Of a stretch of 64,000 bases of DNA, positions 1 through 64,000 are shown piece by piece. The position numbers and the translations under genes are program-made. A model generated the notes under the pieces. The model had not been told where the DNA came from. It searched no databases and saw only the letters and a list, made by a program, of their open reading frames with translations. The stretch is from Candidatus Didemnitutus sp. GTDB taxonomy: Bacteria; Verrucomicrobiota; Verrucomicrobiia; Opitutales; Opitutaceae. The DNA is taken from NCBI GenBank assembly GCA_019634575.1, contig JAHCAY010000001.1:372001-436000 (forward strand). The letters are read 5' to 3'. How positions within the stretch are numbered: the first letter of the stretch is position 1; each line of letters starts with the position of its first letter.

Positions 1-1054
1 CGGCGATGACGACGGGATCGTGCGAGAATTGCCCGAGCAGTTGCTTAGCGAAGATTGCCACGAGCACGATTCCGGTCGTCGCAATGACGAGGCCGATGCG
101 CACGCTCCGCATCACCTCGCGATAGGCGCCTTCGAAATCGCCGGCGCCGACGAGGCGGCCGATCAGCAGCTCGGTGCCGAGACCGAGCGCGATGGAGAAG
201 AGAATCACGAGCAACTGCACCTGTCGCGTGTAGGTCATCATCGCGAGGCTCTCCGCGCCCATGCGTGCGACGAAGCTGGTGATAACCATTAGCGACACCC
301 AGTAGCTCATGTGCTCGCCCGCGGCGGGGAGACCGATGTGGAGGATGCGCTTGATGCGATCGAAGCTGAAATCCACGAAATCCCGCGCGCGCAGCATGAG
401 ATGCAAGCGGCGGTCGAGCAGGATCCAGAGAATGATGCTGGCCACGACGCGGCTGAACACGCTCGCGAGCGCCACACCCGTCACGCCCATCTTCGGCGCG
501 CCGAAAAGACCGAAGAGCAGCACGCAGCTGCCAGCGATGTTGATGATGTTCTGCAGCGTGGTGACGACCATGGCGTCGCGCGTGTGGCCGTGCGCGCGGA
601 GCGACGCGCCAAGGGAGACGTTCATCGATTCCATGAACAACGTGCCGCCCATCAGCGTGAGGAACGGCCGGGCGTGCACCATGAGTTCGTCGGGCAACTG
701 CATGAGCCGCAGCAGGGGCGTCGCGCAGGTGAACGCCACGGTGCTGATCACCAGTCCGATCCAGGTGTTCACCGCAATGGCGGTCGTGACGATTTTCTCC
801 GCGCCTTTCGCGTCGCCCGCGCCGACGTGGTGCGTGATGACGACGCTCGCGCCGATACCGATGAAGTTGAAACAGATCAACGAGAGGACGACAAACTGGT
901 TGGCCACGCCCAGCGCGGCGACCGCGCCGTCGGACACATGGCTCACCATGAAGGTGTCCACGACGCCGATCAGAATGCGCAACGACTGTTCGATGAAGAT
1001 CGGCCACGCGATCTGCAGCAGAGTCGGCGCGGCCTTGGTGTTGGTTGAGTTCAT
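1..1054 (-). CDS. MATE family efflux transporter (3' end cut by window edge)
   Basis: Reading from an ATG at 1054 towards base 1 gives 351 residues without a stop, so the C-terminus lies outside the window. The start (MNSTNTKAAPTLLQIAWPIF) and the following alternation of about nine hydrophobic segments with short loops are typical of the MATE/NorM-DinF family, which exports drugs or metabolites using a Na+ or H+ gradient. Characteristic stretches are the VVDTFMVSH segment in helix 1 and the AAGEHMSYWVSL segment opening the second half. The family usually has about 450 residues and 12 helices, so roughly three quarters is present. The gene stands alone, divergent from the transposase gene. 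Substrate cannot be inferred. Confidence 0.85.
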   Translation of the reverse strand, partial: MNSTNTKAAPTLLQIAWPIFIEQSLRILIGVVDTFMVSHVSDGAVAALGVANQFVVLSLICFNFIGIGASVVITHHVGAGDAKGAEKIVTTAIAVNTWIGLVISTVAFTCATPLLRLMQLPDELMVHARPFLTLMGGTLFMESMNVSLGASLRAHGHTRDAMVVTTLQNIINIAGSCVLLFGLFGAPKMGVTGVALASVFSRVVASIILWILLDRRLHLMLRARDFVDFSFDRIKRILHIGLPAAGEHMSYWVSLMVITSFVARMGAESLAMMTYTRQVQLLVILFSIALGLGTELLIGRLVGAGDFEGAYREVMRSVRIGLVIATTGIVLVAIFAKQLLGQFSHDPVVIA

Positions 1055-1145
1055 CCCGCGGAAGGAACCACAGACAGCCGCCGCCGCGCCAAGACAAGGC
1101 GAATTCCCGTCAAGGATATCGGGGCGCGGCCTGAATGTGGCTCGT

Positions 1146-1209
1146 GGCGCGGCGGTAGCTGCGCCGCCCAACGGGGTATCGTTTGGGAGGGCGCGGCTAC
1201 TGCCGCGCC
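1146..1209. repeat. Inverted pair of REP palindromes upstream of transposase
   Basis: Two copies of a GGCGCGGC-(G/A)GTAGC-(C/T)GCGCC palindrome lie head to head, at 1146-1169 on the plus strand and at 1185-1209 on the minus strand, separated by about 15 bases. The second copy, read on the minus strand, differs from the downstream copy at 1774-1797 by one base in 24. This is the arrangement of a BIME next to a RAYT gene. Confidence 0.75.
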
Positions 1210-1263
1210 GTGAACGGGATTGCTGCGCACTTGGCGCGGTCCCAAGTTTTGCGTGGGTCCCAA

Positions 1264-1752
1264 ATGGATTTCAAATCTTCGCAGTGGCCAAGACGCCATC
1301 GCCCAGCGCACCACGTGCGATTGGAGAACAACGATCGTTCCTGTATCGTGTTCCTCACAGTTTGCACACGTAACCGTCAGCCCTTGTTGGCCAATGTGAG
1401 AATGCATGAATGTATGCGCGAAGCCTGGCGCACGGCTGATCGCTGGTTGGTTGGCCGCTATGTCGTGATGCCGGATCACGTTCATCTGTTTTGCTCACCC
1501 GGAACGATTCCTCCTTCCTCATTGCGCGTGTGGGTTAGCTTCTGGAAGGCAACGAGCGCTAAAGCCTCGGGGCTTGGCCGTGATCTTTGGCAGCAGAATT
1601 TCTGGGACACGCAGCTACGTCGTCACGAGAGCTACGGAGCCAAGTGGGAGTATGTTCAGCAGAATCCGGTTAGGGCGGGTTTGGTGGATTCATCAGATGC
1701 ATGGCCATTCCACGGCGAGATGAACGAACTGAGCTGGCATGACGCGAGGTAG
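1264..1752 (+). CDS. REP-associated tyrosine transposase (RAYT, Y1/HUH family)
   Basis: A 162-residue protein from the ATG at 1264; an in-frame start at 1183 would begin inside the REP pair and is less likely. The HUH metal-binding motif is PDHVHLF near residue 70, and the YVQQNPVRAGLV stretch near residue 125 carries the expected catalytic tyrosine of the Y1 transposase fold. RAYTs nick and join REP hairpins through a 5'-phosphotyrosine link and are usually single-copy, domesticated genes. REP copies at 1146-1209 and 1774-1797 flank it in inverted orientation and are its likely substrate. Base composition is lower in GC than the neighbours, consistent with transfer. Confidence 0.88.
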   Translation: MDFKSSQWPRRHRPAHHVRLENNDRSCIVFLTVCTRNRQPLLANVRMHECMREAWRTADRWLVGRYVVMPDHVHLFCSPGTIPPSSLRVWVSFWKATSAKASGLGRDLWQQNFWDTQLRRHESYGAKWEYVQQNPVRAGLVDSSDAWPFHGEMNELSWHDAR

Positions 1753-1773
1753 CGCATACGGGTAGGCGTTCGC

Positions 1774-1797
1774 GGCGCGGCGGTAGCCGCGCCCTCC
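1774..1797 (+). repeat. REP palindrome downstream of transposase
   Basis: A 24-base palindromic sequence starting GGCGCGGCGGTAGCCGCGCC. It is nearly identical to the copy on the opposite strand at 1185-1209, so the transposase gene is bracketed by inverted REP units. Confidence 0.75.
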
Positions 1798-1839
1798 AAG
1801 GCGGTGTTCCGGCGGCGCGGTCACCACCACGCCCCAAGG

Positions 1840-2880
1840 TCACCTCCGGCTCCAGATCCGCAGCGAGCTGAGGAGGAAATTTTCCAGCGCGGCGGCTTCG
1901 TTCAAGTTCAGGCGCAGGAGACCGACGTCGTGTTCGAGCTGGGCGATGGCGGCGACGGTGGAGCGGCGCGCGGTTTCGTCGCCGGCGGCGAGGCGGGCTT
2001 GCGCAAAGTCGCGGGTGGCGTGCTCGAGTTCGGCGAAGAGTTTCAGGCGGATGCCGTTCGTGATGCCGGTCTGGATCGCGTCGACCTCGTCGTCGTCGAG
2101 GTCGTCAGGGAGCTTTTCCTTTTGCTGCTTCCACGCCTGTTCGGTGGCGGCGGAGAGCACGGCATTGAAGCGCGTGATGAGGCCGTAGACGGAGATCACC
2201 TGGTCGGCCACGGCGCGCTTGTCGGCAGCGCCGTCGGCGAGCTTGCCGAGCCACGCGGCGTAGTCGGCGCGCGTTTGCTGCCAGGACGCGATCAAGTCGG
2301 TCTCGCAGCCGGCGAGAGCCTCGGCACCGCTGTCGGTGAAGCGGAAGAGCAGGCAGCGGCTGCGGATCGTGGCGAGAAGCGAGTAAGGGCGCGTCGTGAG
2401 CAGCAGGATCGTGGTGCTCGCGGGCGGCTCTTCGAGGGTTTTGAGAAAAATGTTCGCTGCGGCGACGTTCATGCGATCGGCCTCGTAGACGACGGCGACC
2501 TTGCGGTGCGAGACCTGCGGCGAGACTTGGATGCGGTTGATGAGGTCGCGCGTGGCGTCGGCGCCGATCTGGCGCATCTTGCCGGCGGGGCGCAGGGCGA
2601 AGAAGTCCGGGTGCTGCTTCGGCGCGAAATACTGGCTGGGCGAGCGCGGGTCGTTGAGCAGGCGGTCGGCGATGCCGTGCGCGACGGTGGCGAGCGTGCC
2701 GAGGTTTTCGCCGTGGAGCAGGAGACTGTTGGCGAGGCGGCGGCGTTCGATCGCGCGCTCGATCACGGAGACGGCAGGTGTGCCGGCGAGCGTGTCGGGC
2801 CAGGGAGCTGGAGTGACGGAGGACAGAGGACGGAAGACTGAGAACGGAGCCCGGTCGGCAGAGGACCGGCGCGCGGGCTC
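1840..2880 (-). CDS. holB: DNA polymerase III delta' subunit (HolB); start codon unclear
   Basis: The reading frame carries the N-terminal HolB pattern PWPDTLAGTPAVSVIERAI, the LLLHGENLGT segment in place of the usual P-loop, a KVAVVYEADRMNVAAANIFLKTLEEPP segment (given here as its key words: YEADRM, AANIFLKTLEEPP) and TTRPYSLLATIRSRC, all typical of clamp-loader delta'. The protein loads the beta clamp at replication forks. It follows tmk directly, a common pairing. No ATG, GTG or TTG exists between the tmk stop (2879) and the conserved PWPD block; the frame stays open back into tmk without a usable start. A CTG near 2831 inside a low-complexity repeat, or a GTG at 2766 that would delete the PWPD block, are the options. 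The C-terminal part is more diverged. Confidence 0.75.
   Translation of the reverse strand, partial: EPARRSSADRAPFSVFRPLSSVTPAPWPDTLAGTPAVSVIERAIERRRLANSLLLHGENLGTLATVAHGIADRLLNDPRSPSQYFAPKQHPDFFALRPAGKMRQIGADATRDLINRIQVSPQVSHRKVAVVYEADRMNVAAANIFLKTLEEPPASTTILLLTTRPYSLLATIRSRCLLFRFTDSGAEALAGCETDLIASWQQTRADYAAWLGKLADGAADKRAVADQVISVYGLITRFNAVLSAATEQAWKQQKEKLPDDLDDDEVDAIQTGITNGIRLKLFAELEHATRDFAQARLAAGDETARRSTVAAIAQLEHDVGLLRLNLNEAAALENFLLSSLRIWSRR
2811..2850. repeat. Low-complexity GACGGAGGAC-type repeat at holB 5' end
   Basis: Imperfect tandem units built from gacggaggac, agactgag and ggacggaag. The same building blocks, in a similar order, occur at 29277-29336. The repeat occupies the place where the holB start codon should be. 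Confidence 0.5.
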
Positions 2881-3541
2881 AGCTGGTTTGGAGGTCGAGG
2901 AGGCGGAGTTGCACGGCGCCCCAGATTTGCTCTTCGAGGGCTTTGGCGGATTGCGTGCCGTCCATGACGACGACGCGTTCGGGCCACTGGCGGGCGAGGA
3001 GCAGGTAGCCTTCGCGGACCTTGTTGTAGAATTCGATGTTCTCGCGCTCCATGCGGTCGGGGAGATCGGAGGCGCGCTGGCGGACGCGTTGCAGGCTGAC
3101 CTCGGTGGGCACGTCGAGAACGATCGTGAGGTGCGGCATGACGTTGCCAACGGCGAAGCGGTTGATCTGGTTCACCGGGTCGGGCGCGAGGTTGCGCGCG
3201 ACGCCTTGGTAGACGGTGGACGAGTCGAGGTAGCGGTCGCTGAGCACGACGGCGCCGCGGAGCAGGGCAGGGGCGATGACCTCGCGAACGAGCTGGGCGC
3301 GGGCGGCGGTGAAGAGCAGGAGCTCGGTCTCGGCGCACATCTCGTCGCCGCGGTGGTTGTGGATGAGAATATTCCGGATTTGCTCGCCGATCTCCGTGCC
3401 GCCGGGCTCGCGCGTGGCGATGACTTCGCGGCCGAGTTTCTGGAGATGCTCGGCGAGACGCATGATTTGCGTGGACTTGCCGGAGCCTTCGGAGCCCTCG
3501 AACGAGATGAGTTTGCCAGCGGGTTTGGACTTGTTGGGCAT
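2879..3541 (-). CDS. tmk: Thymidylate kinase
   Basis: A 220-residue protein that phosphorylates dTMP to dTDP with ATP, the last specific step to dTTP. The P-loop FEGSEGSGKST is at residues 14-24, the TREPGGTEIGEQIR dTMP-binding segment near 43, the DRY motif (LSDRYLDSSTVYQG) near 98 and a lid region rich in arginine (RVRQRASDLPDRMERE) near 150. Length and order match bacterial Tmk. The ATG at 3541 gives a short N-terminal tail before the beta strand and is the only reasonable start. holB follows immediately, so both probably share one transcript. Confidence 0.96.
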   Translation of the reverse strand: MPNKSKPAGKLISFEGSEGSGKSTQIMRLAEHLQKLGREVIATREPGGTEIGEQIRNILIHNHRGDEMCAETELLLFTAARAQLVREVIAPALLRGAVVLSDRYLDSSTVYQGVARNLAPDPVNQINRFAVGNVMPHLTIVLDVPTEVSLQRVRQRASDLPDRMERENIEFYNKVREGYLLLARQWPERVVVMDGTQSAKALEEQIWGAVQLRLLDLQTS

Positions 3542-3624
3542 GGGAATGCGGGAGGTGAGAAAACGAAACGTGCGGCAGCGACGGTCGGCAACCGTTTTTC
3601 CGCGCGCGCACGGGAGGAAACCCC

Positions 3625-4371
3625 TTGATTGCGCCGAACAATCGCGCCAACACTCGGCGCGTCATGCTCAGCCTCGCCTCGGCGCCGCTTTTTCTCGCCA
3701 CCACCAACATCATCGAAGTCTTCGCCCGCTGTGATCCGGTCGGCCAAGTCATCACCACCATCCTGCTGATTTTCAGCGTCGTCGCCTGGTCGGTGATGCT
3801 CGGCAAGAACTCCGAACTGAACAAGCTGCGCGCGCGCAACAATCAGTTCGAACAACGCCTGCGCGAGGAGCGCAAGCTGCTCGATCTGCCGGAGTCGTTC
3901 CGCAACATGCGCTCGATTCCCTACGCGGATCTTTTCGCCGACGCGTCCGAGGCTTACTGGCGTGCCGCCGCGATCGGCAAGGAGAAGGGCGACGACTCGC
4001 TGCACGCGCGCCTCGAACACGCGGAGAACGCCATCTCCCGCGCGCTCGCGCGGCAGGTGCTCCGCTACGAGGAAAGCATGGTGTGGCTCGCGACGATGGT
4101 CACGGTCGCGCCGTTCATGGGCCTGCTCGGCACGGTGTGGGGCGTGATGGAGGCGTTCAGCGCTGTGTCGGTGATGCAGACCGCGAGCATCCAGACGCTT
4201 GCGCCCGGCGTCTCGGCGGCATTGCTCACGACGATCGCGGGCCTCGTGGTGGCGATTCCGTCGGTCGTGGGCTACAATGTCTTGTTGAACAAAACCAAGA
4301 CGCTCACGACGGAGATCGAGAACTACGCGAGCACGCTCGCGGACCGCATCGAATTGGAGATGCAGAAATAA
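3625..4371 (+). CDS. TolQ/ExbB-type proton channel subunit
   Basis: A 248-residue inner-membrane protein of the MotA/TolQ/ExbB family, which forms the proton channel powering TonB- or Tol-type envelope work. Three membrane segments are visible: near residues 35-58, the WLATMVTVAPFMGLLGTVWG segment near 150, and the SAALLTTIAGLVVAIPSVVGYN segment (key words TTIAGLVVAIP) near 195. The start is TTG at 3625, chosen because GGAGG sits 7 bases upstream; an ATG at 3664 has no ribosome-binding site. It is the first gene of an operon with a TolR-like and a TonB/TolA-like gene. Confidence 0.92.
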   Translation: MIAPNNRANTRRVMLSLASAPLFLATTNIIEVFARCDPVGQVITTILLIFSVVAWSVMLGKNSELNKLRARNNQFEQRLREERKLLDLPESFRNMRSIPYADLFADASEAYWRAAAIGKEKGDDSLHARLEHAENAISRALARQVLRYEESMVWLATMVTVAPFMGLLGTVWGVMEAFSAVSVMQTASIQTLAPGVSAALLTTIAGLVVAIPSVVGYNVLLNKTKTLTTEIENYASTLADRIELEMQK

Positions 4372-4383
4372 GGAGCCGTCGCC

Positions 4384-4809
4384 ATGGCCCGCACTTTCCG
4401 CCGCGCGCGCGCCGCGCATCCCATTTCGGATCTGAACGTCACCAATCTCATCGATTTGGCGTTCACGCTCCTGATCATCTTCATGATCTCGACGCCGCTC
4501 ATCCAGTCGGAGCAGACGGTTGCGGTGAATCTGCCCGTCGAGTCGAAGAGCGAGCAGGCGCGTCCTGACAAGGACACGCGTTTCGAGACGATCAGCATCA
4601 AGGCCGACGGCACGTGCACGCTCGGCAGCAAACCAGTGCCGATTGCCAATCTGAAGAAAGCCCTCGCGACCTACGCCGCCGAAGCGAAACCGCCGGTCTT
4701 CCGCATCCGCATGGATCAGAAGGCGACGGCGCAGCATTTCATCAGCGTGATGGACGCGTTGAAACAGAACGGCCTCTCCAAGGTCACTTTCGATACACAG
4801 ACACCCTGA
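4384..4809 (+). CDS. TolR/ExbD-type transporter subunit
   Basis: A 141-residue protein with a short basic cytoplasmic N-terminus, the conserved DLNVTNLIDLAFTLLIIFMI membrane helix (the aspartate in NLIDLAF is the proton-relay residue) and a periplasmic domain ending in DALKQNGLSKVTFDTQ. This is the standard ExbD/TolR layout. AGGAG lies 7 bases before the ATG. It works with the upstream channel protein and the downstream TonB/TolA-like protein, couples proton flow to force across the periplasm, and is separated from each by only a few bases. Confidence 0.93.
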   Translation: MARTFRRARAAHPISDLNVTNLIDLAFTLLIIFMISTPLIQSEQTVAVNLPVESKSEQARPDKDTRFETISIKADGTCTLGSKPVPIANLKKALATYAAEAKPPVFRIRMDQKATAQHFISVMDALKQNGLSKVTFDTQTP

Positions 4810-4815
4810 GCGCCG

Positions 4816-5727
4816 ATGCGCGCGAATTCCCCCAGCGCCTATTTCGCCTCACTGCTGCTGCACGCTGCAGTGGCGGCGATCGTCGCGGGGCTATCGCTCT
4901 ACATCGCGCAGGTGCAGTCGCAGCAGCGGCCGCCGGTGATCTTCGATCTCGTGGTCGGCCCGCCGACGGCGCCGGGCGAGCTCGTCGCGCCCAAGCTCGG
5001 CAACACCCTCACGGCGCCGAAAATCACGCCGCCCGTCAACGCACCGATCCGCCAGCCCGAAGTCGCTCCGCAACCCGAGCCGGTCGTCGAGACGGTGAAA
5101 ACCCCGCCGCCGGAGGACGTGATGCCGACACCGCCCAAGGAGACGCCGAAGCCGAAGACCAAGGATGTGCCGAAGCCCAAGCAAACACTGACCAAGGAGG
5201 CCAAGAAGGTCGTCGATCAGATGAACAACCGGCGGATCGTTTCCTATCTGAACGAGAAGAAGAAAATCGACCGCGAGATCGCGAAGCAGGAAGCCGCGCG
5301 CAAAGCCGCGGAAGCCCGCGCCGCGAAGGCGAACGCTGGCGTCAAGGGCGTCGACGTGAAGGGGATCAAGGACGGCGTTCTCCAAGGCTCGGATACGAAC
5401 ACTAACGGTGGTGGTCGCGGCAAAGCCCTCTCCCGCGAAGAGGCCGACGAGCTGCTCGTCTACCAGACGCTGCTGAAAAACGAGCTGAAACCGATTTTCG
5501 ACGAACTGAAACCCACCGGCGTCTCGGACTCGCTGACCGCCGACATTTCCTTTCTCATGACGGCCAACGGCGAGATCGGCAATGTGCGCGTCGCGCGCTC
5601 CTCCGGGAGTGCGGAATTCGATCAGGCGGCCGTCGCGTCGTTCAAACGTCTCGCCTGGGGCAAACGCCGGCCGGACGGCAAGACGAGCACGTGGGTGCTC
5701 ACGTTCCGCATGCGCGACCTCGATTGA
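4816..5727 (+). CDS. TonB/TolA-like periplasm-spanning protein
   Basis: A 303-residue protein with one N-terminal membrane segment (YFASLLLHAAVAAIVAGLSL), a long Pro/Lys/Glu-rich stretch (residues about 50-130), a charged Ala-rich helix (about 135-180) and a C-terminal domain (about 215-303) with the TonB/TolA C-terminal pattern ADISFLMTANGEIGNVRVARSSGSAEFDQAAV (key words GEIGNVRVARSSG). The charged helix makes it more TolA-like, the Pro-rich region more TonB-like. Being third in the operon after TolQ and TolR homologues, it is probably the energy-transmitting arm. No Pal or TolB gene is adjacent. A strong terminator follows. Confidence 0.85.
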   Translation: MRANSPSAYFASLLLHAAVAAIVAGLSLYIAQVQSQQRPPVIFDLVVGPPTAPGELVAPKLGNTLTAPKITPPVNAPIRQPEVAPQPEPVVETVKTPPPEDVMPTPPKETPKPKTKDVPKPKQTLTKEAKKVVDQMNNRRIVSYLNEKKKIDREIAKQEAARKAAEARAAKANAGVKGVDVKGIKDGVLQGSDTNTNGGGRGKALSREEADELLVYQTLLKNELKPIFDELKPTGVSDSLTADISFLMTANGEIGNVRVARSSGSAEFDQAAVASFKRLAWGKRRPDGKTSTWVLTFRMRDLD

Positions 5728-5756
5728 GCTGTCGCGCACAATTCGTTGAGGATAAG

Positions 5757-5787
5757 AAAAAACCGCCGGATCGCTCCGGCGGTTTTT
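5757..5787. terminator. Bidirectional Rho-independent terminator
   Basis: An 8-bp perfect stem (CCGCCGGA/TCCGGCGG) with a TCGC loop, preceded by an A-run and followed by a T-run. It can end both the Tol-like operon on the plus strand and the tRNA-Ala transcript on the minus strand. Confidence 0.9.
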
Positions 5788-5796
5788 CGTTTAAAG

Positions 5797-5872
5797 TGGT
5801 GGACCCGATCAGAATCGAACTGACGACCTCCTCAATGCCATTGAGGCGCTCTGCCAACTGAGCTACGAGCCC
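5797..5872 (-). tRNA. tRNA-Ala (GGC)
   Basis: Read on the minus strand this gives a 76-base cloverleaf: acceptor GGGCTCG paired with CGGGTCC, D arm GCTC...GAGC, anticodon stem CCTCA/TGAGG around the loop ATGGCAT, T loop TTCGATT, and an encoded CCA end. The anticodon GGC reads GCC and GCU alanine codons. Confidence 0.96.
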
Positions 5873-5946
5873 ACAAAGAACTGCGAAGGGCCAAAAAGCG
5901 GAGTTTGCCGGGCGAATGCAAGGCCTTTTTGGAAGAGATGCCGAAC

Positions 5947-6756
5947 TTAGTTCGGACCGTGGAAAATGAGGGGCGGTGGCGGCGGGGAAGGGTCGTCGGG
6001 ATTCGCTGCGGCGGCAGCCTGCGCTGTCGCCATGCGTTGGGTCCATTCCGTCCAGTAGGCCGCCTCGCGCTCACGGCGCAGCAACATGCGGTATTCCGCG
6101 TCGCCCGCGAAAAAGATGAAGATGAAAAGCGCCGACAGCAGATACCAGTGAAGAAAATAGGCGGCCGCCAACGCGAGCAGTGGCGCGGCGATTTTTCCGA
6201 TGACGACGGCGCGACGCGTGGCCTTGAGGTAGTCCATTTTGCGGGCGAGCAGCGCGCGGAGGATGCGCCCGCCATCCATCGGGAACACCGGCAGCAGATT
6301 GAAAGTGCCCATCACGAGGTTGCCGAGCGCTAGTTGGATGAGAGTCATTTGCGAACCGTAGGCGGGCACGGACTGCTCCGACCAGAGGTCGTGCCACACA
6401 AGCGGAAGCAGGACCGCCACGAGCACGAAGTTCATCGCCGGCCCGGCGATGGTGATCAGCAGTTCGGCCGCGGGTTGACGCGGGATGCGGTCGAACTCCG
6501 CCATGCCGCCGATCGGCATCAGGAGGATGCGAGGCACCTGCACGCCGTAGCGCCGCGCCGTCAGCGAGTGGCCCAATTCGTGCAACACCACGCACCCGAA
6601 GAACAACGTCACCACGAGCAAACTCCACAGCGCCCCCGTCGCGCCCGCTTCCTGCCAGCCTTCCCAGCCGAAATAGGCCAGCAGCAGCAAAAAGCTCACA
6701 TGGATCGCGAGCTGTATGCCAAAGACGCGGAACAGATTAATTGACCACCCTAACAT
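5947..6756 (-). CDS. Site-2 protease, M50 family (SpoIVFB/S2P-like)
   Basis: A 269-residue integral membrane metalloprotease. The zinc motif HELGH is in VVLHELGHSLTARRYG near residue 60, and the second metal-ligand motif is NLLPVFPMDGGRILRAL near residue 157. About five to six membrane segments surround them. There is no PDZ domain, and no CBS domain; the short proline-rich C-terminal tail is unlikely to be structured. Such enzymes cut transmembrane proteins within the bilayer, often releasing a transcription or sigma factor. No obvious substrate is adjacent; it diverges from the sigma54 regulator gene. Confidence 0.93.
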   Translation of the reverse strand: MLGWSINLFRVFGIQLAIHVSFLLLLAYFGWEGWQEAGATGALWSLLVVTLFFGCVVLHELGHSLTARRYGVQVPRILLMPIGGMAEFDRIPRQPAAELLITIAGPAMNFVLVAVLLPLVWHDLWSEQSVPAYGSQMTLIQLALGNLVMGTFNLLPVFPMDGGRILRALLARKMDYLKATRRAVVIGKIAAPLLALAAAYFLHWYLLSALFIFIFFAGDAEYRMLLRREREAAYWTEWTQRMATAQAAAAANPDDPSPPPPPLIFHGPN

Positions 6757-6801
6757 CGGCCCTAAGTAGAACCATCGCTTCCGAAAGCGCTAATACAATC
6801 C

Positions 6802-8235
6802 ATGTCCACCGACACTCCGGCACCCACCATTCTGGTCATCGACGATGACACCGAGGTGCGTTACTCGCTCAACCGCGTGCTCAGCTCCCAACGCTACCGC
6901 GTCCAGGAGGCCGCGAGCGGCGAGGAAGGCGTCGCGGCGGTTAAGAAGCAGGCGCCCGACGTCGTGTTGCTCGACAACCGCATGACCGGCATGACCGGCC
7001 TCGAGACGCTGCAACACATCCGCGCCGCGAGCCCGCGGCAGCTGGTGATCTTCATGACGGCCTACGGCACGGCGCAGACCGCGATCGAGGCGATGAAATA
7101 CGGCGCCTACGATTACGTGGTGAAGCCGTTCGATCCGCCGAAGCTGCTCGCGCTCGTCGAGAGTGCGCTGCGCACCCAGGCCGACAGCAAGTCCGCCAGC
7201 AGCTACCAGCCGGTCGTGAATTCCGAGGAGCACAAGGAAGGCATCGTCGGCACTTCGCCCGCGATGCAGGAAGTCTTCAAAGCCATCGGCCAATTCGCCG
7301 CCTCCGACGCCTCGGTGATGATCACGGGCGAGTCCGGCACCGGTAAGGAGCTCGTCGCGCGCGCCATCCATCGCCACAGCCATCGCTCCGCGAAAGCGTT
7401 CGTCGCGGTGAATTGCGCCGCGATTCCCGAGAACCTGATCGAGAGCGAACTCTTCGGCCACGAGCGCGGTTCGTTCACCGGCGCCACGGCGCAGCGCCTC
7501 GGCAAATTCGAGCTCTGCGACGGCGGCACGATTTTTCTCGATGAGATCGGCGACATGACGCCGACCACGCAGACAAAGATCCTGCGCGTGCTCCAGGAAG
7601 GCGAAATTCAGCGCGTCGGCGGCATCGAGACCATCAAGGTCAACGTGCGTGTCGTCGCCGCGACGAACAAGAACCTCGAGGTGCTCGTCAAAGAGAAGAA
7701 GTTTCGCGAGGACCTCTACTACCGGCTCAACGTCGTCCGCGTGAAGCTCCCGCCGCTGCGCAAACGCGTCGAGGACGTGCCGCAAATCGTCGACTTTTTC
7801 CTCCAGGGACTCTTCAAGGCGAAGAAGACGAAGGTGCGCAAAGTTTCACCGGAAGCGCTCGCGCTGTTCTGCCGCTATCGCTGGCCGGGCAACGTCCGCG
7901 AACTCGAGAACGTTGTCTATCGCAGCGCCGTCGCCGCGACTGGCGACGCGATCCTGCCGCGCGATTTGCCCGACGAAGTCCGGCAGGCCGGTGAGCAGGA
8001 GGAACTGGCTGCGGACAGCTCGACGAGCGCTCCGCCGTCCGCGCCGACCGAAACACCGGCGGATTCGAGCGCGGGTGGAGCCGAATCGATCGAGGAGCTC
8101 GCCGCGCGTCTGCTCGCGGCGATTGCGACTGCGAATCCGGGCAACGAACGCGCGGCACTGGCACAGCTGTTCGGCGACAAACTGCCGTCTGCTGAAACGC
8201 CTGCGCCCAAAAGGCGCGCGGCCAAAAAACACTGA
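6802..8235 (+). CDS. NtrC-family sigma54 response regulator lacking a recognisable Fis helix-turn-helix
   Basis: A 477-residue protein. Residues 8-125 form a receiver domain with phospho-acceptor Asp58 ([10 protein letters not shown]) and the KPF lysine motif. Residues about 145-380 are an AAA+ domain: Walker A GESGTGKE, a loop reading GSFTGA instead of GAFTGA, Walker [13 protein letters not shown], and the [15 protein letters not shown] sensor II. The last about 90 residues are Ala/Ser/Pro-rich and end in KRRAAKKH, with no clear Fis-type helix-turn-helix, so it may act without binding enhancer DNA or bind it differently. No cognate kinase gene is adjacent. Confidence 0.92.
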
Positions 8236-8249
8236 CCCGCGCTGACGGC

Positions 8250-9245
8250 CTATTTGCGGTCGCCGTAGCCTTTGGGCCGGGCTTGATGCCAGCGCCACGC
8301 CGTCGCCACGATCGGGTCGATGTGCGTGTATTTCGGCGTCCATCCGAGCTCGGTTTTCGCCTTGGTGGCGTCGGCGTAGAGCGCCGGCGGATCGCCGGCA
8401 CGACGCGGCGCATAGCTCACCGGAACCTTGAGACCGCTGACCTTTTCGACGGCTTTGATGACCTCGAGGACCGAAGTCGGCGTGCCGGTGCCGAGATTGT
8501 AGAAGAGTTGCGTGCCGGGCGCGCCGAGTTTGTCGAAGGCCGCGATGTGCGCGCGGGCGAGATCGTCGACATGGACGTAGTCGCGCAGGCAGGTGCCGTC
8601 CGGCGTCGGATAGTCGGTGCCGAAAACCTGCAGGGCAGGGCGGAGACCCTGCGCGGCACCAATCGCGACGGGGATCAAATGCGTTTCCGGATCGTGGTCC
8701 TCGCCGATCACGCCGTCCTCGGAGGCGCCGGCCGCGTTGAAGTAGCGGAACGCGGCAAAACTCAGACCATGGGAGCGCGCGAGCGCCTTGAGCAGATTCT
8801 CCAAGTCGAGCTTGGTCTGGCCATAGGGATTGATCGGCGCCTGCGGCAGGTCCTCGGTGATCGGCATCCGCTGCGGGATGCCGTAGGTGGCGCAGGTCGA
8901 GGAGAAGACGAATTTCCGCACACCGCGCTTGAGCATCGTCTCCAGCAGCGTGAGCGGGGCGGCGACGTTGTTGCGGTAATACTTGATCGGGTCGGTGACG
9001 GATTCGCCGACGTAGCAGTAGGCGGCGAAGTGCATCACGAGGTCGATCGCATGCGCGTCGAACACGCGCCCGATCGCGGCGGCGTCGCCGAAATCGACGT
9101 CGTAGAACGGCACGTCCGGTGCGACCGCCGTGCGGTGGCCGTAGACGAGATTGTCGATGACGACGGGTTGATGGCCGGCGGCTTGGAGCTGGCGCACGCA
9201 GTGACTGCCGATGTAGCCGGCGCCGCCGGCAACGAGGACTTTCAT
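8250..9245 (-). CDS. galE: UDP-glucose 4-epimerase
   Basis: A 331-residue extended short-chain dehydrogenase that interconverts UDP-glucose and UDP-galactose. The N-terminal GGAGYIGSH is the NAD-binding glycine motif (residues 7-15), the catalytic Ser/Thr-Tyr-Lys set appears in VFSSTCATYG and NPYGQTKLDLE (Tyr and Lys separated by three residues), and the C-terminus has the GWTPKY signature. The ATG at 9245 puts the glycine motif at the expected distance; in-frame upstream extension would run into the region before fabF. It supplies activated sugars for lipopolysaccharide or exopolysaccharide. Divergent from the lipid cluster. Confidence 0.95.
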   Translation of the reverse strand: MKVLVAGGAGYIGSHCVRQLQAAGHQPVVIDNLVYGHRTAVAPDVPFYDVDFGDAAAIGRVFDAHAIDLVMHFAAYCYVGESVTDPIKYYRNNVAAPLTLLETMLKRGVRKFVFSSTCATYGIPQRMPITEDLPQAPINPYGQTKLDLENLLKALARSHGLSFAAFRYFNAAGASEDGVIGEDHDPETHLIPVAIGAAQGLRPALQVFGTDYPTPDGTCLRDYVHVDDLARAHIAAFDKLGAPGTQLFYNLGTGTPTSVLEVIKAVEKVSGLKVPVSYAPRRAGDPPALYADATKAKTELGWTPKYTHIDPIVATAWRWHQARPKGYGDRK

Positions 9246-9318
9246 GGGGAGGCGAGTTTCTATTGGGTTTGCATTTCCGGTGGCTAGGCAATTCCGTGTC
9301 CATTTTCCCGCCCGCCAC

Positions 9319-10557
9319 ATGAAGCAAACCCGCATCGTCATCACCGGAGTCGGCCTCACCGCACCGAACGGCAATACGTTGGCCGAGTTTCGCCAGAACC
9401 TGCTGCAAGGCGTTTCCGGCATCACGACCGTCGACGTCCGCTACATGGGACGCTGGCCCGCGGGCATGTGCACGTTCGACCCGCTGAAGTATCAGAAGAA
9501 AAAGGACGTCCGTATCGGCACGCGCGCCGGCAGCATCAGCGTGTATTGCGCGCGCGAGGCGCTGGCTGACGCCGGCGTGAATCTCGACACGCGCGACAAG
9601 AGCCGCGTCGGCATCTACGTCGGCATCACCGAGCACGGCAACGTCGAGACCGAGAACGAGGTCTACAACATCTCGCAGTTCAAATACGACACGAAGTTCT
9701 GGACGCACCACCACAACCCGAGGACCGTGGCCAACAATCCGGCGGGCGAAGTGTCGCTCAATCTCGGTATCACCGGCCCCGCCTACACGATCGGCGCCGC
9801 CTGCGCCGCGGGCAACATGGGCCTGATCCACGCTGCGCAGATGCTGCGCCTCGGCGAGGTGGACATCGCCATCGCCGGCGGCATCAGCGAGAGCCCGCAG
9901 ACCTTCGGCATCTTTGCCGGGTTCAAGAGCCAGAACGCGCTCGCCGCGCACTCCGACCCCACGAAAGCCAGCCGCCCCTTCGACAAGGCCCGCAACGGTA
10001 TCGTCATCTCCGAAGGCGGCTGCCTTTACACCATCGAACGCCTCGAAGACGCGCAGGCGCGTGGCGCGAAAATTTACGGCGAGATCGCCGGCTATTGCGT
10101 CAACTCCGACGCGACCGACTACGTGTTGCCCAACCCCGAACGCCAGGCCGAGTGCGTCCGCAAGGCCCTCGCGAACGCCGGGATGACCGTCGACGACATC
10201 GACATCGTGAACACCCACGCGACCTCGACGCCCCAAGGCGACATCCAAGAGTGTCAGGCGATCGCCGCCGTGTTCAAGGACCGCAAGGAACCCGTCGCGA
10301 TCAACAACACCAAGAGCTTCATCGGCCACTGCATGGGCGCGGCCGGCGCGCTCGAGCTGGCCGGCAACCTGCCCAGCTTCGACGACCTCGTCGTCCACCC
10401 GACGATCAATGTCGATGAGCTTGATCCCCAGTGTGATATCCCGGGCCTCGTGCTCAACAAGCCGCGGGCGGTTAAACGGGTTGACGCCATCCTGAATAAT
10501 TCCTTCGGTATGCTCGGAATTAATTCCACGCTCATCATCAAGCGATTTACCGACTGA
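9319..10557 (+). CDS. Beta-ketoacyl-ACP synthase II-like (KAS I/II)
   Basis: A 412-residue condensing enzyme, first gene of the lipid cluster. The catalytic cysteine is Cys162 in GAACAAGNMG, with His300 (NTHATSTPQGD), Lys332 and His337 (KSFIGHCMGAAG) completing the Cys-His-His set, so it should decarboxylate malonyl-ACP and condense it with an acyl chain. It differs from housekeeping FabF in details: an inserted segment rich in His and Asn (KFWTHHHNPRT, residues about 126-136) and GHCMGAAG in place of GHTLGAAG. The ATG at 9319 matches the usual N-terminus (VVITGVGLTAP type); the longer open frame starts inside the galE promoter region. An ACP gene follows by 17 bases. Confidence 0.93.
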   Translation: MKQTRIVITGVGLTAPNGNTLAEFRQNLLQGVSGITTVDVRYMGRWPAGMCTFDPLKYQKKKDVRIGTRAGSISVYCAREALADAGVNLDTRDKSRVGIYVGITEHGNVETENEVYNISQFKYDTKFWTHHHNPRTVANNPAGEVSLNLGITGPAYTIGAACAAGNMGLIHAAQMLRLGEVDIAIAGGISESPQTFGIFAGFKSQNALAAHSDPTKASRPFDKARNGIVISEGGCLYTIERLEDAQARGAKIYGEIAGYCVNSDATDYVLPNPERQAECVRKALANAGMTVDDIDIVNTHATSTPQGDIQECQAIAAVFKDRKEPVAINNTKSFIGHCMGAAGALELAGNLPSFDDLVVHPTINVDELDPQCDIPGLVLNKPRAVKRVDAILNNSFGMLGINSTLIIKRFTD

Positions 10558-10574
10558 TCTCACCTCCGCACACC

Positions 10575-10829
10575 ATGACGAAAGACGCCTGCAAGAAGCT
10601 GGTTATCGACATCATCTCCGACATCGCTCCTGACGAGGACCTCACGGCTATCAAGCCCGACGTCCGCCTGCGCGACCAGCTCCAGCTCGATTCCATGGAC
10701 TTCCTCGACATCGTCATGGAGCTCCGCAAGCGCCACGGCATCGAGGTTCCCGAGGCCGACTACATGCAGCTCGCCTCGCTCGACAGCTGCGCCGAATACC
10801 TGACCCCCAAGTTCCAGGCCAAGGCCTAA
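10575..10829 (+). CDS. Acyl carrier protein
   Basis: An 84-residue acidic helical protein. Ser40 in LQLDSMDFLDIV is the phosphopantetheine attachment site (DSMD in place of the common DSLD). The four-helix pattern and length are normal for a type II fatty acid or polyketide ACP. It lies directly after the KAS II gene and is presumably charged with the intermediates handled by the dehydratase and reductase encoded downstream. The Met after Ser, seen in specialised rather than housekeeping ACPs, suggests a dedicated carrier. Confidence 0.95.
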   Translation: MTKDACKKLVIDIISDIAPDEDLTAIKPDVRLRDQLQLDSMDFLDIVMELRKRHGIEVPEADYMQLASLDSCAEYLTPKFQAKA

Positions 10830-10855
10830 CCGTCAGCGCTCGGTTTCAATTTGTA

Positions 10856-10883
10856 GGGCGGGGTCTCCGACCCCGCCTTTTTC
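10856..10883 (+). terminator. Hairpin with T-run after the ACP gene
   Basis: A 9-bp perfect stem (GGCGGGGTC/GACCCCGCC) around a TCC loop, followed by TTTTT. It has the form of an intrinsic terminator but sits inside the co-directional lipid cluster, so it may attenuate rather than end transcription. The same GTAGGGCGGGGTC phrase may belong to a dispersed repeat family. Confidence 0.65.
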
Positions 10884-10900
10884 TTTGCGCAACCCCGCTT

Positions 10901-10998
10901 TGAACCACAGATGAACACAGATCGACCCAGATGCCGGACGGGCGTTTGCAAAACGAGCCCGGTCTATCTGTGTGAATCTGTGTCCATCTGTGGTTCCT
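10901..10998. repeat. Inverted repeat of GAACCACAGATG type
   Basis: The left arm begins TGAACCACAGATGAACACAG at 10901 and the right arm ends in its near-complement (ATCTGTGGTTC) by 10996, with imperfect ACAGAT-unit repeats within each arm. The arms span about 35 bases and enclose about 25 bases. The element fills the gap between the ACP gene and the first oxidoreductase gene. Confidence 0.6.
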
Positions 10999-11011
10999 CT
11001 TCTGTCTTGAG

Positions 11012-12445
11012 ATGAAGTCATCGCACTACGACGCCGTCATCATTGGCGCCGGCATGTCCGGCCTGGCCGCCGGCATCCGCCTCGCGCACTTCGGCAAACG
11101 CGTCTGCATCTTCGAGCGCCACAACGCCCCCGGCGGTCTGAACAGCTTCTACAGCATCGCCGGGCGCAAGTTCGACGTCGGCCTGCACGCGATGACCAAC
11201 TTCGTGCCGCCCGGCGTCAAAGGCACGCCGCTCACGAAGCTCCTGCGCCAGCTCCGCATCGACCGCGACGAGTTCGCCCTTTGCCCGCAAAAGCAGTCGA
11301 AAATCGCCTTCGGCTCGCGCGGCGAGACGACGCTGCGCTTCACCAACGACTTTGCCGTGCTCGACGCCGAAGTGCGCGAGAAATTCCCGCATGAGGCGGC
11401 CGGGTGGGGCGCCTTGGTTCAACTCGTCCGCACCTACGACGACGTCTCGCTCGACGCGCAGCCGCGTTCCGCGCGCGAAGTCGTCGCTCAGCACCTCCGC
11501 GACCCGCTGCTCACCGATATGATTTTCTGCCCGGTGATGTATTACGGCAGCGCGCAGGAGCGAGACATGGAGTTCGGGCAGTTCGTGATCATGTTCAAGG
11601 CGCTCTACCTCGAAGGCTTCGCCCGGCCGCTCGATGGCGTGCGCGTGATCATCCGTGTGCTGCTGGAAAAATTCCGCCAAGCCGGCGGCGAGCGCCGGAT
11701 GAAATGCGGTGTCGCGCGCATCGTCGAACGTGACGGCCGCGCCGCGACGCTCGTGCTCGACGACGGCACCGAGATCACCGCCGACCACGTGATCTCGTCC
11801 GCCGGTTACCCGGAAACGATGCGCCTCTGCGAACCCGCACACACCGCCGAAGCCGACGCGAACACCGGCCAGCTCTCTTACGCTGAGACGATTTCCGTGT
11901 TCAAATCCGCGCCGGCGACTTGGGGGTGGGGCGACGACACGATCATTTTCTTCAACGACTCGCCACGCTTCGCCTACGAGCGTGCCAGCGAGCCGGTCGA
12001 CCTGCGCAGCGGTGTGATCTGCTTTCCGAACAACTTCGCCTATCCCGACGGCGCGGATTTGCCCGAGGGCCTCGTGCGCGTGACCTGCCTCGCGAACTTC
12101 GATCGCTGGGCAAATTTGCCCGAGGAAATCTATCAGACCGAGAAACGACACTGGTTCGATGCGATCCAGCGCAGCGCGCGGCGCTTCCTGCCACCGGTCG
12201 ACGATGCCACACTCGCCGCGAACCTGCTCACGACCGACATGTTCACGCCGCGCACCGTGAAAAAATTCACCGGCCACCTGAACGGCGCGATCTACGGCGC
12301 CCCGCGCAAAATCCGCGACGGCCGCACTCATCTCTCGAATCTCTATCTCTGCGGCACCGACCAGGGCTTTTTAGGCATCATCGGCGCCATGCTCAGCGGC
12401 ATCTCGATGGCGAATTACCACGTGCTGCAGGGAAACGCGAAGTAG
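11012..12445 (+). CDS. FAD-dependent oxidoreductase, phytoene desaturase/RetSat-like (first of two)
   Basis: A 477-residue protein with the dinucleotide-binding motif GAGMSGLAAGIRLAHFGKRV at residues 11-30, followed by the FERHNAPGGLNSFY segment, and a C-terminal FAD segment (LYLCGTDQGFLGIIGAMLSG) as in CrtI, CrtISO and retinol saturase. Family members desaturate, saturate or isomerise conjugated polyene chains. No phytoene synthase or prenyl synthase gene is near, and the surrounding genes are fatty-acid-type, so an acyl chain is a more likely substrate than a carotenoid (inference). Start ATG at 11012 places the glycine motif normally. It is only distantly similar to its neighbour at 12643. 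Confidence 0.85.
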   Translation: MKSSHYDAVIIGAGMSGLAAGIRLAHFGKRVCIFERHNAPGGLNSFYSIAGRKFDVGLHAMTNFVPPGVKGTPLTKLLRQLRIDRDEFALCPQKQSKIAFGSRGETTLRFTNDFAVLDAEVREKFPHEAAGWGALVQLVRTYDDVSLDAQPRSAREVVAQHLRDPLLTDMIFCPVMYYGSAQERDMEFGQFVIMFKALYLEGFARPLDGVRVIIRVLLEKFRQAGGERRMKCGVARIVERDGRAATLVLDDGTEITADHVISSAGYPETMRLCEPAHTAEADANTGQLSYAETISVFKSAPATWGWGDDTIIFFNDSPRFAYERASEPVDLRSGVICFPNNFAYPDGADLPEGLVRVTCLANFDRWANLPEEIYQTEKRHWFDAIQRSARRFLPPVDDATLAANLLTTDMFTPRTVKKFTGHLNGAIYGAPRKIRDGRTHLSNLYLCGTDQGFLGIIGAMLSGISMANYHVLQGNAK

Positions 12446-12480
12446 GATCAGCGTCGCCGGCCGAGTTACTCCTCGCTTAA

Positions 12481-12566
12481 GGTGGTCGCCGCTGTCGCCA
12501 GCGGCCACAAGGAGCATCTCAGCGGTAACAACGTTCGTGTCGCCGGTAGGGACACCGGCGACCACC
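12481..12566. repeat. Inverted REP-like palindrome pair between the two oxidoreductase genes
   Basis: Outer arms GGTGGTCGCCG (12481-12491) and CGGCGACCACC (12556-12566) are perfectly complementary. Each arm holds its own smaller palindrome, for example GTCGCCGGTAGGGACACCGG on the right. It fills most of the 197-base gap between the two oxidoreductase genes; nothing else is recognisable there. Confidence 0.65.
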
Positions 12567-12642
12567 TCGAATACCGTCGCGTCCGTCGCCTCAACTTCCC
12601 GGTTGCCCTGCCTCCGCGCGCACTCTTAGTTCGGGCGCTTTC

Positions 12643-14082
12643 ATGGCCTACGACTGGCTCAAAGGAACCCACGATCACTACGACGTCATCGTCATCGGCA
12701 GCGGCCTCGGCGGCCTGACCGGCGCCAATGTGCTGGCCAAGTGCGGCCACAAAGTCCTGCTGCTCGAGCACCACTACCAACTCGGCGGCCTCGCGACCTG
12801 GTTCACCCGCAAGGGCGGACACATCTTCGACATCTCGCTGCACGGCTTCCCGCACGGCATGATCAAATCCTGCCGCAAGTATTGGAGCCAGGACATCGCC
12901 GACGCCATCGTGCAACTCAAGGGTGTGCGGTTCATCAACCCGCAGTTCCAGATCGACACGACGTTCGACCGCGATGACTTCACGCGTCAGCTAGTCGAAA
13001 AATTCAATATCCCCGCCGAGACCGTGGAGAAATTCTTCACCGATCTCCGCGCGATGAATTTCTACGACAACAACACCGAGACGACGGGGCAAATGTTCGA
13101 GCGTTACTTCCCGGGTCGCGACGATGTGAAGCGCCTCCTCATGGAGCCGATCGCCTACGCCAACGGTTCCACGATGGACGATCCGGCAATCACCTTCGGC
13201 ATCGTGTTCTCGAACTTCATGAGCAAGGGCGTCTTCACGTTCCAAGGCGGCACGGATGTCCTGATCAAGCGCATGGCCGAGGAGCTGAAGAAAAACGGCG
13301 TCGAGATTCGCAAACACGTGCTCGTCGAAAAAATTCTCACTGAGGAAGTCGACGGCCGGAAACGTGTCTGCGGCGTCGTCGCCAACGGCAAAACCATCCG
13401 CTGCGGCGCCGTGCTCTCGAATTCGAACGTCAAGAACACCGTCCTGCGAATGGCGGGCGAGGAGAGCTTCACGCCCGAGTTCGTCGCCGCGACCAAGGCC
13501 GTGCGCGTCAACAGCAGCTCCTGCCAGGTCTACCTCGGCATCAAGAAGGGCGAGACGCTCCCGCACATCGGCGACCTCGTGTTCACCTCCGACGAGCCGA
13601 AGTTCTCGAGCGAGGCCCTCGTCGACCTGCACACGACGAGTCGCACGTTCTCCATGTATTACCCGGACACGCGGCCCGGCACCGACCGTTACACCGTCGT
13701 CGTATCGATCAACGCGCGCTATCAGGATTGGCAGGGCATGTCCGACGAGGACTACGCGAAGCACAAGGAGCGCCTTATCGAGGAATCACTTGCTTCGCTC
13801 GAGCGTTTCATCCCCGACATCCGCGGCAAGGTTGAGTGGAAGGAAGCCGCGACGCCGCGCACCGTGGAATACTACACGAAACACTGGCACGGCACGTCGT
13901 TCGGCACGAAGTTCGAGGGTTTGAAAATTTCGATGGACCTGCCGATGCAATTGCCCGGCCTCTACCACGCCGGCTCGGTCGGCATCATCATGTCGGGCTG
14001 GCTCGGCACCATCAACTACGGCGTGATCGTCGCGAACCAGATCGACAAGGCCCTCGCCGCGGCGAAGCGCACCGCCGCCTGA
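12643..14082 (+). CDS. FAD-dependent oxidoreductase, CrtI/CrtISO/RetSat-like (second of two)
   Basis: A 479-residue protein with [20 protein letters not shown] as the FAD-binding motif at residues 20-39, then [13 protein letters not shown], and the C-terminal FAD segment [22 protein letters not shown]. The middle carries many aromatic residues. Its overall shape is that of the all-trans-retinol saturase/carotene isomerase branch. Paired with the gene at 11012, it suggests two sequential or complementary redox or isomerisation steps on a carrier-bound or free acyl chain. The FabZ-like gene follows after 7 bases, so translation is probably coupled. The substrate is not deducible from the sequence. 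Confidence 0.86.
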
Positions 14083-14089
14083 TTTTCCC

Positions 14090-14542
14090 GTGAACGAAGT
14101 CGAGCAACTCATCCCGCACCGTCCGCCGTTCCTGTTCGTCGACGCGATCGTCTCCCACGAAGGCGAGACGCTCGTCGCCCGCCGCACCTGGCGCGCCGAG
14201 GAGGATTTCTACCGCGGCCACTATCCCGGCGCGCCGATCACGCCCGGCGTGCTGCTCAGCGAGGCCGTCTTCCAGACCGGCGCCTGCCTCATGGCGAAGC
14301 TCATGGCCGGCGCGGCCGGGCAGGGCGGCGGCGTGCCGTTGCTTTCCAAGGTCTCCGACATCCGCTTCCGCCTGCCGGTCTATCCCGGCGACACCGTCAC
14401 CATCGAGGTGAAGCGCAAGGAAACGGTCGGCGAGTTCCACTTTCTCACGGGCGTGATGAAGACGCCGGAAGGCAAGAAGGTCATGAACGTCGACTTTGCC
14501 GTCGCGTGGAAGAAGCCCGAGGGCCAGGTCACGACCGCATGA
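14090..14542 (+). CDS. FabZ-like 3-hydroxyacyl-ACP dehydratase
   Basis: A 150-residue single hot-dog-fold protein. The N-terminal IPHRPPFLFVD and the HYPGAPITPGVLLSEA motif with His44 and Glu58 match the FabZ active site, which removes water from (3R)-hydroxyacyl-ACP to give the trans-2-enoyl chain (and in some FabA/Z enzymes isomerises it). The start is GTG at 14090, 7 bases after the preceding stop. The stop codon overlaps the ATG of the FabI-like gene by 4 bases. The glycine-rich loop near residue 80 is longer than in housekeeping FabZ. Confidence 0.92.
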   Translation: MNEVEQLIPHRPPFLFVDAIVSHEGETLVARRTWRAEEDFYRGHYPGAPITPGVLLSEAVFQTGACLMAKLMAGAAGQGGGVPLLSKVSDIRFRLPVYPGDTVTIEVKRKETVGEFHFLTGVMKTPEGKKVMNVDFAVAWKKPEGQVTTA

Positions 14543-15351
14543 ACGACTTCCTCCAGGTCGCCGGAAAGACCTTCCTCGTCCAGGGCGTCGCCAACAAGAA
14601 GAGCGTCGCGTGGCTGATCGCCAAGTCGCTCGAGGAGCAGGGCGCCCGCGTCGTCTACGCCGTCCGCTCCGAGGCGCGCCGGAAATCGCTCGAGGCGCTG
14701 CTGGCCGACCGTCCGGTTTTCCTTTGCGACGTCGAGCAGGACGGCGCCTGCGAGCGCCTCGCCGCCGAGGTCGCCGCCGCGGGCTTCGCGCCGCTGCACG
14801 GCGTCGTGCATTCGATCGCGTTCGCCAACTACAGCGAGGGCTTCAAGACCTTCGCCGAGACGAAGCGCGGCGACTTCCTCCAGGCGACCGCCATCTCCGC
14901 CTTCTCGCTTGTCGAGCTGACACGCGCCTTCAAGCCGCACCTCGCGAAGGACGCCTCGATCGTCACCATCGGCATCTCGTCGCTGCTCGTGACGCCCGAC
15001 AACTACGGCTACATGGGGCCGATCAAGGCCGCGCTCGATTCCTGCGCGCGGTTCCTCGCCAAATCGCTCAGTGCCGACACCGCCATCCGCGTCAACGTCC
15101 TCGGCAGCGGCCCGCTCAAGACCAGCGCCTCGGCCGGCATCCCCGGCTACCTCGAAAGTTACCTTTACGCGGAGAAAATGACCTTCCGCAAACGCGCGCT
15201 TGAGACGCAAGAGGTGGCGAACGCGGCGCTTTTCCTCCTCAGTCCGCGCAGCAGCGGCGTGAACGGCACGACACTCGTCGTCGACGCCGGTCTCGGCTCG
15301 AACTATTTCGACAAGGACATCATCCGCCTCGCCATGCGGCCGGAGAAGTAA
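14539..15351 (+). CDS. FabI-like enoyl-ACP reductase (SDR)
   Basis: A 270-residue short-chain dehydrogenase with FabI-specific features: GVANKKSVAWLIAK near residue 17 (nucleotide binding), HSIAFA near 91, and the Tyr156-x6-Lys163 pair in YGYMGPIK, then GPLKTSAS near 195. It should reduce trans-2-enoyl-ACP with NAD(P)H. The position aligning with Tyr146 of E. coli FabI is Ile146, a change next to the active site. The ATG at 14539 overlaps the dehydratase stop (ATGA); an in-frame upstream codon would overlap further and is rejected. An OleA-like gene follows after 3 bases. Confidence 0.9.
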   Translation: MNDFLQVAGKTFLVQGVANKKSVAWLIAKSLEEQGARVVYAVRSEARRKSLEALLADRPVFLCDVEQDGACERLAAEVAAAGFAPLHGVVHSIAFANYSEGFKTFAETKRGDFLQATAISAFSLVELTRAFKPHLAKDASIVTIGISSLLVTPDNYGYMGPIKAALDSCARFLAKSLSADTAIRVNVLGSGPLKTSASAGIPGYLESYLYAEKMTFRKRALETQEVANAALFLLSPRSSGVNGTTLVVDAGLGSNYFDKDIIRLAMRPEK

Positions 15352-15354
15352 GCG

Positions 15355-16392
15355 ATGCGCTTCCGTCACGCCTGCATCGAGTCCATCGCCGCCGTCGAGC
15401 CGGAGGAAATCTGGTCGTCCGCCGACATCGAGGCGCGTCTGCGCCCGATGTATGAGCGCCTGCGCCTGCCGGAAGGGCGCCTCGAGTTGATGTCCGGCAT
15501 TCGCGAGCGACGCATGTGGTCCGCCGGCACGCGGCCCTCAGACGCGAGCGCCGCTGCGGGGCGCAAGCTGCTCGGCATTTCGCGGATTCCCGCCGCGAAA
15601 CTCCAGGTGCTGATGCACAGCGCCGTCTGCCGCGACATGCTCGAGCCGGCCACGGCGACGTTCGTGCACCACAAGATGGGCCTCGGCGGTGGCATGCAGG
15701 TCTTCGACGTGTCGAACGCCTGCCTCGGTTTCCTCAACGGTCTCGTTCTGCTCGGCGGCATGATCGACGCCGGCCAGATCCGCGCCGGCATCGTCGTCTC
15801 CGGCGAAAACGGCCGCCCGCTGGTCGAGCGCACGATCCAGCACCTGCTCGCCGCCAACCTCGACCGCAACGCCATCAAGCCGTTCTTCGCCAACCTCACC
15901 ATCGGTTCCGCCGCGGTGGCCGCAGTCGTCTGTCACGAGGACGAGCTGCCCGCCGGGGCGCCCCGGCATCGCCTCGTCGCCGGAGCCGCGCTGGCCGACA
16001 CGACCCACAGCGACCTCTGCCAGGGCGACAGCGCCGGCGACGGCCTCGCGATGGAGACGGACTCCGAGCAATTGCTCATCGCCGGCATCGACGTCGCGCG
16101 CCGCACCTGGGGCGAATTCAAGCAGGAGAGCGGTTGGGACGAGGCGACGCCCGACCGCTTTATCTGTCACCAAGTCGGGAGCGCGCACCGCCGCAAGCTT
16201 TACGAGACGCTCAGCCTTGATCTCGCGAAGGACTTTTCGTCGTTCGAGACGCTCGGTAACACCGGATCCGCCGCGCTGCCGACGACACTCGCGCGCGCCA
16301 TGGAGCAGGGCGCCGTGCGCGCCGGCCAGAAGGTGGCACTCCTCGGCATCGGCAGCGGCATCAACAGCCTCATGCTCGCTCTCGAATGGTGA
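15355..16392 (+). CDS. KAS III / OleA-like thiolase-fold condensing enzyme
   Basis: A 345-residue thiolase-superfamily enzyme. Catalytic residues are Cys123 (DVSNACLGFLNGL), His in FICHQVGSAHRRKL near residue 270, and Asn in ETLGNTGSAALP near 301. The segment HSAVCRDMLEPATATFVHHK resembles OleA, which condenses two fatty acyl-CoAs head to head, more than housekeeping FabH. A role in joining two chains, or in priming the cluster's chain, is possible; the first is favoured by the OleB-like gene that overlaps its 3' end by 7 bases. The start ATG at 15355 is 3 bases after the reductase stop. Confidence 0.88.
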   Translation: MRFRHACIESIAAVEPEEIWSSADIEARLRPMYERLRLPEGRLELMSGIRERRMWSAGTRPSDASAAAGRKLLGISRIPAAKLQVLMHSAVCRDMLEPATATFVHHKMGLGGGMQVFDVSNACLGFLNGLVLLGGMIDAGQIRAGIVVSGENGRPLVERTIQHLLAANLDRNAIKPFFANLTIGSAAVAAVVCHEDELPAGAPRHRLVAGAALADTTHSDLCQGDSAGDGLAMETDSEQLLIAGIDVARRTWGEFKQESGWDEATPDRFICHQVGSAHRRKLYETLSLDLAKDFSSFETLGNTGSAALPTTLARAMEQGAVRAGQKVALLGIGSGINSLMLALEW

Positions 16393-17288
16393 TGACGCCC
16401 GCCGCCCAACTCCCGGACTGGCTGCGAAAGCTGTATCCCTTCGCGCCGCAGCGTTTCGTGACGCCCGCTGGCGCGCTCAGCTATCTCGACGAGGGGCCGC
16501 GCAGCGACGAAGCCGTCGTGATGGTGCACGGCAATCCAACGTGGTCGTTTTTCTATCGCGACGTCGTCCTCGCGCTGCGCGGTCAGATGCGCTGCATCGT
16601 GCCGGACCACATCGGCTGCGGACTCAGCGACAAACCGCAACGGTGGGACTACACGCTGCCCAATCACGTCGCGAATCTCCGTGCACTGCTCGATTCGCTG
16701 CAGCTTCGGAAAATCCATCTCGTGGTGCACGACTGGGGAGGCCCGATCGGACTCGGCGCGCTGTTGCCGCAGCCGGAGAAGCTCGGCCGCGTCGTCATTC
16801 TCAACACCGCCGCCTTCGCCGACGCCGTGGTCCCGTGGCGCATCCGTCTCTGCCGGGCACCGCTCCTTGGGGAGTTGATCGTCCGCGGCGGCAACGGCTT
16901 TGCCTGGCCCGCGACATGGATGGCGGTTTCAAAACCGCTGCCGGCCGACGTGAAACGCGGTTTCCTGTTTCCCTACGATTCCTGGGCGACCCGGATCGCG
17001 ACGCACCGGTTCGTCGTCGACATCCCGAGCGGGCGGGGCACCGCGTCGGATCGCGCGCTTGCCGACATCGAGCGGCGCCTGCCGCTGCTGCGCGAGCGCG
17101 ACGTTGCAGTGCTGTGGGGCGCAGACGATTTCTGTTTCAATCTGCATTATTTCACCCGCTGGCGCGAATTCCTCCCGCAGGCGCGCCACATGCTGCTCAA
17201 GGGCGTCGGTCACTACCTGATTGAGGACGGTGGAAGCACAGTCGTGCAAGGCATCGCTGCCCAAATCACGGGAATGCTATTGGGCTGA
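16386..17288 (+). CDS. Alpha/beta hydrolase, haloalkane dehalogenase/OleB-like
   Basis: A 300-residue alpha/beta hydrolase. The oxyanion segment HGNPTWSFFYR is at residues 49-59, the nucleophile Asp116 is in VVHDWGGPIGLG, and the catalytic His is in GVGHYLIEDGG near 279. An Asp rather than Ser nucleophile defines the haloalkane dehalogenase and OleB group; OleB decarboxylates beta-lactones to olefins. Adjacent to an OleA-like gene this fits a hydrocarbon or ketone pathway, but OleC (AMP ligase) and OleD (reductase) are absent here. Start at 16386 or the ATG 6 bases later are equally plausible. Last gene of the cluster. Confidence 0.85.
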   Translation: MVMTPAAQLPDWLRKLYPFAPQRFVTPAGALSYLDEGPRSDEAVVMVHGNPTWSFFYRDVVLALRGQMRCIVPDHIGCGLSDKPQRWDYTLPNHVANLRALLDSLQLRKIHLVVHDWGGPIGLGALLPQPEKLGRVVILNTAAFADAVVPWRIRLCRAPLLGELIVRGGNGFAWPATWMAVSKPLPADVKRGFLFPYDSWATRIATHRFVVDIPSGRGTASDRALADIERRLPLLRERDVAVLWGADDFCFNLHYFTRWREFLPQARHMLLKGVGHYLIEDGGSTVVQGIAAQITGMLLG

Positions 17289-17467
17289 CGGTGGTCACAA
17301 ATGGCGAGGGACGGGCGAAATTGGACCAGTGTCTTCGGGCAACTCCGTTTACCGCGCATTACGTCCCTCCTGATTTAAGACATAATGCTTATTGTGCGTC
17401 TTTTCACTCTTGAGTATGGTGCCGTTCACGTGCCTTCTCGTTAGGCGTGATCGCTGCCTACTGCGCC

Positions 17468-19744
17468 TCAGTCGTTCTTCCCCAACAGCAGTCGCAAGGA
17501 ATTCAGGCACACCACGACGGTGCTGCCTTCGTGCGCCACGACGCCGAGGCTCAGCGGGATCGAGCCCACGAGCGACACGCCGACCATCACGATCACCGTG
17601 CCGAGCGAGATGAAAAGGTTCTGCTTGATGATCGCGCGGGCGCGTCGGCTGAGGCGCAGTGCCGCGAGGAAATTCTCGATGCGGTCGTGCATGAGCACGA
17701 CCTCGCTCTGCTCGAGCGCCGCGTCGCTGCCGCGCGCGCCCATGGCCACGGAAACGTAGGCGGCGGCCAAGCTCGGCGCGTCGTTCACGCCGTCGCCGAC
17801 CATCGCGACCTTGCGCCCCTCCTGCCGAAAGCCGTCCACGATCTCGACCTTCTGCTCCGGCGAGAGGCCCGCGCGGACTTCATCGACGCCGAGTTCCTTC
17901 GCGACGGACTCGGCCGTGTGCCGGCGATCGCCGGTGAGCATGTAGGTGCGGATGCCGTTCGCCTTCAGCGCCGCCAGCACGCCGCGCGATTCGGCGCGGA
18001 GTTGGTCCTTCAACAACAAGCGCCCGACGATGCCCGGCGCCACGACCCACACCTCGGAAAATTCCGCCGGTGCCGGCGGCACCTTTTCGAGCCACTGCGC
18101 AAACGGTCCGGCCGCCACGAGTTCGCGCCGTCCGAGGAACGCGTGTCCGTCGCCCACCTGGGCGCGCACGCCCTGTCCGGTGATCGATTCGAAGCGCGCC
18201 ACCTCGCGCACCGTGACCTTCTCCTTGCGCGCGTGATGCGTGATCGCCCGCGCGATCGGATGATGCGAGTGGCGTTCCAGCGCGTAGGCCAGTTCGAGCA
18301 ACTCGCGCTCGCGCCCCGCCGGGAAACTCTCGACCGCCACGACCGCCAATTCGCCGGTCGTGAGCGTGCCCGTCTTGTCGAGCGCGACCGTGTCGATCTC
18401 GGCCATCTTCTCGATCGCCGCGCCACCGCGGAAAAGCACGCCGTGTTTCGCGCCCCACGCGATCGCCGCGAGGATCGCCGACGGAATCGACAACACCAGC
18501 GCGCACGGACTCGCGACGACGAGCAGCGTCATCGCGCGGTAGAACGCCGACGCGTGCCCGTCCACGCTCTTGAACGGCGGCAGCCCGAAACCGAGCCACC
18601 ACACGAGGAACATCGCCGTGACCGCGCCGAGCACCAGCAGCGTGTAATTCCCGCCGAAGCGATCAGTGAGCCGCTGGCTCGGCGCCTTCAATTTCTGCGC
18701 AGTCTGGATGAGGCGCACGATTTTTTGCAGCGTGCTCTCGCTCGGCAGGCGCGTGACATCCACTTCGACCGAGCCCCAGATGTTGATTGTGCCGCTGAAC
18801 ACGTGCGAGCCCACGCTCTTCTCCACCGGCACCGCCTCGCCGGTCAGCGTCGACTCGTCGCTCGCCGTTTCGCCTTTCACGATCTCGCCGTCGGCCGCGA
18901 ACATCTCGCCGGGCTTCACCGCGAGGCGCTGCCCGACCGTGAGCTGATCGATCGTCACGACGCGCTGCGCGCCGTCCGCCTCGATCACCGTCGCCTCCTT
19001 GGGCGCCGTGTGCAGCAACGACGACACCTCGCGTTGCGTGCGATCCATCGCGTAAGCCTCCATCGCGCCCGACGCCGAGAAGAGGAACAGCAACAGCGTC
19101 GCCTCGCCGTAAGCGCCGACGCACACCGCGCCGAGCGCGACCGCCAGCATCAGGAAATGGATGTCGAGCCGGCGTTCGCGCAAGTTCTCCCACGAATCGA
19201 TCGCCGCATCCCAGCCGCCGGCCACGAGGGCGATGCCGTAGAGTGCGAATTGCGCCCAGTTCGGCGCGCCGAATTTCTCGGCTACGAAGCCCGCGATGCC
19301 CGCTACACCGCAAATCGCCGCGAGCGTGCCGAGCAACTTCCACTCGCCTTCCTCGCCGCCGTGGCCGTGCCCGTGCCCGTGCGCCTCGTCGGTCGCGTGC
19401 TCCTCCTCCGGCAGCGCGTATTCCTTCCACTGGTAAAACTTCGGCGCCGTCTCGCACGTCGGACGCTCGACCGTCGTCACGCTTCCCGTCTGCTTCACGA
19501 CGAAGCCCGGTTCGGTCGTCGGTCCTTCGCCGCGCGCGCGGCCGGTGGCGAGCTTCGCCTCGATCGCGAGCAGCACTTGCTGGATTTGTTGTTCGAGCTG
19601 CGCGGAGTCGACGCTCCCGAGCGTGGCGACCGACACAGTCATGTCCGCGGAGTTCACGCGCACGGCCGCCACTGCGGGCTGCGTTTGCAGGAACTTGATC
19701 AACTCGTGCGTCCATTCCGCACCTGGTTTCGCTTCGGCTGCCAT
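17468..19744 (-). CDS. Heavy-metal P1B-type ATPase (Zn/Cd/Pb export class)
   Basis: A 758-residue pump. The SPC metal site is at residues 412-414 (ASPCALVLSIPSA), the phosphorylated Asp456 in DKTGTLT, the HP motif in HSHHP near 500, TGDRRHT near 605, and GDGVNDAP near 650. The eight-helix P1B layout is clear. The N-terminal ferredoxin-like domain (1-70) lacks the CxxC metal motif, and a histidine-rich stretch (HGHGHGHG, residues 122-129) precedes helix 1, suggesting Zn2+ or similar. The next 179 bases towards the lipid cluster contain no recognisable feature. Divergent from the helicase gene across a 78-base spacer. Confidence 0.95.
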   Translation of the reverse strand: MAAEAKPGAEWTHELIKFLQTQPAVAAVRVNSADMTVSVATLGSVDSAQLEQQIQQVLLAIEAKLATGRARGEGPTTEPGFVVKQTGSVTTVERPTCETAPKFYQWKEYALPEEEHATDEAHGHGHGHGGEEGEWKLLGTLAAICGVAGIAGFVAEKFGAPNWAQFALYGIALVAGGWDAAIDSWENLRERRLDIHFLMLAVALGAVCVGAYGEATLLLFLFSASGAMEAYAMDRTQREVSSLLHTAPKEATVIEADGAQRVVTIDQLTVGQRLAVKPGEMFAADGEIVKGETASDESTLTGEAVPVEKSVGSHVFSGTINIWGSVEVDVTRLPSESTLQKIVRLIQTAQKLKAPSQRLTDRFGGNYTLLVLGAVTAMFLVWWLGFGLPPFKSVDGHASAFYRAMTLLVVASPCALVLSIPSAILAAIAWGAKHGVLFRGGAAIEKMAEIDTVALDKTGTLTTGELAVVAVESFPAGRERELLELAYALERHSHHPIARAITHHARKEKVTVREVARFESITGQGVRAQVGDGHAFLGRRELVAAGPFAQWLEKVPPAPAEFSEVWVVAPGIVGRLLLKDQLRAESRGVLAALKANGIRTYMLTGDRRHTAESVAKELGVDEVRAGLSPEQKVEIVDGFRQEGRKVAMVGDGVNDAPSLAAAYVSVAMGARGSDAALEQSEVVLMHDRIENFLAALRLSRRARAIIKQNLFISLGTVIVMVGVSLVGSIPLSLGVVAHEGSTVVVCLNSLRLLLGKND

Positions 19745-19768
19745 GCCCTCAGAGTTGTTTCGAGGGCA

Positions 19769-19794
19769 AACGCTCGCAAATAAATTTGCCCCGT
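19769..19794. promoter_or_regulatory. Inverted repeat in the divergent ATPase/helicase spacer
   Basis: GGCAAA (19766-19771 region) and TTTGCC (19789-19794) form an imperfect dyad in the only 78 bases separating two divergent genes, next to a CCCTC...GAGGG hairpin. It could be an operator for a metal-responsive regulator, but no regulator gene is adjacent, so this is tentative. Confidence 0.25.
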
Positions 19795-19822
19795 TTGAAA
19801 GTCATCAGCTCAGTCGTAATTG

Positions 19823-21889
19823 ATGATTAGTCTCAACGAGGGCGGCGGCGCGGCCGTCTCGCGCGCCGTGGAGCTGACGTCGGCCGTGTTCGCCGACGAC
19901 GGCTGGCTGTGCACGAGTCTCAGTCTCGAACATCGCCCCGAGCAGGAACGCATGGCGCACGCCGTGGCCGCCGCCATGGAGGGCGACACCAGCCTGCTCT
20001 GCGAGGCCGGCACCGGCGTCGGCAAGAGCCTCGCGTATCTCATCCCCGGCATCATCCACGCCGTCGACACGCGCCGGCAGTTTCTCGTCTCGACGCACAC
20101 GAAGACCCTGCAGGAACAGGTGCGCGACAAGGACCTTGCGAACTGCCGCCGCCTGTTCGCCGCCGCGCCCGAGCTCGCTGCGTATCGCGACTTCACGAGC
20201 GCCGTGCTGATGGGCAAAGGCAATTACCTCTGCACGACCCGACTCGCCCGCGCGCTCCAGGAAAAGACGGAACTCTTCGCCACGCCCGAACAGGAGCAAC
20301 TCGCCCGCCTCGCCGCCTGGGCGCTGAAAACCGAAACCGGCTTGCTCGCGGACCTGCCCGAACGCGTCGCGCCCGAAGTGTGGGACGAAGTCTCTGCCGA
20401 CTCCGACGCCTGCTCCTCGAAACACTGCGACAGCGCCGCGTGTTTCTACCAGCGCGCCAAAAAGCGCCGCGATTCCGCCAATCTCGTCATCGTCAACCAC
20501 AGCCTGCTCTTCACGCTGATGGCCGTGCAGGCGGCGCAGGAAAAGTCGCTCGCGCGCGGCATCCTGCGGCTCGACGACTTCCTCGTCCTCGACGAGGCGC
20601 ACACCGTGCCCGACATCGCGACCGAACACCTCGGCCTCGCGCTCACTTCCGCCGGACTGCGGCGACAGCTCCACGCGCTCTTCAACCCGAAGCGCAAGAA
20701 AGGCCTCTTCGTCCGCCACAAGGACACCGGCGGACAGCGCGCCGTGGAAATCGCCGCCGAGCAAGCCGACCATTTTTTCGCCACCGTCGCGGAGAAAATT
20801 CCCGCGGGATCGAGCCTCCAGCGTTGGCGCGAAGCCGACGCCGTCGAACACCTCCTCGCCGGTCCGCTCAACAGCGTCGTCGCGCGCCTCGACGCACTGC
20901 GCACGTGCCTGCCGCCGGAGAACATCGCGCACGTCGAGGTGGAAACGAAGCAGAAGCGCCTCTCCGCCTACCGCGACGCGATCAAGTCCTGGCTCGATCT
21001 TGCGCGCGAAGGCGACGTGCACTGGGCCGAGATGGTGGACCGCCGCAAGGAACTCGTCGTCAGCCTGCGCTCGGCGCCACTCGATGTCTCCGCCGAGCTG
21101 CGCCGCCGGCTTTTCCAGCGCGAAACTTCGTGCGTGCTCACCAGCGCGACGCTCGCCACCGGCAGCTCGATCGAGCCGTTCCGCGAGCGCGTGGGCGCAC
21201 ATGCCGTCGAGACGGTGATCGAAAAATCGCCGTTCGACTACGAACGGCACATGCGCGTCTACCTCGCCGCCGACGTGCCGGAGCCGTCCGCCTCCGCCGA
21301 GGGCAAACTCGCGCTCGACGCCATCACCGACTACGTGCGCTTCTGCACGCTCGCAGTGCGCGGCGGCTCACTCGTGTTGTTCACGAGCTACCGCGATCTC
21401 CTCGCCGTCGCCGCGCGACTCGAGCCGGACTACCGCGCCGCCGGTCGCAAATGCCTCGTCCAGGAATCGGGCGTCTCCCGTTCCGAACTCGCCGAGAAAC
21501 TCCGCCAAGCCGGCAACGGTGTGCTCTTCGGCACCGAGAGTTTCTGGACCGGCATCGACGTGCCCGGCGACGCCCTCTCGCAGGTGATCATCACGCGCCT
21601 GCCGTTCGAGCCACCCAATCACCCGGTCGCGCAAGCTAGGGCCGAATGGGTCGCCTCGGAGGGAGGAAATCCCTTTGCCCAGCTCGCGTTGCCGGAGGCG
21701 CTGGGCAAATTCCGCCAAGGCATCGGCCGGCTAATCCGCAGCAAGTCCGACCGCGGCATCGTCACCATTCTCGACCCGCGCATGCTCACGAAGGCCTACG
21801 GCCGCGAATTCGTCGCCAGCCTGCCAACGCCGCGCTACGAACGCCTCACGCGCTCCGACCGCGAACGGATTTTTCGTCCTTTCATTTGA
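19823..21889 (+). CDS. DinG-family ATP-dependent DNA helicase
   Basis: A 688-residue superfamily 2 helicase of the XPD/DinG group. Walker A EAGTGVGKS is near residue 62, the DEAH box in LDEAHTVPD near 254, and the C-terminal motifs include FGTESFWTGIDVPG and QGIGRLIRS. Four cysteines (CTTRL near 133, then CSSKHCDSAAC near 195) fit an Fe-S cluster, as in DinG. It resolves R-loops, G-quadruplexes or damage intermediates. A TTG codon directly precedes the chosen ATG at 19823. A PP2C phosphatase gene follows closely. Confidence 0.93.
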   Translation: MISLNEGGGAAVSRAVELTSAVFADDGWLCTSLSLEHRPEQERMAHAVAAAMEGDTSLLCEAGTGVGKSLAYLIPGIIHAVDTRRQFLVSTHTKTLQEQVRDKDLANCRRLFAAAPELAAYRDFTSAVLMGKGNYLCTTRLARALQEKTELFATPEQEQLARLAAWALKTETGLLADLPERVAPEVWDEVSADSDACSSKHCDSAACFYQRAKKRRDSANLVIVNHSLLFTLMAVQAAQEKSLARGILRLDDFLVLDEAHTVPDIATEHLGLALTSAGLRRQLHALFNPKRKKGLFVRHKDTGGQRAVEIAAEQADHFFATVAEKIPAGSSLQRWREADAVEHLLAGPLNSVVARLDALRTCLPPENIAHVEVETKQKRLSAYRDAIKSWLDLAREGDVHWAEMVDRRKELVVSLRSAPLDVSAELRRRLFQRETSCVLTSATLATGSSIEPFRERVGAHAVETVIEKSPFDYERHMRVYLAADVPEPSASAEGKLALDAITDYVRFCTLAVRGGSLVLFTSYRDLLAVAARLEPDYRAAGRKCLVQESGVSRSELAEKLRQAGNGVLFGTESFWTGIDVPGDALSQVIITRLPFEPPNHPVAQARAEWVASEGGNPFAQLALPEALGKFRQGIGRLIRSKSDRGIVTILDPRMLTKAYGREFVASLPTPRYERLTRSDRERIFRPFI

Positions 21890-21917
21890 GCGCGGCCCGC
21901 GCAACTTGGAGCCGAAC

Positions 21918-22628
21918 ATGAAGCTGCGCTCGTCCGCCCTCACCGACATCGGCTGCTACCGGCAGCAGAACGAGGACAGCTTTTTGTGCGACGACGGCCT
22001 GCAACTCTACGCCGTGGCCGATGGCATCGGCGGCCTGCCCGCCGGTGCCGCCGCGAGCCGGGCCGCACTCGACGAGTTCGCCGAGTGGTTTCTCAAGGAC
22101 GCACGGAAACCCTTCGACTACTCTGCTGCGCTCGCGCGCGCCAACGACGCCGTGTTCACGCTCGGCCGCCAGCTCAGTCCGCGCTACGGCATCGGCACCA
22201 CGCTGACGCTCGCGCATTTCGCGGAAGGTGCCGTGAACGTCGTGCACGTCGGCGACAGCTACATGTTCCGGCTCCGCGCCGGCGACCTCGAGGCGCTCAC
22301 CCGCGAGCATAATCTGGAAAATGAGATGCGCGCCCGCGCCGCGCGCGGCGAACCCACCTACCTCCTGTCGGAAAACCGCGCCGCCCTCACCCGCTGCGTG
22401 GGCCAGCCGCCGCCGCTGGAAGGCGACATCGACGCGCACGCCATCGAGACCGGCGACCGCTACCTGCTTTGCACCGACGGCATCACGCGGTGCATCACGC
22501 CGCACGAAATCGCCAAACACCTCGCGAACGCCCACGCACCCGAGACCGCCGCGCGCGTCCTCGTCGAACTCGCACGCGAGCGCGGCGGCCTCGACAACGC
22601 GACCGCGATCGTGATTTTCGCCGAATAA
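21918..22628 (+). CDS. PP2C-type serine/threonine protein phosphatase
   Basis: A 236-residue PPM-family phosphatase consisting of the catalytic domain only. Metal-binding and catalytic motifs are DIGCYRQQNEDSF near residue 11, VADGIGG near 34, HVGDSYMFRL near 110 and GLDNATAIV near the C-terminus. It dephosphorylates Ser/Thr proteins in the cytoplasm; the partner kinase is not in the window. The ATG at 21918 has GGAG 6 bases upstream, so it is preferred over the TTG at 21906. It is 29 bases downstream of the helicase gene and probably cotranscribed. Confidence 0.93.
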   Translation: MKLRSSALTDIGCYRQQNEDSFLCDDGLQLYAVADGIGGLPAGAAASRAALDEFAEWFLKDARKPFDYSAALARANDAVFTLGRQLSPRYGIGTTLTLAHFAEGAVNVVHVGDSYMFRLRAGDLEALTREHNLENEMRARAARGEPTYLLSENRAALTRCVGQPPPLEGDIDAHAIETGDRYLLCTDGITRCITPHEIAKHLANAHAPETAARVLVELARERGGLDNATAIVIFAE

Positions 22629-22769
22629 GGCGCGACGCAGTCGCACCGCGCGGTTTAAGTTGGAAGTCGAAGTTTAAGCGCGACACGCCCCTGGCCGCCG
22701 ACTTCGCTTTTCCTTCCGCCTGAAACTACACCTCAACCAGCAACCTAAACCGGCGCACCGCGCCCAGCC

Positions 22770-23075
22770 ATGAGCTCCGCCCGCTTTGCCGCCCTCGTGA
22801 CCGCGCAGCCCGAGAACGAGATGTTCCGCTTCAGCCTCGCGCAGGCCCTGCTGCGCGAGGGCAAGGACACCGAAGCCGTGCCGCATCTCGAATTTTGCGC
22901 GGCAAAGAAAGCCGACTGGATGATGGCCCGCATTCTCCTCGGCAAAACGCTGCTCGCGCTCGGCCGCGCGACCGATGCGAAGCCATGGCTCGAGCAGGCG
23001 CTGCAACTCGCCATCGAGCAGAACCACGAAGACCCCGAGCGCGAACTGCGCGGGATCCTCGCGGAACTGAGTTGA
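22770..23075 (+). CDS. Small tetratricopeptide-repeat protein
   Basis: A 101-residue, all-helical protein containing about two and a half TPR-like units (FSLAQALLREGKDTEAVPHL, then a second unit around residues 45-78 ending KPWLEQALQLA). Such proteins mediate protein contacts; there is no signal peptide. The gene is isolated, 141 bases after the phosphatase gene; that spacer contains only a short AT-richer stretch. It converges with the nucleotidyltransferase gene. Confidence 0.8.
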   Translation: MSSARFAALVTAQPENEMFRFSLAQALLREGKDTEAVPHLEFCAAKKADWMMARILLGKTLLALGRATDAKPWLEQALQLAIEQNHEDPERELRGILAELS

Positions 23076-23091
23076 AACGGGCCAAGTCGAG

Positions 23092-23148
23092 GTAGCGCAG
23101 GCTTCCAGCCTGTCCCGTCGCTCCCAGCAGGCTGGAAGCCTGCGCTAC
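23092..23148. repeat. Perfect 21-bp inverted repeat between convergent genes
   Basis: GTAGCGCAGGCTTCCAGCCTG (written as 21 bases: positions 23092-23112) pairs perfectly with 23128-23148 across a 15-base loop. No T-run follows on either strand. It is a REP-type hairpin that may also stop transcripts from both sides. Confidence 0.75.
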
Positions 23149-23153
23149 GAAGC

Positions 23154-24062
23154 TCAGCTCCACAGCGGCGCGGGATACTGCCCCGCCGCCACCAACTCGC
23201 GCACCGCGCTCATCGCCGTCGGCAAGTCCTCGCGATACGTGATGCCGAACCACGCGCTCTCGCTGCGCAGCAACGCCACGTTGGCCGCGCCGCGTTCATT
23301 GAGGTCGCTGATTGCCGTCGGTAGATAGAATTCCGCCTTCGGATCGGCGCCGCGCGCGGCGAGAAACTCCGCGAACAGAGCCTGCAACTGCGGCAGTAAT
23401 GCCGGCGTGAAGCCCCAAAAGTTCACCGACACCGTCTCGTCGCCGGTCAGCGGCTGCGCGGCGCCTGCGCCGTCGAGATAGCGCACGCCCGTCGCGGTCT
23501 GTTCGATCTTTGTCAGCTCGGTGATGTGCTTCAACCGACCCGCCGCATCGACCGCGCACACGCCGCGACTCACGCTGCCGTGCTCCGACAACGTTTGCCG
23601 CAGCGGATAGCCAACGAGCGCGTAGTCCCGCGACGCGGCAAAATGCGCCGCGAGCGCGCGGTAGCCGGAAGCACCGTAGAAGTCGTCGGCATTGATCACG
23701 GCGAACGGTCGCTTCACGACGTCGCGCGCCGCCAGCACCGCGTGGCCCGTGCCCCACGGCTTCGTCCGCGTAGGCAGCGAGCTCGCTCGCGCCACTCCCG
23801 GCAAATCGTCCAGTTCCTGAAAAACGTATTCGACCGCCATGCGCGACTCGAGGCGGCGGCCGATCGTGGCGCGGAAGTCGGCCTCGATGTCCTTGCGGAT
23901 GACGAGCACAAGCCGGTCGAAGCCCGCGCGCAGCGCATCGAAGATCGAATACTCGATGATCAGCTCGCCATGCGGCCCGACAGGCTGGACTTGCTTGAGC
24001 CCGCCGAAACGGCTGCCCATGCCGGCGGCGAGGATGACGAGATCGTAGGTTTGCTTAACCAC
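23154..24062 (-). CDS. Sugar-phosphate nucleotidyltransferase
   Basis: A 302-residue NTP-transferase-fold protein. The N-terminal LVILAAGMGSRFGGLKQ is the nucleotide-binding motif, followed by KPWGTGHAVLAARD and INADDFYGASGYRAL, where the Asp pair binds Mg2+. Such enzymes join a sugar 1-phosphate to an NTP to make nucleotide sugars; the precise sugar is not clear, UTP- or GTP-using types are both possible. The GTG at 24062 is chosen because it puts the motif 7 residues from the N-terminus; an ATG at 24122 would add an unlikely leader. Confidence 0.88.
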   Translation of the reverse strand: MVKQTYDLVILAAGMGSRFGGLKQVQPVGPHGELIIEYSIFDALRAGFDRLVLVIRKDIEADFRATIGRRLESRMAVEYVFQELDDLPGVARASSLPTRTKPWGTGHAVLAARDVVKRPFAVINADDFYGASGYRALAAHFAASRDYALVGYPLRQTLSEHGSVSRGVCAVDAAGRLKHITELTKIEQTATGVRYLDGAGAAQPLTGDETVSVNFWGFTPALLPQLQALFAEFLAARGADPKAEFYLPTAISDLNERGAANVALLRSESAWFGITYREDLPTAMSAVRELVAAGQYPAPLWS

Positions 24063-24144
24063 AGTAGCGACGAAACACACGGACCCGCCTACGCCAAGCT
24101 TTGCTTGGACTCCGGCGGGCAAGTGCCCGGCCAGCCAGTTGGAA

Positions 24145-24384
24145 TCAAAAGTGGCGGCGGGAGAATTCGCGACCGGAGCCGGTCTTCAGGTATCGTTCGA
24201 AGGCGCGTGCTTTGGGTTCGTTTTCGAATGCGGCGTAGAAAACGATGCGCCACGGGTGAAATTTCGCCGTGTGCGCGGAGAGACCGGCGTTGTGCTCACG
24301 AAGCCGCGATTTCAGGTCCGACGTGCTGCCTGTGTAGCGTTCACCGGGGCGCGAAAGGCTTTCCAGGATGTAAGCGTAATACAT
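24145..24384 (-). CDS. GIY-YIG nuclease-domain protein (YhbQ/YazA type)
   Basis: A 79-residue protein made of a single GIY-YIG domain: YYAYILES at residues 2-9 holds the first motif, RYTGSTSDLKSRLREHNAG the second motif and catalytic Arg, and a conserved Glu-rich helix (AFENEPKARAFERYLKTGSG) follows. Members of this stand-alone group are thought to act on DNA, but their biological role is mostly unknown. The ATG at 24384 is preferred to 24429 because it places the motif at the N-terminus as in homologues. Confidence 0.88.
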   Translation of the reverse strand: MYYAYILESLSRPGERYTGSTSDLKSRLREHNAGLSAHTAKFHPWRIVFYAAFENEPKARAFERYLKTGSGREFSRRHF

Positions 24385-24523
24385 GCATGGCCCGTGCTCG
24401 AAAGCTATGAACGATGTCCGAAGGCTCAACGCCCCATTTTCATCAACGTCAACCCGGCGGGTCTGCGATGGTCAGATCGTCTGAGGTTGGCCCGCCAACC
24501 GTAGTCCCCGAAGGGGCGAAGGT

Positions 24524-24598
24524 TGGTGCCAGGGGCCGGGATTGAACCGGCGACCAAGGGCTTATGAGTCCCCTGCTCTACCACTGAGCTACCCTGGC
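24524..24598 (-). tRNA. tRNA-Met (CAT)
   Basis: A 75-base cloverleaf on the minus strand: acceptor GCCAGGG/CCCTGGC, D arm GCTC...GAGC, anticodon loop CTCATAA, T loop TTCAATC, encoded CCA. The CAT anticodon could also belong to tRNA-Ile2 after lysidine modification; initiator features (three G-C pairs in the anticodon stem with an unpaired first base) are not present. One A-G mismatch closes the anticodon stem. Confidence 0.85.
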
Positions 24599-24672
24599 GT
24601 TTACCGTTGGCCGGGAGGGCCTGCGGAACGGCGTAAAAGCCATAGTTTTCCGAAAAAATCCACAAGATTTTT

Positions 24673-25899
24673 CTAGATGTCACCAGGCCCCAGCCAGCGA
24701 AAATAAGTCACGACAAAGCGCCGCCCTAGCCCGTTCGGCGCGGTGTCAGGCGTGCGCTGGACGATCGCCTCGCAATATGCGACCGCCTCGGTCTGCGTTG
24801 AATCGACAGCATTCAGCGCTTCTCCGTAGGCACGGATGCGAAAGGTATCCGATCGGACCTGCAGCATCGCCCCCAGCGCTTGGACGATTTGCGCCGCCGT
24901 TGGAGAGCTCGACCCAGGAAAAATCGTCGCGAGATACGCACTGAATCCGGCGACCGACGTGAATGGTCCCCCAGAGGACTTCCCGGTATTCGAAGCTGCG
25001 AAACCATCGCCGATAGCACGACCACGCGACGTCACTAGGCTCGCCGAAATCTGCGGCACTCCCGTAACTGAGTTGTAGGTATCTAGGATCGACCGCCAGA
25101 GGAGCGTGTTAGTGGAATTTAGATTTACCGCCCCTGTCATCAACTGCCCGCCGCTTACGAATCTGTTGGATCGAGTGACGTAATGAAAGGTGTCTTGAAG
25201 GACGGAAGGGGTCAACGCGGGCGTCGAAATCATCGATAGCTGCTCAAACGACACAGCTTTCAGCACGTTCGCTGGGTTGTTTTGAAGCGCCGTGCGAAGA
25301 TTTAGCTGGTTAGTCAAGAGTCCTGAACTCATCCGCGGCACAGCATTCGAATTCGCTAAAGTCACGCCGTCTGAGCCAGCCCCTAACTTCGAGCCTTCGT
25401 CCAGCACAACGAAGGCATATTTCCCCACCGTTGTCCCCAAAATGCCGATCGGGATCTTTCCAGCGATCACGTGTTCCTTCTCCACATTGACCGATGTCGA
25501 TGAAGCCGTGCCAACACTGCTAGTGGCCACCAACTCGATGGTATCGGTTCCCGCATTGTTTGACGCAATCGCCCCCGAGGTTAGCCACGAAACAAAAGTG
25601 CCATCGTCCCGCCAAACTCCGGTCCAGTATCGAGTGGAACTCGCCGCCGCGTTCGGCACGCCGGCGACACCAGCCATTCCCGTGATGCGACTATCAGGGC
25701 CGGCGTTTTTTTGCAGTTCACTCAAGCCAATCCCGAGTGCCAACAAGGCATTCTGCCGCGCCTGCAACTGCGCCGCACTGCTTGCGGACACCTGTCCATT
25801 GACGCGGACAAGTGCGCTGAGTGCGAAAACGGCCAACACCAATAAGCCCAACAACGCGAGGGTGAGCACCAGCGCGAAGCCGCACGTCCCACGTCTCAC
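24673..25899 (-). CDS. GspK/PilX-like pseudopilin (Verru_Chthon cassette protein A-like, tentative)
   Basis: A 408-residue protein with a 7-residue basic leader ending in Gly, then FALVLTLALLGLLVLAVFAL as the hydrophobic pilin helix. It lacks the Glu at position +5 found in major pilins, as is usual in GspK and PilX minor pseudopilins. The rest is a large secreted domain without a recognised fold. The start is GTG at 25899, overlapping the upstream stop by 4 bases (GTGA). Last gene of a six-gene operon. Assignment to cassette protein A rests on gene context; it is shorter than typical protein A members. Confidence 0.75.
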   Translation of the reverse strand: MRRGTCGFALVLTLALLGLLVLAVFALSALVRVNGQVSASSAAQLQARQNALLALGIGLSELQKNAGPDSRITGMAGVAGVPNAAASSTRYWTGVWRDDGTFVSWLTSGAIASNNAGTDTIELVATSSVGTASSTSVNVEKEHVIAGKIPIGILGTTVGKYAFVVLDEGSKLGAGSDGVTLANSNAVPRMSSGLLTNQLNLRTALQNNPANVLKAVSFEQLSMISTPALTPSVLQDTFHYVTRSNRFVSGGQLMTGAVNLNSTNTLLWRSILDTYNSVTGVPQISASLVTSRGRAIGDGFAASNTGKSSGGPFTSVAGFSAYLATIFPGSSSPTAAQIVQALGAMLQVRSDTFRIRAYGEALNAVDSTQTEAVAYCEAIVQRTPDTAPNGLGRRFVVTYFRWLGPGDI

Positions 25900-26855
25900 C
25901 GTGCACCGCCTTTCAGTTCGATGCGTCGGACATAGACGCTCGAATTCGCCTCGACAACCGACCACCACCATTCGGCGTCGCTGGTGTAGTTGGACGGCCG
26001 CGCGATCGTTGCCTGCTCCATGGCAGCGACCTGACGAGCGCCTTCCTCTGACAACACGCGAATCATCACATCAGCGACACTGGGATAACGGTTGGCGTCC
26101 GGCGCGCCACCGGAGTCGCGAGCGGCGTGTGAAATGTCGCCGGCATCAGCCGGAAAAATGCGTCGCAGCGAACCATCGGCAGCCTGAACGTAGAGCCACA
26201 CACCAAAATCGACAGCATTGCTAAGAATCGCGTCGCTGGCGTTCACAACGGAAAGCGCGGTTCCGTAACCAGCAGTGACGTCGTTGCCGTTTGCAAAACT
26301 GGTCGATGAGGAGACCGCTGCCCGGTAGAGCGCGTAACGGACCTCGGCAGGATTTGTTGCCGAGATGGCACCGGTCTGCGGACGCCGGGCCACCTGATAA
26401 GCGACCGCTCTTGGCAACGCACCATCCGTGCCGGACTCGGCCACCGTGCTGATCATCCGTAGCCAAGTCCCCGACACTCCGAAACGGGCGTTTGAAATAG
26501 GGGAATTGCGCCCGTCATCGCTCGTGGGCAACAGATTCAGGCTTTCGCCAGTCGACGGCTTCATCAACGACGCAACCTGCCACCCCCGGCTTACCAGGCT
26601 GCCAGAACTGTTCGTGACATCCACCGCCAGCCACGTTGTCGCCGCGTCCGAACGGAAAACTCCAGCATGCAGGTCTCGCTCTAGGAAGTCCAACGCGAGC
26701 TTCGCTTGCACCGACGTGGAGAAACGATCCTGCGAGCGGCGCCAGACGTTCAGAGTGCCCGTGGTGACGGCGAGCATCACCGCAGCCATGCCCAGCGTGA
26801 GGGTGACCGCCACCAACAGCTCAAGTAACGTGAAGCCCTGGACTCGACGTTTCAT
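25896..26855 (-). CDS. Prepilin-like protein (Verru_Chthon cassette protein C-like)
   Basis: A 319-residue type IV pilin-like protein. The leader MKRRVQG is cut before Phe8, giving FTLLELLVAVTLTLGMAAVM with Glu at +5. The segment LDFLERDLHAGVFRSD and large size fit cassette protein C of Verrucomicrobia. The domain after residue 40 is probably displayed outside the inner membrane as a minor pseudopilin. It overlaps both neighbours by 4 bases, so the genes are translationally coupled. Confidence 0.82.
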   Translation of the reverse strand: MKRRVQGFTLLELLVAVTLTLGMAAVMLAVTTGTLNVWRRSQDRFSTSVQAKLALDFLERDLHAGVFRSDAATTWLAVDVTNSSGSLVSRGWQVASLMKPSTGESLNLLPTSDDGRNSPISNARFGVSGTWLRMISTVAESGTDGALPRAVAYQVARRPQTGAISATNPAEVRYALYRAAVSSSTSFANGNDVTAGYGTALSVVNASDAILSNAVDFGVWLYVQAADGSLRRIFPADAGDISHAARDSGGAPDANRYPSVADVMIRVLSEEGARQVAAMEQATIARPSNYTSDAEWWWSVVEANSSVYVRRIELKGGAR

Positions 26856-27367
26856 CGATTGATCGCGCAGGTGAAAGTAAGTGAGTTGCGGTTCTCAAGG
26901 GCGACAGGCGAACCAGCATCGGCCACCCGATAAGGCCACGATACGCGAACGTAGACCGGCAACACAGCCCCCGTGGCTTCGTAAGCAAGCGGCGCCGCCG
27001 GGAAGCGCCAAATCTCGACCAGAAAATACTGTTCGCGCAGCAACAGAACGTCGCCAGTCGCCGTCGACAGATAATTCAGCGTGTGTAATCGAGCCCCATC
27101 ACGCGCAGCCACGAACGCTAGCCCGTTGTCCAAGGGCCCGGTCATCACTGGCACGTTGGTCGCCAAAGCGTCGAAGCTTCCTATCGTGGCCAGTCTCTGC
27201 ATTTCCACTCGCACCGCATCCGGCAGGCGTTGCGCCACGAGCGCGTCTGCTGACGAAGCCGACTGCGCAGTCAGCGACGGCAGCAACGCAAGGACCACGG
27301 CGATGGCTCCGGCGAACACTCCAACGGCAATCACAACCTCCACGAGAGAAAATCCACGACGTCTCAT
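26852..27367 (-). CDS. Prepilin-like protein (Verru_Chthon cassette protein B-like)
   Basis: A 171-residue pseudopilin. Leader MRRRG precedes FSLVEVVIAVGVFAGAIAVV with Glu at +5, followed by LALLPSLTAQSASSADALVAQRL, typical of cassette protein B. The remaining 130 residues form a small secreted domain. It starts at the ATG at 27367, 3 bases downstream of the preceding gene's stop, and its stop overlaps the next start (ATGA). Confidence 0.82.
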   Translation of the reverse strand: MRRRGFSLVEVVIAVGVFAGAIAVVLALLPSLTAQSASSADALVAQRLPDAVRVEMQRLATIGSFDALATNVPVMTGPLDNGLAFVAARDGARLHTLNYLSTATGDVLLLREQYFLVEIWRFPAAPLAYEATGAVLPVYVRVSWPYRVADAGSPVALENRNSLTFTCAINR

Positions 27368-27370
27368 CGC

Positions 27371-28066
27371 TCAGAAGCCCGCACGGCTGTTGATCAACGC
27401 AGCCACGCCATACGTGCTGATACTCAAGCCACGCACCTGCTCAGGGTGCAATAATTCCACCGGCGATTCCCCCGAACCATACGACGCTGGGGCGCGCGGT
27501 CGACCGGCAGCAACAATGAGCGCCCCGTTGGAGTTCGTGGTAGTGCCGTTCGCAGAGAAGACCATGCCTGTCCATTGTTCAGTGGTGCCCCCATTGATCG
27601 CCGCGACGGTGATATTACCGCTCCGCAACGCGGTCGAACGCATATCCTGGTTATCGCTAGGCCGCGTCCACGGCGTATCGGTCGCGGCAAGCAAGCCCAA
27701 GGGCAATGCGTAGTTCCCCGGGAGAATATACGTTCCTTCCGGCAAATAGACCTCGGTCAGTGACTGCCACGTCCCGCTGACCTGAACTTGCAGCACGAGG
27801 TGTCTCAGAAAACGCGTCGCCGCTGTGTTGCTCGTTGCGTCGAACTGGATCAGGATACGGCTCGACTGGCCGGAGGCGGCCGCCTTGGTGCGCGCAGCAA
27901 CAATCAAATTCGCCAACATGCCCTGCGCGGATTGCAGCGCCGCGCCACGCGTGGTGCCCAACGTGTTAATGAGGATGAACGAGAACGCCGAGATCAGCCC
28001 GACGACGACGAGCAGTTCCAGCAGCGTGAAACCCGACGCGGCTCGGCGTGGGGCGGACGAGATCAT
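27371..28066 (-). CDS. Prepilin-like protein (Verru_Chthon cassette protein D-like)
   Basis: A 231-residue pseudopilin. Leader MISSAPRRAASG precedes FTLLELLVVVGLISAFSFIL with Glu at +5. The segment MLANLIVAARTKAAASGQSS is characteristic of the D family. The gene order D-B-C-A in this operon fits the cassette described from verrucomicrobial genomes. The start codon overlaps the upstream stop by 4 bases. Confidence 0.8.
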   Translation of the reverse strand: MISSAPRRAASGFTLLELLVVVGLISAFSFILINTLGTTRGAALQSAQGMLANLIVAARTKAAASGQSSRILIQFDATSNTAATRFLRHLVLQVQVSGTWQSLTEVYLPEGTYILPGNYALPLGLLAATDTPWTRPSDNQDMRSTALRSGNITVAAINGGTTEQWTGMVFSANGTTTNSNGALIVAAGRPRAPASYGSGESPVELLHPEQVRGLSISTYGVAALINSRAGF

Positions 28067-28746
28067 TTCCAGCTAAAGATGAACGCCGGTGCGGCGGCGG
28101 TCGCGTTCGGGTCGGGGGCGTAGAAGACCACGCCGGCACGGACGCCCGTCGTGGGAATATCGGTCGCGGTGGGACGGATCGAGGAGCCGTCGGCGGCAAC
28201 AACATTCGGGAACGTGCCGTAGTCGTTGTTGTCGATCTTCCCGTCGAGGTTGCGGTCGACCAGCACGGCGATGGAGAGGTTGTCGAAGGCGTCGCGGAGA
28301 AGGTTCGGAAACGCCGCGTCGGCGGGCGTGAGGTCCGAATCCGAGAAGGAGTAGAATGGGATGCGTTTGCGGTTCTGGCTGCCGGCGGCGATCGTCGAGC
28401 CGGTGGTGAGCGCGCTGCCGTCGCGCTTCTTGCCCGCAAGGATGTCGTGGAAGAGATGGTCGCCCGACACGACGGTCATCGCGCCGCCGTTGACGAGGTT
28501 CGAGGTGTCGAAAGTCGGATAGTATCCGTATTCGCTGCGGAACGATTCAATCGCCGCCGCCCATTGATTGAATTGCACTTTCGTCTTGGCGCGATTGGCC
28601 GATTTGCGGGCGCCCGAGATGCTCGGGAATATCAGGCTCGCGAGGATACCGATGACTGCGATGACGGCGAGAAGCTCGAGCAGGGAAAACGCGCGACGCG
28701 CTCCGCAAGCTGAGCGCTGAAAGCTGAACGCTGATGGCTTCATCAA
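28063..28746 (-). CDS. Type II secretion/type IV pilin-like protein (GspG-type N-terminus)
   Basis: A 227-residue pseudopilin. The mature protein should start at Phe20 (FSLLELLAVIAVIGILASLI), with Ala rather than Gly before the cut. The 19-residue leader is made of low-complexity sequence. The mature part has an alpha-helix rich in Ala, Lys and Asn, then the ESFRSEYGYYPTFD segment that is also seen in GspG-like verrucomicrobial proteins. Its neighbour at 28743 shares the same plan. It overlaps that gene by 4 bases. Confidence 0.82.
   Translation of the reverse strand: MMKPSAFSFQRSACGARRAFSLLELLAVIAVIGILASLIFPSISGARKSANRAKTKVQFNQWAAAIESFRSEYGYYPTFDTSNLVNGGAMTVVSGDHLFHDILAGKKRDGSALTTGSTIAAGSQNRKRIPFYSFSDSDLTPADAAFPNLLRDAFDNLSIAVLVDRNLDGKIDNNDYGTFPNVVAADGSSIRPTATDIPTTGVRAGVVFYAPDPNATAAAPAFIFSWK
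28706..28738. repeat. Low-complexity repeat within a prepilin leader
   Basis: Reiterated AAGCTGA(A/G)CGCTGA units on the plus strand. They encode the leader peptide of the pseudopilin gene at 28746, just upstream of the peptidase site, with no disturbance of the frame. Confidence 0.5.
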
Positions 28747-29399
28747 TTGCGATTGGCGTAGAGGTTGTCGGCGTTGGCGGCGGGAGCAACATCGATGAAC
28801 CCGCCGCTCAGGAGCGTCGGCGAGTCGAGTCCGTCAGCGCCAATGCTGTAGAGCACGAACGACGGATTCGTCCAAGTGCCGCCGGTCTTGTAGACGTAGC
28901 GATAAGGCTGCTCCCACGGATCGAGCAGCACGGCGGAGGCGTTCGCAAATGGATCGACGGGAGTGTTCGGCGCGGCGGTCAGAGCGATGGTGAACTTCGC
29001 CGCCTCGAGCTGCGCGCGGCCGGCAGGACTGAGCGCGAGGCGCGTCGGCCCGAGCTTGCCGATGAGCGCTTGGAGCAGTTGCGCGTTGTCGTCGGTCTGC
29101 GGGTAGTCGCCGTATTGGCGCTTGTAGGATTCGAGCGCAGCGGAGAGTGCGGCGAGTTCGGCTTTGGCGCGGGCGACTTTGCCGGCCTCAGAAGCGCGGC
29201 GACCGACGCCGATCACGATGCCGGTGAGGACCGCGATGATCGCGATCACGGCGAGGAGTTCGAGGAGCGTGAAGCCGGAAGACGGAGGACGGGAGACTGA
29301 GGACGGAAGGCGGAGCACGGAGGAAGGATGGAGAAGCGCGGGGCGTTCAGGGGACGCGGAGGCGCGGGGCGAATTCGCTCCTGCAGTTTTCTCGGGCAC
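28743..29399 (-). CDS. Type II secretion/type IV pilin-like protein with extended leader
   Basis: A 218-residue pseudopilin, first gene of the operon. The cut should come before Phe43 (FTLLELLAVIAIIAVLTG), so from the GTG at 29399 the leader is 42 residues, far longer than usual. A GTG at 29318 would give a normal 15-residue leader (VLRLPSSVSRPPSSG) but neither start has a good ribosome-binding site. The leader overlaps a low-complexity repeat at 29277-29336. The mature part carries the GspG-like LESYKRQYGDYPQTDDNAQL segment. Confidence 0.82.
   Translation of the reverse strand: MPEKTAGANSPRASASPERPALLHPSSVLRLPSSVSRPPSSGFTLLELLAVIAIIAVLTGIVIGVGRRASEAGKVARAKAELAALSAALESYKRQYGDYPQTDDNAQLLQALIGKLGPTRLALSPAGRAQLEAAKFTIALTAAPNTPVDPFANASAVLLDPWEQPYRYVYKTGGTWTNPSFVLYSIGADGLDSPTLLSGGFIDVAPAANADNLYANRN
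29277..29336. repeat. Low-complexity GACGGAGGAC-type repeat in a prepilin leader
   Basis: Imperfect units of gacggaggac, agactgag and ggacggaag, matching the repeat at the holB 5' end (2811-2850). It is translated in frame as alternating Pro, Ser, Arg and Val residues directly before the prepilin peptidase site. Confidence 0.5.
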
Positions 29400-29436
29400 G
29401 GCGCCCTACTCTGCGGTTCGTCGCGCGGGTGAACAG

Positions 29437-29467
29437 AAAAAAGGCGCGCCGGGTTGCGGCGCGCCTC
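29437..29467 (-). terminator. Rho-independent terminator after acetyl-CoA synthetase gene
   Basis: Read on the minus strand, a GGCGCGCC/GGCGCGCC stem with a short CAACC-type loop is followed by TTTTTT. It separates the acs transcript from the pseudopilin operon, which starts about 40 bases further on. Confidence 0.85.
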
Positions 29468-29520
29468 GATTGGCGAAGTGTTGTTCGAGTGAAGGGCCGT
29501 TGTGGACAGCGGCCCCTATC

Positions 29521-31482
<1,962 letters not shown>

Positions 31483-31580
31483 TTGTTTCTCCTCTTTTTG
31501 GGGTTGAAGCGACGAAGGGAGTAAATGGCTCCCACGGATTTAGCGGTCAAGTCTCGGCAGCTCCGAACTCCCGTTTTGCT

Positions 31581-32768
31581 ATGGAAAAAGACCAACAGCC
31601 CGACGCCCCCGCGTCGCAGGCTTCCGAACAGAATCCGGCCGCGCAACCCCCGCAACAGCCGGACAACTCAATTCGCGTCGAAGGCATCCTCGACCTCGAC
31701 AACAGCCGCAACGGCCAGCTGCTCGACCTCTCGCGCTTCGGCAAGCGGCGTCCGACCGACCCGTTCGTGCCGCGTGAGCTGATCCGCCGCTTCAAGCTCG
31801 GCCAGGGCTCGATGATCACCGCTCAGGCGACACCCGATCAGCGCTTCCCCAATCCGAAGGTCCGCTTCATTGAAAAGGTCGACGGCATGGACCTCGAGGC
31901 GCGTCGCCGCGTCGTCGAGTTCGCCAATCTCCTCACGATCACGCCCAACGAGCACCTCAAGCTCGAGCTGAAGGACGGCCGCATGACCACCCGCGTCGTC
32001 GACCTCTTCTGCCCCATCGGCAAGGGCACGCGCGGCCTCATCGTCGCCCCGCCACGCACCGGCAAGACGACCTTTCTCCGCGACATGGCGCTGGGCGTCC
32101 TTGAGAATCACCCCGAGTGCCACGTCATGATCCTCCTCGTCGACGAGCGTCCCGAGGAAGTCACTGACTTCAAGCGCAGCGTCCCAGCCGAAGTCTGGGC
32201 GTCGTCCAACGACGAGTCCGTCGAGAACCACATCCGCATTGCCGAGCTCTGCATCGAACGCGCCAAGCGCCTCGTCGAAGCCGGCAAGGACGTCGTGCTC
32301 TTCGTCGACTCCCTCACCCGCCTCTCCCGCGCCTACAACACCCAGCGCAACTCCGGCCGCACCGGCTCGGGCGGCTTGGATGTCCGCGCGCTGGAGAAAC
32401 CGCGCCAGCTCTTCGCCTCCGCCCGCAACACCGAAGACGGCGGCTCACTCACCATCATCGCCTCCATTCTCGTCGAAACCGGCTCGCGCATGGACGACGT
32501 GATTTTCCAGGAATTCAAGGGCACCGGCAACATGGAGCTCGTCCTCGACCGCAAGGCCGCCGAGATGCGCATCTGGCCCGCCGTGAACGTCCAATCCTCC
32601 GGCACACGAAAGGAAGAGCTTCTCCTCGACGCCAAGAACCTCGAAGGCATCCACTTCTTCCGCCGCGCGCTCGTCCAGCAAAAGATCGAGGAAGCCACCG
32701 ACACGATGGTCACTCGCCTTTCGAAGACGAAGAACAACGCGGAATTCCTCAAGCTCATCGCCCGGTAA
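31581..32768 (+). CDS. Short, atypical Rho transcription termination factor
   Basis: A 395-residue RecA-fold RNA helicase-translocase of the Rho family. Walker A APPRTGKT is at 156-163, Walker B LFVD near 241, Q-loop GSGGLDVRALEKPR near 262 and R-loop GTGNMEL near 315. The N-terminus is a 30-residue Gln/Pro-rich tail followed directly by an OB-like region; the usual helical Rho_N domain is missing, and the primary RNA-binding segment GFGF is replaced by GQLLDLSRF. Thus the motor is intact while RNA loading is probably altered. A second rho gene lies at 43878-45824. Confidence 0.9.
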   Translation: MEKDQQPDAPASQASEQNPAAQPPQQPDNSIRVEGILDLDNSRNGQLLDLSRFGKRRPTDPFVPRELIRRFKLGQGSMITAQATPDQRFPNPKVRFIEKVDGMDLEARRRVVEFANLLTITPNEHLKLELKDGRMTTRVVDLFCPIGKGTRGLIVAPPRTGKTTFLRDMALGVLENHPECHVMILLVDERPEEVTDFKRSVPAEVWASSNDESVENHIRIAELCIERAKRLVEAGKDVVLFVDSLTRLSRAYNTQRNSGRTGSGGLDVRALEKPRQLFASARNTEDGGSLTIIASILVETGSRMDDVIFQEFKGTGNMELVLDRKAAEMRIWPAVNVQSSGTRKEELLLDAKNLEGIHFFRRALVQQKIEEATDTMVTRLSKTKNNAEFLKLIAR

Positions 32769-32847
32769 GCCCGCGACGTTCACGTCACGACGCAAATCCG
32801 ACCTTGCCGCACCTCTCCCAACCCAACCAATCTGCCCGCCCTCCTGA

Positions 32848-34608
32848 ATGAATAGCTTCTCCGAGCAATGTCTCGACATGGCCCGCTCGATGCTCGGCCA
32901 TAACCTCGACTCGATCAACGCCGACGGCACCGTCACTCCGATCTCCGGCGAGAATCCCCGCTCCGACGAACCCGGCCACGTGGCCTACGCCCTCGGCGAG
33001 TATTATCGCGCCACCGGCGAGACCACCCTCAAGGGCCACGACCTCATCGACCTCGCCGCCCGCTGCATCACTGCGCAGGCCTTCACCGAGCCCTCCGGCG
33101 AAAACGGCCTCGCCTACGCCGCCCTCGGCCTCCTCTGCTTCGGCCCCTCCAAGGAGCGCAATCCCGTCTGGGAACGCCTCGTCGACGAGACCCGCCAGCG
33201 CCTCGACAAGCAGCTCCTCCACCGCAGCGACTACGACAACTACTGGCAGGCCTTCAACGTCGCCAAAGCCGTCTGCCGCTTCTCCCTCGGCCTCTCCAAG
33301 AAGGACGAAACCTCGCGCCTCATCGAGCGCATGGTCGAGCGCATCGAGCAGACCAGCTCCAACGGCTTCTTCGACGACGCGGAGCCCGGCATCGGCGGCC
33401 ACTTCAATCTCTACGGCGTCATGACGCTGGTGTTCGTGCGCTCCGCGCTCCAACTCCACGCCAACTCCGCCCTCCGCGAGCGCAAGCTCCCCACCCTCCG
33501 CACCTACGCCGAGAAATACATCAAGCTCATGCCCGACCTCGTCCGCGCGGACGGCCTCGGCTGGGCTTACGGCAAAGCCGCCGGTGCCTACGGCCAGATG
33601 CACTGCATCAGCCTCCTCCTCCAGGGCCTGCGCGACGGCTGGATCCCCGACGACCAGAAGCCGAAGTATTACGACATCCTGCGCCGCCTCTTCTACTTCT
33701 TCTTCCAGACCTATCTCGACCAGGAACACGGCTTCCTCGACGTCCGCGACGAAGAGCGCACCACCTACGCCACGCACACCACGCGCATGGCCAACTTCGA
33801 CGCCGCGCGCTACCTCTGCCAGTGGTCGCGCCTCGCGAAGGTCGTCAACATGACGATGGAAGCCGGCAAAGCCGAGCCCGTGAAGACCACTGGCCGCTTC
33901 GTCATCTTCGACAAATCGAACCGCAAGGAACAGGGCCTCTTCCTCTACCGCGACGCAGAATCCGGGCTGCACTTCCAGCTCCCGCTCGTCAGCTCCGGCG
34001 GCAGCGCCACGGCCGACAGCCTCGCCTTCCCGCACTCGCCCGGCGTCTTCGATTGGCCGAACAACGTTTACCTGCCGATCATGCAGCCCGAGCTGACCTT
34101 CGGCGAGAACGTCACCCTCCCTTCGTTCTACGGCCAGAAATGCGTCACCGGCCTCGGCCTGAAGAACTCGTTCTTCTTCCGCTACGAACAGCCCGAGCTG
34201 ATCAACACGAAGGAAGAACTCGTCCGAGGCATCGGCAGCGTGAAGGTGCAGTGGAATTTCTCCGGCAACAAGATCAGTGCCGAGTTCGCCTACACGGTGA
34301 AGAACCAGGTGCAGCTCGACAAATTCCGCCTCTGCCTCGTCATCGGCACGCCGCACTCGAAGTATCGCCTCGACACCTCGCCGATCCTCGGTGCCAACGG
34401 CCATCGTTGCCAGGTCATCAAGGACGACTTCCACGCGGCGTGGCAGGAGACCGAGGTCGTGACCGCCGATCCGAAGTTCAAGACCAACTACGGCAAGCTC
34501 CACTACGTGCAGAACTTCGTGCGCGACCACCCGCTGATCATGCGCCCCGGCCAGATCTACCGGCTGCAAGTCGCCTTCGAGCCCGACGTCACGCTCGTCG
34601 GCGCCTGA
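32848..34608 (+). CDS. Uncharacterised cytoplasmic protein, likely alpha/alpha-toroid plus beta-sandwich
   Basis: A 586-residue protein with no signal peptide or membrane segment. The first about 320 residues are helix-rich with conserved aromatic and charged stretches (DGLGWAYGKAAGAYGQMHC, FFFQTYLDQEHGFLDV), and the rest looks beta-rich (FHWPNNVYLPIM-type strands). This layout is seen in polysaccharide lyases and unsaturated glucuronyl hydrolases, and in DUF2264-like proteins, but no catalytic signature can be named. It follows the rho gene after 79 bases and ends at a terminator; the two may be cotranscribed. Function unknown. Confidence 0.75.
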   Translation: MNSFSEQCLDMARSMLGHNLDSINADGTVTPISGENPRSDEPGHVAYALGEYYRATGETTLKGHDLIDLAARCITAQAFTEPSGENGLAYAALGLLCFGPSKERNPVWERLVDETRQRLDKQLLHRSDYDNYWQAFNVAKAVCRFSLGLSKKDETSRLIERMVERIEQTSSNGFFDDAEPGIGGHFNLYGVMTLVFVRSALQLHANSALRERKLPTLRTYAEKYIKLMPDLVRADGLGWAYGKAAGAYGQMHCISLLLQGLRDGWIPDDQKPKYYDILRRLFYFFFQTYLDQEHGFLDVRDEERTTYATHTTRMANFDAARYLCQWSRLAKVVNMTMEAGKAEPVKTTGRFVIFDKSNRKEQGLFLYRDAESGLHFQLPLVSSGGSATADSLAFPHSPGVFDWPNNVYLPIMQPELTFGENVTLPSFYGQKCVTGLGLKNSFFFRYEQPELINTKEELVRGIGSVKVQWNFSGNKISAEFAYTVKNQVQLDKFRLCLVIGTPHSKYRLDTSPILGANGHRCQVIKDDFHAAWQETEVVTADPKFKTNYGKLHYVQNFVRDHPLIMRPGQIYRLQVAFEPDVTLVGA

Positions 34609-34649
34609 GTTGCGCGGGCGCCCCGCCTGCTCTGCTCCGTCTCACACTC

Positions 34650-34677
34650 AAAGCCCGCACAACCCGCGGGCTTTTTT
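34650..34677 (+). terminator. Rho-independent terminator
   Basis: A 7-bp stem AGCCCGC/GCGGGCT with an ACAACCC loop, followed by six T. It ends the rho-hypothetical transcript. Confidence 0.88.
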
Positions 34678-34810
34678 CGTTTTGCAGGCAATCCCCACAC
34701 ACGGCTTTTGACGAGTCAGTGCTTGATACCGCCACGTTGCCATCTTCTCCTCCGCACGAGCCGACGGGAGAGTGACTGACTCGCTCTCCGCTATCTATCG
34801 CCGTTTGCCG

Positions 34811-35500
34811 ATGAAACTCTCCGTATCTGCATTCCTTCTTGTGGCGTGCTCACTCTGCGCCGCGCCAAATCCGCCGGGCGACGTGGTGTTCAAACCCACG
34901 TTTCTGACAGGCTACGATTCCCTGACAGCCGGGACCGGTTTTCTTGTGCGCATCGACGGCGCTCCGGTGTTCGTGACCGCACATCACTTGTTCGGCCCCG
35001 CAGCAGGCCTCGAACGCGATCTCTCACCGACTGAAGCGAAAAATTTTGTGTCTGCACTCGCCGCTTCATCTATGGATCACCCGTCGCTCATCTTGGTTTC
35101 GTCAGAGATGATGTTCATTCCGGCGGCGAAGGCTTTCGATCAACGCGACGCCGCGCACGACATCGCCGCTTTTCGCCTTTCGAACTACCACGGCGCTACG
35201 CTGGTCATCTCAGCAGTTTCGCCAAAGGTCGGAGAAAAGGTGTATCTCCTCGCTCGGCCACGCGGCGAACAGGAATTGCGGCTGCTCAGTGCCGTAGTCT
35301 CGCGGGTCGGCAAAGCGTCCATCGAGTATTCCTACGACCAATCAGGGATGAATTTGGCAGGCACGAGCGGAGCCCCGATTTTGAACGATAAGGGAGAGGT
35401 CGTCGCGATAAACCTCGGTGGCGGAGACCTAAAAGGAAAGGTCTTTGGATTTGGCAATCCGTCGACGTCGTTTGTCGCACTCCTTTCAAATGCCCAATAG
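34811..35500 (+). CDS. Exported trypsin-like serine protease domain protein (possible lipoprotein)
   Basis: A 229-residue protein. From the ATG at 34811 the N-terminus is MKLSVSAFLLVACSLC, a hydrophobic signal with LVAC as a possible lipobox. The catalytic triad is apparent: His in FVTAHHLFG, Asp in AAHDIAAF, and Ser in GTSGAPIL. There is no PDZ domain. It probably acts in the periplasm on misfolded or specific proteins. An in-frame start at 34772 would disrupt the signal. Base composition is lower in GC than the neighbours. Confidence 0.82.
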   Translation: MKLSVSAFLLVACSLCAAPNPPGDVVFKPTFLTGYDSLTAGTGFLVRIDGAPVFVTAHHLFGPAAGLERDLSPTEAKNFVSALAASSMDHPSLILVSSEMMFIPAAKAFDQRDAAHDIAAFRLSNYHGATLVISAVSPKVGEKVYLLARPRGEQELRLLSAVVSRVGKASIEYSYDQSGMNLAGTSGAPILNDKGEVVAINLGGGDLKGKVFGFGNPSTSFVALLSNAQ

Positions 35501-35545
35501 AATGCCTCGCCAGAGTCGGACCAGCGCGAAACACCGCCTCAGCGC

Positions 35546-36121
35546 TTAGCTGGCCGGCGTCGCTTCTGGGCCACTAGCCACGTCGACATTCGCCGGCGAC
35601 GCCTTGGGTTCTTCGGCCTTCTTCTTCGGCGCGCCCACGAGCACGTCCAGTTGACCTTGGATCTTCACGAAGAACTCCGCATTCAGGTCGCCGACCGGAA
35701 TCTCATACATTTGGTGCGAGCGTGCGTGTTCGAAAATGTTGCGCGCGCCTTCCGGCGTCTTTCCGCGCGGCTTCAAAATCTTCTTCCGCTCCAGCATGAG
35801 CGCGAGGAACTGCAGCAGCGGCGTGTTCGTCTCGTCCGGCGGATTCGTCGGGTCGGCCAGCGTCACGAACAGATTCTCCGCCGTCATCTTCAAGTTGCGA
35901 TCGGCGTTCTCGCCCGCCTTGCGCGGTTTGTAGCTGATGACCCAGCGGCAAAAAATCTCCGCCGGCGCCTGCATGTTCGCTGCCTCGCTCTCGAGCACGT
36001 CCCGACGCCCCGTCAACCCGTCGGCCTCGCGCACCAGATAGCACACGACACGCTCGCCCTCCGCGAATTCGCGGCCGGACACATAGCACTTTGTGGCGAG
36101 AGGATGAAGATTCAGCTCCAT
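35546..36121 (-). CDS. Conserved hypothetical protein with paired cysteines
   Basis: A 191-residue soluble protein. The N-terminal part contains Cys12 (TKCYVSGREF), Cys27 (RVVCYLVRE) and Cys58 (EIFCRWVIS), which could bind a metal, then a helical Leu-rich region (LLQFLALMLERKKIL) and a Pro/Ala-rich tail. No known catalytic motif is visible. It is divergent from the exoribonuclease gene and convergent with the protease gene; a role cannot be inferred. Confidence 0.7.
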   Translation of the reverse strand: MELNLHPLATKCYVSGREFAEGERVVCYLVREADGLTGRRDVLESEAANMQAPAEIFCRWVISYKPRKAGENADRNLKMTAENLFVTLADPTNPPDETNTPLLQFLALMLERKKILKPRGKTPEGARNIFEHARSHQMYEIPVGDLNAEFFVKIQGQLDVLVGAPKKKAEEPKASPANVDVASGPEATPAS

Positions 36122-36232
36122 GCGGGAACCATCTGTCTACGTGCGCCCCGAGTGAAAGCTAGCCCAAATCGCCCCTCAGCCGCAGTGATTCTTTTGTTGG
36201 CCAACGCCACCGCATCCGCTGAACTCGCGCAC

Positions 36233-37228
36233 ATGGCCGACCTCTCTTCCCTGCTCTGTGTGCGCGACATCAAGGCGCTCGACAAAAACGGCTCCGACAC
36301 CTTCGCCAGCGTTCTGCTCGTGCGCCGCGTGACGACCAAGACCGCCAAGAACGGCAACCCCTTCCTCTCCGTCGAACTCGGCGACAAGACCGGCAGCTTC
36401 TCCGTCAACGTCTGGGGCGACGCGCCGGCGTTCGAACTTTTCTCCACGACCCGCGACGGTGGCGTCGTCCGCATCGAAGCCGAGGTGGACTACTACCGCG
36501 ACGCCTTCTCGCCGAAACTGCTCCGCGCCGAGTCCATCTCGACCGAGCAACTCGCCGGCTCGACCGTCCTCGCCAATCTCGTCGAGACCGCGCCCGAAGA
36601 CGCCGACGCGCTCTGGACCGAGTTCCAGCAACACATCGCATCGATCCAACACCCGGAGATCCGCGCCACCGTGCAGGCCGTCTTCGACGACATCGGCGAA
36701 CAATTCCGCATCGCGCCCGCCGCCGTCGCGATGCACCACGCCTACCGCCACGGGCTGCTCGAGCACACGACACACATGGCCCGTGCCGCCCGCGCACTCC
36801 TGCCGCTCTATCCCGAGGTGAACGCCGATCTCGCGATGGCCGGTGTGCTCGTGCACGACACGGGCAAAGTCATCGAATACCAAGGCGACCTCGTCACCTC
36901 CAAGAGCCGCCGCGGCCTCCTTCAAGGTCACGTCGTCCTCGGTTATCAACTCGTCCGCAAAGCCGGCATGAAGGTGAAACTCGCCTCCGATCTCCTCGAA
37001 CGCCTCGAACACATCGTCCTCTCGCACCAAGGCGAACTCGAGTGGGGCGCCGCCGTCATCGCCGCCACGCCTGAAGCCGTCTTCGTCGCGAAAGTCGACG
37101 ACCTCGACGCGAAGATGGGCATGGTGCAGCGCCTCCTCCGCCACGCCGGCGAGAATCCCGCCGAGGAATTTTCCGAGCGCCACTTCGGCCTGAACTCGCA
37201 GCTGCTGCTGACAAAGCCCTCGTTGTAG
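36233..37228 (+). CDS. YhaM-like 3'-5' exoribonuclease (OB fold plus HD domain)
   Basis: A 331-residue protein. Residues about 20-95 form an OB nucleic-acid-binding fold (FLSVELGDKTGSFSVNVWG), and residues about 155-290 an HD metal hydrolase domain with HHAYRHGLLEHTTHM and VLVHDTGKVIEY providing the metal ligands, plus a later HIVLSHQGE histidine. This domain order is that of YhaM, which trims RNA from the 3' end. The ATG at 36233 is preferred; the longer upstream open frame runs antisense to the divergent gene. Confidence 0.88.
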   Translation: MADLSSLLCVRDIKALDKNGSDTFASVLLVRRVTTKTAKNGNPFLSVELGDKTGSFSVNVWGDAPAFELFSTTRDGGVVRIEAEVDYYRDAFSPKLLRAESISTEQLAGSTVLANLVETAPEDADALWTEFQQHIASIQHPEIRATVQAVFDDIGEQFRIAPAAVAMHHAYRHGLLEHTTHMARAARALLPLYPEVNADLAMAGVLVHDTGKVIEYQGDLVTSKSRRGLLQGHVVLGYQLVRKAGMKVKLASDLLERLEHIVLSHQGELEWGAAVIAATPEAVFVAKVDDLDAKMGMVQRLLRHAGENPAEEFSERHFGLNSQLLLTKPSL

Positions 37229-37337
37229 CGTCGTTTCCGTGCGGGACAGGCGAGGTTAAAGGGCTTGCAAGAATCGAGCCCCGCGGCAGTTTCCGCCGCC
37301 AGTTTCACGTCCCCGCCGCATCCCACGCACCCGCATC

Positions 37338-37982
37338 ATGACCTCCACGTCACTGCGCACCCTATTCGGGTTGACGCTTGCCCTCCTCGGATTCGCCAAG
37401 GCGAACGCCCAAGCCCAAATCAATATCGACTGGTCGAATCTGTCCGCCGTCACCTTCTCCGGCACCGGCAGCAACGCACTAGTCAACCAAACCGGCTCCA
37501 ACCTCGATACCATCATCCTCGTCGGCTTCTTCTCGCACGACACCGACTCGAACGTCGGCTTTGGCGATTTCGCCAACCCAGCCACGCTCGGTGACCACAA
37601 CCAACAAGGAACGTATAACCTCCTGCAGGTTTTTGACCAGATCACCAGTGCCTCCTACGTTGACCTGTTGATCAACAGCTCTGCCGATGAGGCTACTGTG
37701 GATTTCAGCACGTCGGCCGCCGCCTTCACTGGCGCCTCGGTCTGGGACCTCTCCAGCGCCACCTTCACGCACGGCGCCGTCGCGAATTACCTGCCGGCGC
37801 TCGGAGCTTCGGGAAATATTCTCTTTCGCGATCAAGTCATCGGCACATGGACCGTCACCGGCCAAGGCTCGGCCGTTCCCGAACCGTCGGTCTACGCGCT
37901 GCTCTTCGGTTGCAGTGCCCTCGGTTTCATCATTTGGCGCCGGAAGCATGCGCTGTCAGCGGTCCGGTCGCGCGTGCTCTGA
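37338..37982 (+). CDS. PEP-CTERM sorting-signal protein
   Basis: A 214-residue secreted protein with a signal peptide (cleavage after AKANAQA) and a C-terminal tripartite signal: VPEPS, then a hydrophobic helix (ALLFGCSALGFIIW) and a basic RRKH tail. Exosortase would process it for export or surface display, usually with exopolysaccharide. The body is Asn/Ser/Thr-rich and beta-like. No exosortase gene occurs in the window. Confidence 0.9.
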   Translation: MTSTSLRTLFGLTLALLGFAKANAQAQINIDWSNLSAVTFSGTGSNALVNQTGSNLDTIILVGFFSHDTDSNVGFGDFANPATLGDHNQQGTYNLLQVFDQITSASYVDLLINSSADEATVDFSTSAAAFTGASVWDLSSATFTHGAVANYLPALGASGNILFRDQVIGTWTVTGQGSAVPEPSVYALLFGCSALGFIIWRRKHALSAVRSRVL

Positions 37983-38004
37983 CGCTGTTTCTCTTTTTCG
38001 CTCC

Positions 38005-39321
38005 TCACGTCAGCAACTGCACGATCCGGATGATCGGCAGGAAAAGCGCGATCACGATCGTGCCGACGACGAGCGCGAGGAATACGATCAGCAGCGGCTC
38101 GATCAACGAGCTGAGCCCGGCCACCGCCGTGTCGACCTCCTCGTCGTAGATATCTGCGACCTTGTTGAGCATATCGGGCAACTGGCCCGTGTGTTCGCCG
38201 ACCTCGATCATGCTCGCCACCATCGGCGGAAAGACCTCCGTGCTCTCGAGCGGCTTCGCCACCGGGTCGCCTTCCTTCACGCGATCGTGGACCACATCGA
38301 GCGCCGCAGCCACCCGCGCATTGCCCGTCGTGTCGCGCGTGATCGTGATCGCCTGCAGGATCGGAACCCCACTGGAAAGCAGTGTGCCGAGCGTGCGCGT
38401 GAAGCGCGCCACGAGCGACTTCATGATCAGTTCGCCGAAGATCGGCGCCCGCACCACCCAACCGTCGATGAGCCGGGCGCCCTGCGGCGTCTTTTTAAAC
38501 GCCTTGAATGCCAGCCACAGGCCGACGAGCACGCCGGCGGCGACCAGATAGTGCGAACGCACGGCCTCGCTCGCCGCGAGCACCGCCTGCGTCAGCGGCG
38601 GGAGCGGCGCGCCCTTCAGCAGGTCGGCGAAGATCTGCTTGAACTTCGGCACCACGAACACGAGCAGGCCCGCCAGGATCAACACGGCGACGGTCATCAC
38701 GATCAGCGGGTAAACCATCGCCGCCTTCACCTTGCCGCGGAGTTGCAGGCTCTTCTCCTGAAACTTCGCCAGACGATCGAGCACCACGTCGAGCACGCCG
38801 CCGGCCTCGCCGGCCTTGATCATGTTCACATAGAGCCGGTCGAAAACCTGGGCGTGCCGCGCCATCGCCTCCGACAGCGTGCCGCCGGAGCGGATATCCT
38901 CGGCCAGCGCTTCGATGATCTTGCGGAAGGCGCGGTTCTTTTCGGCCCGACCGAGCACTTCAAGTCCGCGCAACAGCGGCATGCCCGCCTTCAGCAGCGT
39001 GCCCAGTTGGCGCGTGAACACCGAGAGTTCCTTCGCCGCCACCGGACGCACGAACGGCAGCTTGATCTCCATGTCGAGGGCGCGCGCGGGCTTCTTCGCC
39101 GGAGTGGCGACGGGCGGCGGTTTCGATGGTGTCGCCTTGCGCGACGCAGCAGTCACTTCGATCTTCGCCACTCCCGCGGGAGCGGCGGCAGCACTGACTT
39201 CCATCGGGAAGAGTCCCTTCGACTTCAAAGCCGCTGTCGCACTCTCCAACGACGCCGCGTCCAGTTGGCCGGTCTTTTCGTCGCCGCGATGATCGAGGGC
39301 GGTGTAGGCGAAGCGCGGCAT
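38005..39321 (-). CDS. Type IV pilus/type II secretion platform protein (PilC/GspF)
   Basis: A 438-residue inner-membrane protein. Two GspF domains (about 100-225 and 300-425) carry the FTRQLGTLLKAGMPLLRGLE and FTRTLGTLLSSGVPILQAI motifs, each ending in membrane helices, the last being LIEPLLIVFLALVVGTIVIA. A Lys/Pro/Ala-rich linker (residues 45-90) follows a small N-terminal cytoplasmic domain. It forms the base that the motor ATPases turn during pilus growth. The start is 1 base from the upstream ATPase stop. Confidence 0.95.
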   Translation of the reverse strand: MPRFAYTALDHRGDEKTGQLDAASLESATAALKSKGLFPMEVSAAAAPAGVAKIEVTAASRKATPSKPPPVATPAKKPARALDMEIKLPFVRPVAAKELSVFTRQLGTLLKAGMPLLRGLEVLGRAEKNRAFRKIIEALAEDIRSGGTLSEAMARHAQVFDRLYVNMIKAGEAGGVLDVVLDRLAKFQEKSLQLRGKVKAAMVYPLIVMTVAVLILAGLLVFVVPKFKQIFADLLKGAPLPPLTQAVLAASEAVRSHYLVAAGVLVGLWLAFKAFKKTPQGARLIDGWVVRAPIFGELIMKSLVARFTRTLGTLLSSGVPILQAITITRDTTGNARVAAALDVVHDRVKEGDPVAKPLESTEVFPPMVASMIEVGEHTGQLPDMLNKVADIYDEEVDTAVAGLSSLIEPLLIVFLALVVGTIVIALFLPIIRIVQLLT

Positions 39322-39322
39322 G

Positions 39323-41020
39323 TCACATGTATTTCAGAACTTCTTCGAGCGAAGTCTCGCCCGCGAGCATCGCCTGCAAGCCCGCCTCGCGCAACGGTCG
39401 CATGCCCTGCTCGATCGCCTTCTGGCGCAAAGCCACCAGCGAAGCGCCCGCGACGACGAGATCTCGCATCGCATCGTTCATCTTGAGCATTTCGAAAATT
39501 CCCAAGCGCCCGCGGTAGCCACCGTGATGGCATGCGACACACCCCTTGCCTTCGTAGAAAGGTCGTCCGCCAAGTTGCGCACGATCGATGCCGGCCTGCC
39601 GGAGCACCGCGTCGCTCGGCTCGTAAGGCGTCCGGCAATCCGGACAAATGCGGCGCACGAGGCGTTGCGCGAGCACGGCTTCCAGCGTCGAGGCGAGCAG
39701 GAATGGCTCGATGCCCATGTCGACGAGGCGCGTCACGGCGCCCGGCGCGTCGTTCGTGTGCAGCGTCGACAGCACGAGGTGCCCCGTGAGCGACGCCTGA
39801 ATCGCGATCTGCGCCGTCTCGAGATCGCGAATTTCGCCGACCATCACGATGTCCGGGTCCTGGCGCAGGAACGCGCGCAACGCGCGCGCAAAGGTGAGAT
39901 CGGCGGAATAGTTCACCGGCACCTGCATGATGCCGTCGATCTCGTATTCGACGGGATCTTCGACCGTGAGGATCTTCACGTCGGGCGAATTCAGTTCCTT
40001 CAGACAGCTGTAGAGCGTCGTCGTCTTGCCCGAGCCGGTCGGACCCGTGACAACGAAGATGCCATTCGGCCGTTGGATGATTTCGCGCACCGACTCCTCG
40101 ATTGGCGCGGGCATCGTGAGCTGCGTGAGATTCAGCTGCACCGCGGATTGGTCGAGCACACGCAACACGACGCTCTCGCCGAATTGGGTCGGCAGCGTGG
40201 AGACGCGCAAATCCACGGCGCGTCCAGCGACCGTGAGCTTGATGCGTCCGTCTTGCGGCACGCGGCGCTCGGCGATGTTGAGGTTCGCGAGGACCTTCAC
40301 GCGCGAGATGATCGGCATCGCGAGCGCCTTGGGCGGCGGCGCCATCTCGTAGAGCGCACCGTCGATGCGATAGCGGATCTTGAATTCGTGCTCGAACGGC
40401 TCGAAGTGGATGTCGGACGCCTTGTCGCGAATCGCCTGGCTGAGCACCAAGTTCACGAAACGGATGATCGGCGTCTGGCCGGCCATTTCCTCGAGGTCGG
40501 CGTCGGAGATGTCGGCATCGTCGGCCGCCGTGCCGTCGAGCTGCGATTGCATTTCGCCGATGACCTGATCGAGCGATGCGTCTTCGTCGCCGTAATGCTG
40601 CTGGATGAGCGAGGCGATGCGCTCGGGATCAGCCACCACGAGACGCACGTCACGCTCGAGCGCGAAGGTGAGGTCGTTGACGAGTTGCGGGTTGAAAGGA
40701 TCGACGGCGAGCAACGACACCGACGTCACATCCGCGGTCAACGGCGCGACGCCGTAGCTGCGCGCGAGCGTGCCGTCGACGAGAGCGAGTGCCTCGCCCG
40801 GCAAAGTCGCCGGCAGCTCCTGCGCGCAATCCGCCCCGAGGTGTTCGGCCACGGCACCGAGGAGCGCGGGGCGCTCCACGAGGTTCAGCTCGAGCAGGAC
40901 ATTCGCGAGCGGTTTGCCGCTCGCACGATGCTCCTCGAACGCGAGGTCGAGCTGGGAGCGTTCGACAAGCTTTTGCTCGCTGAGCAGATCGAAGACGGAC
41001 TGGTCGTGGCCCTCGAACAT
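39323..41020 (-). CDS. PilB/GspE-type assembly ATPase (first)
   Basis: A 565-residue ATPase. An N-terminal GspE domain is followed by the catalytic part: Walker [15 protein letters not shown] near residue 333, Asp box [14 protein letters not shown] near 360, Walker [14 protein letters not shown] near 400 and His box [11 protein letters not shown] near 425. A zinc finger (CPDC and CVACHHGG) near 465-500 is typical of extension motors. It drives pilin polymerisation and shares an operon with PilT and a second PilB-like gene. Confidence 0.95.
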
Positions 41021-41033
41021 CGCGCGGCTGCAG

Positions 41034-42116
41034 TTACACCGCGCGCAGTTTCACGCCCATGCTGACGAGCTTGTTCTTCATCGCCTCGGGGTCCTGCGCC
41101 TTCTCGACCGCCTCATCGGGATCGATCAGCTCGCGGTTGACCAGGCTGAGCAGGTGCGTGTCGAGCGTGATCATGCCGAGCGCGGCACCGGTCTGGATAT
41201 CCGAGGTGATGCGGAACGTTTTGTTGTCGCGGATGAGCGACGCGATCGACGACGTGTTGACCATGATTTCGTAGGCCGCGATGCGTCCGCCGCCGTTCTT
41301 TTTGCAGAGCGACTGGGAGATGACGCCGATGATCGAGGTCGAGAGCTGCGTGCGAATCATCTCCTTCATGTTCGCCGGGAACGCGTCGACGATGCGGTCA
41401 ACGGTCTTCGCGGCGCTGTTCGTGTGCAGCGTGCCGAAGACCAGGTGGCCCGTCTCGGCGGCGGAGATCGCGGCCTCGATCGTCTCGAGGTCGCGCAACT
41501 CACCGACGAGAATCACGTCCGGATCCTGACGCAGCGCGCGGCGGATCGCCTCGGAGAAGCTCGGGACGTCCTGCCCGATCTCACGCTGGGTGACGACGCA
41601 GCGCTTGTGCGGGTGGTAGTATTCGATCGGATCCTCGATGGTGATGATGTGGCCGTCGCGGTTCTCGTTGATGTAATTCACCATCGAGGCGAGCGTGGTG
41701 GACTTGCCGGAGCCGGTCGGACCGGTGACGAGGAAAAGGCCGCGCGGGCGGTAGAGCAGCTCCTTGATCTTGTCGGGTAGGCCGATTTGCCGGAGGTCGA
41801 AGAGCTGGTTCGGGATTTGGCGCAGCACCATGCCGTAGTTGCCCTTGGCCTTGAGCACGGAGACGCGGAAACGCGCCTTGTCGAGATACGCGAAGCCGAA
41901 ATCGGTGCCGCCATTCAGCTTCACGTTTTGCACGTGGTTGTCCGGCGTGATGGAGAGCATCAGGCCTTCGGTGTCGGCGGGCGTGAGCGCGGGGCCGTCG
42001 ATCGGCGTCATGCTGCCGCGCATGCGCAGCGTGGGTGGCGTGCCGACTTGGAGATGGAGATCGGAGCATTTCTGATCAACGACCAGCTCCAGGAGGTCAT
42101 TCATTTCGTAGGGCAT
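41034..42116 (-). CDS. pilT: Pilus retraction ATPase PilT
   Basis: A 360-residue hexameric ATPase that disassembles type IV pili. Walker [18 protein letters not shown] is near residue 130, [11 protein letters not shown] near 158, VGELRDLET near 200 and FGTLHTNSA near 228. It lacks the long N-terminal domain and the zinc finger of PilB, and carries the retraction-type TAQ-region equivalents and a C-terminal helix. It lies between the two PilB-like genes, indicating twitching-type or competence-type pili. Confidence 0.95.
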
Positions 42117-42131
42117 GGCGTGAAGGGACGG

Positions 42132-43847
42132 TCAGTCGAGATCGCCGACGGTGACGGAGACAACTTCCTCGATTGTGGTGAGACCGGCGAGCACTTTTCG
42201 GACGCCGTCCTCGCGCATGGTGCGCATGCCGTCTCGCCGGGCGCGGGCGCGCAACTGCGTGGCACTCGCATTCGCATAGATCATCGCGCGAATGTCGTCC
42301 GAGATCAAAAAGATCTCAAAAATCCCCATGCGTCCACGATAGCCGGTGCCGTTGCACTCGGCGCAGCCAACGCCGCGCATGAAACGCGCGCTCTTCAACT
42401 GCTCCGGTTTCGCGCCGAGTGCGAGCAGCTCGCGCGCGGTCGGCGTGTAGTCGCGCGCGCAGTTGCGGCAGACGCGCCGCACGAGGCGCTGCGCCATCGT
42501 CGCGCGCAGCGAGGCGGCGACAAGAAACGGCTTGGCGCCGATGTCGATCAGGCGTGTGACGGCGCTCGGCGCATCGTTCGTGTGCAGCGTGCTGAACACG
42601 AGATGGCCGGTCAGCGAGGCGTTGATCGCGATGTCGGCGGTCTCCGCATCGCGAATTTCGCCGACCATCACGATGTTGGGTGCCTGGCGCAGCATCGCGC
42701 GCAGTGCGGACGCGAAGGTCATGCCGATTTCCGCCCGCACCGGCACCTGATTGATGCCGGTGAGCTGATACTCGACGGGGTCCTCGACGGTGATGATCTT
42801 GCGGTCGGACTTGTTGAGGTGGTGCAGACACGCGTAGAGCGTGGTCGTCTTGCCGGAGCCGGTCGGCCCGGTCACGAGCAGGATGCCATCGGGCGACGAG
42901 ATGAGCTTCGAAAAATCCGTCTCGTCGTCGCCGTAGAAGCCGAGTTCCGGCAGACCGAGGCGCAAACCCTCCTTGTCGAGGATGCGCATGACAATGCTCT
43001 CGCCGTGCGCCGTCGGCAGCGACGAAACGCGCAAATCGAGCTGCTTGCCGCCGAGAATGATTTGGATGCGTCCGTCCTGCGGCACCCGCTTCTCGGCGAT
43101 GCTGATGTTCGCCATGATCTTCACACGCGAAATGAGCGCGAGCTGCAGGCGTTTCGCGGGCGAATCGACTTCCACGAGCACGCCGTCGATGCGGTAGCGC
43201 ACGCGGAAACGGCGCTCGAGCGGCTCGAGATGGATATCCGAGGCGCGACGCCGCACGGCTTCGTGAATGATCGAATGGACGAGGCGAATGATGGGTGCAT
43301 CGTTGTCTTTCGCTGTCGGATCGACGGCGGAAACCGCATCTCCGCCTGCGTCCGAAACACCCGCGCCACCGGTCAGGTCCTCCAATTCGTCGGACTCGCG
43401 GCCGTAGTGGCGCGCGATGGTGCGCTGCAAGTCGTCGCTCGCCGCAACCGCCGGAATGACGCGTCGCTCGCAGACATGCGCGAGCCCGTCCAACACATCG
43501 GCGTCTAAAGGATCAGGCACGGCGACCTGCACGGCGTCGCCATCGAACGCGACGGCGCAAACACCGTGACGCATCACGAACGACCGCGGAATCGTCGCGA
43601 GCACGTCACCCGGAATCTGATGTTCGCCGACCACGACAAACGGCATGCCGAGCGCGTGGGCCGTGGCTTCGGCCAGCGCACGACGATCGAGCGCGCCGCT
43701 CGCGAAGAGCGATTCGAGCACATCCGGCGCGGCGGTCGTCAGGTCGGTGTGCTCCGCCGCGAGACGCCGCGCCGACTCGACCGCTGCCGCGGTCACGAGG
43801 CCGCGATCGATGGCGAGTTGCAGGACGAAGTCGTCGGCGGTGGTCAA
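42132..43847 (-). CDS. PilB/GspE-type assembly ATPase (second)
   Basis: A 571-residue ATPase, diverged from the one at 39323. Walker [20 protein letters not shown] is near residue 320, Walker [13 protein letters not shown] near 390, and a four-cysteine finger CRNC...CAEC near 460-500. The GspE-like N-terminal domain is about 150 residues long. Two extension ATPases suggest two filaments or a pilus plus a type II-like pseudopilus made from the operon at 24.7-29.4 kb. The start is TTG at 43847 without a convincing ribosome-binding site. Confidence 0.92.
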   Translation of the reverse strand: MTTADDFVLQLAIDRGLVTAAAVESARRLAAEHTDLTTAAPDVLESLFASGALDRRALAEATAHALGMPFVVVGEHQIPGDVLATIPRSFVMRHGVCAVAFDGDAVQVAVPDPLDADVLDGLAHVCERRVIPAVAASDDLQRTIARHYGRESDELEDLTGGAGVSDAGGDAVSAVDPTAKDNDAPIIRLVHSIIHEAVRRRASDIHLEPLERRFRVRYRIDGVLVEVDSPAKRLQLALISRVKIMANISIAEKRVPQDGRIQIILGGKQLDLRVSSLPTAHGESIVMRILDKEGLRLGLPELGFYGDDETDFSKLISSPDGILLVTGPTGSGKTTTLYACLHHLNKSDRKIITVEDPVEYQLTGINQVPVRAEIGMTFASALRAMLRQAPNIVMVGEIRDAETADIAINASLTGHLVFSTLHTNDAPSAVTRLIDIGAKPFLVAASLRATMAQRLVRRVCRNCARDYTPTARELLALGAKPEQLKSARFMRGVGCAECNGTGYRGRMGIFEIFLISDDIRAMIYANASATQLRARARRDGMRTMREDGVRKVLAGLTTIEEVVSVTVGDLD

Positions 43848-43877
43848 GCGGAGCGGGCTGACCGGCGCGGAGGCGCG

Positions 43878-45824
43878 TCAGCGATTCAAGCTCATCAGGA
43901 ACTCGGCGTTGGTCTTCGTCTTCTTGAGGCGCTGGATGAGCATCTCGATCGAGTCGGCGGCGGGCACGCCTTGCATGGCGCGGCGCAGCGAGTAGATGCG
44001 CGCGAGCTCGTCCGGGTGATAGATGAGCTCTTCCTTGCGCGTGCCGGATTTGTCGATGTTGAGCGCGGGGAAGATGCGTTTGTTGACGAGATCGCGGTCG
44101 AGGTGGAGCTCCATGTTGCCGGTGCCCTTGAACTCCTCGAAGATGATCTCGTCCATGCGCGAACCGGTGTCGACGAGCGCGGTGCCGAGAATCGTGAGCG
44201 AGCCGGCACCCTCGATGTTGCGCGCGGAGCCGAAGAAGCGTTTCGGCTTCTGCAGCGCCGTGGCCTCGAGACCGCCGGACATGATTTTGCCGGAGTTCGA
44301 CGCGAGCGCGTTGTAGGCGCGCGCGAGGCGCGTGATCGAATCGAGCAGGATGACGACGTGTTCGCCGTGCTCCACGAGGCGGCGCGCCTTCTCGATCACC
44401 ATCTCGGCGCAGTGCACGTGGTTCTCGGGCGTCTCGTCGAAAGTCGAGCTGACGACCTCGCCTTTGCAGTGGCGGCGGAAATCGGTGACTTCCTCGGGGC
44501 GCTCGTCGATGAGCAGAATGATGAGCTTCGCCTCGGGCGAGTTTGCCGCGATCGAGTTCGCCATGTTCTGCATCAGGACGGTCTTGCCGGTGCGCGGCGG
44601 CGCGACGATCAAGCCGCGCTGACCGAAGCCGACGGGCGTGATGATGTCGACCATGCGCATCGAAACGTCCTTCGCGGTCTGCGACTCAAGCCAGATGCGT
44701 TGGAGCGGATAATACGGAGTGAGCTCCTCGAAGGGCTTGATCGCCGAAATATCCTCGGGTTTCCCGCCCATGACCTTGCGGATGCGCACGACACTCGGGC
44801 AACGGTCGTTGCCCTGCGGCGCCTGGACCTGCACCTCGACGTGGTGGCCGCGCTTGAGGCCGAGCTTCTTCACGAAGCCGTCCGGCAGGAACGAGTTTTC
44901 CGGATACAGCCGGTAGTTGACGAAATCGTGGACGACGAAGCCGAAGCCGCGATCCGTGAGATCGATCCAGCCTTGGTCGAGCAACGGAATCTTCTGCTCG
45001 GCCGCAGCCACGAAGACCGCGCTGAGCAGCTGTTTGCGGTTCGGCACGCCTTCGAGCTTCGCGCCGAGCTCGCGGGCTTTCGCAGTCAACTCGGCGTGGC
45101 CGAGCGCGTAGAGTTCGTTGATCCAGAGCGGATCGGTTTTCTTCGCCGCGATATCGTCCGCCAGCGTGTCGAGCGCGGCGAGGTCGGCGAAGCGCGCCGG
45201 ATCGGGCAGCTCGCCGTAATAAATTTCTCCCTTCGGCGGGGGCGGTTGCTGCGGATGCTTGGGCTGGCCGCCGTTGCCGCCGCCCTGTCCGCCACCACCG
45301 CGGTGCTTTTCCCATTTGCCGCCACGGAATTTCTTGTCGCGCCAGCGGTTGAACTTTCCGCCGCCGCCACCTCCGCCTTGCTGCTGACCGCCTTGCTGGT
45401 CGCCGTTGTAGCCTTCGTTGCCGCCACCGCCGCCGTCAGCGGGCGCTGGCGCAGGTGCCGGGCTGGCACCCGCATCGCTTCCGCCCGTCGGCGCAGGAGC
45501 AGCATCGGCCGAAGGCGGAGTCTCGCGCGCGGCCTCCTTTGCTGCGGGACGCTCTTCGGCGCGCTCGCGGCGTTCCGGCGCGGGTGCCGGCGGCGGTTCC
45601 TCGCGGCGCGATTCAGCCGCGAACTCGGTTTGCACCGGCGCGGGAGCGGGAGCAGATTTCTCCGCTGTCGGGGCCGCCGGAGCTTCACCGGCGTCGGCGC
45701 TGGCGTTCGCACCTTTCTTCGAGCGATAGAGGCGCGAACGGGTGCGCGTGCGTTTCTTGGGAGCTTCGCCGCTTTCGGGCGCGGAGCTGGGAGTGTCCTC
45801 GTCGGACTTCGGGGGAAGGGCCAT
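43878..45824 (-). CDS. rho: Rho transcription termination factor with long Gly-rich arm
   Basis: A 648-residue Rho. Residues 1-200 are disordered: Ala/Pro/Glu-rich, with basic RTRTRSR and RGG-type stretches and a Gly-rich segment ([20 protein letters not shown]). Then come a Rho_N-like helical part, the cold-shock-like RNA domain ([14 protein letters not shown] near 291), and the ATPase: Walker A APPRTGKT at 408-415, [15 protein letters not shown] near 434, and Q-loop [12 protein letters not shown]. This is the canonical Rho of the two and presumably terminates most transcripts. It follows coaE after 14 bases on the same strand. Confidence 0.95.
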
Positions 45825-45838
45825 CGTGTTATGGCGGG

Positions 45839-46447
45839 TCAGTGAGAGTGGATGAGGGAAAGGCGACGGGCCAGTTCGCTGACTTGCTCGCGCAAAAATG
45901 AAAGGGTGCCGTCGTTGAGGAGAACGAAGTCAGCCAACTCGCATTTTCGGGCCAGGGGCAGCTGCTTGGCGAGGCGCTGGCGGGCGATCTCAGGGGAGAC
46001 ACCACGTTGCTCCAGCCGCCTAAGTTGCAGGTCGGAGGATGTGGTTACGCAGACCGTGAAATCAAATCTATTCTGGAGCTGTTTCTCGAAGAGCAACGGC
46101 ACTTCGACAATGAACTTCTCGTCCTGTGCCGCGGCGTAAATCTCGTCCCAATGCGCCCGCAAGCGCGGATGCAGCAGGTTTTCCAGCCAGGCCAGCGCTT
46201 CCGCGTCGGCGAAGACGACGGCACCGAGTTTCGTCCGGTCCACCTTGCCGTCCGCCCCGAGCACCTGATCGCCTAGCCGCGCGCGAATGGCGGTGATGAC
46301 CTCCGCGCTCGGCAAAAGCACTTCGTGCACGGTCCGATCCGCATCGAGCCGGCGGAAGCCGAGCTCGGCGAACAATGCCGCGGCGGTGGATTTGCCGCAC
46401 CCCATCCCGCCGGTCAGGCCGACGATCAAATTCCCACGTTGGGCCAT
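45839..46447 (-). CDS. coaE: Dephospho-CoA kinase
   Basis: A 202-residue P-loop kinase doing the last step of CoA synthesis, phosphorylation of the ribose 3'-hydroxyl. The P-loop [12 protein letters not shown] is at residues 10-21, then [13 protein letters not shown] (substrate Asp) near 33, and [12 protein letters not shown] near 115. The ATG at 46447 gives the normal N-terminus; the 14 residues added by an upstream start are not conserved-looking. It precedes rho. Confidence 0.95.
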
Positions 46448-46511
46448 GCGTGAACACGCAAACAAATGCGCTTGCTGCATGAGGGGCAAACCCTATTTCG
46501 AGTTCACCCGC

Positions 46512-47372
46512 ATGGCCCTCCCCACCGCCATCGTCGCCAAAGAGCCCGGCGCGACCGCTACCCACTTGAAGGCAGTCTTCTCGGCACTACGCTGGAATTC
46601 GAGTCATGCGTTGATCGAGCGCGTCCTCGCCGACGTCACCGCCGCCTTCTGGGGCAACCGCCCCGGCTATCTGGCGAACGACATGCGCTACCACGATCTC
46701 GGGCACACCCTGCAAGCCACCGTGTGCGTCGCCGACCTCATCGCGGGTCAACGCCGTCAGGGCGATCTGCCCGATTTCGGCCAGCGCGCCGCCGAGCTCA
46801 CAGTTGTCGCCGCCCTGCTGCACGACAGCGGCTTCCTCAAGCTCGCCGGCGACACTGCCGGCACCGGCGCGAAATACACCATGGTGCACGAGCGGCGCAG
46901 CTGCGACTTCGCCCGCGTCTACCTGCCCGACCTCGGCGTGCAACCCGATGAACTCGCCGATGTCTGCGCCGCCATCGGCTGCACCGGTCCGCGCAACCGC
47001 ATCAGCGAACAAAAATTCCGCCACGCCACCGCGCGCCGCATGGCCTGCTTGCTCGTCACCGCCGACTACCTCTCGCAAATGTGCGCGCCCGACTACGCGG
47101 ACAAGCTCGACTACCTTTTCGCCGAGTTCACCGAAGCCTTCGATCACGAAGGCGTGCCGCCCGAGCGACGTCCCTATCGCACCGTCGTCGATTTGAAGAC
47201 GAAGACACCGGACTTCTGGGAAAAATTCGTGCGCCCGATGCTCGACACCGAGACCGACGCCGTTCATCGCTACCTTACATTCACGGGCCAAACCAACCCC
47301 TACCTGCAGGCCATCGAGGACAACATCGCTGAAGTCCGCCGCCGCGCCCAGGAAGGATTGGTGACTACCTAG
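46512..47372 (+). CDS. HD-domain metal-dependent phosphohydrolase-like protein
   Basis: A 286-residue protein. [17 protein letters not shown] near residue 55 and [13 protein letters not shown] near 95 supply the HD-type His/Asp ligands, with a later [14 protein letters not shown] helix. HD proteins cleave phosphoester bonds in nucleotides or cyclic dinucleotides; the substrate is unknown. Divergent from coaE and 22 bases before comM. The ATG at 46512 is preferred over starts further upstream that overlap the coaE start region. Confidence 0.78.
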
Positions 47373-47394
47373 CTCCACTTCCCACGCCCGCAGA

Positions 47395-48927
47395 ATGCTC
47401 GCTACGATTTGCTCGGCCGCCCTGGTCGGCATCGATGCCGTGCCCGTGTCCGTCGAGGTCAACACCGGCGAAACCGGTGAACCCAAACTCATCCTCGTCG
47501 GCCTGCCCGACGCCGCCGTCAAGGAGTCGGACGACCGCGTCTTCTCCGCGCTCAGCAACTCCGGCTTCCGCATGCCGCGCACGCGCACCACGATCAACCT
47601 CGCGCCCGGCGGCCTGCGCAAGGAAGGCGCCCTCTACGATCTCCCCATCGCCCTCGGCATCCTCGTCGCCGACGGCAAACTCAAGAACGACCGCCTCGAC
47701 GAGTTCCTCATCGCCGGCGAACTCAGCCTCTCCGGCGCCACGCGCGCCGTGCGCGGCGGCCTCGCCCTCGCCGTGCTGGCCCGTCAATCCGGCAAACGCG
47801 CCCTGCTCCTGCCGCCAATCTCCGCCGACGAAGCCGCCCTCGTCGAAGGCGTCGAAGTCTACGCCGTCAAATCCCTCGACGAAGCCGCCCGTTTCCTCGC
47901 GGGCGAAGCGAAACTCCGCCCCGGCGCGCCGCGCCAGCCGAGCCGCGCCGCGAACGCCGACGCGCACGTCGACTTTTCCGAAATCAAAGGCCAGCACGCC
48001 GTCCGCCGCGCCGTCGAAGTCGCCGTCGCCGGCGGGCACAATCTCCTGATGATCGGACCGCCCGGCTCCGGCAAATCCATGATCGCGAAACGCGTGCCCA
48101 CGATCATGCCGCAGCCCACGCTCGACGAATACCTCGAGATCCTCCGCATCCACAGCGCCGCCGGCGCCACGCTCAACGGCGAGGTGCGCTTCCTCGAGCG
48201 TCCCGCCCGCGCTCCGCACCACACCATCTCCGATGTCGGCCTGCTCGGCGGCGGCGCCGTGCCTGGCCCCGGCGAGATTTCCCTCGCGCACCACGGCGTG
48301 CTCTTCCTCGACGAGTTGCCCGAGTTCAAACGCTCCGCCCTCGAAGTGCTCCGTCAGCCGCTCGAGGACGGCACCGTCCAAATCTCTCGCAGCGCCGGCA
48401 AGATCACCCTGCCCTGCCACTTCATGCTCGTCGCCGCGATGAACCCCTGCCCTTGCGGCTATCTCGGCGACCCGAAACACGAGTGCCGCTGCGCTCCCTC
48501 GCAGATTCAACGTTACCGCAACCGCGTCAGCGGTCCGTTGCTCGACCGCATCGACATCCATATCGAGGCGCCCGCGCTGTCGCTCACCGAATTGCGCAAC
48601 GACCAGCCCGGCGAAACCTCGACCGACCTCCGTGCGCGGGTCGAAGCCGCCCGCGCCGTGCAACGCGCGCGTTTCCACGGCTCCCGCGTCACCGCCAACG
48701 CCCGCATGTCGCAGACGCACATCAAGCGCCACTGCCACCTTGATTCGTCGCTCGGCGATCTGCTGCAGCAAGCGATGGAGCAACTCGCCCTCAGCGCCCG
48801 CGCCTACGACCGCATCCTCAAGGTCGCCCGCACCATCGCCGACCTCGCCGGCGCCGAGCAAATCGCCGCGCCGCACCTCCTCGAAGCGATCCAATACCGC
48901 TCCCTCGACCGCAACGTGTTCTATTGA
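47395..48927 (+). CDS. comM: ComM/YifB-type AAA+ branch-migration helicase
   Basis: A 510-residue protein of the magnesium chelatase-like group. An N-terminal Lon-substrate-like domain (1-170) with [20 protein letters not shown] is followed by Walker [10 protein letters not shown] near residue 222, Walker [12 protein letters not shown] near 303, and the zinc-like [15 protein letters not shown] segment near 348. It helps integrate incoming DNA into the chromosome in transformation. Its proximity to the pilus motors suggests natural competence, but no comEA/EC is visible. Confidence 0.93.
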
Positions 48928-48951
48928 GAATCCTCTCCGCACCCAAACGAG

Positions 48952-49299
48952 ATGAACCCCATCCACGTTCTCCTCGTCCTCGCTGGCCTGCCGCTCCTCG
49001 CTTGGCCTTTTGTGCTCGTGGCCGCACTCTTTTGGTGCGTCAGCCTCGGCAACATTGTTGCCTTTTCGCCGCGAACCGTCGCGCTCATCTTCCTCGCCGG
49101 CTCCGCTCAGCTGCTCGCGCTGACCTATCCTCTCATCTACGCAGTCTGTGCGCGCAAAGCCCTTCGAGCCGGGCGACGCGGTGACGCTGGCGCAGCATGG
49201 GCGCTGACGCTCCGTCCTTTCTGCGCCCTGGCGGCGACCGCGCTGCTCTTCCTGCTCTGGTGGCTGTGCGATCGCGCGCATGCCATGCCGCATCGCTGA
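48952..49299 (+). CDS. Small membrane protein of unknown function
   Basis: A 115-residue protein with three hydrophobic segments (LLVLAGLPLLAWPFVLVAAL, ALIFLAGSAQLLALTYPLIY, LAATALLFLLWWL) and a basic loop (ARKALRAGRRG). No motif allows a function. It follows comM by 24 bases and may be cotranscribed. Confidence 0.65.
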   Translation: MNPIHVLLVLAGLPLLAWPFVLVAALFWCVSLGNIVAFSPRTVALIFLAGSAQLLALTYPLIYAVCARKALRAGRRGDAGAAWALTLRPFCALAATALLFLLWWLCDRAHAMPHR

Positions 49300-49342
49300 A
49301 AGTTCGCTCCGGCTTTCCCCGTTCCAGTCCCCGATCCCCGCC

Positions 49343-50371
49343 ATGAATACCCTGCAAAAAATCAGCCTGCTCGCATTTGCCTTTGCGCTCGCTCTCGTGG
49401 CGCGCGCTGCCGCACCCGCCGTCCAACCCGGCGTGGGCGAATTCACGCTCGCCGCCCATGACACCTCCGCCATGCGAAGCTGGGGTGATTTCATCGACGT
49501 CCAGCTCGGCGGCCCGGCCAATGCCGATTGGCTCGACACGTCAAAATGGACCCTGCGCATCAACGGCGTCCCCGTTGGCATCGACCGCATCTATCCGGCC
49601 GCCGAAGCCGGTCGCTATCGCTTCGCGATCATCCGTCCGGCCGCCAAGCCCGCGGGGCCCGGCGAGCTCGACAGCATCGCCGTCGCCGCGCTCGCACCCG
49701 ACCGCTTCGCCGCAGCCGAGGCCGCGCTCTCGCTCGAATTCTCCGGCCAGCCGCTCACCACCGTCGGTCGCAAGCCGGCGCTGTTGCTCTTCGGCCTCGT
49801 GCATCCGTTCCGCCTCATCGCGTTCGGGATCATCGCGCTCATCGTCATCGTCGGCGTGTGGTTCACGGGTTGGAAAACCGGCGTCCTGCGCGACAACGAG
49901 CCGACCCTCGCGCCGACCATTCGCCCCTTCAGCCTCGCCCGGGTTCAGCTCGCACTCTGGATGGTGCTGATCGGCATCAGCTTCATCCTGCTTTACCTGA
50001 TCACCGGCCAGACCAACGGCGTGCTCAACGGCACCGCCGTCGCGTTGCTCGGCATCAGCAGCGTGACCACGCTCGCATCCGCCGCCGCCGGCGACCCGAA
50101 ACCGACGCCTCCCGCGCCCGCCGTCGCTGCGGCCGCCGCGGCCGGCGCACCGTCCCCGCAACAGCACGTCGGCTTGATCACCGACCTCATCAGCGATCAG
50201 AACGGCGCGAATCTCCACCGCGTGCAGATGGTCATGTGGACTCTCGTGCTGGCGGCGATCTACGTCTTCGATACGTGGACATCGCTGAAATTGCCCACGT
50301 TCGACCCGCAGACCTTCGCACTGATGGGTATCAGTTCCACGACCTACGTCTGGTTCAAGAGCCGCGAGTGA
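49343..50371 (+). CDS. Membrane protein with periplasmic N-terminal domain, unknown function
   Basis: A 342-residue protein. A signal sequence (LLAFAFALALVARAAA) is followed by a beta-rich periplasmic region to about residue 145, a membrane helix (LIAFGIIALIVIVGVWFTGW), a short cytoplasmic linker, two more helices (LALWMVLIGISFILLYLITG; ALLGISSVTTLASAAAG), a Pro/Ala-rich stretch and two last helices (MWTLVLAAIYVFDTW). This layout recurs in undescribed bacterial families but I cannot name one. The start at 49343 gives a proper signal peptide. Confidence 0.68.
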   Translation: MNTLQKISLLAFAFALALVARAAAPAVQPGVGEFTLAAHDTSAMRSWGDFIDVQLGGPANADWLDTSKWTLRINGVPVGIDRIYPAAEAGRYRFAIIRPAAKPAGPGELDSIAVAALAPDRFAAAEAALSLEFSGQPLTTVGRKPALLLFGLVHPFRLIAFGIIALIVIVGVWFTGWKTGVLRDNEPTLAPTIRPFSLARVQLALWMVLIGISFILLYLITGQTNGVLNGTAVALLGISSVTTLASAAAGDPKPTPPAPAVAAAAAAGAPSPQQHVGLITDLISDQNGANLHRVQMVMWTLVLAAIYVFDTWTSLKLPTFDPQTFALMGISSTTYVWFKSRE

Positions 50372-50395
50372 TCCCCCCGCGCCGACCTGTGGACC

Positions 50396-50974
50396 TCAGC
50401 GCTCCGCCGGCAGGACGTCGCTCAGGAATTCGCGCGCGATCACGCGATAAGCCGGCCGATACGCCGCACCGAACGCCTTCGAGTGATGCACCGCCGGCCA
50501 GCCGGCCGCGCGCATCTTTTCGCCAAACTCCAGCGCGGCCGCCGCCGTGAACGGCAATCGGCGCGCCTCCGCCAACGCCACGACCTGCGCCCAGGCGTCG
50601 GCCAGTTGCTCGCGCGTGCCGAACTTCCGCTGCCCCGTGGCCACGAAGGTGCGCACGAGCTTCGCCGGATCGCCGCCGCGCGCCACGAACGTCCGCAAAT
50701 GCACGCGCACGAGCGCGCCGTCCGCCGAGATCGGGTCGACCAGCGGCTCCGCCGGCCCGTCGCCGAGCGCGGCAACCTCGTTCTCCATCCATTTGCGCGC
50801 TCCCGCTTCGTCGCTGACCGCATGTTCGGCGCCGAGCACCGCTTGAAACAGGAGCTTGTAACAATCCTGCGGTTCCCACCGCGGGTAGCGCTTCGCGTGG
50901 CCGAGCACTACCGGCTGGAAATCCGCCGCCGAGGCTAGCGCCGTCAGGACACAAAAGAGAAACACCCGTCGCAT
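50396..50974 (-). CDS. Secreted hypothetical protein
   Basis: A 192-residue protein with a clear signal peptide (MRRVFLFCVLTALASAADF). The mature part is helical with RYPRWEPQDCYKLLFQAVLG and AEHAVSDEAGARKWMENEV stretches and a conserved-looking C-terminus (AYRPAYRVIAREFL). No known domain. The ATG at 50974 is preferred because upstream in-frame starts prepend basic, non-signal sequence. It ends convergent with the preceding membrane protein gene, which is on the other strand. Confidence 0.7.
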   Translation of the reverse strand: MRRVFLFCVLTALASAADFQPVVLGHAKRYPRWEPQDCYKLLFQAVLGAEHAVSDEAGARKWMENEVAALGDGPAEPLVDPISADGALVRVHLRTFVARGGDPAKLVRTFVATGQRKFGTREQLADAWAQVVALAEARRLPFTAAAALEFGEKMRAAGWPAVHHSKAFGAAYRPAYRVIAREFLSDVLPAER

Positions 50975-51011
50975 CGCCTGGAGACAGTCGCGGAACGCGC
51001 AGCCTGGCAAG

Positions 51012-51049
51012 CGCCAGCCTCGTCGTCGCGATGAGGCTGGCGGGTTTTG
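51012..51049 (+). terminator. Hairpin with short T-run in a divergent spacer
   Basis: A 10-bp perfect stem CGCCAGCCTC/GAGGCTGGCG around an 11-base loop, followed by GGTTTTG. It has terminator shape but no plus-strand gene precedes it directly, so it may be a repeat-derived hairpin. The remaining spacer to 51305 contains nothing recognisable. Confidence 0.4.
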
Positions 51050-51305
51050 TTCGACGGCGACCTGCCTGGCAAGCGGTTCGAATTCGCTCCTGTTCAGCGC
51101 CGTCGTGATCCGATGGCGCATCCCACATGTTTCGCCGGATCGGAAATCCCGCCTCCGGACAAAGCGACGCCGATGCGCGTGGGGCTTCGACGGTCGGAAC
51201 GCCAAAAAGAAAATCAGCGGATTGACAGGTAGGGCGTTACCCTACACCTCCAAAGCGCTCCTCCCGCCCCGCCGCCCCTACCGATTGGGGAGCGCCTCTC
51301 GCCCC

Positions 51306-53552
51306 ATGCTGTTCTTCACTGTCGCCAGTGCGATCATCCTGCACACCCTATTTTGGGGCGCAGGTTTGGCGCTGATCGCGACACCGCGACCTTGGAGGCG
51401 CTATTGGCCGGTATTCGTTCCCGTGTGTGGACTGATGCTCCAATCGACGGCAGTTTGGATCGGTGCAAACTGCGGGTTGCCTGGCACCAACTCCTACGCG
51501 TGGGCGAGCGAGGCTCTGCCAGCGGTTCTTCTCGTGCTTGGCGTCTGGCGCCGCCGCGGTCGGATCGGCGCCGATCTCGCCCGCTTCGGCTGGCTCGGAC
51601 TTGCGATGTGCGTGTTGCTGGCGATCGCGGTCTGGCCGTTTGCCGCCGCATCGAACCGCCTGACGAGTTCGTCGATGGGCAGCTGCGACGCCGCCGACTA
51701 TGCCGCGGGGGCCCGCGTGTTGCGCGAGTTTTCAAAGGACGACCGCATCGGTTTCATGGGTCTGCGGGAGGTGGTGGAGCTGCATTCGGTGGACAACTTC
51801 TTCGATCACTGGATCCGGCTGAACCACTTCGCCCCATCCGCCCTGATCGCCCACCATGCCGGGATTTTCGGCCTGCGCGGGTTCGAAATCATCAACGTAT
51901 TCACGGCGGGGCTGCTGGCGCTTTCACTGCCGCTGGTTTTCTGGCTCGCCCGTTCGGGTGCACGCCACGGTCCCGGCGGCGCGTTTCTCGTTTCGGTTTT
52001 CTACGGATTCAGCCCGTTATTGCTCTACGCTGTCTATCACGTGGCGATCGGCCAGCTCCTGGCGGCGCAGGCGATCGCGCTCCTGACCTGGATCGGGTTC
52101 GTCGCGGCACGGGCACACCGGCTTCCGCCGCGGACCTGCTGCGGGCTCGGGCTGCTGGCCTTCGTCGGCTTCTGTCTCGTGCTGGGAAGCTATCACTTCA
52201 TTGTCGTCGTTTGCCTCGCACCGGCGGCGGGGTATGCCGCCCTGCAAGCGTTCGCCCGGCGCGACGTCGGTCTGCTCGCGCGCTGGTCGGCGCTCATGAC
52301 CGCACCGCTGCTTGCCGCGGCCGGACTGTATCTCGGACGTGTCTTGGGCTTGGTGGAACGCATGCGGCTGTTTCGCGAAATCGATTTCGGCTGGAAGATC
52401 CCTCTGCTCACGCCGGAAGGCTGGCTGGGAATCGTCGCCAGTCGCACATTGGGTCCACACGACCTCTGGTTTCGCCTCCTCCTGGGCACGATGTTCGTCG
52501 CACTGTGTATCTGGACCATCTGGAGCAATCCCGGCCGACAAAGGCCCTGGCGGCTGGCGTCGTTCTGCTTGGTTGCCCCTACTCTGGTCGGATATGCCTA
52601 TCTCCACTGGCGAGCGGCGGTTCATGGCACCAACGCCAGCTACGACGCCTACAAGCTCTTCGCCGTCTTTTATCCCGGCATGCTCGCCACCTTCACGATG
52701 TGGCTTCGGCTCCTCAGGCCGGGGTCAGTCGGATTTTGGAGACCAGTCGTTTACGGCGCGGTGGTGACGATCTTGGTCGGCAACCTATTCGCCAATGCGA
52801 GCATGTGGCAGCGGATGCGCACACCGAGCCTGATCGTAAACGATCCCCTGATTCGCTTGCGTGGCCTCGAAGGCGAATCACAGGTCGAATCGATAAACGT
52901 CTTGACCGGCGATGTCTGGTCTCGGCTGTGGGCCAATTCGATGCTGCTGCGCAAACCGCAATTCTTCCGCTACGACACCTATGAGGGACGAAAAGCCACC
53001 CCCTTGCGCGGCAGCTTCGACCTCGTCGGCAGCGTCTGCCGCTTCGAAGCGCCGGGCCTGCAATCGTTAGGTGGCGGAGAATGGCCGTTCCTCCTGCTCC
53101 AAAATACCCGCGCCCCCGGTTTTCTCCGTGTGACGATCGGCGATGGCTGGCATGATCTCGAAAGCGACTATCGCACCCTCGCCAAGGCTCGTTGGACAAC
53201 TGGCAATGCCACCCTGGTCATCGACAACCCATCTCGCGAGGCGCGTCGCGTCGTCGGACGAGTGCGCGCCTCAACCGTCGACGCCCGGCCACTGGAAATC
53301 GCCCTTGGGGACACAATTCTACTGCGCGTCGCCACGGCTCGCGGATCGCAAGTTTGGGACATCCCGGAGTTTGTTATCCAGCCCGGCCGCAACGTCGTCG
53401 AATTTCGCTCGGACCGCCCGGGAATCATTCCTCCTGGCAAAGACCGCCGAAAACGCGGCTTTCGCATCGAGAAATTCGTGATCAAACCGGCGCCCTCGCG
53501 CAATCACCCGTCCGCTGGCGTGACCGCCAAGACCGCAACCGTCCAAAAGTAA
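51306..53552 (+). CDS. Polytopic membrane protein, GT-C glycosyltransferase-like (tentative)
   Basis: A 748-residue protein with about 12 to 13 hydrophobic helices in the first 510 residues and a soluble beta-rich C-terminal domain (about 540-748). The first long loop after helix 3 contains acidic residues (SCDAADYAAGARVLREF), in the position of the metal-binding Asp loop of GT-C enzymes that move sugars from lipid carriers. This is weak evidence. Base composition is slightly lower in GC than neighbours. The ATG at 51306 directly precedes the first helix. Stand-alone gene. Confidence 0.6.
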   Translation: MLFFTVASAIILHTLFWGAGLALIATPRPWRRYWPVFVPVCGLMLQSTAVWIGANCGLPGTNSYAWASEALPAVLLVLGVWRRRGRIGADLARFGWLGLAMCVLLAIAVWPFAAASNRLTSSSMGSCDAADYAAGARVLREFSKDDRIGFMGLREVVELHSVDNFFDHWIRLNHFAPSALIAHHAGIFGLRGFEIINVFTAGLLALSLPLVFWLARSGARHGPGGAFLVSVFYGFSPLLLYAVYHVAIGQLLAAQAIALLTWIGFVAARAHRLPPRTCCGLGLLAFVGFCLVLGSYHFIVVVCLAPAAGYAALQAFARRDVGLLARWSALMTAPLLAAAGLYLGRVLGLVERMRLFREIDFGWKIPLLTPEGWLGIVASRTLGPHDLWFRLLLGTMFVALCIWTIWSNPGRQRPWRLASFCLVAPTLVGYAYLHWRAAVHGTNASYDAYKLFAVFYPGMLATFTMWLRLLRPGSVGFWRPVVYGAVVTILVGNLFANASMWQRMRTPSLIVNDPLIRLRGLEGESQVESINVLTGDVWSRLWANSMLLRKPQFFRYDTYEGRKATPLRGSFDLVGSVCRFEAPGLQSLGGGEWPFLLLQNTRAPGFLRVTIGDGWHDLESDYRTLAKARWTTGNATLVIDNPSREARRVVGRVRASTVDARPLEIALGDTILLRVATARGSQVWDIPEFVIQPGRNVVEFRSDRPGIIPPGKDRRKRGFRIEKFVIKPAPSRNHPSAGVTAKTATVQK

Positions 53553-53587
53553 GGCGCGCACCGGTGAAGATGCGCGCCTTGGAAAAT

Positions 53588-53662
53588 TGGCGCCCTCACG
53601 GGGAATCGAACCCCGGTTTGGGCCTTGAGAGGGCCCCGTCCTAGCCGCTAGACGATGAGGGC
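53588..53662 (-). tRNA. tRNA-Glu (CTC)
   Basis: A 75-base cloverleaf on the minus strand: acceptor GCCCTCA/TGAGGGC, D loop containing CTAGCGGCTAG, anticodon stem GGGCC/GGCCC around CTCTCAA, T loop TTCGATT and an encoded CCA. The anticodon CTC reads GAG. Confidence 0.95.
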
Positions 53663-53732
53663 GGAACTGCGAGAGGGGCGAACTAAGCGGACCCGTCCCG
53701 CAGTCGTCAAGTATTCAGATTCGCGACCGCGT

Positions 53733-54149
53733 TCAGCCGAGGATTTCCTCGGACTGGAAGAAGCGCGCGATCTCGATGCGGCCGTTCTCCTCGGAGTCCG
53801 ACGCATGCACGACGTTCTTCATCATCTCCGTGCCGAAGTCGCCGCGGATCGTGCCCTTGGCGGCCTTGCGCGAGTCGGTCGGCCCGAGCAGGTCGCGCAC
53901 GCGCGCGACGATGTTCTCGCCCTTCAGCGCCATGACGATGACGGGGCGCGAGCTCATGAACTGCTCGATCTCCGGATAGAACGGCTTGCTCGCGACGTGC
54001 GCGTAATGCTCGCGCAACTGCGCCGGGGTGAGGCGCGTGAGCTTGGCGCCGATGATCTCGAAGCCAGCCGCTTCGAAACGCTGGAGCACGGTGCCGACGA
54101 GGCGCTTTTCCATGCAATCCGGCTTAAAGATGATGAGGGTCTTCTGCAT
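53733..54149 (-). CDS. ndk: Nucleoside diphosphate kinase
   Basis: A 138-residue protein beginning MQKTLIIFKPDC; it equalises NTP and dNTP pools by a phosphohistidine relay. The catalytic His is in NVVHASDSEENGRIEI near residue 117, and the substrate residues in KGENIVARVRDLLGPTDSRKA (key words NIVARVRDLLGPTD) near 83. The ATG at 54149 matches the family; a start at 54167 adds 6 residues. It sits between tRNA-Glu and the photolyase gene, all on the minus strand. Confidence 0.95.
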   Translation of the reverse strand: MQKTLIIFKPDCMEKRLVGTVLQRFEAAGFEIIGAKLTRLTPAQLREHYAHVASKPFYPEIEQFMSSRPVIVMALKGENIVARVRDLLGPTDSRKAAKGTIRGDFGTEMMKNVVHASDSEENGRIEIARFFQSEEILG

Positions 54150-54231
54150 ATAAAAGGTCGACACCATACATCTCCGGGGGTGCTTGGGAAGCCCGGATTT
54201 TTTCGCTTCCCGCGGGCACGGCGCGACCCGT

Positions 54232-55671
54232 TCAACCCTTCCGAATCGTCTGCAACGCCGCCAGCGCCGCGCCGCGCGCCTCGCCGTGATCGACGATCGG
54301 ATGCGGATAGGTTTGCCCCAGAACCACGCCCGCCGCGCTGAGCTCCAACGGCGTCACCGTCCACGGCGCATGAATGCACTCGGACGGCAAACACGCCAGC
54401 TCCGGCACCCAGCGCCGCACGTAATCGCCGTCCGGGTCGAACTTCGCGCCCTGCAAAATCGGATTGAAAATACGGAAATACGGCGCCGCGTCCGCGCCAC
54501 AGCCCGCCGTCCACTGCCAGCCGAGCGTGTTCGCCGCGAGATCGGCATCGACCAGCGTGTCCCAGAACCACGCCGCGCCCTCCTGCCACGAGAGCCGCAG
54601 GTGCTTCACGAGGAACGACGCCACGATCATCCGCACGCGATTGTGCATCCACCCCGTCGCCCACAGCTGCCGCATGCCCGCATCGACGATCGGGTAACCC
54701 GTCTGTCCTCGCTGCCACACGCGGAGCTGCGCCTCGTCCTTCCGCCACGGAAACGCCGCGAACTCCGTCCGCAACGGCGCCTCCGGCGTGTGCGGAAAAT
54801 GAAACAGCAGGTGATACGCGAACTCGCGCCAACCCACCTCGCTCAGGAAAACCTGCGCGCCACGGCTCGCGGGGAATACGCCGCTCTCCTTGCTCAACGC
54901 GCGCACCGCACACCAGACCTGCCGCGGACTGATCTCGCCAAAATGCAGATGCGGCGACAGCGCCGACGTGCCATCGCGATCCGGCAGATTGCGCTCGTCG
55001 GCATAGTGCTCAATCGCGCCGCCCACGAATTTCCTCAGCCGCTTCGCCGCGCCGGCCTCGCCCGGCTCCCACGCGTCGCGGAATCCCGCATCCCACGGGA
55101 TCGTCGGCCGCAAGCCGAGTTCGCCCAACTCAAGCGATCTCGTCGCCTTCGTCGCGCCGATGATTTTCGCGGCGGGCAACTTCACCGGCTCCGCCACGTC
55201 GAGAGTCAGACAGTGTTTCCAGAAGGGAGTGAAAACCTGAAACGGCCCGCCGCTCTTGTTTTTCACCGTGTGCGGCTCGAACAACACCGAGGCCGCGAAG
55301 CTCTTCGCGTCCACACCGGTGGCGCCCAGCTCCGCCTTGACCGCCGCATCGCGCGCGATTGCCGCGGGTTCGTAGCGGCGATTCCAGTAAACCGCATCCG
55401 CGCCGCTCTCCTTGATCAATGTCCGCAGCACCGCACCGCTCTCGCCGCGCGCGAGCACGAGCGACGCCCCGCGCTCCCGCAACGCCGCCCCGAGCGCCGC
55501 CAGCGAGTGATGCAGCCACCACCGCGAAGCCCCGCCCATCGGCCAACGCTCCTCGCCCGCGTCGTCGAGGATGTAGACGGGCAGCACCGCGCCGCGCTGC
55601 ACCGCCGCGAGCAACGCCGGGTTGTCCTGCAACCGCAGATCCTGACGGAACCAGACAATCGTGAGAGCCAC
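54232..55671 (-). CDS. phrB: Class I deoxyribodipyrimidine photolyase (phr)
   Basis: A 479-residue blue-light DNA repair enzyme. The N-terminal photolyase domain begins VWFRQDLRLQDNPAL; the C-terminal FAD domain has HLHFGEISPRQVW near residue 232, WREFAYHLLFHFPHTPE near 295, and MHNRVRMIVASFLVKH plus DADLAANTLGWQWTAGCG for FAD and the electron-transfer Trp chain. It splits cyclobutane dimers. The start is GTG at 55671. The long plus-strand open frame opposite it is a shadow. Confidence 0.95.
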   Translation of the reverse strand: MALTIVWFRQDLRLQDNPALLAAVQRGAVLPVYILDDAGEERWPMGGASRWWLHHSLAALGAALRERGASLVLARGESGAVLRTLIKESGADAVYWNRRYEPAAIARDAAVKAELGATGVDAKSFAASVLFEPHTVKNKSGGPFQVFTPFWKHCLTLDVAEPVKLPAAKIIGATKATRSLELGELGLRPTIPWDAGFRDAWEPGEAGAAKRLRKFVGGAIEHYADERNLPDRDGTSALSPHLHFGEISPRQVWCAVRALSKESGVFPASRGAQVFLSEVGWREFAYHLLFHFPHTPEAPLRTEFAAFPWRKDEAQLRVWQRGQTGYPIVDAGMRQLWATGWMHNRVRMIVASFLVKHLRLSWQEGAAWFWDTLVDADLAANTLGWQWTAGCGADAAPYFRIFNPILQGAKFDPDGDYVRRWVPELACLPSECIHAPWTVTPLELSAAGVVLGQTYPHPIVDHGEARGAALAALQTIRKG

Positions 55672-55821
55672 GAGCGGAGCCGTAGCACGAACCGTGTTCG
55701 AGTAAAGGCGTCACCCGGAAAAATTACCCGGTTGCATCCACACGCGTCTCCCGCACGTTGTTCCTCGTTTGCGAGTCCGCGATGCGCCGCTTACCTGCGC
55801 GCCGGACCTCGCCTCCTCCTT

Positions 55822-58071
55822 ATGAATTTCCGGGAAATCCTCCTCTCCCACCTCGGTCACCGTAACTACGTGCCGACCTCCCTCGAACGCCTCGGCCGCG
55901 AACTTCACTTCAACACGAAGGACCGCCGCAAGTTCGCCCACGCCGCGCGCGACCTCATCCGCACCGGCCGCATCGTCCTCGTCAAAGGCGACCGCCTCTG
56001 CCTGCCGCAGGAGGCCGATCTCATCACCGGCCGCATCAGCTTCCGCCAAACCGGCTCCGCCATCGTCCTCCCCGAGGGCAAGGTCAACTCGCCCGAGCGC
56101 GAGCCCGCCATCCAGGTCGCCGCCGAAAACACCGGCGTCGCGCTCCACGGCGACACCGTCGTCGTGCGCCTCATCACCGGCCGCGAGCGCGACCAATACC
56201 GCTTCCTCAAACCCGACGAACGCGCCGGCCGCGTCATCGAAATCCTCTCGCGCGCCAACGACACCACCACCGGCACGCTCCATCGCGGCCGCACGTATTT
56301 CTACGTCCTGCCCGACGATCCGCGCATCCCGCACGACATCATCGTCGGCGACCCGCTCCAATCGAAGCTCCGGCCCATGCCCACCGTCGGCGACAAAGTC
56401 GTCGTCCGCATCGCCGAGTGGAAGGAGCGCGACCGCAGCCCCGCCGGCGAAATCGTGGAAAAACTCGGCCGCGCCTTCGAGCCGCGCGCCGAACTCGCCG
56501 CCATCTACCACAAATACAACCTCTCGCCGGTCTTCCCGCCCGACGTCGTCCGCGAAGCCGCCGCCATCCCGCCCGAAGTGCGCCTCCAGGAGCTGCGCGG
56601 GCGCATCGATTTCCGCTCCATCCCCACGTTCACCATCGACCCCGACGACGCCAAGGACTTCGACGACGCGCTCTCGCTCGAGTATCTCCCCAACGGCGAC
56701 CTCCGCGTCGGCGTGCACATCGCCGACGTCAGCACCTACGTCCGCTCCGGCTCCGCTCTCGACCGCGAGGCGCAGCAACGCGGCAACTCCACCTACCTAG
56801 TCGGCTCCGTCGTGCCGATGCTCCCGGAAAAACTTTCCAACGGCCTCTGCTCGCTCGTCGAAGCACAGGACCGCCTCACCAAGGCCGCCATCTTCACCTT
56901 CGCGCCCAACGGCCGCCTCAAGCAGACGGATTTCGCCAACACCGTCATCCGCTCCTTCAAGCGCCTCACCTACAAGCAAGCCTACGCGCTGATGTTCGAG
57001 GACAGCCTCGACGCCCTCCGCCGCCTGCCCGTCCCGCCGAAGCACCAGACCGGCTCCACCGGCCGCCTCCTCAGCTCCCTCACCGACGACGAACTGCGCA
57101 ACCTCCAGAAATGGACGCGCCAGCTCTGGGCCATCGCGCGCAAACTCCGCACCGACCGCTTCCGCCACGGCTCGCTCGACCTCGACATGCCCGAGACGAA
57201 AATCTTCGTCGACGAGCAGGGCTACGCCGATCGCATCGAGAAAATCGAGAACGACGAGAGCCACCAGCTCATCGAGGAGTTCATGCTCCTCGCCAACGAA
57301 GCCGTCGCCCGCCTCACGCGCACGCAAAACCTTCCCTCGCTCTACCGCGTGCACGACGACCCTGATGAGCAACGCCTCGATGACCTCCGCCGCGAACTCG
57401 CCGCGCAAGGCATCAAGGTCGGCGACCTCACCAAGCGGGAAGAACTCGTGAAGCTCCTCGCCCTTCTGAAGCATCACCCGCAAGGCCACCTGCTCCGCGT
57501 CCAGGTCCTCCGCTCGATGCGCAAAGCCTGTTACCGCGCCAAGCCCGACGGCCACTTCGGCCTCGCGAAGCAGGACTACACGCACTTCACCTCGCCGATC
57601 CGCCGCTACTCCGACCTCGTCGTCCACCGCGTCTTCGAGCACTACCTCGTGAAATTCGAGGGCTACCCCGCCGGCCCGAACAGCGCCGGCTACAACATCG
57701 CCCGCGCCGAGGCGCTCGGCGAACACCTCTCGCTCACCGAAATCAACAGCACCGAAGCCGAGCGCGACTCCGTGAAGGTGAAGCTCGCCGAGTTCTTCGA
57801 GCGCGAGGTGGAGAAGAAAAAGAAAACACGCTTCAAGGCCGTCATCACCGACGTCCGCAACCACGGCTTCTTCGTCGAGCTCGCCGCCGCCGGCGCCTTC
57901 GGCCTCGTGCCGATCTCGTCGCTGCAGGACGATTTCTACCAACTCAACCCGAGCGGCACGGCCTTCATCGGCCGCAAGACGAAGCGCAAATTCGAACTCG
58001 GCCGCACCATCGAAGTCACGATCCTCCGCGTGGACCGCCAGAAGCGCTTGCTGGATTTCACGGTGCCGTGA
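55822..58071 (+). CDS. rnr: Ribonuclease R
   Basis: A 749-residue 3'-5' exoribonuclease able to digest structured RNA. Layout: N-terminal helix-turn-helix-like region, cold-shock domains (about 70-200), the RNB catalytic domain with DPDDAKDFDDALSL near residue 277 (metal-binding Asp residues), then FTSPIRRYSDLVVHR near 592, and a C-terminal S1 domain (VITDVRNHGFFVELAAAGAFG) near 680. The ATG at 55822 is chosen; the open frame extends much further upstream only as antisense of the photolyase gene. Confidence 0.95.
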   Translation: MNFREILLSHLGHRNYVPTSLERLGRELHFNTKDRRKFAHAARDLIRTGRIVLVKGDRLCLPQEADLITGRISFRQTGSAIVLPEGKVNSPEREPAIQVAAENTGVALHGDTVVVRLITGRERDQYRFLKPDERAGRVIEILSRANDTTTGTLHRGRTYFYVLPDDPRIPHDIIVGDPLQSKLRPMPTVGDKVVVRIAEWKERDRSPAGEIVEKLGRAFEPRAELAAIYHKYNLSPVFPPDVVREAAAIPPEVRLQELRGRIDFRSIPTFTIDPDDAKDFDDALSLEYLPNGDLRVGVHIADVSTYVRSGSALDREAQQRGNSTYLVGSVVPMLPEKLSNGLCSLVEAQDRLTKAAIFTFAPNGRLKQTDFANTVIRSFKRLTYKQAYALMFEDSLDALRRLPVPPKHQTGSTGRLLSSLTDDELRNLQKWTRQLWAIARKLRTDRFRHGSLDLDMPETKIFVDEQGYADRIEKIENDESHQLIEEFMLLANEAVARLTRTQNLPSLYRVHDDPDEQRLDDLRRELAAQGIKVGDLTKREELVKLLALLKHHPQGHLLRVQVLRSMRKACYRAKPDGHFGLAKQDYTHFTSPIRRYSDLVVHRVFEHYLVKFEGYPAGPNSAGYNIARAEALGEHLSLTEINSTEAERDSVKVKLAEFFEREVEKKKKTRFKAVITDVRNHGFFVELAAAGAFGLVPISSLQDDFYQLNPSGTAFIGRKTKRKFELGRTIEVTILRVDRQKRLLDFTVP

Positions 58072-58661
58072 ACGGCCGGTCTCACTTTATGCTAGTTCAA
58101 GATGCCTTTAAATCTGCGCGAGACGAGTTGATGAAGCGCGTCGAATACCGAGATACGCACCTTCGCCAATGCCTGCTGTCGTTCGCCGTAATCTATGGCC
58201 TCGGCTCTGGGATGCAGATCGCTGGAACCAAGGCGGACGCCCCCGTGATCCACATCGCGCTGTTCGCGTTTCCGATCTCGCTCCTATTTTTCTCCCTGTA
58301 TCAGAAAGAGGAACTGCTGATCGCTGCGCTATCTGAATATGTGAAGAAGCTCTCGCGGCAGAACGAACGAGCGGAACCGGGAATCAAACTGTGGGACGAC
58401 TCTGATTCTCTCTCGGGAATCTTGGCTCCTTCAATGAACTACAGGGTCATTTCGACCATTGTCGCCTTTACGCTAATTCCCGCGGCCCTGCTTTTCGACT
58501 ATTTCCAACGCACCGGCGTTCGTTCGGTCCTAGATAAAATCCTCATTTTAGTTTCTGCGATCTCCGCCGTCTTTATCGTCAATTCAATCGCGCGCACATA
58601 CCGACAGAGAATGGCCGCAATCAGTTCATCGCGGCCTAACACTTCGACGTCTCCAGGCTGA
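58068..58661 (+). CDS. Small four-helix membrane protein of unknown function
   Basis: A 197-residue protein starting at GTG 58068, overlapping the rnr stop (GTGA), or at ATG 58089. An N-terminal amphipathic region precedes four hydrophobic segments (LLSFAVIYGLGSGMQ, VIHIALFAFPISLLFFSLY, VISTIVAFTLIPAALLFDYF, ILILVSAISAVFIVNS). No motif is recognised. The gene and its 3' flank are clearly lower in GC than both neighbours, which suggests a recent insertion. Confidence 0.65.
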   Translation: MNGRSHFMLVQDAFKSARDELMKRVEYRDTHLRQCLLSFAVIYGLGSGMQIAGTKADAPVIHIALFAFPISLLFFSLYQKEELLIAALSEYVKKLSRQNERAEPGIKLWDDSDSLSGILAPSMNYRVISTIVAFTLIPAALLFDYFQRTGVRSVLDKILILVSAISAVFIVNSIARTYRQRMAAISSSRPNTSTSPG

Positions 58662-58715
58662 GCCGACAGATCGCGCTTTCCTGTTTTCCACGCTGACCAG
58701 AAGGTGTGCCCAAGC

Positions 58716-60152
58716 ATGAGCGCCTCGAATATGATCCCCCTCGCCCGCCGCGAGATCCTGCTCCTCGAAGACGATCCCGCGCTCCGCCGCCGGCTCGTCG
58801 CGACGCTGCGTGCACTCGGCGGCGAAGTCTCCGAAGCGACCAACCTCGCCGAGGCGCGCCGCCTCCTGCGCGACCTGAGCTTCGACTTCGCGCTCGTCGA
58901 CCTGCACCTGCCCGACGGCGACGCGCTCATGCTGCTGCGCGAAGGTGCGTTTTCGGAAAACACCGGCGTCGTCGTCATGACCGCGTTCGGCGGCATCCCG
59001 CAAGCCGTCGAGGCAATGCGCCTCGGGGCGGGCGACTACCTCACGAAACCGTTCGAGCCCGAGGCGCTGCCCGTCGCCTTCCTGCGCTGCCGCCAGCAGC
59101 GCACCGCCGCGCGCCGCACCGAGCACCAGAACGCCACCGGCGCCGACGGCGCGGAACTCTTCTTCGGTCACAGCCTCGACGCCGTGCGTCGCCAGCTCGA
59201 CACGATCCTCGCCGCCGAGCGCCGCCTCGAGCGCCGCCTGCCGCCCGTGCTCATCGAAGGCGAAACCGGCACCGGCAAGACCGCCCTCGCCCGCTGGCTC
59301 CACCGCCACGGCCCGCGCGCCGCCGAGCCCTTCATCGCCGTCAACTGCGCCGCGCTGCCTGAGCAACTCGCCGAGTCCGAGCTCTTCGGTCACGAGCGCG
59401 GCGCGTTCACCGACGCCCGCACCGCACGCACGGGCTTGTTCGAGGCCGCCGACGGCGGCACGCTTTTTCTCGACGAGATCGCGTCCCTCTCGCCCGCCAT
59501 CCAGGCCAAGGTCCTCGTCGCGATCGAAGACGGCCGCATCCGCCGCCTCGGCTCGAACAAGGAAATCGCCATCGACGCGCGCCTCATCGCCGCCAGCAAC
59601 CGCCCGTTGCGCGCCCTCGCCGAAACCGGCGCGTTCCGCGAAGACCTCTATCAGCGCCTCAATCTCCTGCACGTCACGCTGCCGCCGCTGCGCGACCGCG
59701 GCGCCGACATCATCGCCCTCGCACGCCAGCTCCTCGCCGCCACCGCGAAACGCCACCGCCTCCGGCCGCTCACGATTTCCGACGACGGCGCGCGCCGTCT
59801 CCAAACCCAGCGCTGGCCCGGCAACGTCCGCGAGCTCGCCCACGAGATTGAGCGCGCCGTGATCTTCGGCCAAACCGGCGCCCCGCTCGACTTCGCCCAC
59901 CTCGCTGCGCCGAACTCTTCCGACTCCGCCGCCAGCATGTCGCTCCACGACTGGCGCAACCCCGCCTGGCGTCTCCCCGAATCCGGTTTCTCCCTCGACG
60001 CGGTCACACAGGCGCTCATCGACGACGCGCTCCGAGAAACCGGTGGCAACGTCTCCGCCGCCGCGCGCCGCCTCGGCGTCACTCGCCAGTTCCTCCGCTA
60101 CCGCCTCGAAACCGGCGCGGATACCGACGCCAGCGCCGCGAGCGCCGAGTAG
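58716..60152 (+). CDS. NtrC-family sigma54 response regulator with GAFTDA variant
   Basis: A 478-residue activator. Receiver domain residues 13-125 with phospho-acceptor Asp62 (LVDLHLPDG) and KPFEP; AAA+ domain with Walker A GETGTGKT near 191, ERGAFTDA near 230 where GAFTGA is expected, Walker B GGTLFLDEIASL near 250 and [15 protein letters not shown]; and a Fis-type helix-turn-helix at the C-terminus (ETGGNVSAAARRLGVTRQFLR). The ATG at 58716 is preferred; a GTG at 58704 is possible. The OmpW-like genes downstream are candidate targets. Confidence 0.93.
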   Translation: MSASNMIPLARREILLLEDDPALRRRLVATLRALGGEVSEATNLAEARRLLRDLSFDFALVDLHLPDGDALMLLREGAFSENTGVVVMTAFGGIPQAVEAMRLGAGDYLTKPFEPEALPVAFLRCRQQRTAARRTEHQNATGADGAELFFGHSLDAVRRQLDTILAAERRLERRLPPVLIEGETGTGKTALARWLHRHGPRAAEPFIAVNCAALPEQLAESELFGHERGAFTDARTARTGLFEAADGGTLFLDEIASLSPAIQAKVLVAIEDGRIRRLGSNKEIAIDARLIAASNRPLRALAETGAFREDLYQRLNLLHVTLPPLRDRGADIIALARQLLAATAKRHRLRPLTISDDGARRLQTQRWPGNVRELAHEIERAVIFGQTGAPLDFAHLAAPNSSDSAASMSLHDWRNPAWRLPESGFSLDAVTQALIDDALRETGGNVSAAARRLGVTRQFLRYRLETGADTDASAASAE

Positions 60153-60163
60153 CAGTGGCCACG

Positions 60164-60224
60164 TTGGCTGCATTCAGCCAACCCCGTGCCGGCGTCCCCC
60201 TTAAAACGTGGCTACAATCAGCCA
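60164..60224. repeat. Pair of TTGGCTGCATTCAGCCAA-type palindromes
   Basis: TTGGCTG-CATT-CAGCCAA at 60164-60181 and TGGCT-ACAATC-AGCCA at 60209-60224 share the same stem. A third copy lies at 61099-61116. All are downstream of genes of this locus. Confidence 0.6.
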
Positions 60225-60312
60225 TCATCCCGTCGCGCAAAAATACCGCCTCAGCGCGCTTTCATGGCTAATCGCCTCGCCCAGCCGCACTTGAACTAAC
60301 CTCAAGAATTGC

Positions 60313-60328
60313 TGGCACGCGGATGGCG
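60313..60328 (+). promoter_or_regulatory. Candidate sigma54 -24/-12 element
   Basis: TGGCACGCGGATGGCG fits the GG-N10-GC rule, with a perfect TGGCAC at -24 but TGGC instead of TTGC at -12. It ends 15 bases before the ATG of the OmpW-like gene at 60343, which would leave an almost leaderless transcript; the possible Shine-Dalgarno GAAGAG would lie around the start point. A similar element precedes the paralogue. Confidence 0.4.
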
Positions 60329-60342
60329 AAGAGACGCGCGCC

Positions 60343-60984
60343 ATGACAATCAAACCTGTCCTCCTCTCCGTTCTCGCTGTCGCCGCCGCGACCGCGACCA
60401 GTGCCGCCGTCTATGTCGACGCCCAAGTCTCGAAGCTCGAGATCTCCGGCACGCCGGCGAGCGGCGACCGCGGCGCGAAGCTCAACGACGACCTGCCATC
60501 CAGCGCCTTCACCTTCGCCGTCGGCTACGAAATCTCGCCACGCCTCGCGCTGGAGGCGCGCTACACGCACATCGGCGACGGACGCACCTACAAGGTCGCA
60601 CCGTCCTCCTCGATCTTCCCGCCCTCCGGTGGCGTCGACCTGCCCGTCATGACTTACTACTTCATGGACCAGGCGACCGACCTCTACACCGTCGCGCTCC
60701 CGTTCAAAGTCGTCAATCGCGGCGCGTTCTGCGTCTCGGTTGCACCGCTGCTTCACCTCGAGCACTCGAAATTCGTGTTCACCAACGCAGGGGTGAACAC
60801 GCTGCTGCCCGGACCGCTTCCGGTCATCCACCGCGAGACCCGCAACGAGCTGCATCTCGGCGGCGAGCTGAAGTTCGCATATCGCTTCAACGCCAATGTC
60901 GGCGCCTCCGTCACCTACAGCTACTCCGCCCTCGAAGCCTACGACGCCCACCTGATCGGCGCCGGCCTCGAATTCCACTTCTGA
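60343..60984 (+). CDS. OmpW/OmpA-type outer-membrane beta-barrel protein (copy 1)
   Basis: A 213-residue secreted protein with a signal peptide (LLSVLAVAAATATSAA) and alternating hydrophobic strands ending in the C-terminal aromatic AGLEFHF, typical for an 8-strand barrel inserted by BAM. Strand-like units include LALEARYTHIG and ASVTYSYSALEAY. It is a close paralogue of the gene at 61277, and both carry the same downstream repeat. It probably transports small hydrophobic molecules or has a structural role. Confidence 0.85.
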   Translation: MTIKPVLLSVLAVAAATATSAAVYVDAQVSKLEISGTPASGDRGAKLNDDLPSSAFTFAVGYEISPRLALEARYTHIGDGRTYKVAPSSSIFPPSGGVDLPVMTYYFMDQATDLYTVALPFKVVNRGAFCVSVAPLLHLEHSKFVFTNAGVNTLLPGPLPVIHRETRNELHLGGELKFAYRFNANVGASVTYSYSALEAYDAHLIGAGLEFHF

Positions 60985-61092
60985 GTTTCAGCCCCGGGGA
61001 AAACGCCCGCCGCTTCGTCGGTGTGTCGCCATTGTGTGTGTCTGGTCAGGTCTGGTCGGCGCACATCACAGGCGGCGGGCGCCCGGGGCGAC
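60981..61092 (+). repeat. Post-gene repeat, copy 1, with large hairpin
   Basis: Starting at the stop codon of the first OmpW-like gene: GAGTTTCAGCCCCGGG, then CGCCCGCCGCTTCGTCGGTG, and later GGCGGCGGGCGCCCGGGGCG. The CGCCCGCCG and CGGCGGGCG arms can pair. The same order of blocks recurs at 61916-62015 after copy 2. Confidence 0.75.
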
Positions 61093-61098
61093 ATCCGC

Positions 61099-61116
61099 TT
61101 GGCCGCATTCAGCCAT
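61099..61116. repeat. TTGGCCGCATTCAGCCAT palindrome
   Basis: Third copy of the stem seen at 60164-60181. The rest of the 184-base gap up to the second OmpW-like gene contains the candidate sigma54 element at 61248 and nothing else recognisable. Confidence 0.55.
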
Positions 61117-61247
61117 GATGACTCTTGATCGTTCCCGGATTCCGGCTGCCTCCAGCCATTCGCGCGCGACGGGTTCAGCGCTCATCTGGTCGGTTTCTGT
61201 TCTATCCATCTCCGATGCGTGCACTTAAGCCCGCGGCGCTCCGCCTT

Positions 61248-61263
61248 GGCACGCACGCGGCAA
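61248..61263 (+). promoter_or_regulatory. Candidate sigma54 -24/-12 element, copy 2
   Basis: TGGCACGCACGCGGCA fits GG-N10-GC with a perfect TGGCAC; the -12 box is CGGC instead of TTGC. It lies 14 bases before the ATG at 61277, the same spacing as copy 1. The flanking bases are clearly homologous, so it may be duplicated sequence rather than a conserved promoter. Confidence 0.4.
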
Positions 61264-61276
61264 AGCGAAAGGCGCT

Positions 61277-61918
61277 ATGATCATCAAATCCCTCCTGTCC
61301 GCTCTCGTTCTCGCTCTATCCAGCGTCGTCGCTCCGGCGACCTCCGCCGGCGTCTACCTCGATGTGCGCGCCGCGAAACTCGCCGTCTCCGGCACGCCAT
61401 CGATCGGTGACGACGGCCAAAAGATCAGCGACGACCTGCCGTCCAACGCATTCACGATCGCGTTCGGCTACACGCTCAACGCGCGCGTCTCCCTCGAGGC
61501 CCGCTTCACTCGCATCGGAGATATCCGGATCCGCAAGGCGGTCCCGCTCGTGCCTGTCGACATCGAGTTCCCGTCCCCAACGCTTTTCTACAGCTATCGG
61601 CAGGCGACGAAACTCTACACGCTCGCGCTCCCGGTCCAGGCGTTCAAACGCGGCGCGTTCTCCCTCTCGGTCAGTCCGCTGGCGCACCTCGAGCATTCGC
61701 GATACACCATCGCCGACGCCGGCGTGGATATGCCGGTGCCGACGGGCCCGTCCACAGTCCTCCTCAGCCGCACCCGCCAATCGCTGCGCGCCGGCGGCGA
61801 GGTGAGCGCGGCCTATCGCATCAACCAAAACCTCACGGCCGACGTGAGCTACAGCTATTCCAACCTCCAAGCCTATGGCGCGCACCTGATCGGCGCCGGC
61901 CTCACCTACCGGTTCTGA
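61277..61918 (+). CDS. OmpW/OmpA-type outer-membrane beta-barrel protein (copy 2)
   Basis: A 213-residue secreted barrel of exactly the same length as copy 1. Shared stretches include SGTPS, DDLPS-AF, HLEHS, YSYS and the end AHLIGAGL followed by a C-terminal Phe. The loops differ most. The signal peptide is LLSALVLALSSVVAPATSA. It arose by tandem duplication with flanking repeats. Strand ends and the final Phe support BAM-dependent insertion in the outer membrane. Confidence 0.85.
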   Translation: MIIKSLLSALVLALSSVVAPATSAGVYLDVRAAKLAVSGTPSIGDDGQKISDDLPSNAFTIAFGYTLNARVSLEARFTRIGDIRIRKAVPLVPVDIEFPSPTLFYSYRQATKLYTLALPVQAFKRGAFSLSVSPLAHLEHSRYTIADAGVDMPVPTGPSTVLLSRTRQSLRAGGEVSAAYRINQNLTADVSYSYSNLQAYGAHLIGAGLTYRF

Positions 61919-62015
61919 GTTTTAGTCCCGGGAGTCCCGCCCGCCGCTTCGTCGGTGTGCCGCTACGTGTGTCCATCGGGTCGGCACATCACAGGCGGCG
62001 GGCGCCCGGGGCGAC
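61916..62015 (+). repeat. Post-gene repeat, copy 2, with large hairpin
   Basis: The same block order as 60981-61092 (CCCGGG, CCCGCCGCTTCGTCGGTGTG, CACATCACAGGCGGCGGGCG, CCCGGGGCGAC), with a shorter middle. It lies between the second barrel gene and the coiled-coil gene. Confidence 0.75.
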
Positions 62016-62062
62016 CTCTGCGCGCTCGACTTGCGCCCGCCTCCACTCTGAATTCTCCCGCC

Positions 62063-63589
62063 GTGTCCGCCACGCTCAAATCCTCCGCCCTCGCCGCCCT
62101 CGTCCTGCTGGGCGCCGCACCGCTCGTCCGTGGGCAGGCTGACGCCGGCGTGACTGTCTTGCCGGGCGGGACCGGCAGCGCCGGACAAGCCCGCCCCACG
62201 CCGCGCGATCCCAATTTTCTCCGCGACGCCCAACACTTCCCCGGCCTCGCCAACCAAACGTCGCTCACCGAGCTGATGCCGGTCTATTTTCCGGCGACCG
62301 TGCCCGCGCTCGAAACCGAGCTCCCGTCCGCGCCCGCTGTCCGCGATCCGATCTGGAACGAACTCGCCGGCGAAGCCAACGAGCTCTTCTTCGCGCCGCT
62401 CAGCTCGCGCCTCGCCAAGGGCGGCCTCGACCGCCGCCAACGCGAGCGCCTTGAACTCTATCGCCGCAAACGCACCGCGGCGCTCGCCGACGCCCGCGCC
62501 GCACTCACCGCGCCGAGCGCCCCCGCCGCCACCGTCGCTGCCGCCGCGCTCGACGAACTCACCACGCTGGCCGACGGACTCCGCCGCGACCTCTACCGCG
62601 GCGGCTTCCTCGTCGCCGATGCCGACTGGAACCAGCACCGCAACTGGCGCCTCGGCGATCCCGGCACGAAACGCACCGCACAGGAACTCCTCGCCGACGA
62701 ACTCGCCGTCCTGCGCGCCGCGACCTATTATCAGGAAGGTCTTTCCGCCCCGCAGCGCCAGTTGCTCCGCGAGATCGTGATCGAACTCGCCGCCGCGCTC
62801 GGCGACAGCGACTCCGGCGCCGCCTCCGACTTCGCGCCGGACGAGACGGTCTTTTTCCTGCCGCACGGCTCGCGCATCCGCCTGCCCGTCGACCTTCCGG
62901 CGTCGCTCGCCGACCGCATCGACGCCCTCACGACCGAAAAACGCGCCCTCAAGCGCGAGCTGCGCGACGCGCTCTTCACGCTCGACCGCGAGAGCGAGTC
63001 GAAACGCGAGCGCGCCCTCCGCGACCTCGCCGCGCAGCAGGAACCGCACTTCCGCGCACTCGAGGTCGCCGCCGAGACCATCCGGCGCGAGCTCGCCGCC
63101 GTCTCGTCCGCGCATCCGGTCGCCCCGCGCTCCACTCTCCCGCCCGAACTCGAGCAACGCCTCGAAACCTATCTGCGCAACAAGGCCAGCCTCCAGCGCG
63201 TCGCGCGCCAGCAAGCCCAACCGGAAGCCGCCAAAGGTGGCGCGAAGAAAGAGCCGTCGGCCGAAGCCGCACGCGCCGCGCTCGCCGCCTTCGAGGCCGA
63301 CAACCGCACCCGCATCGCCGCGCTCGCCGCCGAGGCGCGCGCCTTGCGCGAGGAGGTCGCCCGCGTCGCCGCGCATTCCCCCGCCGGCGCGACCAAATCG
63401 GTCGACGCCCTGCTCGCGGATTTCGCCGCCGCGTTCAAGCAACAGCAGTTGCAGGCGCTCTATCAGGACTACCGCGCCGCGGTGCTCCATCCGGGGCTCA
63501 CCCACGCGCAACGCGAGCTGCTGTTCAACGCCGCCGTCGCCGCGCTCGACCTCACCGGCTTGAAGGACTGGCAGGCGGTTCCCGAGTGA
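62063..63589 (+). CDS. Secreted Ala/Arg-rich helical (coiled-coil) protein
   Basis: A 508-residue exported protein. The start is GTG at 62063, giving a signal peptide (SSALAALVLLGAAPLVRGQ). The mature part is strongly helical and charged, with coiled-coil stretches (RLAKGGLDRRQRERLELYRR; DALTTEKRALKRELRDAL) and no catalytic motif. Its stop overlaps the start of the next gene (TGATG), so both are coupled. It may be a periplasmic partner of the sensor encoded downstream. Confidence 0.78.
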   Translation: MSATLKSSALAALVLLGAAPLVRGQADAGVTVLPGGTGSAGQARPTPRDPNFLRDAQHFPGLANQTSLTELMPVYFPATVPALETELPSAPAVRDPIWNELAGEANELFFAPLSSRLAKGGLDRRQRERLELYRRKRTAALADARAALTAPSAPAATVAAAALDELTTLADGLRRDLYRGGFLVADADWNQHRNWRLGDPGTKRTAQELLADELAVLRAATYYQEGLSAPQRQLLREIVIELAAALGDSDSGAASDFAPDETVFFLPHGSRIRLPVDLPASLADRIDALTTEKRALKRELRDALFTLDRESESKRERALRDLAAQQEPHFRALEVAAETIRRELAAVSSAHPVAPRSTLPPELEQRLETYLRNKASLQRVARQQAQPEAAKGGAKKEPSAEAARAALAAFEADNRTRIAALAAEARALREEVARVAAHSPAGATKSVDALLADFAAAFKQQQLQALYQDYRAAVLHPGLTHAQRELLFNAAVAALDLTGLKDWQAVPE

Positions 63590-64000
63590 TGTTCCGCCGC
63601 GAACTGCCCGCCCGCACCACGCTGCTCGCCGCCACGCTCGGTGCCGGTGCGCTGCTGCTCGCGATCTTCGGGACCTTGCTGCTCTATTTCCGCGACGGCC
63701 TGCATCGCGAGGTCCGCCGCACCGTCATCAACCGCGACACCGCCGTCCTGTCGCCCGTCACGCGACAGCAGATCGCCGCCGCCAGCAAGCGCGCCGCCCC
63801 GCGCGCGCTGCGCGCCCCGGAGCTGCTCGATGCCGTCCTCCCCGCCGCGCAACAGGACGGCATGCTCGCCGTCGCCGTGTTCAACGAGCAAGGCGACCTG
63901 CTGCGCGCCGTGCCCGACTCGCTGCTCTTCGCCGAACTCGCGACGACCGACTACGTCACGCTCCTCGGCAACGCGCCGATCAGCCGCTACCACCCGGAAT
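63589..64000 (+). CDS. N-terminus of a membrane sensor-like protein (3' end outside window)
   Basis: An open frame from ATG 63589 runs to the window end (137 residues). It has a basic N-terminus, one membrane helix (LLAATLGAGALLLAIFGTLL) and the start of a periplasmic domain with FNEQGDLLRAVPDSL. This is the layout of a sensor histidine kinase, and the nearby sigma54 response regulator lacks a kinase gene, so it could be its partner. The kinase part is not seen. Confidence 0.6.
   Translation, partial: MFRRELPARTTLLAATLGAGALLLAIFGTLLLYFRDGLHREVRRTVINRDTAVLSPVTRQQIAAASKRAAPRALRAPELLDAVLPAAQQDGMLAVAVFNEQGDLLRAVPDSLLFAELATTDYVTLLGNAPISRYHPE

What the first reader, a model, noticed from the sequence alone, without database searches (positions are those of the whole stretch)
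9319..17288. Eight-gene fatty-acid-like cluster with two CrtI/RetSat-type oxidoreductases
KAS II, ACP, two FAD oxidoreductases of the phytoene desaturase/retinol saturase group, FabZ-like dehydratase, FabI-like reductase, OleA-like KAS III and OleB-like hydrolase lie in one direction, the last four overlapping or nearly so. All active-site residues of the FAS-type enzymes are present. The combination resembles a dedicated type II synthase feeding a chain to desaturation or isomerisation, and is reminiscent of the gene set proposed for ladderane lipids in anammox bacteria. No phytoene synthase or polyprenyl synthase is present, so a carotenoid is unlikely. The product is probably an undescribed lipid or hydrocarbon.
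Basis: partly seen in the sequence, partly recalled or inferred. Interest (0 to 1): 0.85.

Follow-up and report, generated by a model that had tools for sequence, protein, structure and literature searches.

The report
Type II polyunsaturated olefin synthase cluster
A verrucomicrobial bacterium carries a cluster of separate fatty-acid enzymes, two flavin enzymes and two OleA/OleB-type enzymes that is predicted to build chains with many double bonds and would join two of them into a long hydrocarbon; the same genes recur together in a second phylum, and the only two of 77 surveyed OleA-bearing relatives that lack the set carry the known giant polyunsaturated-fat synthase instead.

Summary
The eight genes are real, intact and rightly named. 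The genome is an Opitutaceae-type verrucomicrobium; oleC and oleD, the rest of the head-to-head olefin pathway, sit together 2.6 Mb away. In 288 Verrucomicrobiota genomes the KAS II, both flavin enzymes and OleA co-occur (76-78 each; all four in 70 of a union of 83), also when not adjacent. In a second phylum, 20 of 20 fetched regions hold all eight genes plus OleC, OleD and a FabG-type reductase, differently arranged. Of 77 OleA-positive Verrucomicrobiota, 75 have this KAS II; the other two are the only ones with a Pfa synthase over cut-off. The one Pfa genome found in the second phylum lacks FAD2. OleA sequences group by supply system, not phylum. Best reading: a type II, oxygen-independent polyunsaturated acyl synthase that stands in for Pfa and feeds OleABCD, giving a C31:9-type polyene; the two flavin enzymes are proposed to make the cis-3 and cis-2 bonds by isomerisation. 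No product was measured, and isomerase versus desaturase is open. Rattray 2009 proposed an anaerobic FASII route to polyunsaturated chains from similar-looking clusters, so this is a new variant with a sharper, testable gene set.

The parts
9319..10557 (+). KAS II (FabF-like, dedicated clade) with NNSFGMLGIN gate loop
   Evidence: orthologues at E<=1e-100 in 78 of 288 Verrucomicrobiota; gate loop in 42 of 42 orthologues read (40 NNSFG, 2 NSSFG)
10575..10829 (+). acyl carrier protein, DSM phosphopantetheine site
10855..10879 (+). terminator-like hairpin (11 pairs, T-rich tail) between ACP and FAD1
   Evidence: consensus match only
11012..12445 (+). FAD1, CrtI/CrtISO-superfamily flavoprotein
   Evidence: model pLDDT 90.8, nearest solved 4rep
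12643..14082 (+). FAD2, second CrtI/CrtISO-superfamily flavoprotein (25% identical to FAD1)
14090..14542 (+). FabZ-type 3-hydroxyacyl-ACP dehydratase
14539..15351 (+). FabI-type enoyl reductase; start taken at the ATGA overlap (ORF open from 14506)
15355..16392 (+). OleA thiolase (head-to-head condensation)
   Evidence: NF006720 over cut-off; 204 bits to OleA structures 3row and others (that these are Xanthomonas OleA is recalled)
16386..17288 (+). OleB-like alpha/beta hydrolase (haloalkane-dehalogenase group)
   Evidence: next to OleA in loci of both phyla

Best explanation
These eight genes, with oleC and oleD elsewhere in the genome, are predicted to form a dedicated type II synthase that would build a polyunsaturated acyl-ACP and likely hand it to OleA, so that OleABCD would join two chains head to head into a long polyene hydrocarbon of the hentriacontanonaene (C31:9) kind. 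Shown here: the genes, their conservation, their co-occurrence with OleA and the either/or pattern with Pfa. Inferred: KAS II and ACP elongate; FabG (in the locus in the second phylum, presumably a housekeeping copy here) and FabZ give trans-2-enoyl-ACP; then one of three fates follows in a repeating order: FabI reduces it, one flavoprotein shifts it to cis-3, or the other turns it to cis-2. Run as reduce / cis-3 / cis-2 / reduce / cis-3 / cis-2 / reduce from an acetyl start, this gives exactly 16:4(4,7,10,13), the acyl chain that C31:9 needs. The flavin step is proposed to be redox-neutral with reduced FAD, as in CRTISO, so no oxygen is needed. OleA condenses two chains; OleD, OleC and OleB finish the alkene.
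Against: No product or activity was measured here. OleABCD also works on ordinary chains: 4 of the 9 OleA+/FAD2- genomes of the second phylum have oleABCD with no Pfa, no FAD2 and no KAS II or FAD1 near OleA. The either/or pattern rests on three Pfa genomes (two from one family), about two independent events. Co-occurrence is partly shared ancestry. G108, a 99% complete genome in 6 contigs, has KAS II, FAD1 and FAD2 (and OleC and OleD hits near FAD2) but no OleA match. G131 has the set and a below-cut-off Pfa-like frame (607 bits). No KR, malonyl transacylase or phosphopantetheinyl transferase is among the eight genes. The nearest solved structures of FAD1/FAD2 are desaturases (4rep), not isomerases, and for FAD2 a CrtD desaturase model is nearly tied with the isomerase model. 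The link to measured C31:9 is by literature on other organisms.
Confidence: 0.6

Rival explanations
1. Same pathway and product, but FAD1 and FAD2 are true desaturases that oxidise a formed acyl-ACP stepwise (quinone as acceptor), as Rattray 2009 suggested for anammox and Desulfotalea.
For: Superfamily contains phytoene desaturases; nearest solved structure is a carotenoid desaturase; CrtD desaturase model nearly tied as best match of FAD2; Rattray's proposal (PMC2649909).
Against: Rattray notes that the first double bond in a saturated lipid is the harder task for such enzymes; the dedicated FabZ/FabI/KR would then be redundant; best NCBIfam match of both is an isomerase model, weakly. Kuste3336/3607 gave no lycopene in E. 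coli (PMC4790861), which argues only against a carotenoid role.
Confidence: 0.22
2. The set feeds OleABCD with an unusual but not polyunsaturated chain (e.g. monounsaturated, conjugated or branched), giving a different olefin.
For: OleABCD accepts varied chains; a supply from ordinary FASII is known in Xanthomonas and Stenotrophomonas (PMC6463001 passage) and fits the plain oleABCD genomes of the second phylum.
Against: In the own phylum the only replacement seen for the set is Pfa; two flavoproteins beyond a full FASII are unexplained.
Confidence: 0.13
3. A carotenoid or other isoprenoid pathway with FAS genes nearby by accident.
For: FAD2 relatives are named phytoene dehydrogenase or retinol reductase by some sources.
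Against: Co-occurrence with OleA and KAS II over 288 genomes and 11-gene co-location in another phylum. Phytoene synthase was not searched genome-wide.
Confidence: 0.02
4. A polyunsaturated chain for ladderane-like lipids rather than a hydrocarbon.
For: Similar gene kinds in the Kuenenia clusters (PMC2649909, PMC4790861).
Against: No radical SAM or methylase genes among the eight genes or the flanking genes scanned; OleABCD present and co-inherited.
Confidence: 0.03

Closest known systems
OleABCD head-to-head olefin pathway (Shewanella, Xanthomonas, Micrococcus)
   Same: OleA, OleB here; OleC, OleD in a second locus of the genome; OleA-D adjacent in the second phylum
   Different: A dedicated KAS II-ACP-FabZ-FabI plus two flavoproteins is linked to it; its OleA forms its own branch among the 61 rows compared
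Pfa PUFA synthase plus OleABCD (Shewanella, Geobacter bemidjiensis)
   Same: Proposed role (16:4 chain for C31:9), physical link to oleA
   Different: Discrete type II enzymes and flavoproteins instead of a type I megasynthase; FabZ but no FabA-like isomerase in the cluster; Pfa over cut-off and this KAS II were not found together in the 77 OleA+ Verrucomicrobiota
FASII clusters with phytoene-dehydrogenase-like genes of Desulfotalea psychrophila and Kuenenia (Rattray 2009)
   Same: FabF, ACP, FabZ and CrtI-like genes together; D. psychrophila makes C31:8 and C31:9
   Different: Those have radical SAM, ligase and membrane-protein genes, and no ole genes are named in the passages and sections I read; sequence relation was not tested here
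CRTISO / CrtI / P. acnes fatty-acid isomerase flavoproteins
   Same: Fold and superfamily
   Different: About 10-20% identity to the solved members listed; substrate unknown

Membership tests
OleABCD olefin pathway | OleA thiolase over curated cut-off with Cys/His/Asn/Glu | tested here: met
OleABCD olefin pathway | OleB next to OleA | tested here: met
   OleB-like 16386-17288 overlaps OleA; no curated OleB cut-off was met or available among the matches
OleABCD olefin pathway | OleC and OleD in the genome | tested here: met
   OleC 649 bits over cut-off; OleD-like 339 bits, under its 580 cut-off, adjacent to OleC
OleABCD olefin pathway | long-chain olefin made | not testable with these tools
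   no lipid data
Pfa PUFA synthase | PfaA megasynthase over cut-off in the genome | tested here: not met
   best 113 bits against 1010
CrtISO/CrtI superfamily | fold and FAD-binding N-terminus | tested here: met
Carotenoid isomerase equivalog TIGR02730 | score over curated cut-off | tested here: not met
   82 and 101 bits against 587
Ladderane-type cluster (Rattray) | radical SAM enzymes in the cluster | tested here: not met
   none among the eight genes or the scanned flanking genes
Ladderane-type cluster (Rattray) | orthology of FAD1/FAD2 to DP1860/DP2405/DP2406 or Kuste3336/3607 | not tested
   those sequences were not reached

The most novel reading that the evidence does not exclude
A third bacterial route to polyunsaturated chains beside Pfa synthases and oxygen-dependent desaturases: a stand-alone type II synthase in which two flavin isomerases replace the FabA-like isomerase domains, spread over at least two phyla as an interchangeable cassette for OleABCD, and the likely root of the chemistry behind D. 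psychrophila C31:9 and perhaps of ladderane precursors.
Probability: 0.42. Interest if true: 0.93.

Novelty: new variant of a known kind. Interest (0 to 1): 0.82.

Why it matters
D. psychrophila makes C31:9 without a known PUFA synthase, and Rattray 2009 could only propose candidate clusters. This work names a minimal gene set tied to OleABCD, points to cultured carriers, and predicts one enzyme per isomerisation step. If right, it is an oxygen-independent polyunsaturated synthase of small separate enzymes, easier to dissect and engineer than Pfa, and it makes the 2009 anaerobic-PUFA proposal directly testable.

Tried and rejected
Carotenoid reading: dropped after the co-occurrence result. Single eight-gene operon: not supported, because of the hairpin and gaps of 182 and 197 bases. 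Plasmid carriers of FAD2: none at E<=1e-40. Viral contigs: no relative (not informative). Searching print for this gene set: the listings (top rows only; 13 was swamped by olive papers) showed no paper that links CrtI-like/FASII clusters with ole genes; nearest are Rattray 2009, Shulse and Allen 2011 and the C31:9 review. Subscription papers and preprints are not held, and Sukovich 2010 could not be read. That Sukovich used Verrucomicrobia among olefin producers is stated in PMC7158056; that the product was C31:9 in an Opitutaceae strain is only recalled and is not used. Strict co-location is not a rule: in the 20 fetched regions from other verrucomicrobial classes FAD2 has no Ole gene nearby.

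Genomes that break the pattern: OleA only G046, G126 (Pfa); FAD1 only G150, G269; FAD2 only G235; no OleA G108, G185, G284; no FAD1 G205, G218; no FAD2 G167, G221, G263. Of the eight in the last three groups, seven are fragmented assemblies (260 to 1030 contigs); G108 is not (6 contigs, 99% complete). Second phylum, OleA without FAD2: G479 Pfa; G475, G510, G525 carry ACP-FAD1 (two also KAS II) beside OleA; G291, G300, G323, G335 plain oleABCD; G330 cut short. There KAS II and FAD1 were not searched genome-wide, only in the regions fetched.
Full report
The window lies in contig C1 of a 5.25 Mb, 99.9% complete genome. The nearest named loci by OleA are Candidatus Didemnitutus, Opitutus and other Opitutia MAGs at 73-93% identity, so the host is an Opitutaceae-type verrucomicrobium.

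All eight reading frames have coding-type composition, the expected families and the expected catalytic motifs (motif meanings recalled). FAD2-FabZ-FabI-OleA-OleB are packed with gaps of 7, an ATGA overlap, 3 and -7 bases; KAS II and ACP are 17 bases apart and followed by a hairpin with a T-rich tail; FAD1 stands between with gaps of 182 and 197 bases. Three transcripts are as likely as one.

OleA scores 429 bits against a curated cut-off of 285. A search of the genome found one OleC over cut-off (649 against 478 bits), and the gene after it is an OleD-like reductase (PF01073 161 bits; NF042422 339 bits, under its cut-off of 580). The genome therefore has oleA, B, C and D in two places. It has no PfaA over cut-off: the best match to TIGR02813 is 113 bits against 1010.

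Survey of the own phylum. Searches of the same 288 genomes gave FAD2 in 76, OleA in 77 (76 over the family cut-off), FAD1 in 78 and this KAS II at E<=1e-100 in 78. All four occur in 70; the union is 83; pairwise phi is 0.92-0.97. Shared ancestry inflates any p-value, so I do not lean on it. Location: of 23 fetched regions from other genomes of the family, 14 hold all eight genes in the same order within 20 kb; others hold the FAD2-FabZ-FabI-OleA-OleB block or FAD2 apart. Of 17 regions from other families of the order, 5 keep that block. Of 20 regions from other classes, none does (60 of the 75 other FAD2 genomes were fetched). So the genes stay together in genomes even when they drift apart on the chromosome.

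A second phylum. A Bacteriovoracaceae MAG (Bdellovibrionota; phylum name recalled) has KAS II (66%), ACP (72%), FAD1 (43%), OleA, OleB, OleC and an OleD hit in a row and FAD2 (60%) on another contig. In 240 genomes of its phylum FAD2 is in 62 (E<=1e-80) and OleA in 67; both in 58, and 40 of those have them on one contig, 3.5-19 kb apart. I fetched 20 of these 40, chosen to fit within 20 kb. All 20 hold KAS II-ACP-FAD1-OleA-OleB-OleC-OleD in one run (KAS II cut by the region's edge in some) and FAD2-(gene)-FabZ-FabI beside it: in 19 the two runs face each other, and in L159 (G338) all lie on one strand. In all 20 the extra gene is a FabG-type ketoreductase (Pfam for two of them). In L172 FAD1 and OleC each appear in two pieces. 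That is a full type II cycle (KS, ACP, KR, DH, ER) plus two flavoproteins plus OleABCD in one locus. In quick trees the FAD1 and FAD2 of the second phylum each lie on one side of a branch, which fits old co-inheritance or few transfers.

The either/or with Pfa. All 77 OleA-positive Verrucomicrobiota were examined for PfaA (own; 63; 13). Two are over cut-off, G046 and G126, and these are exactly the two OleA-positive genomes that lack KAS II, FAD1 and FAD2. In G046 OleA is 4 bases from a PKS frame (279 and 317 bits to PfaA, not over cut-off by itself) that is followed 3 bases on by the over-cut-off frame; in G126 the two lie on different contigs. In the second phylum 63 of 67 OleA-positive genomes were examined (54 with FAD2 and 9 without; G466, G472, G506, G508 were not): one, G479, is over cut-off; it lacks FAD2, and the fetched region around its OleA holds oleABCD with no KAS II or FAD1. 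Three other FAD2-negative ones (G475, G510, G525) carry FAD1 beside OleA on short contigs, but G291, G300, G323 and G335 have oleABCD with neither supply in what was searched. An OleA tree of 61 chosen rows puts set-linked (51), Pfa-linked (3), plain (4) and actinobacterial (3) sequences each on one side of a branch; the Pfa-linked ones come from two phyla yet group together (quick method). OleA type follows the supply system.

Place in the literature. Rattray et al. 2009 (PMC2649909: abstract, comparative-genomics section, first part of the discussion and passages read) described FASII clusters with phytoene-dehydrogenase-like and radical SAM genes in Kuenenia and Desulfotalea, found C31:8 and C31:9 in the latter, and proposed an anaerobic PUFA route. 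Javidpour 2016 (PMC4790861, passages) found no lycopene activity for the Kuenenia flavoproteins. Shulse and Allen 2011 (PMC3098273, passages) linked pfa-like clusters to ole genes. I did not test by sequence whether the Desulfotalea or Kuenenia proteins are orthologues. What appears new here, within the papers held, is the ole linkage of the discrete set, its full composition in a second phylum, and its replacement by Pfa.

Noticed in passing
L136 (G046) 6064-14080: OleA sits 4 bases downstream of a Pfa-type PKS frame in a verrucomicrobium; no OleB-D hit in the fetched 20 kb.
   Followed up: partly
L176, L177, L178, L180 (G291, G300, G323, G335): Small genomes (1.3-2.0 Mb) of the second phylum with plain oleABCD and a divergent OleA, no Pfa and no FAD2.
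   Followed up: partly
L139 (G131:C68): A Pfa-like frame of 607 bits (under cut-off) in a genome that also has the set; a possible double carrier.
   Followed up: no
G108 (L103, L193): A near-complete genome with KAS II, ACP, FAD1, FAD2 and OleC/OleD hits near FAD2 but no OleA match at E<=1e-60; a diverged or lost OleA.
   Followed up: no
window 8250-9425 (-): An NAD-dependent epimerase/dehydratase gene runs divergently from KAS II; the + strand ORF 8283-9287 is probably its antisense shadow.
   Followed up: partly
window 31581-32768 and 43878-45824: Two separate genes with the PF00006 ATPase domain; the second also has a Rho RNA-binding domain, so it looks like Rho, and the first may be another ring ATPase.
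   Followed up: no
G000:C1:1699377-1700135 (L003): A third KAS with a GFGG gate and a weak FabZ-like hit beside it (27%), perhaps a further specialised lipid or polyene cluster.
   Followed up: no
one search hits P0267, P0268, P0291, P0354: FAD1 relatives at about 50% identity carry names of Chloroflexi, Wallbacteria, Deltaproteobacteria and Planctomycetota MAGs; whether ole genes go with them was not looked at.
   Followed up: no
L121 695-1429: A FabG-type reductase (51% to the one in the second phylum's locus) about 8 kb from FAD2 in a distant verrucomicrobial class.
   Followed up: no
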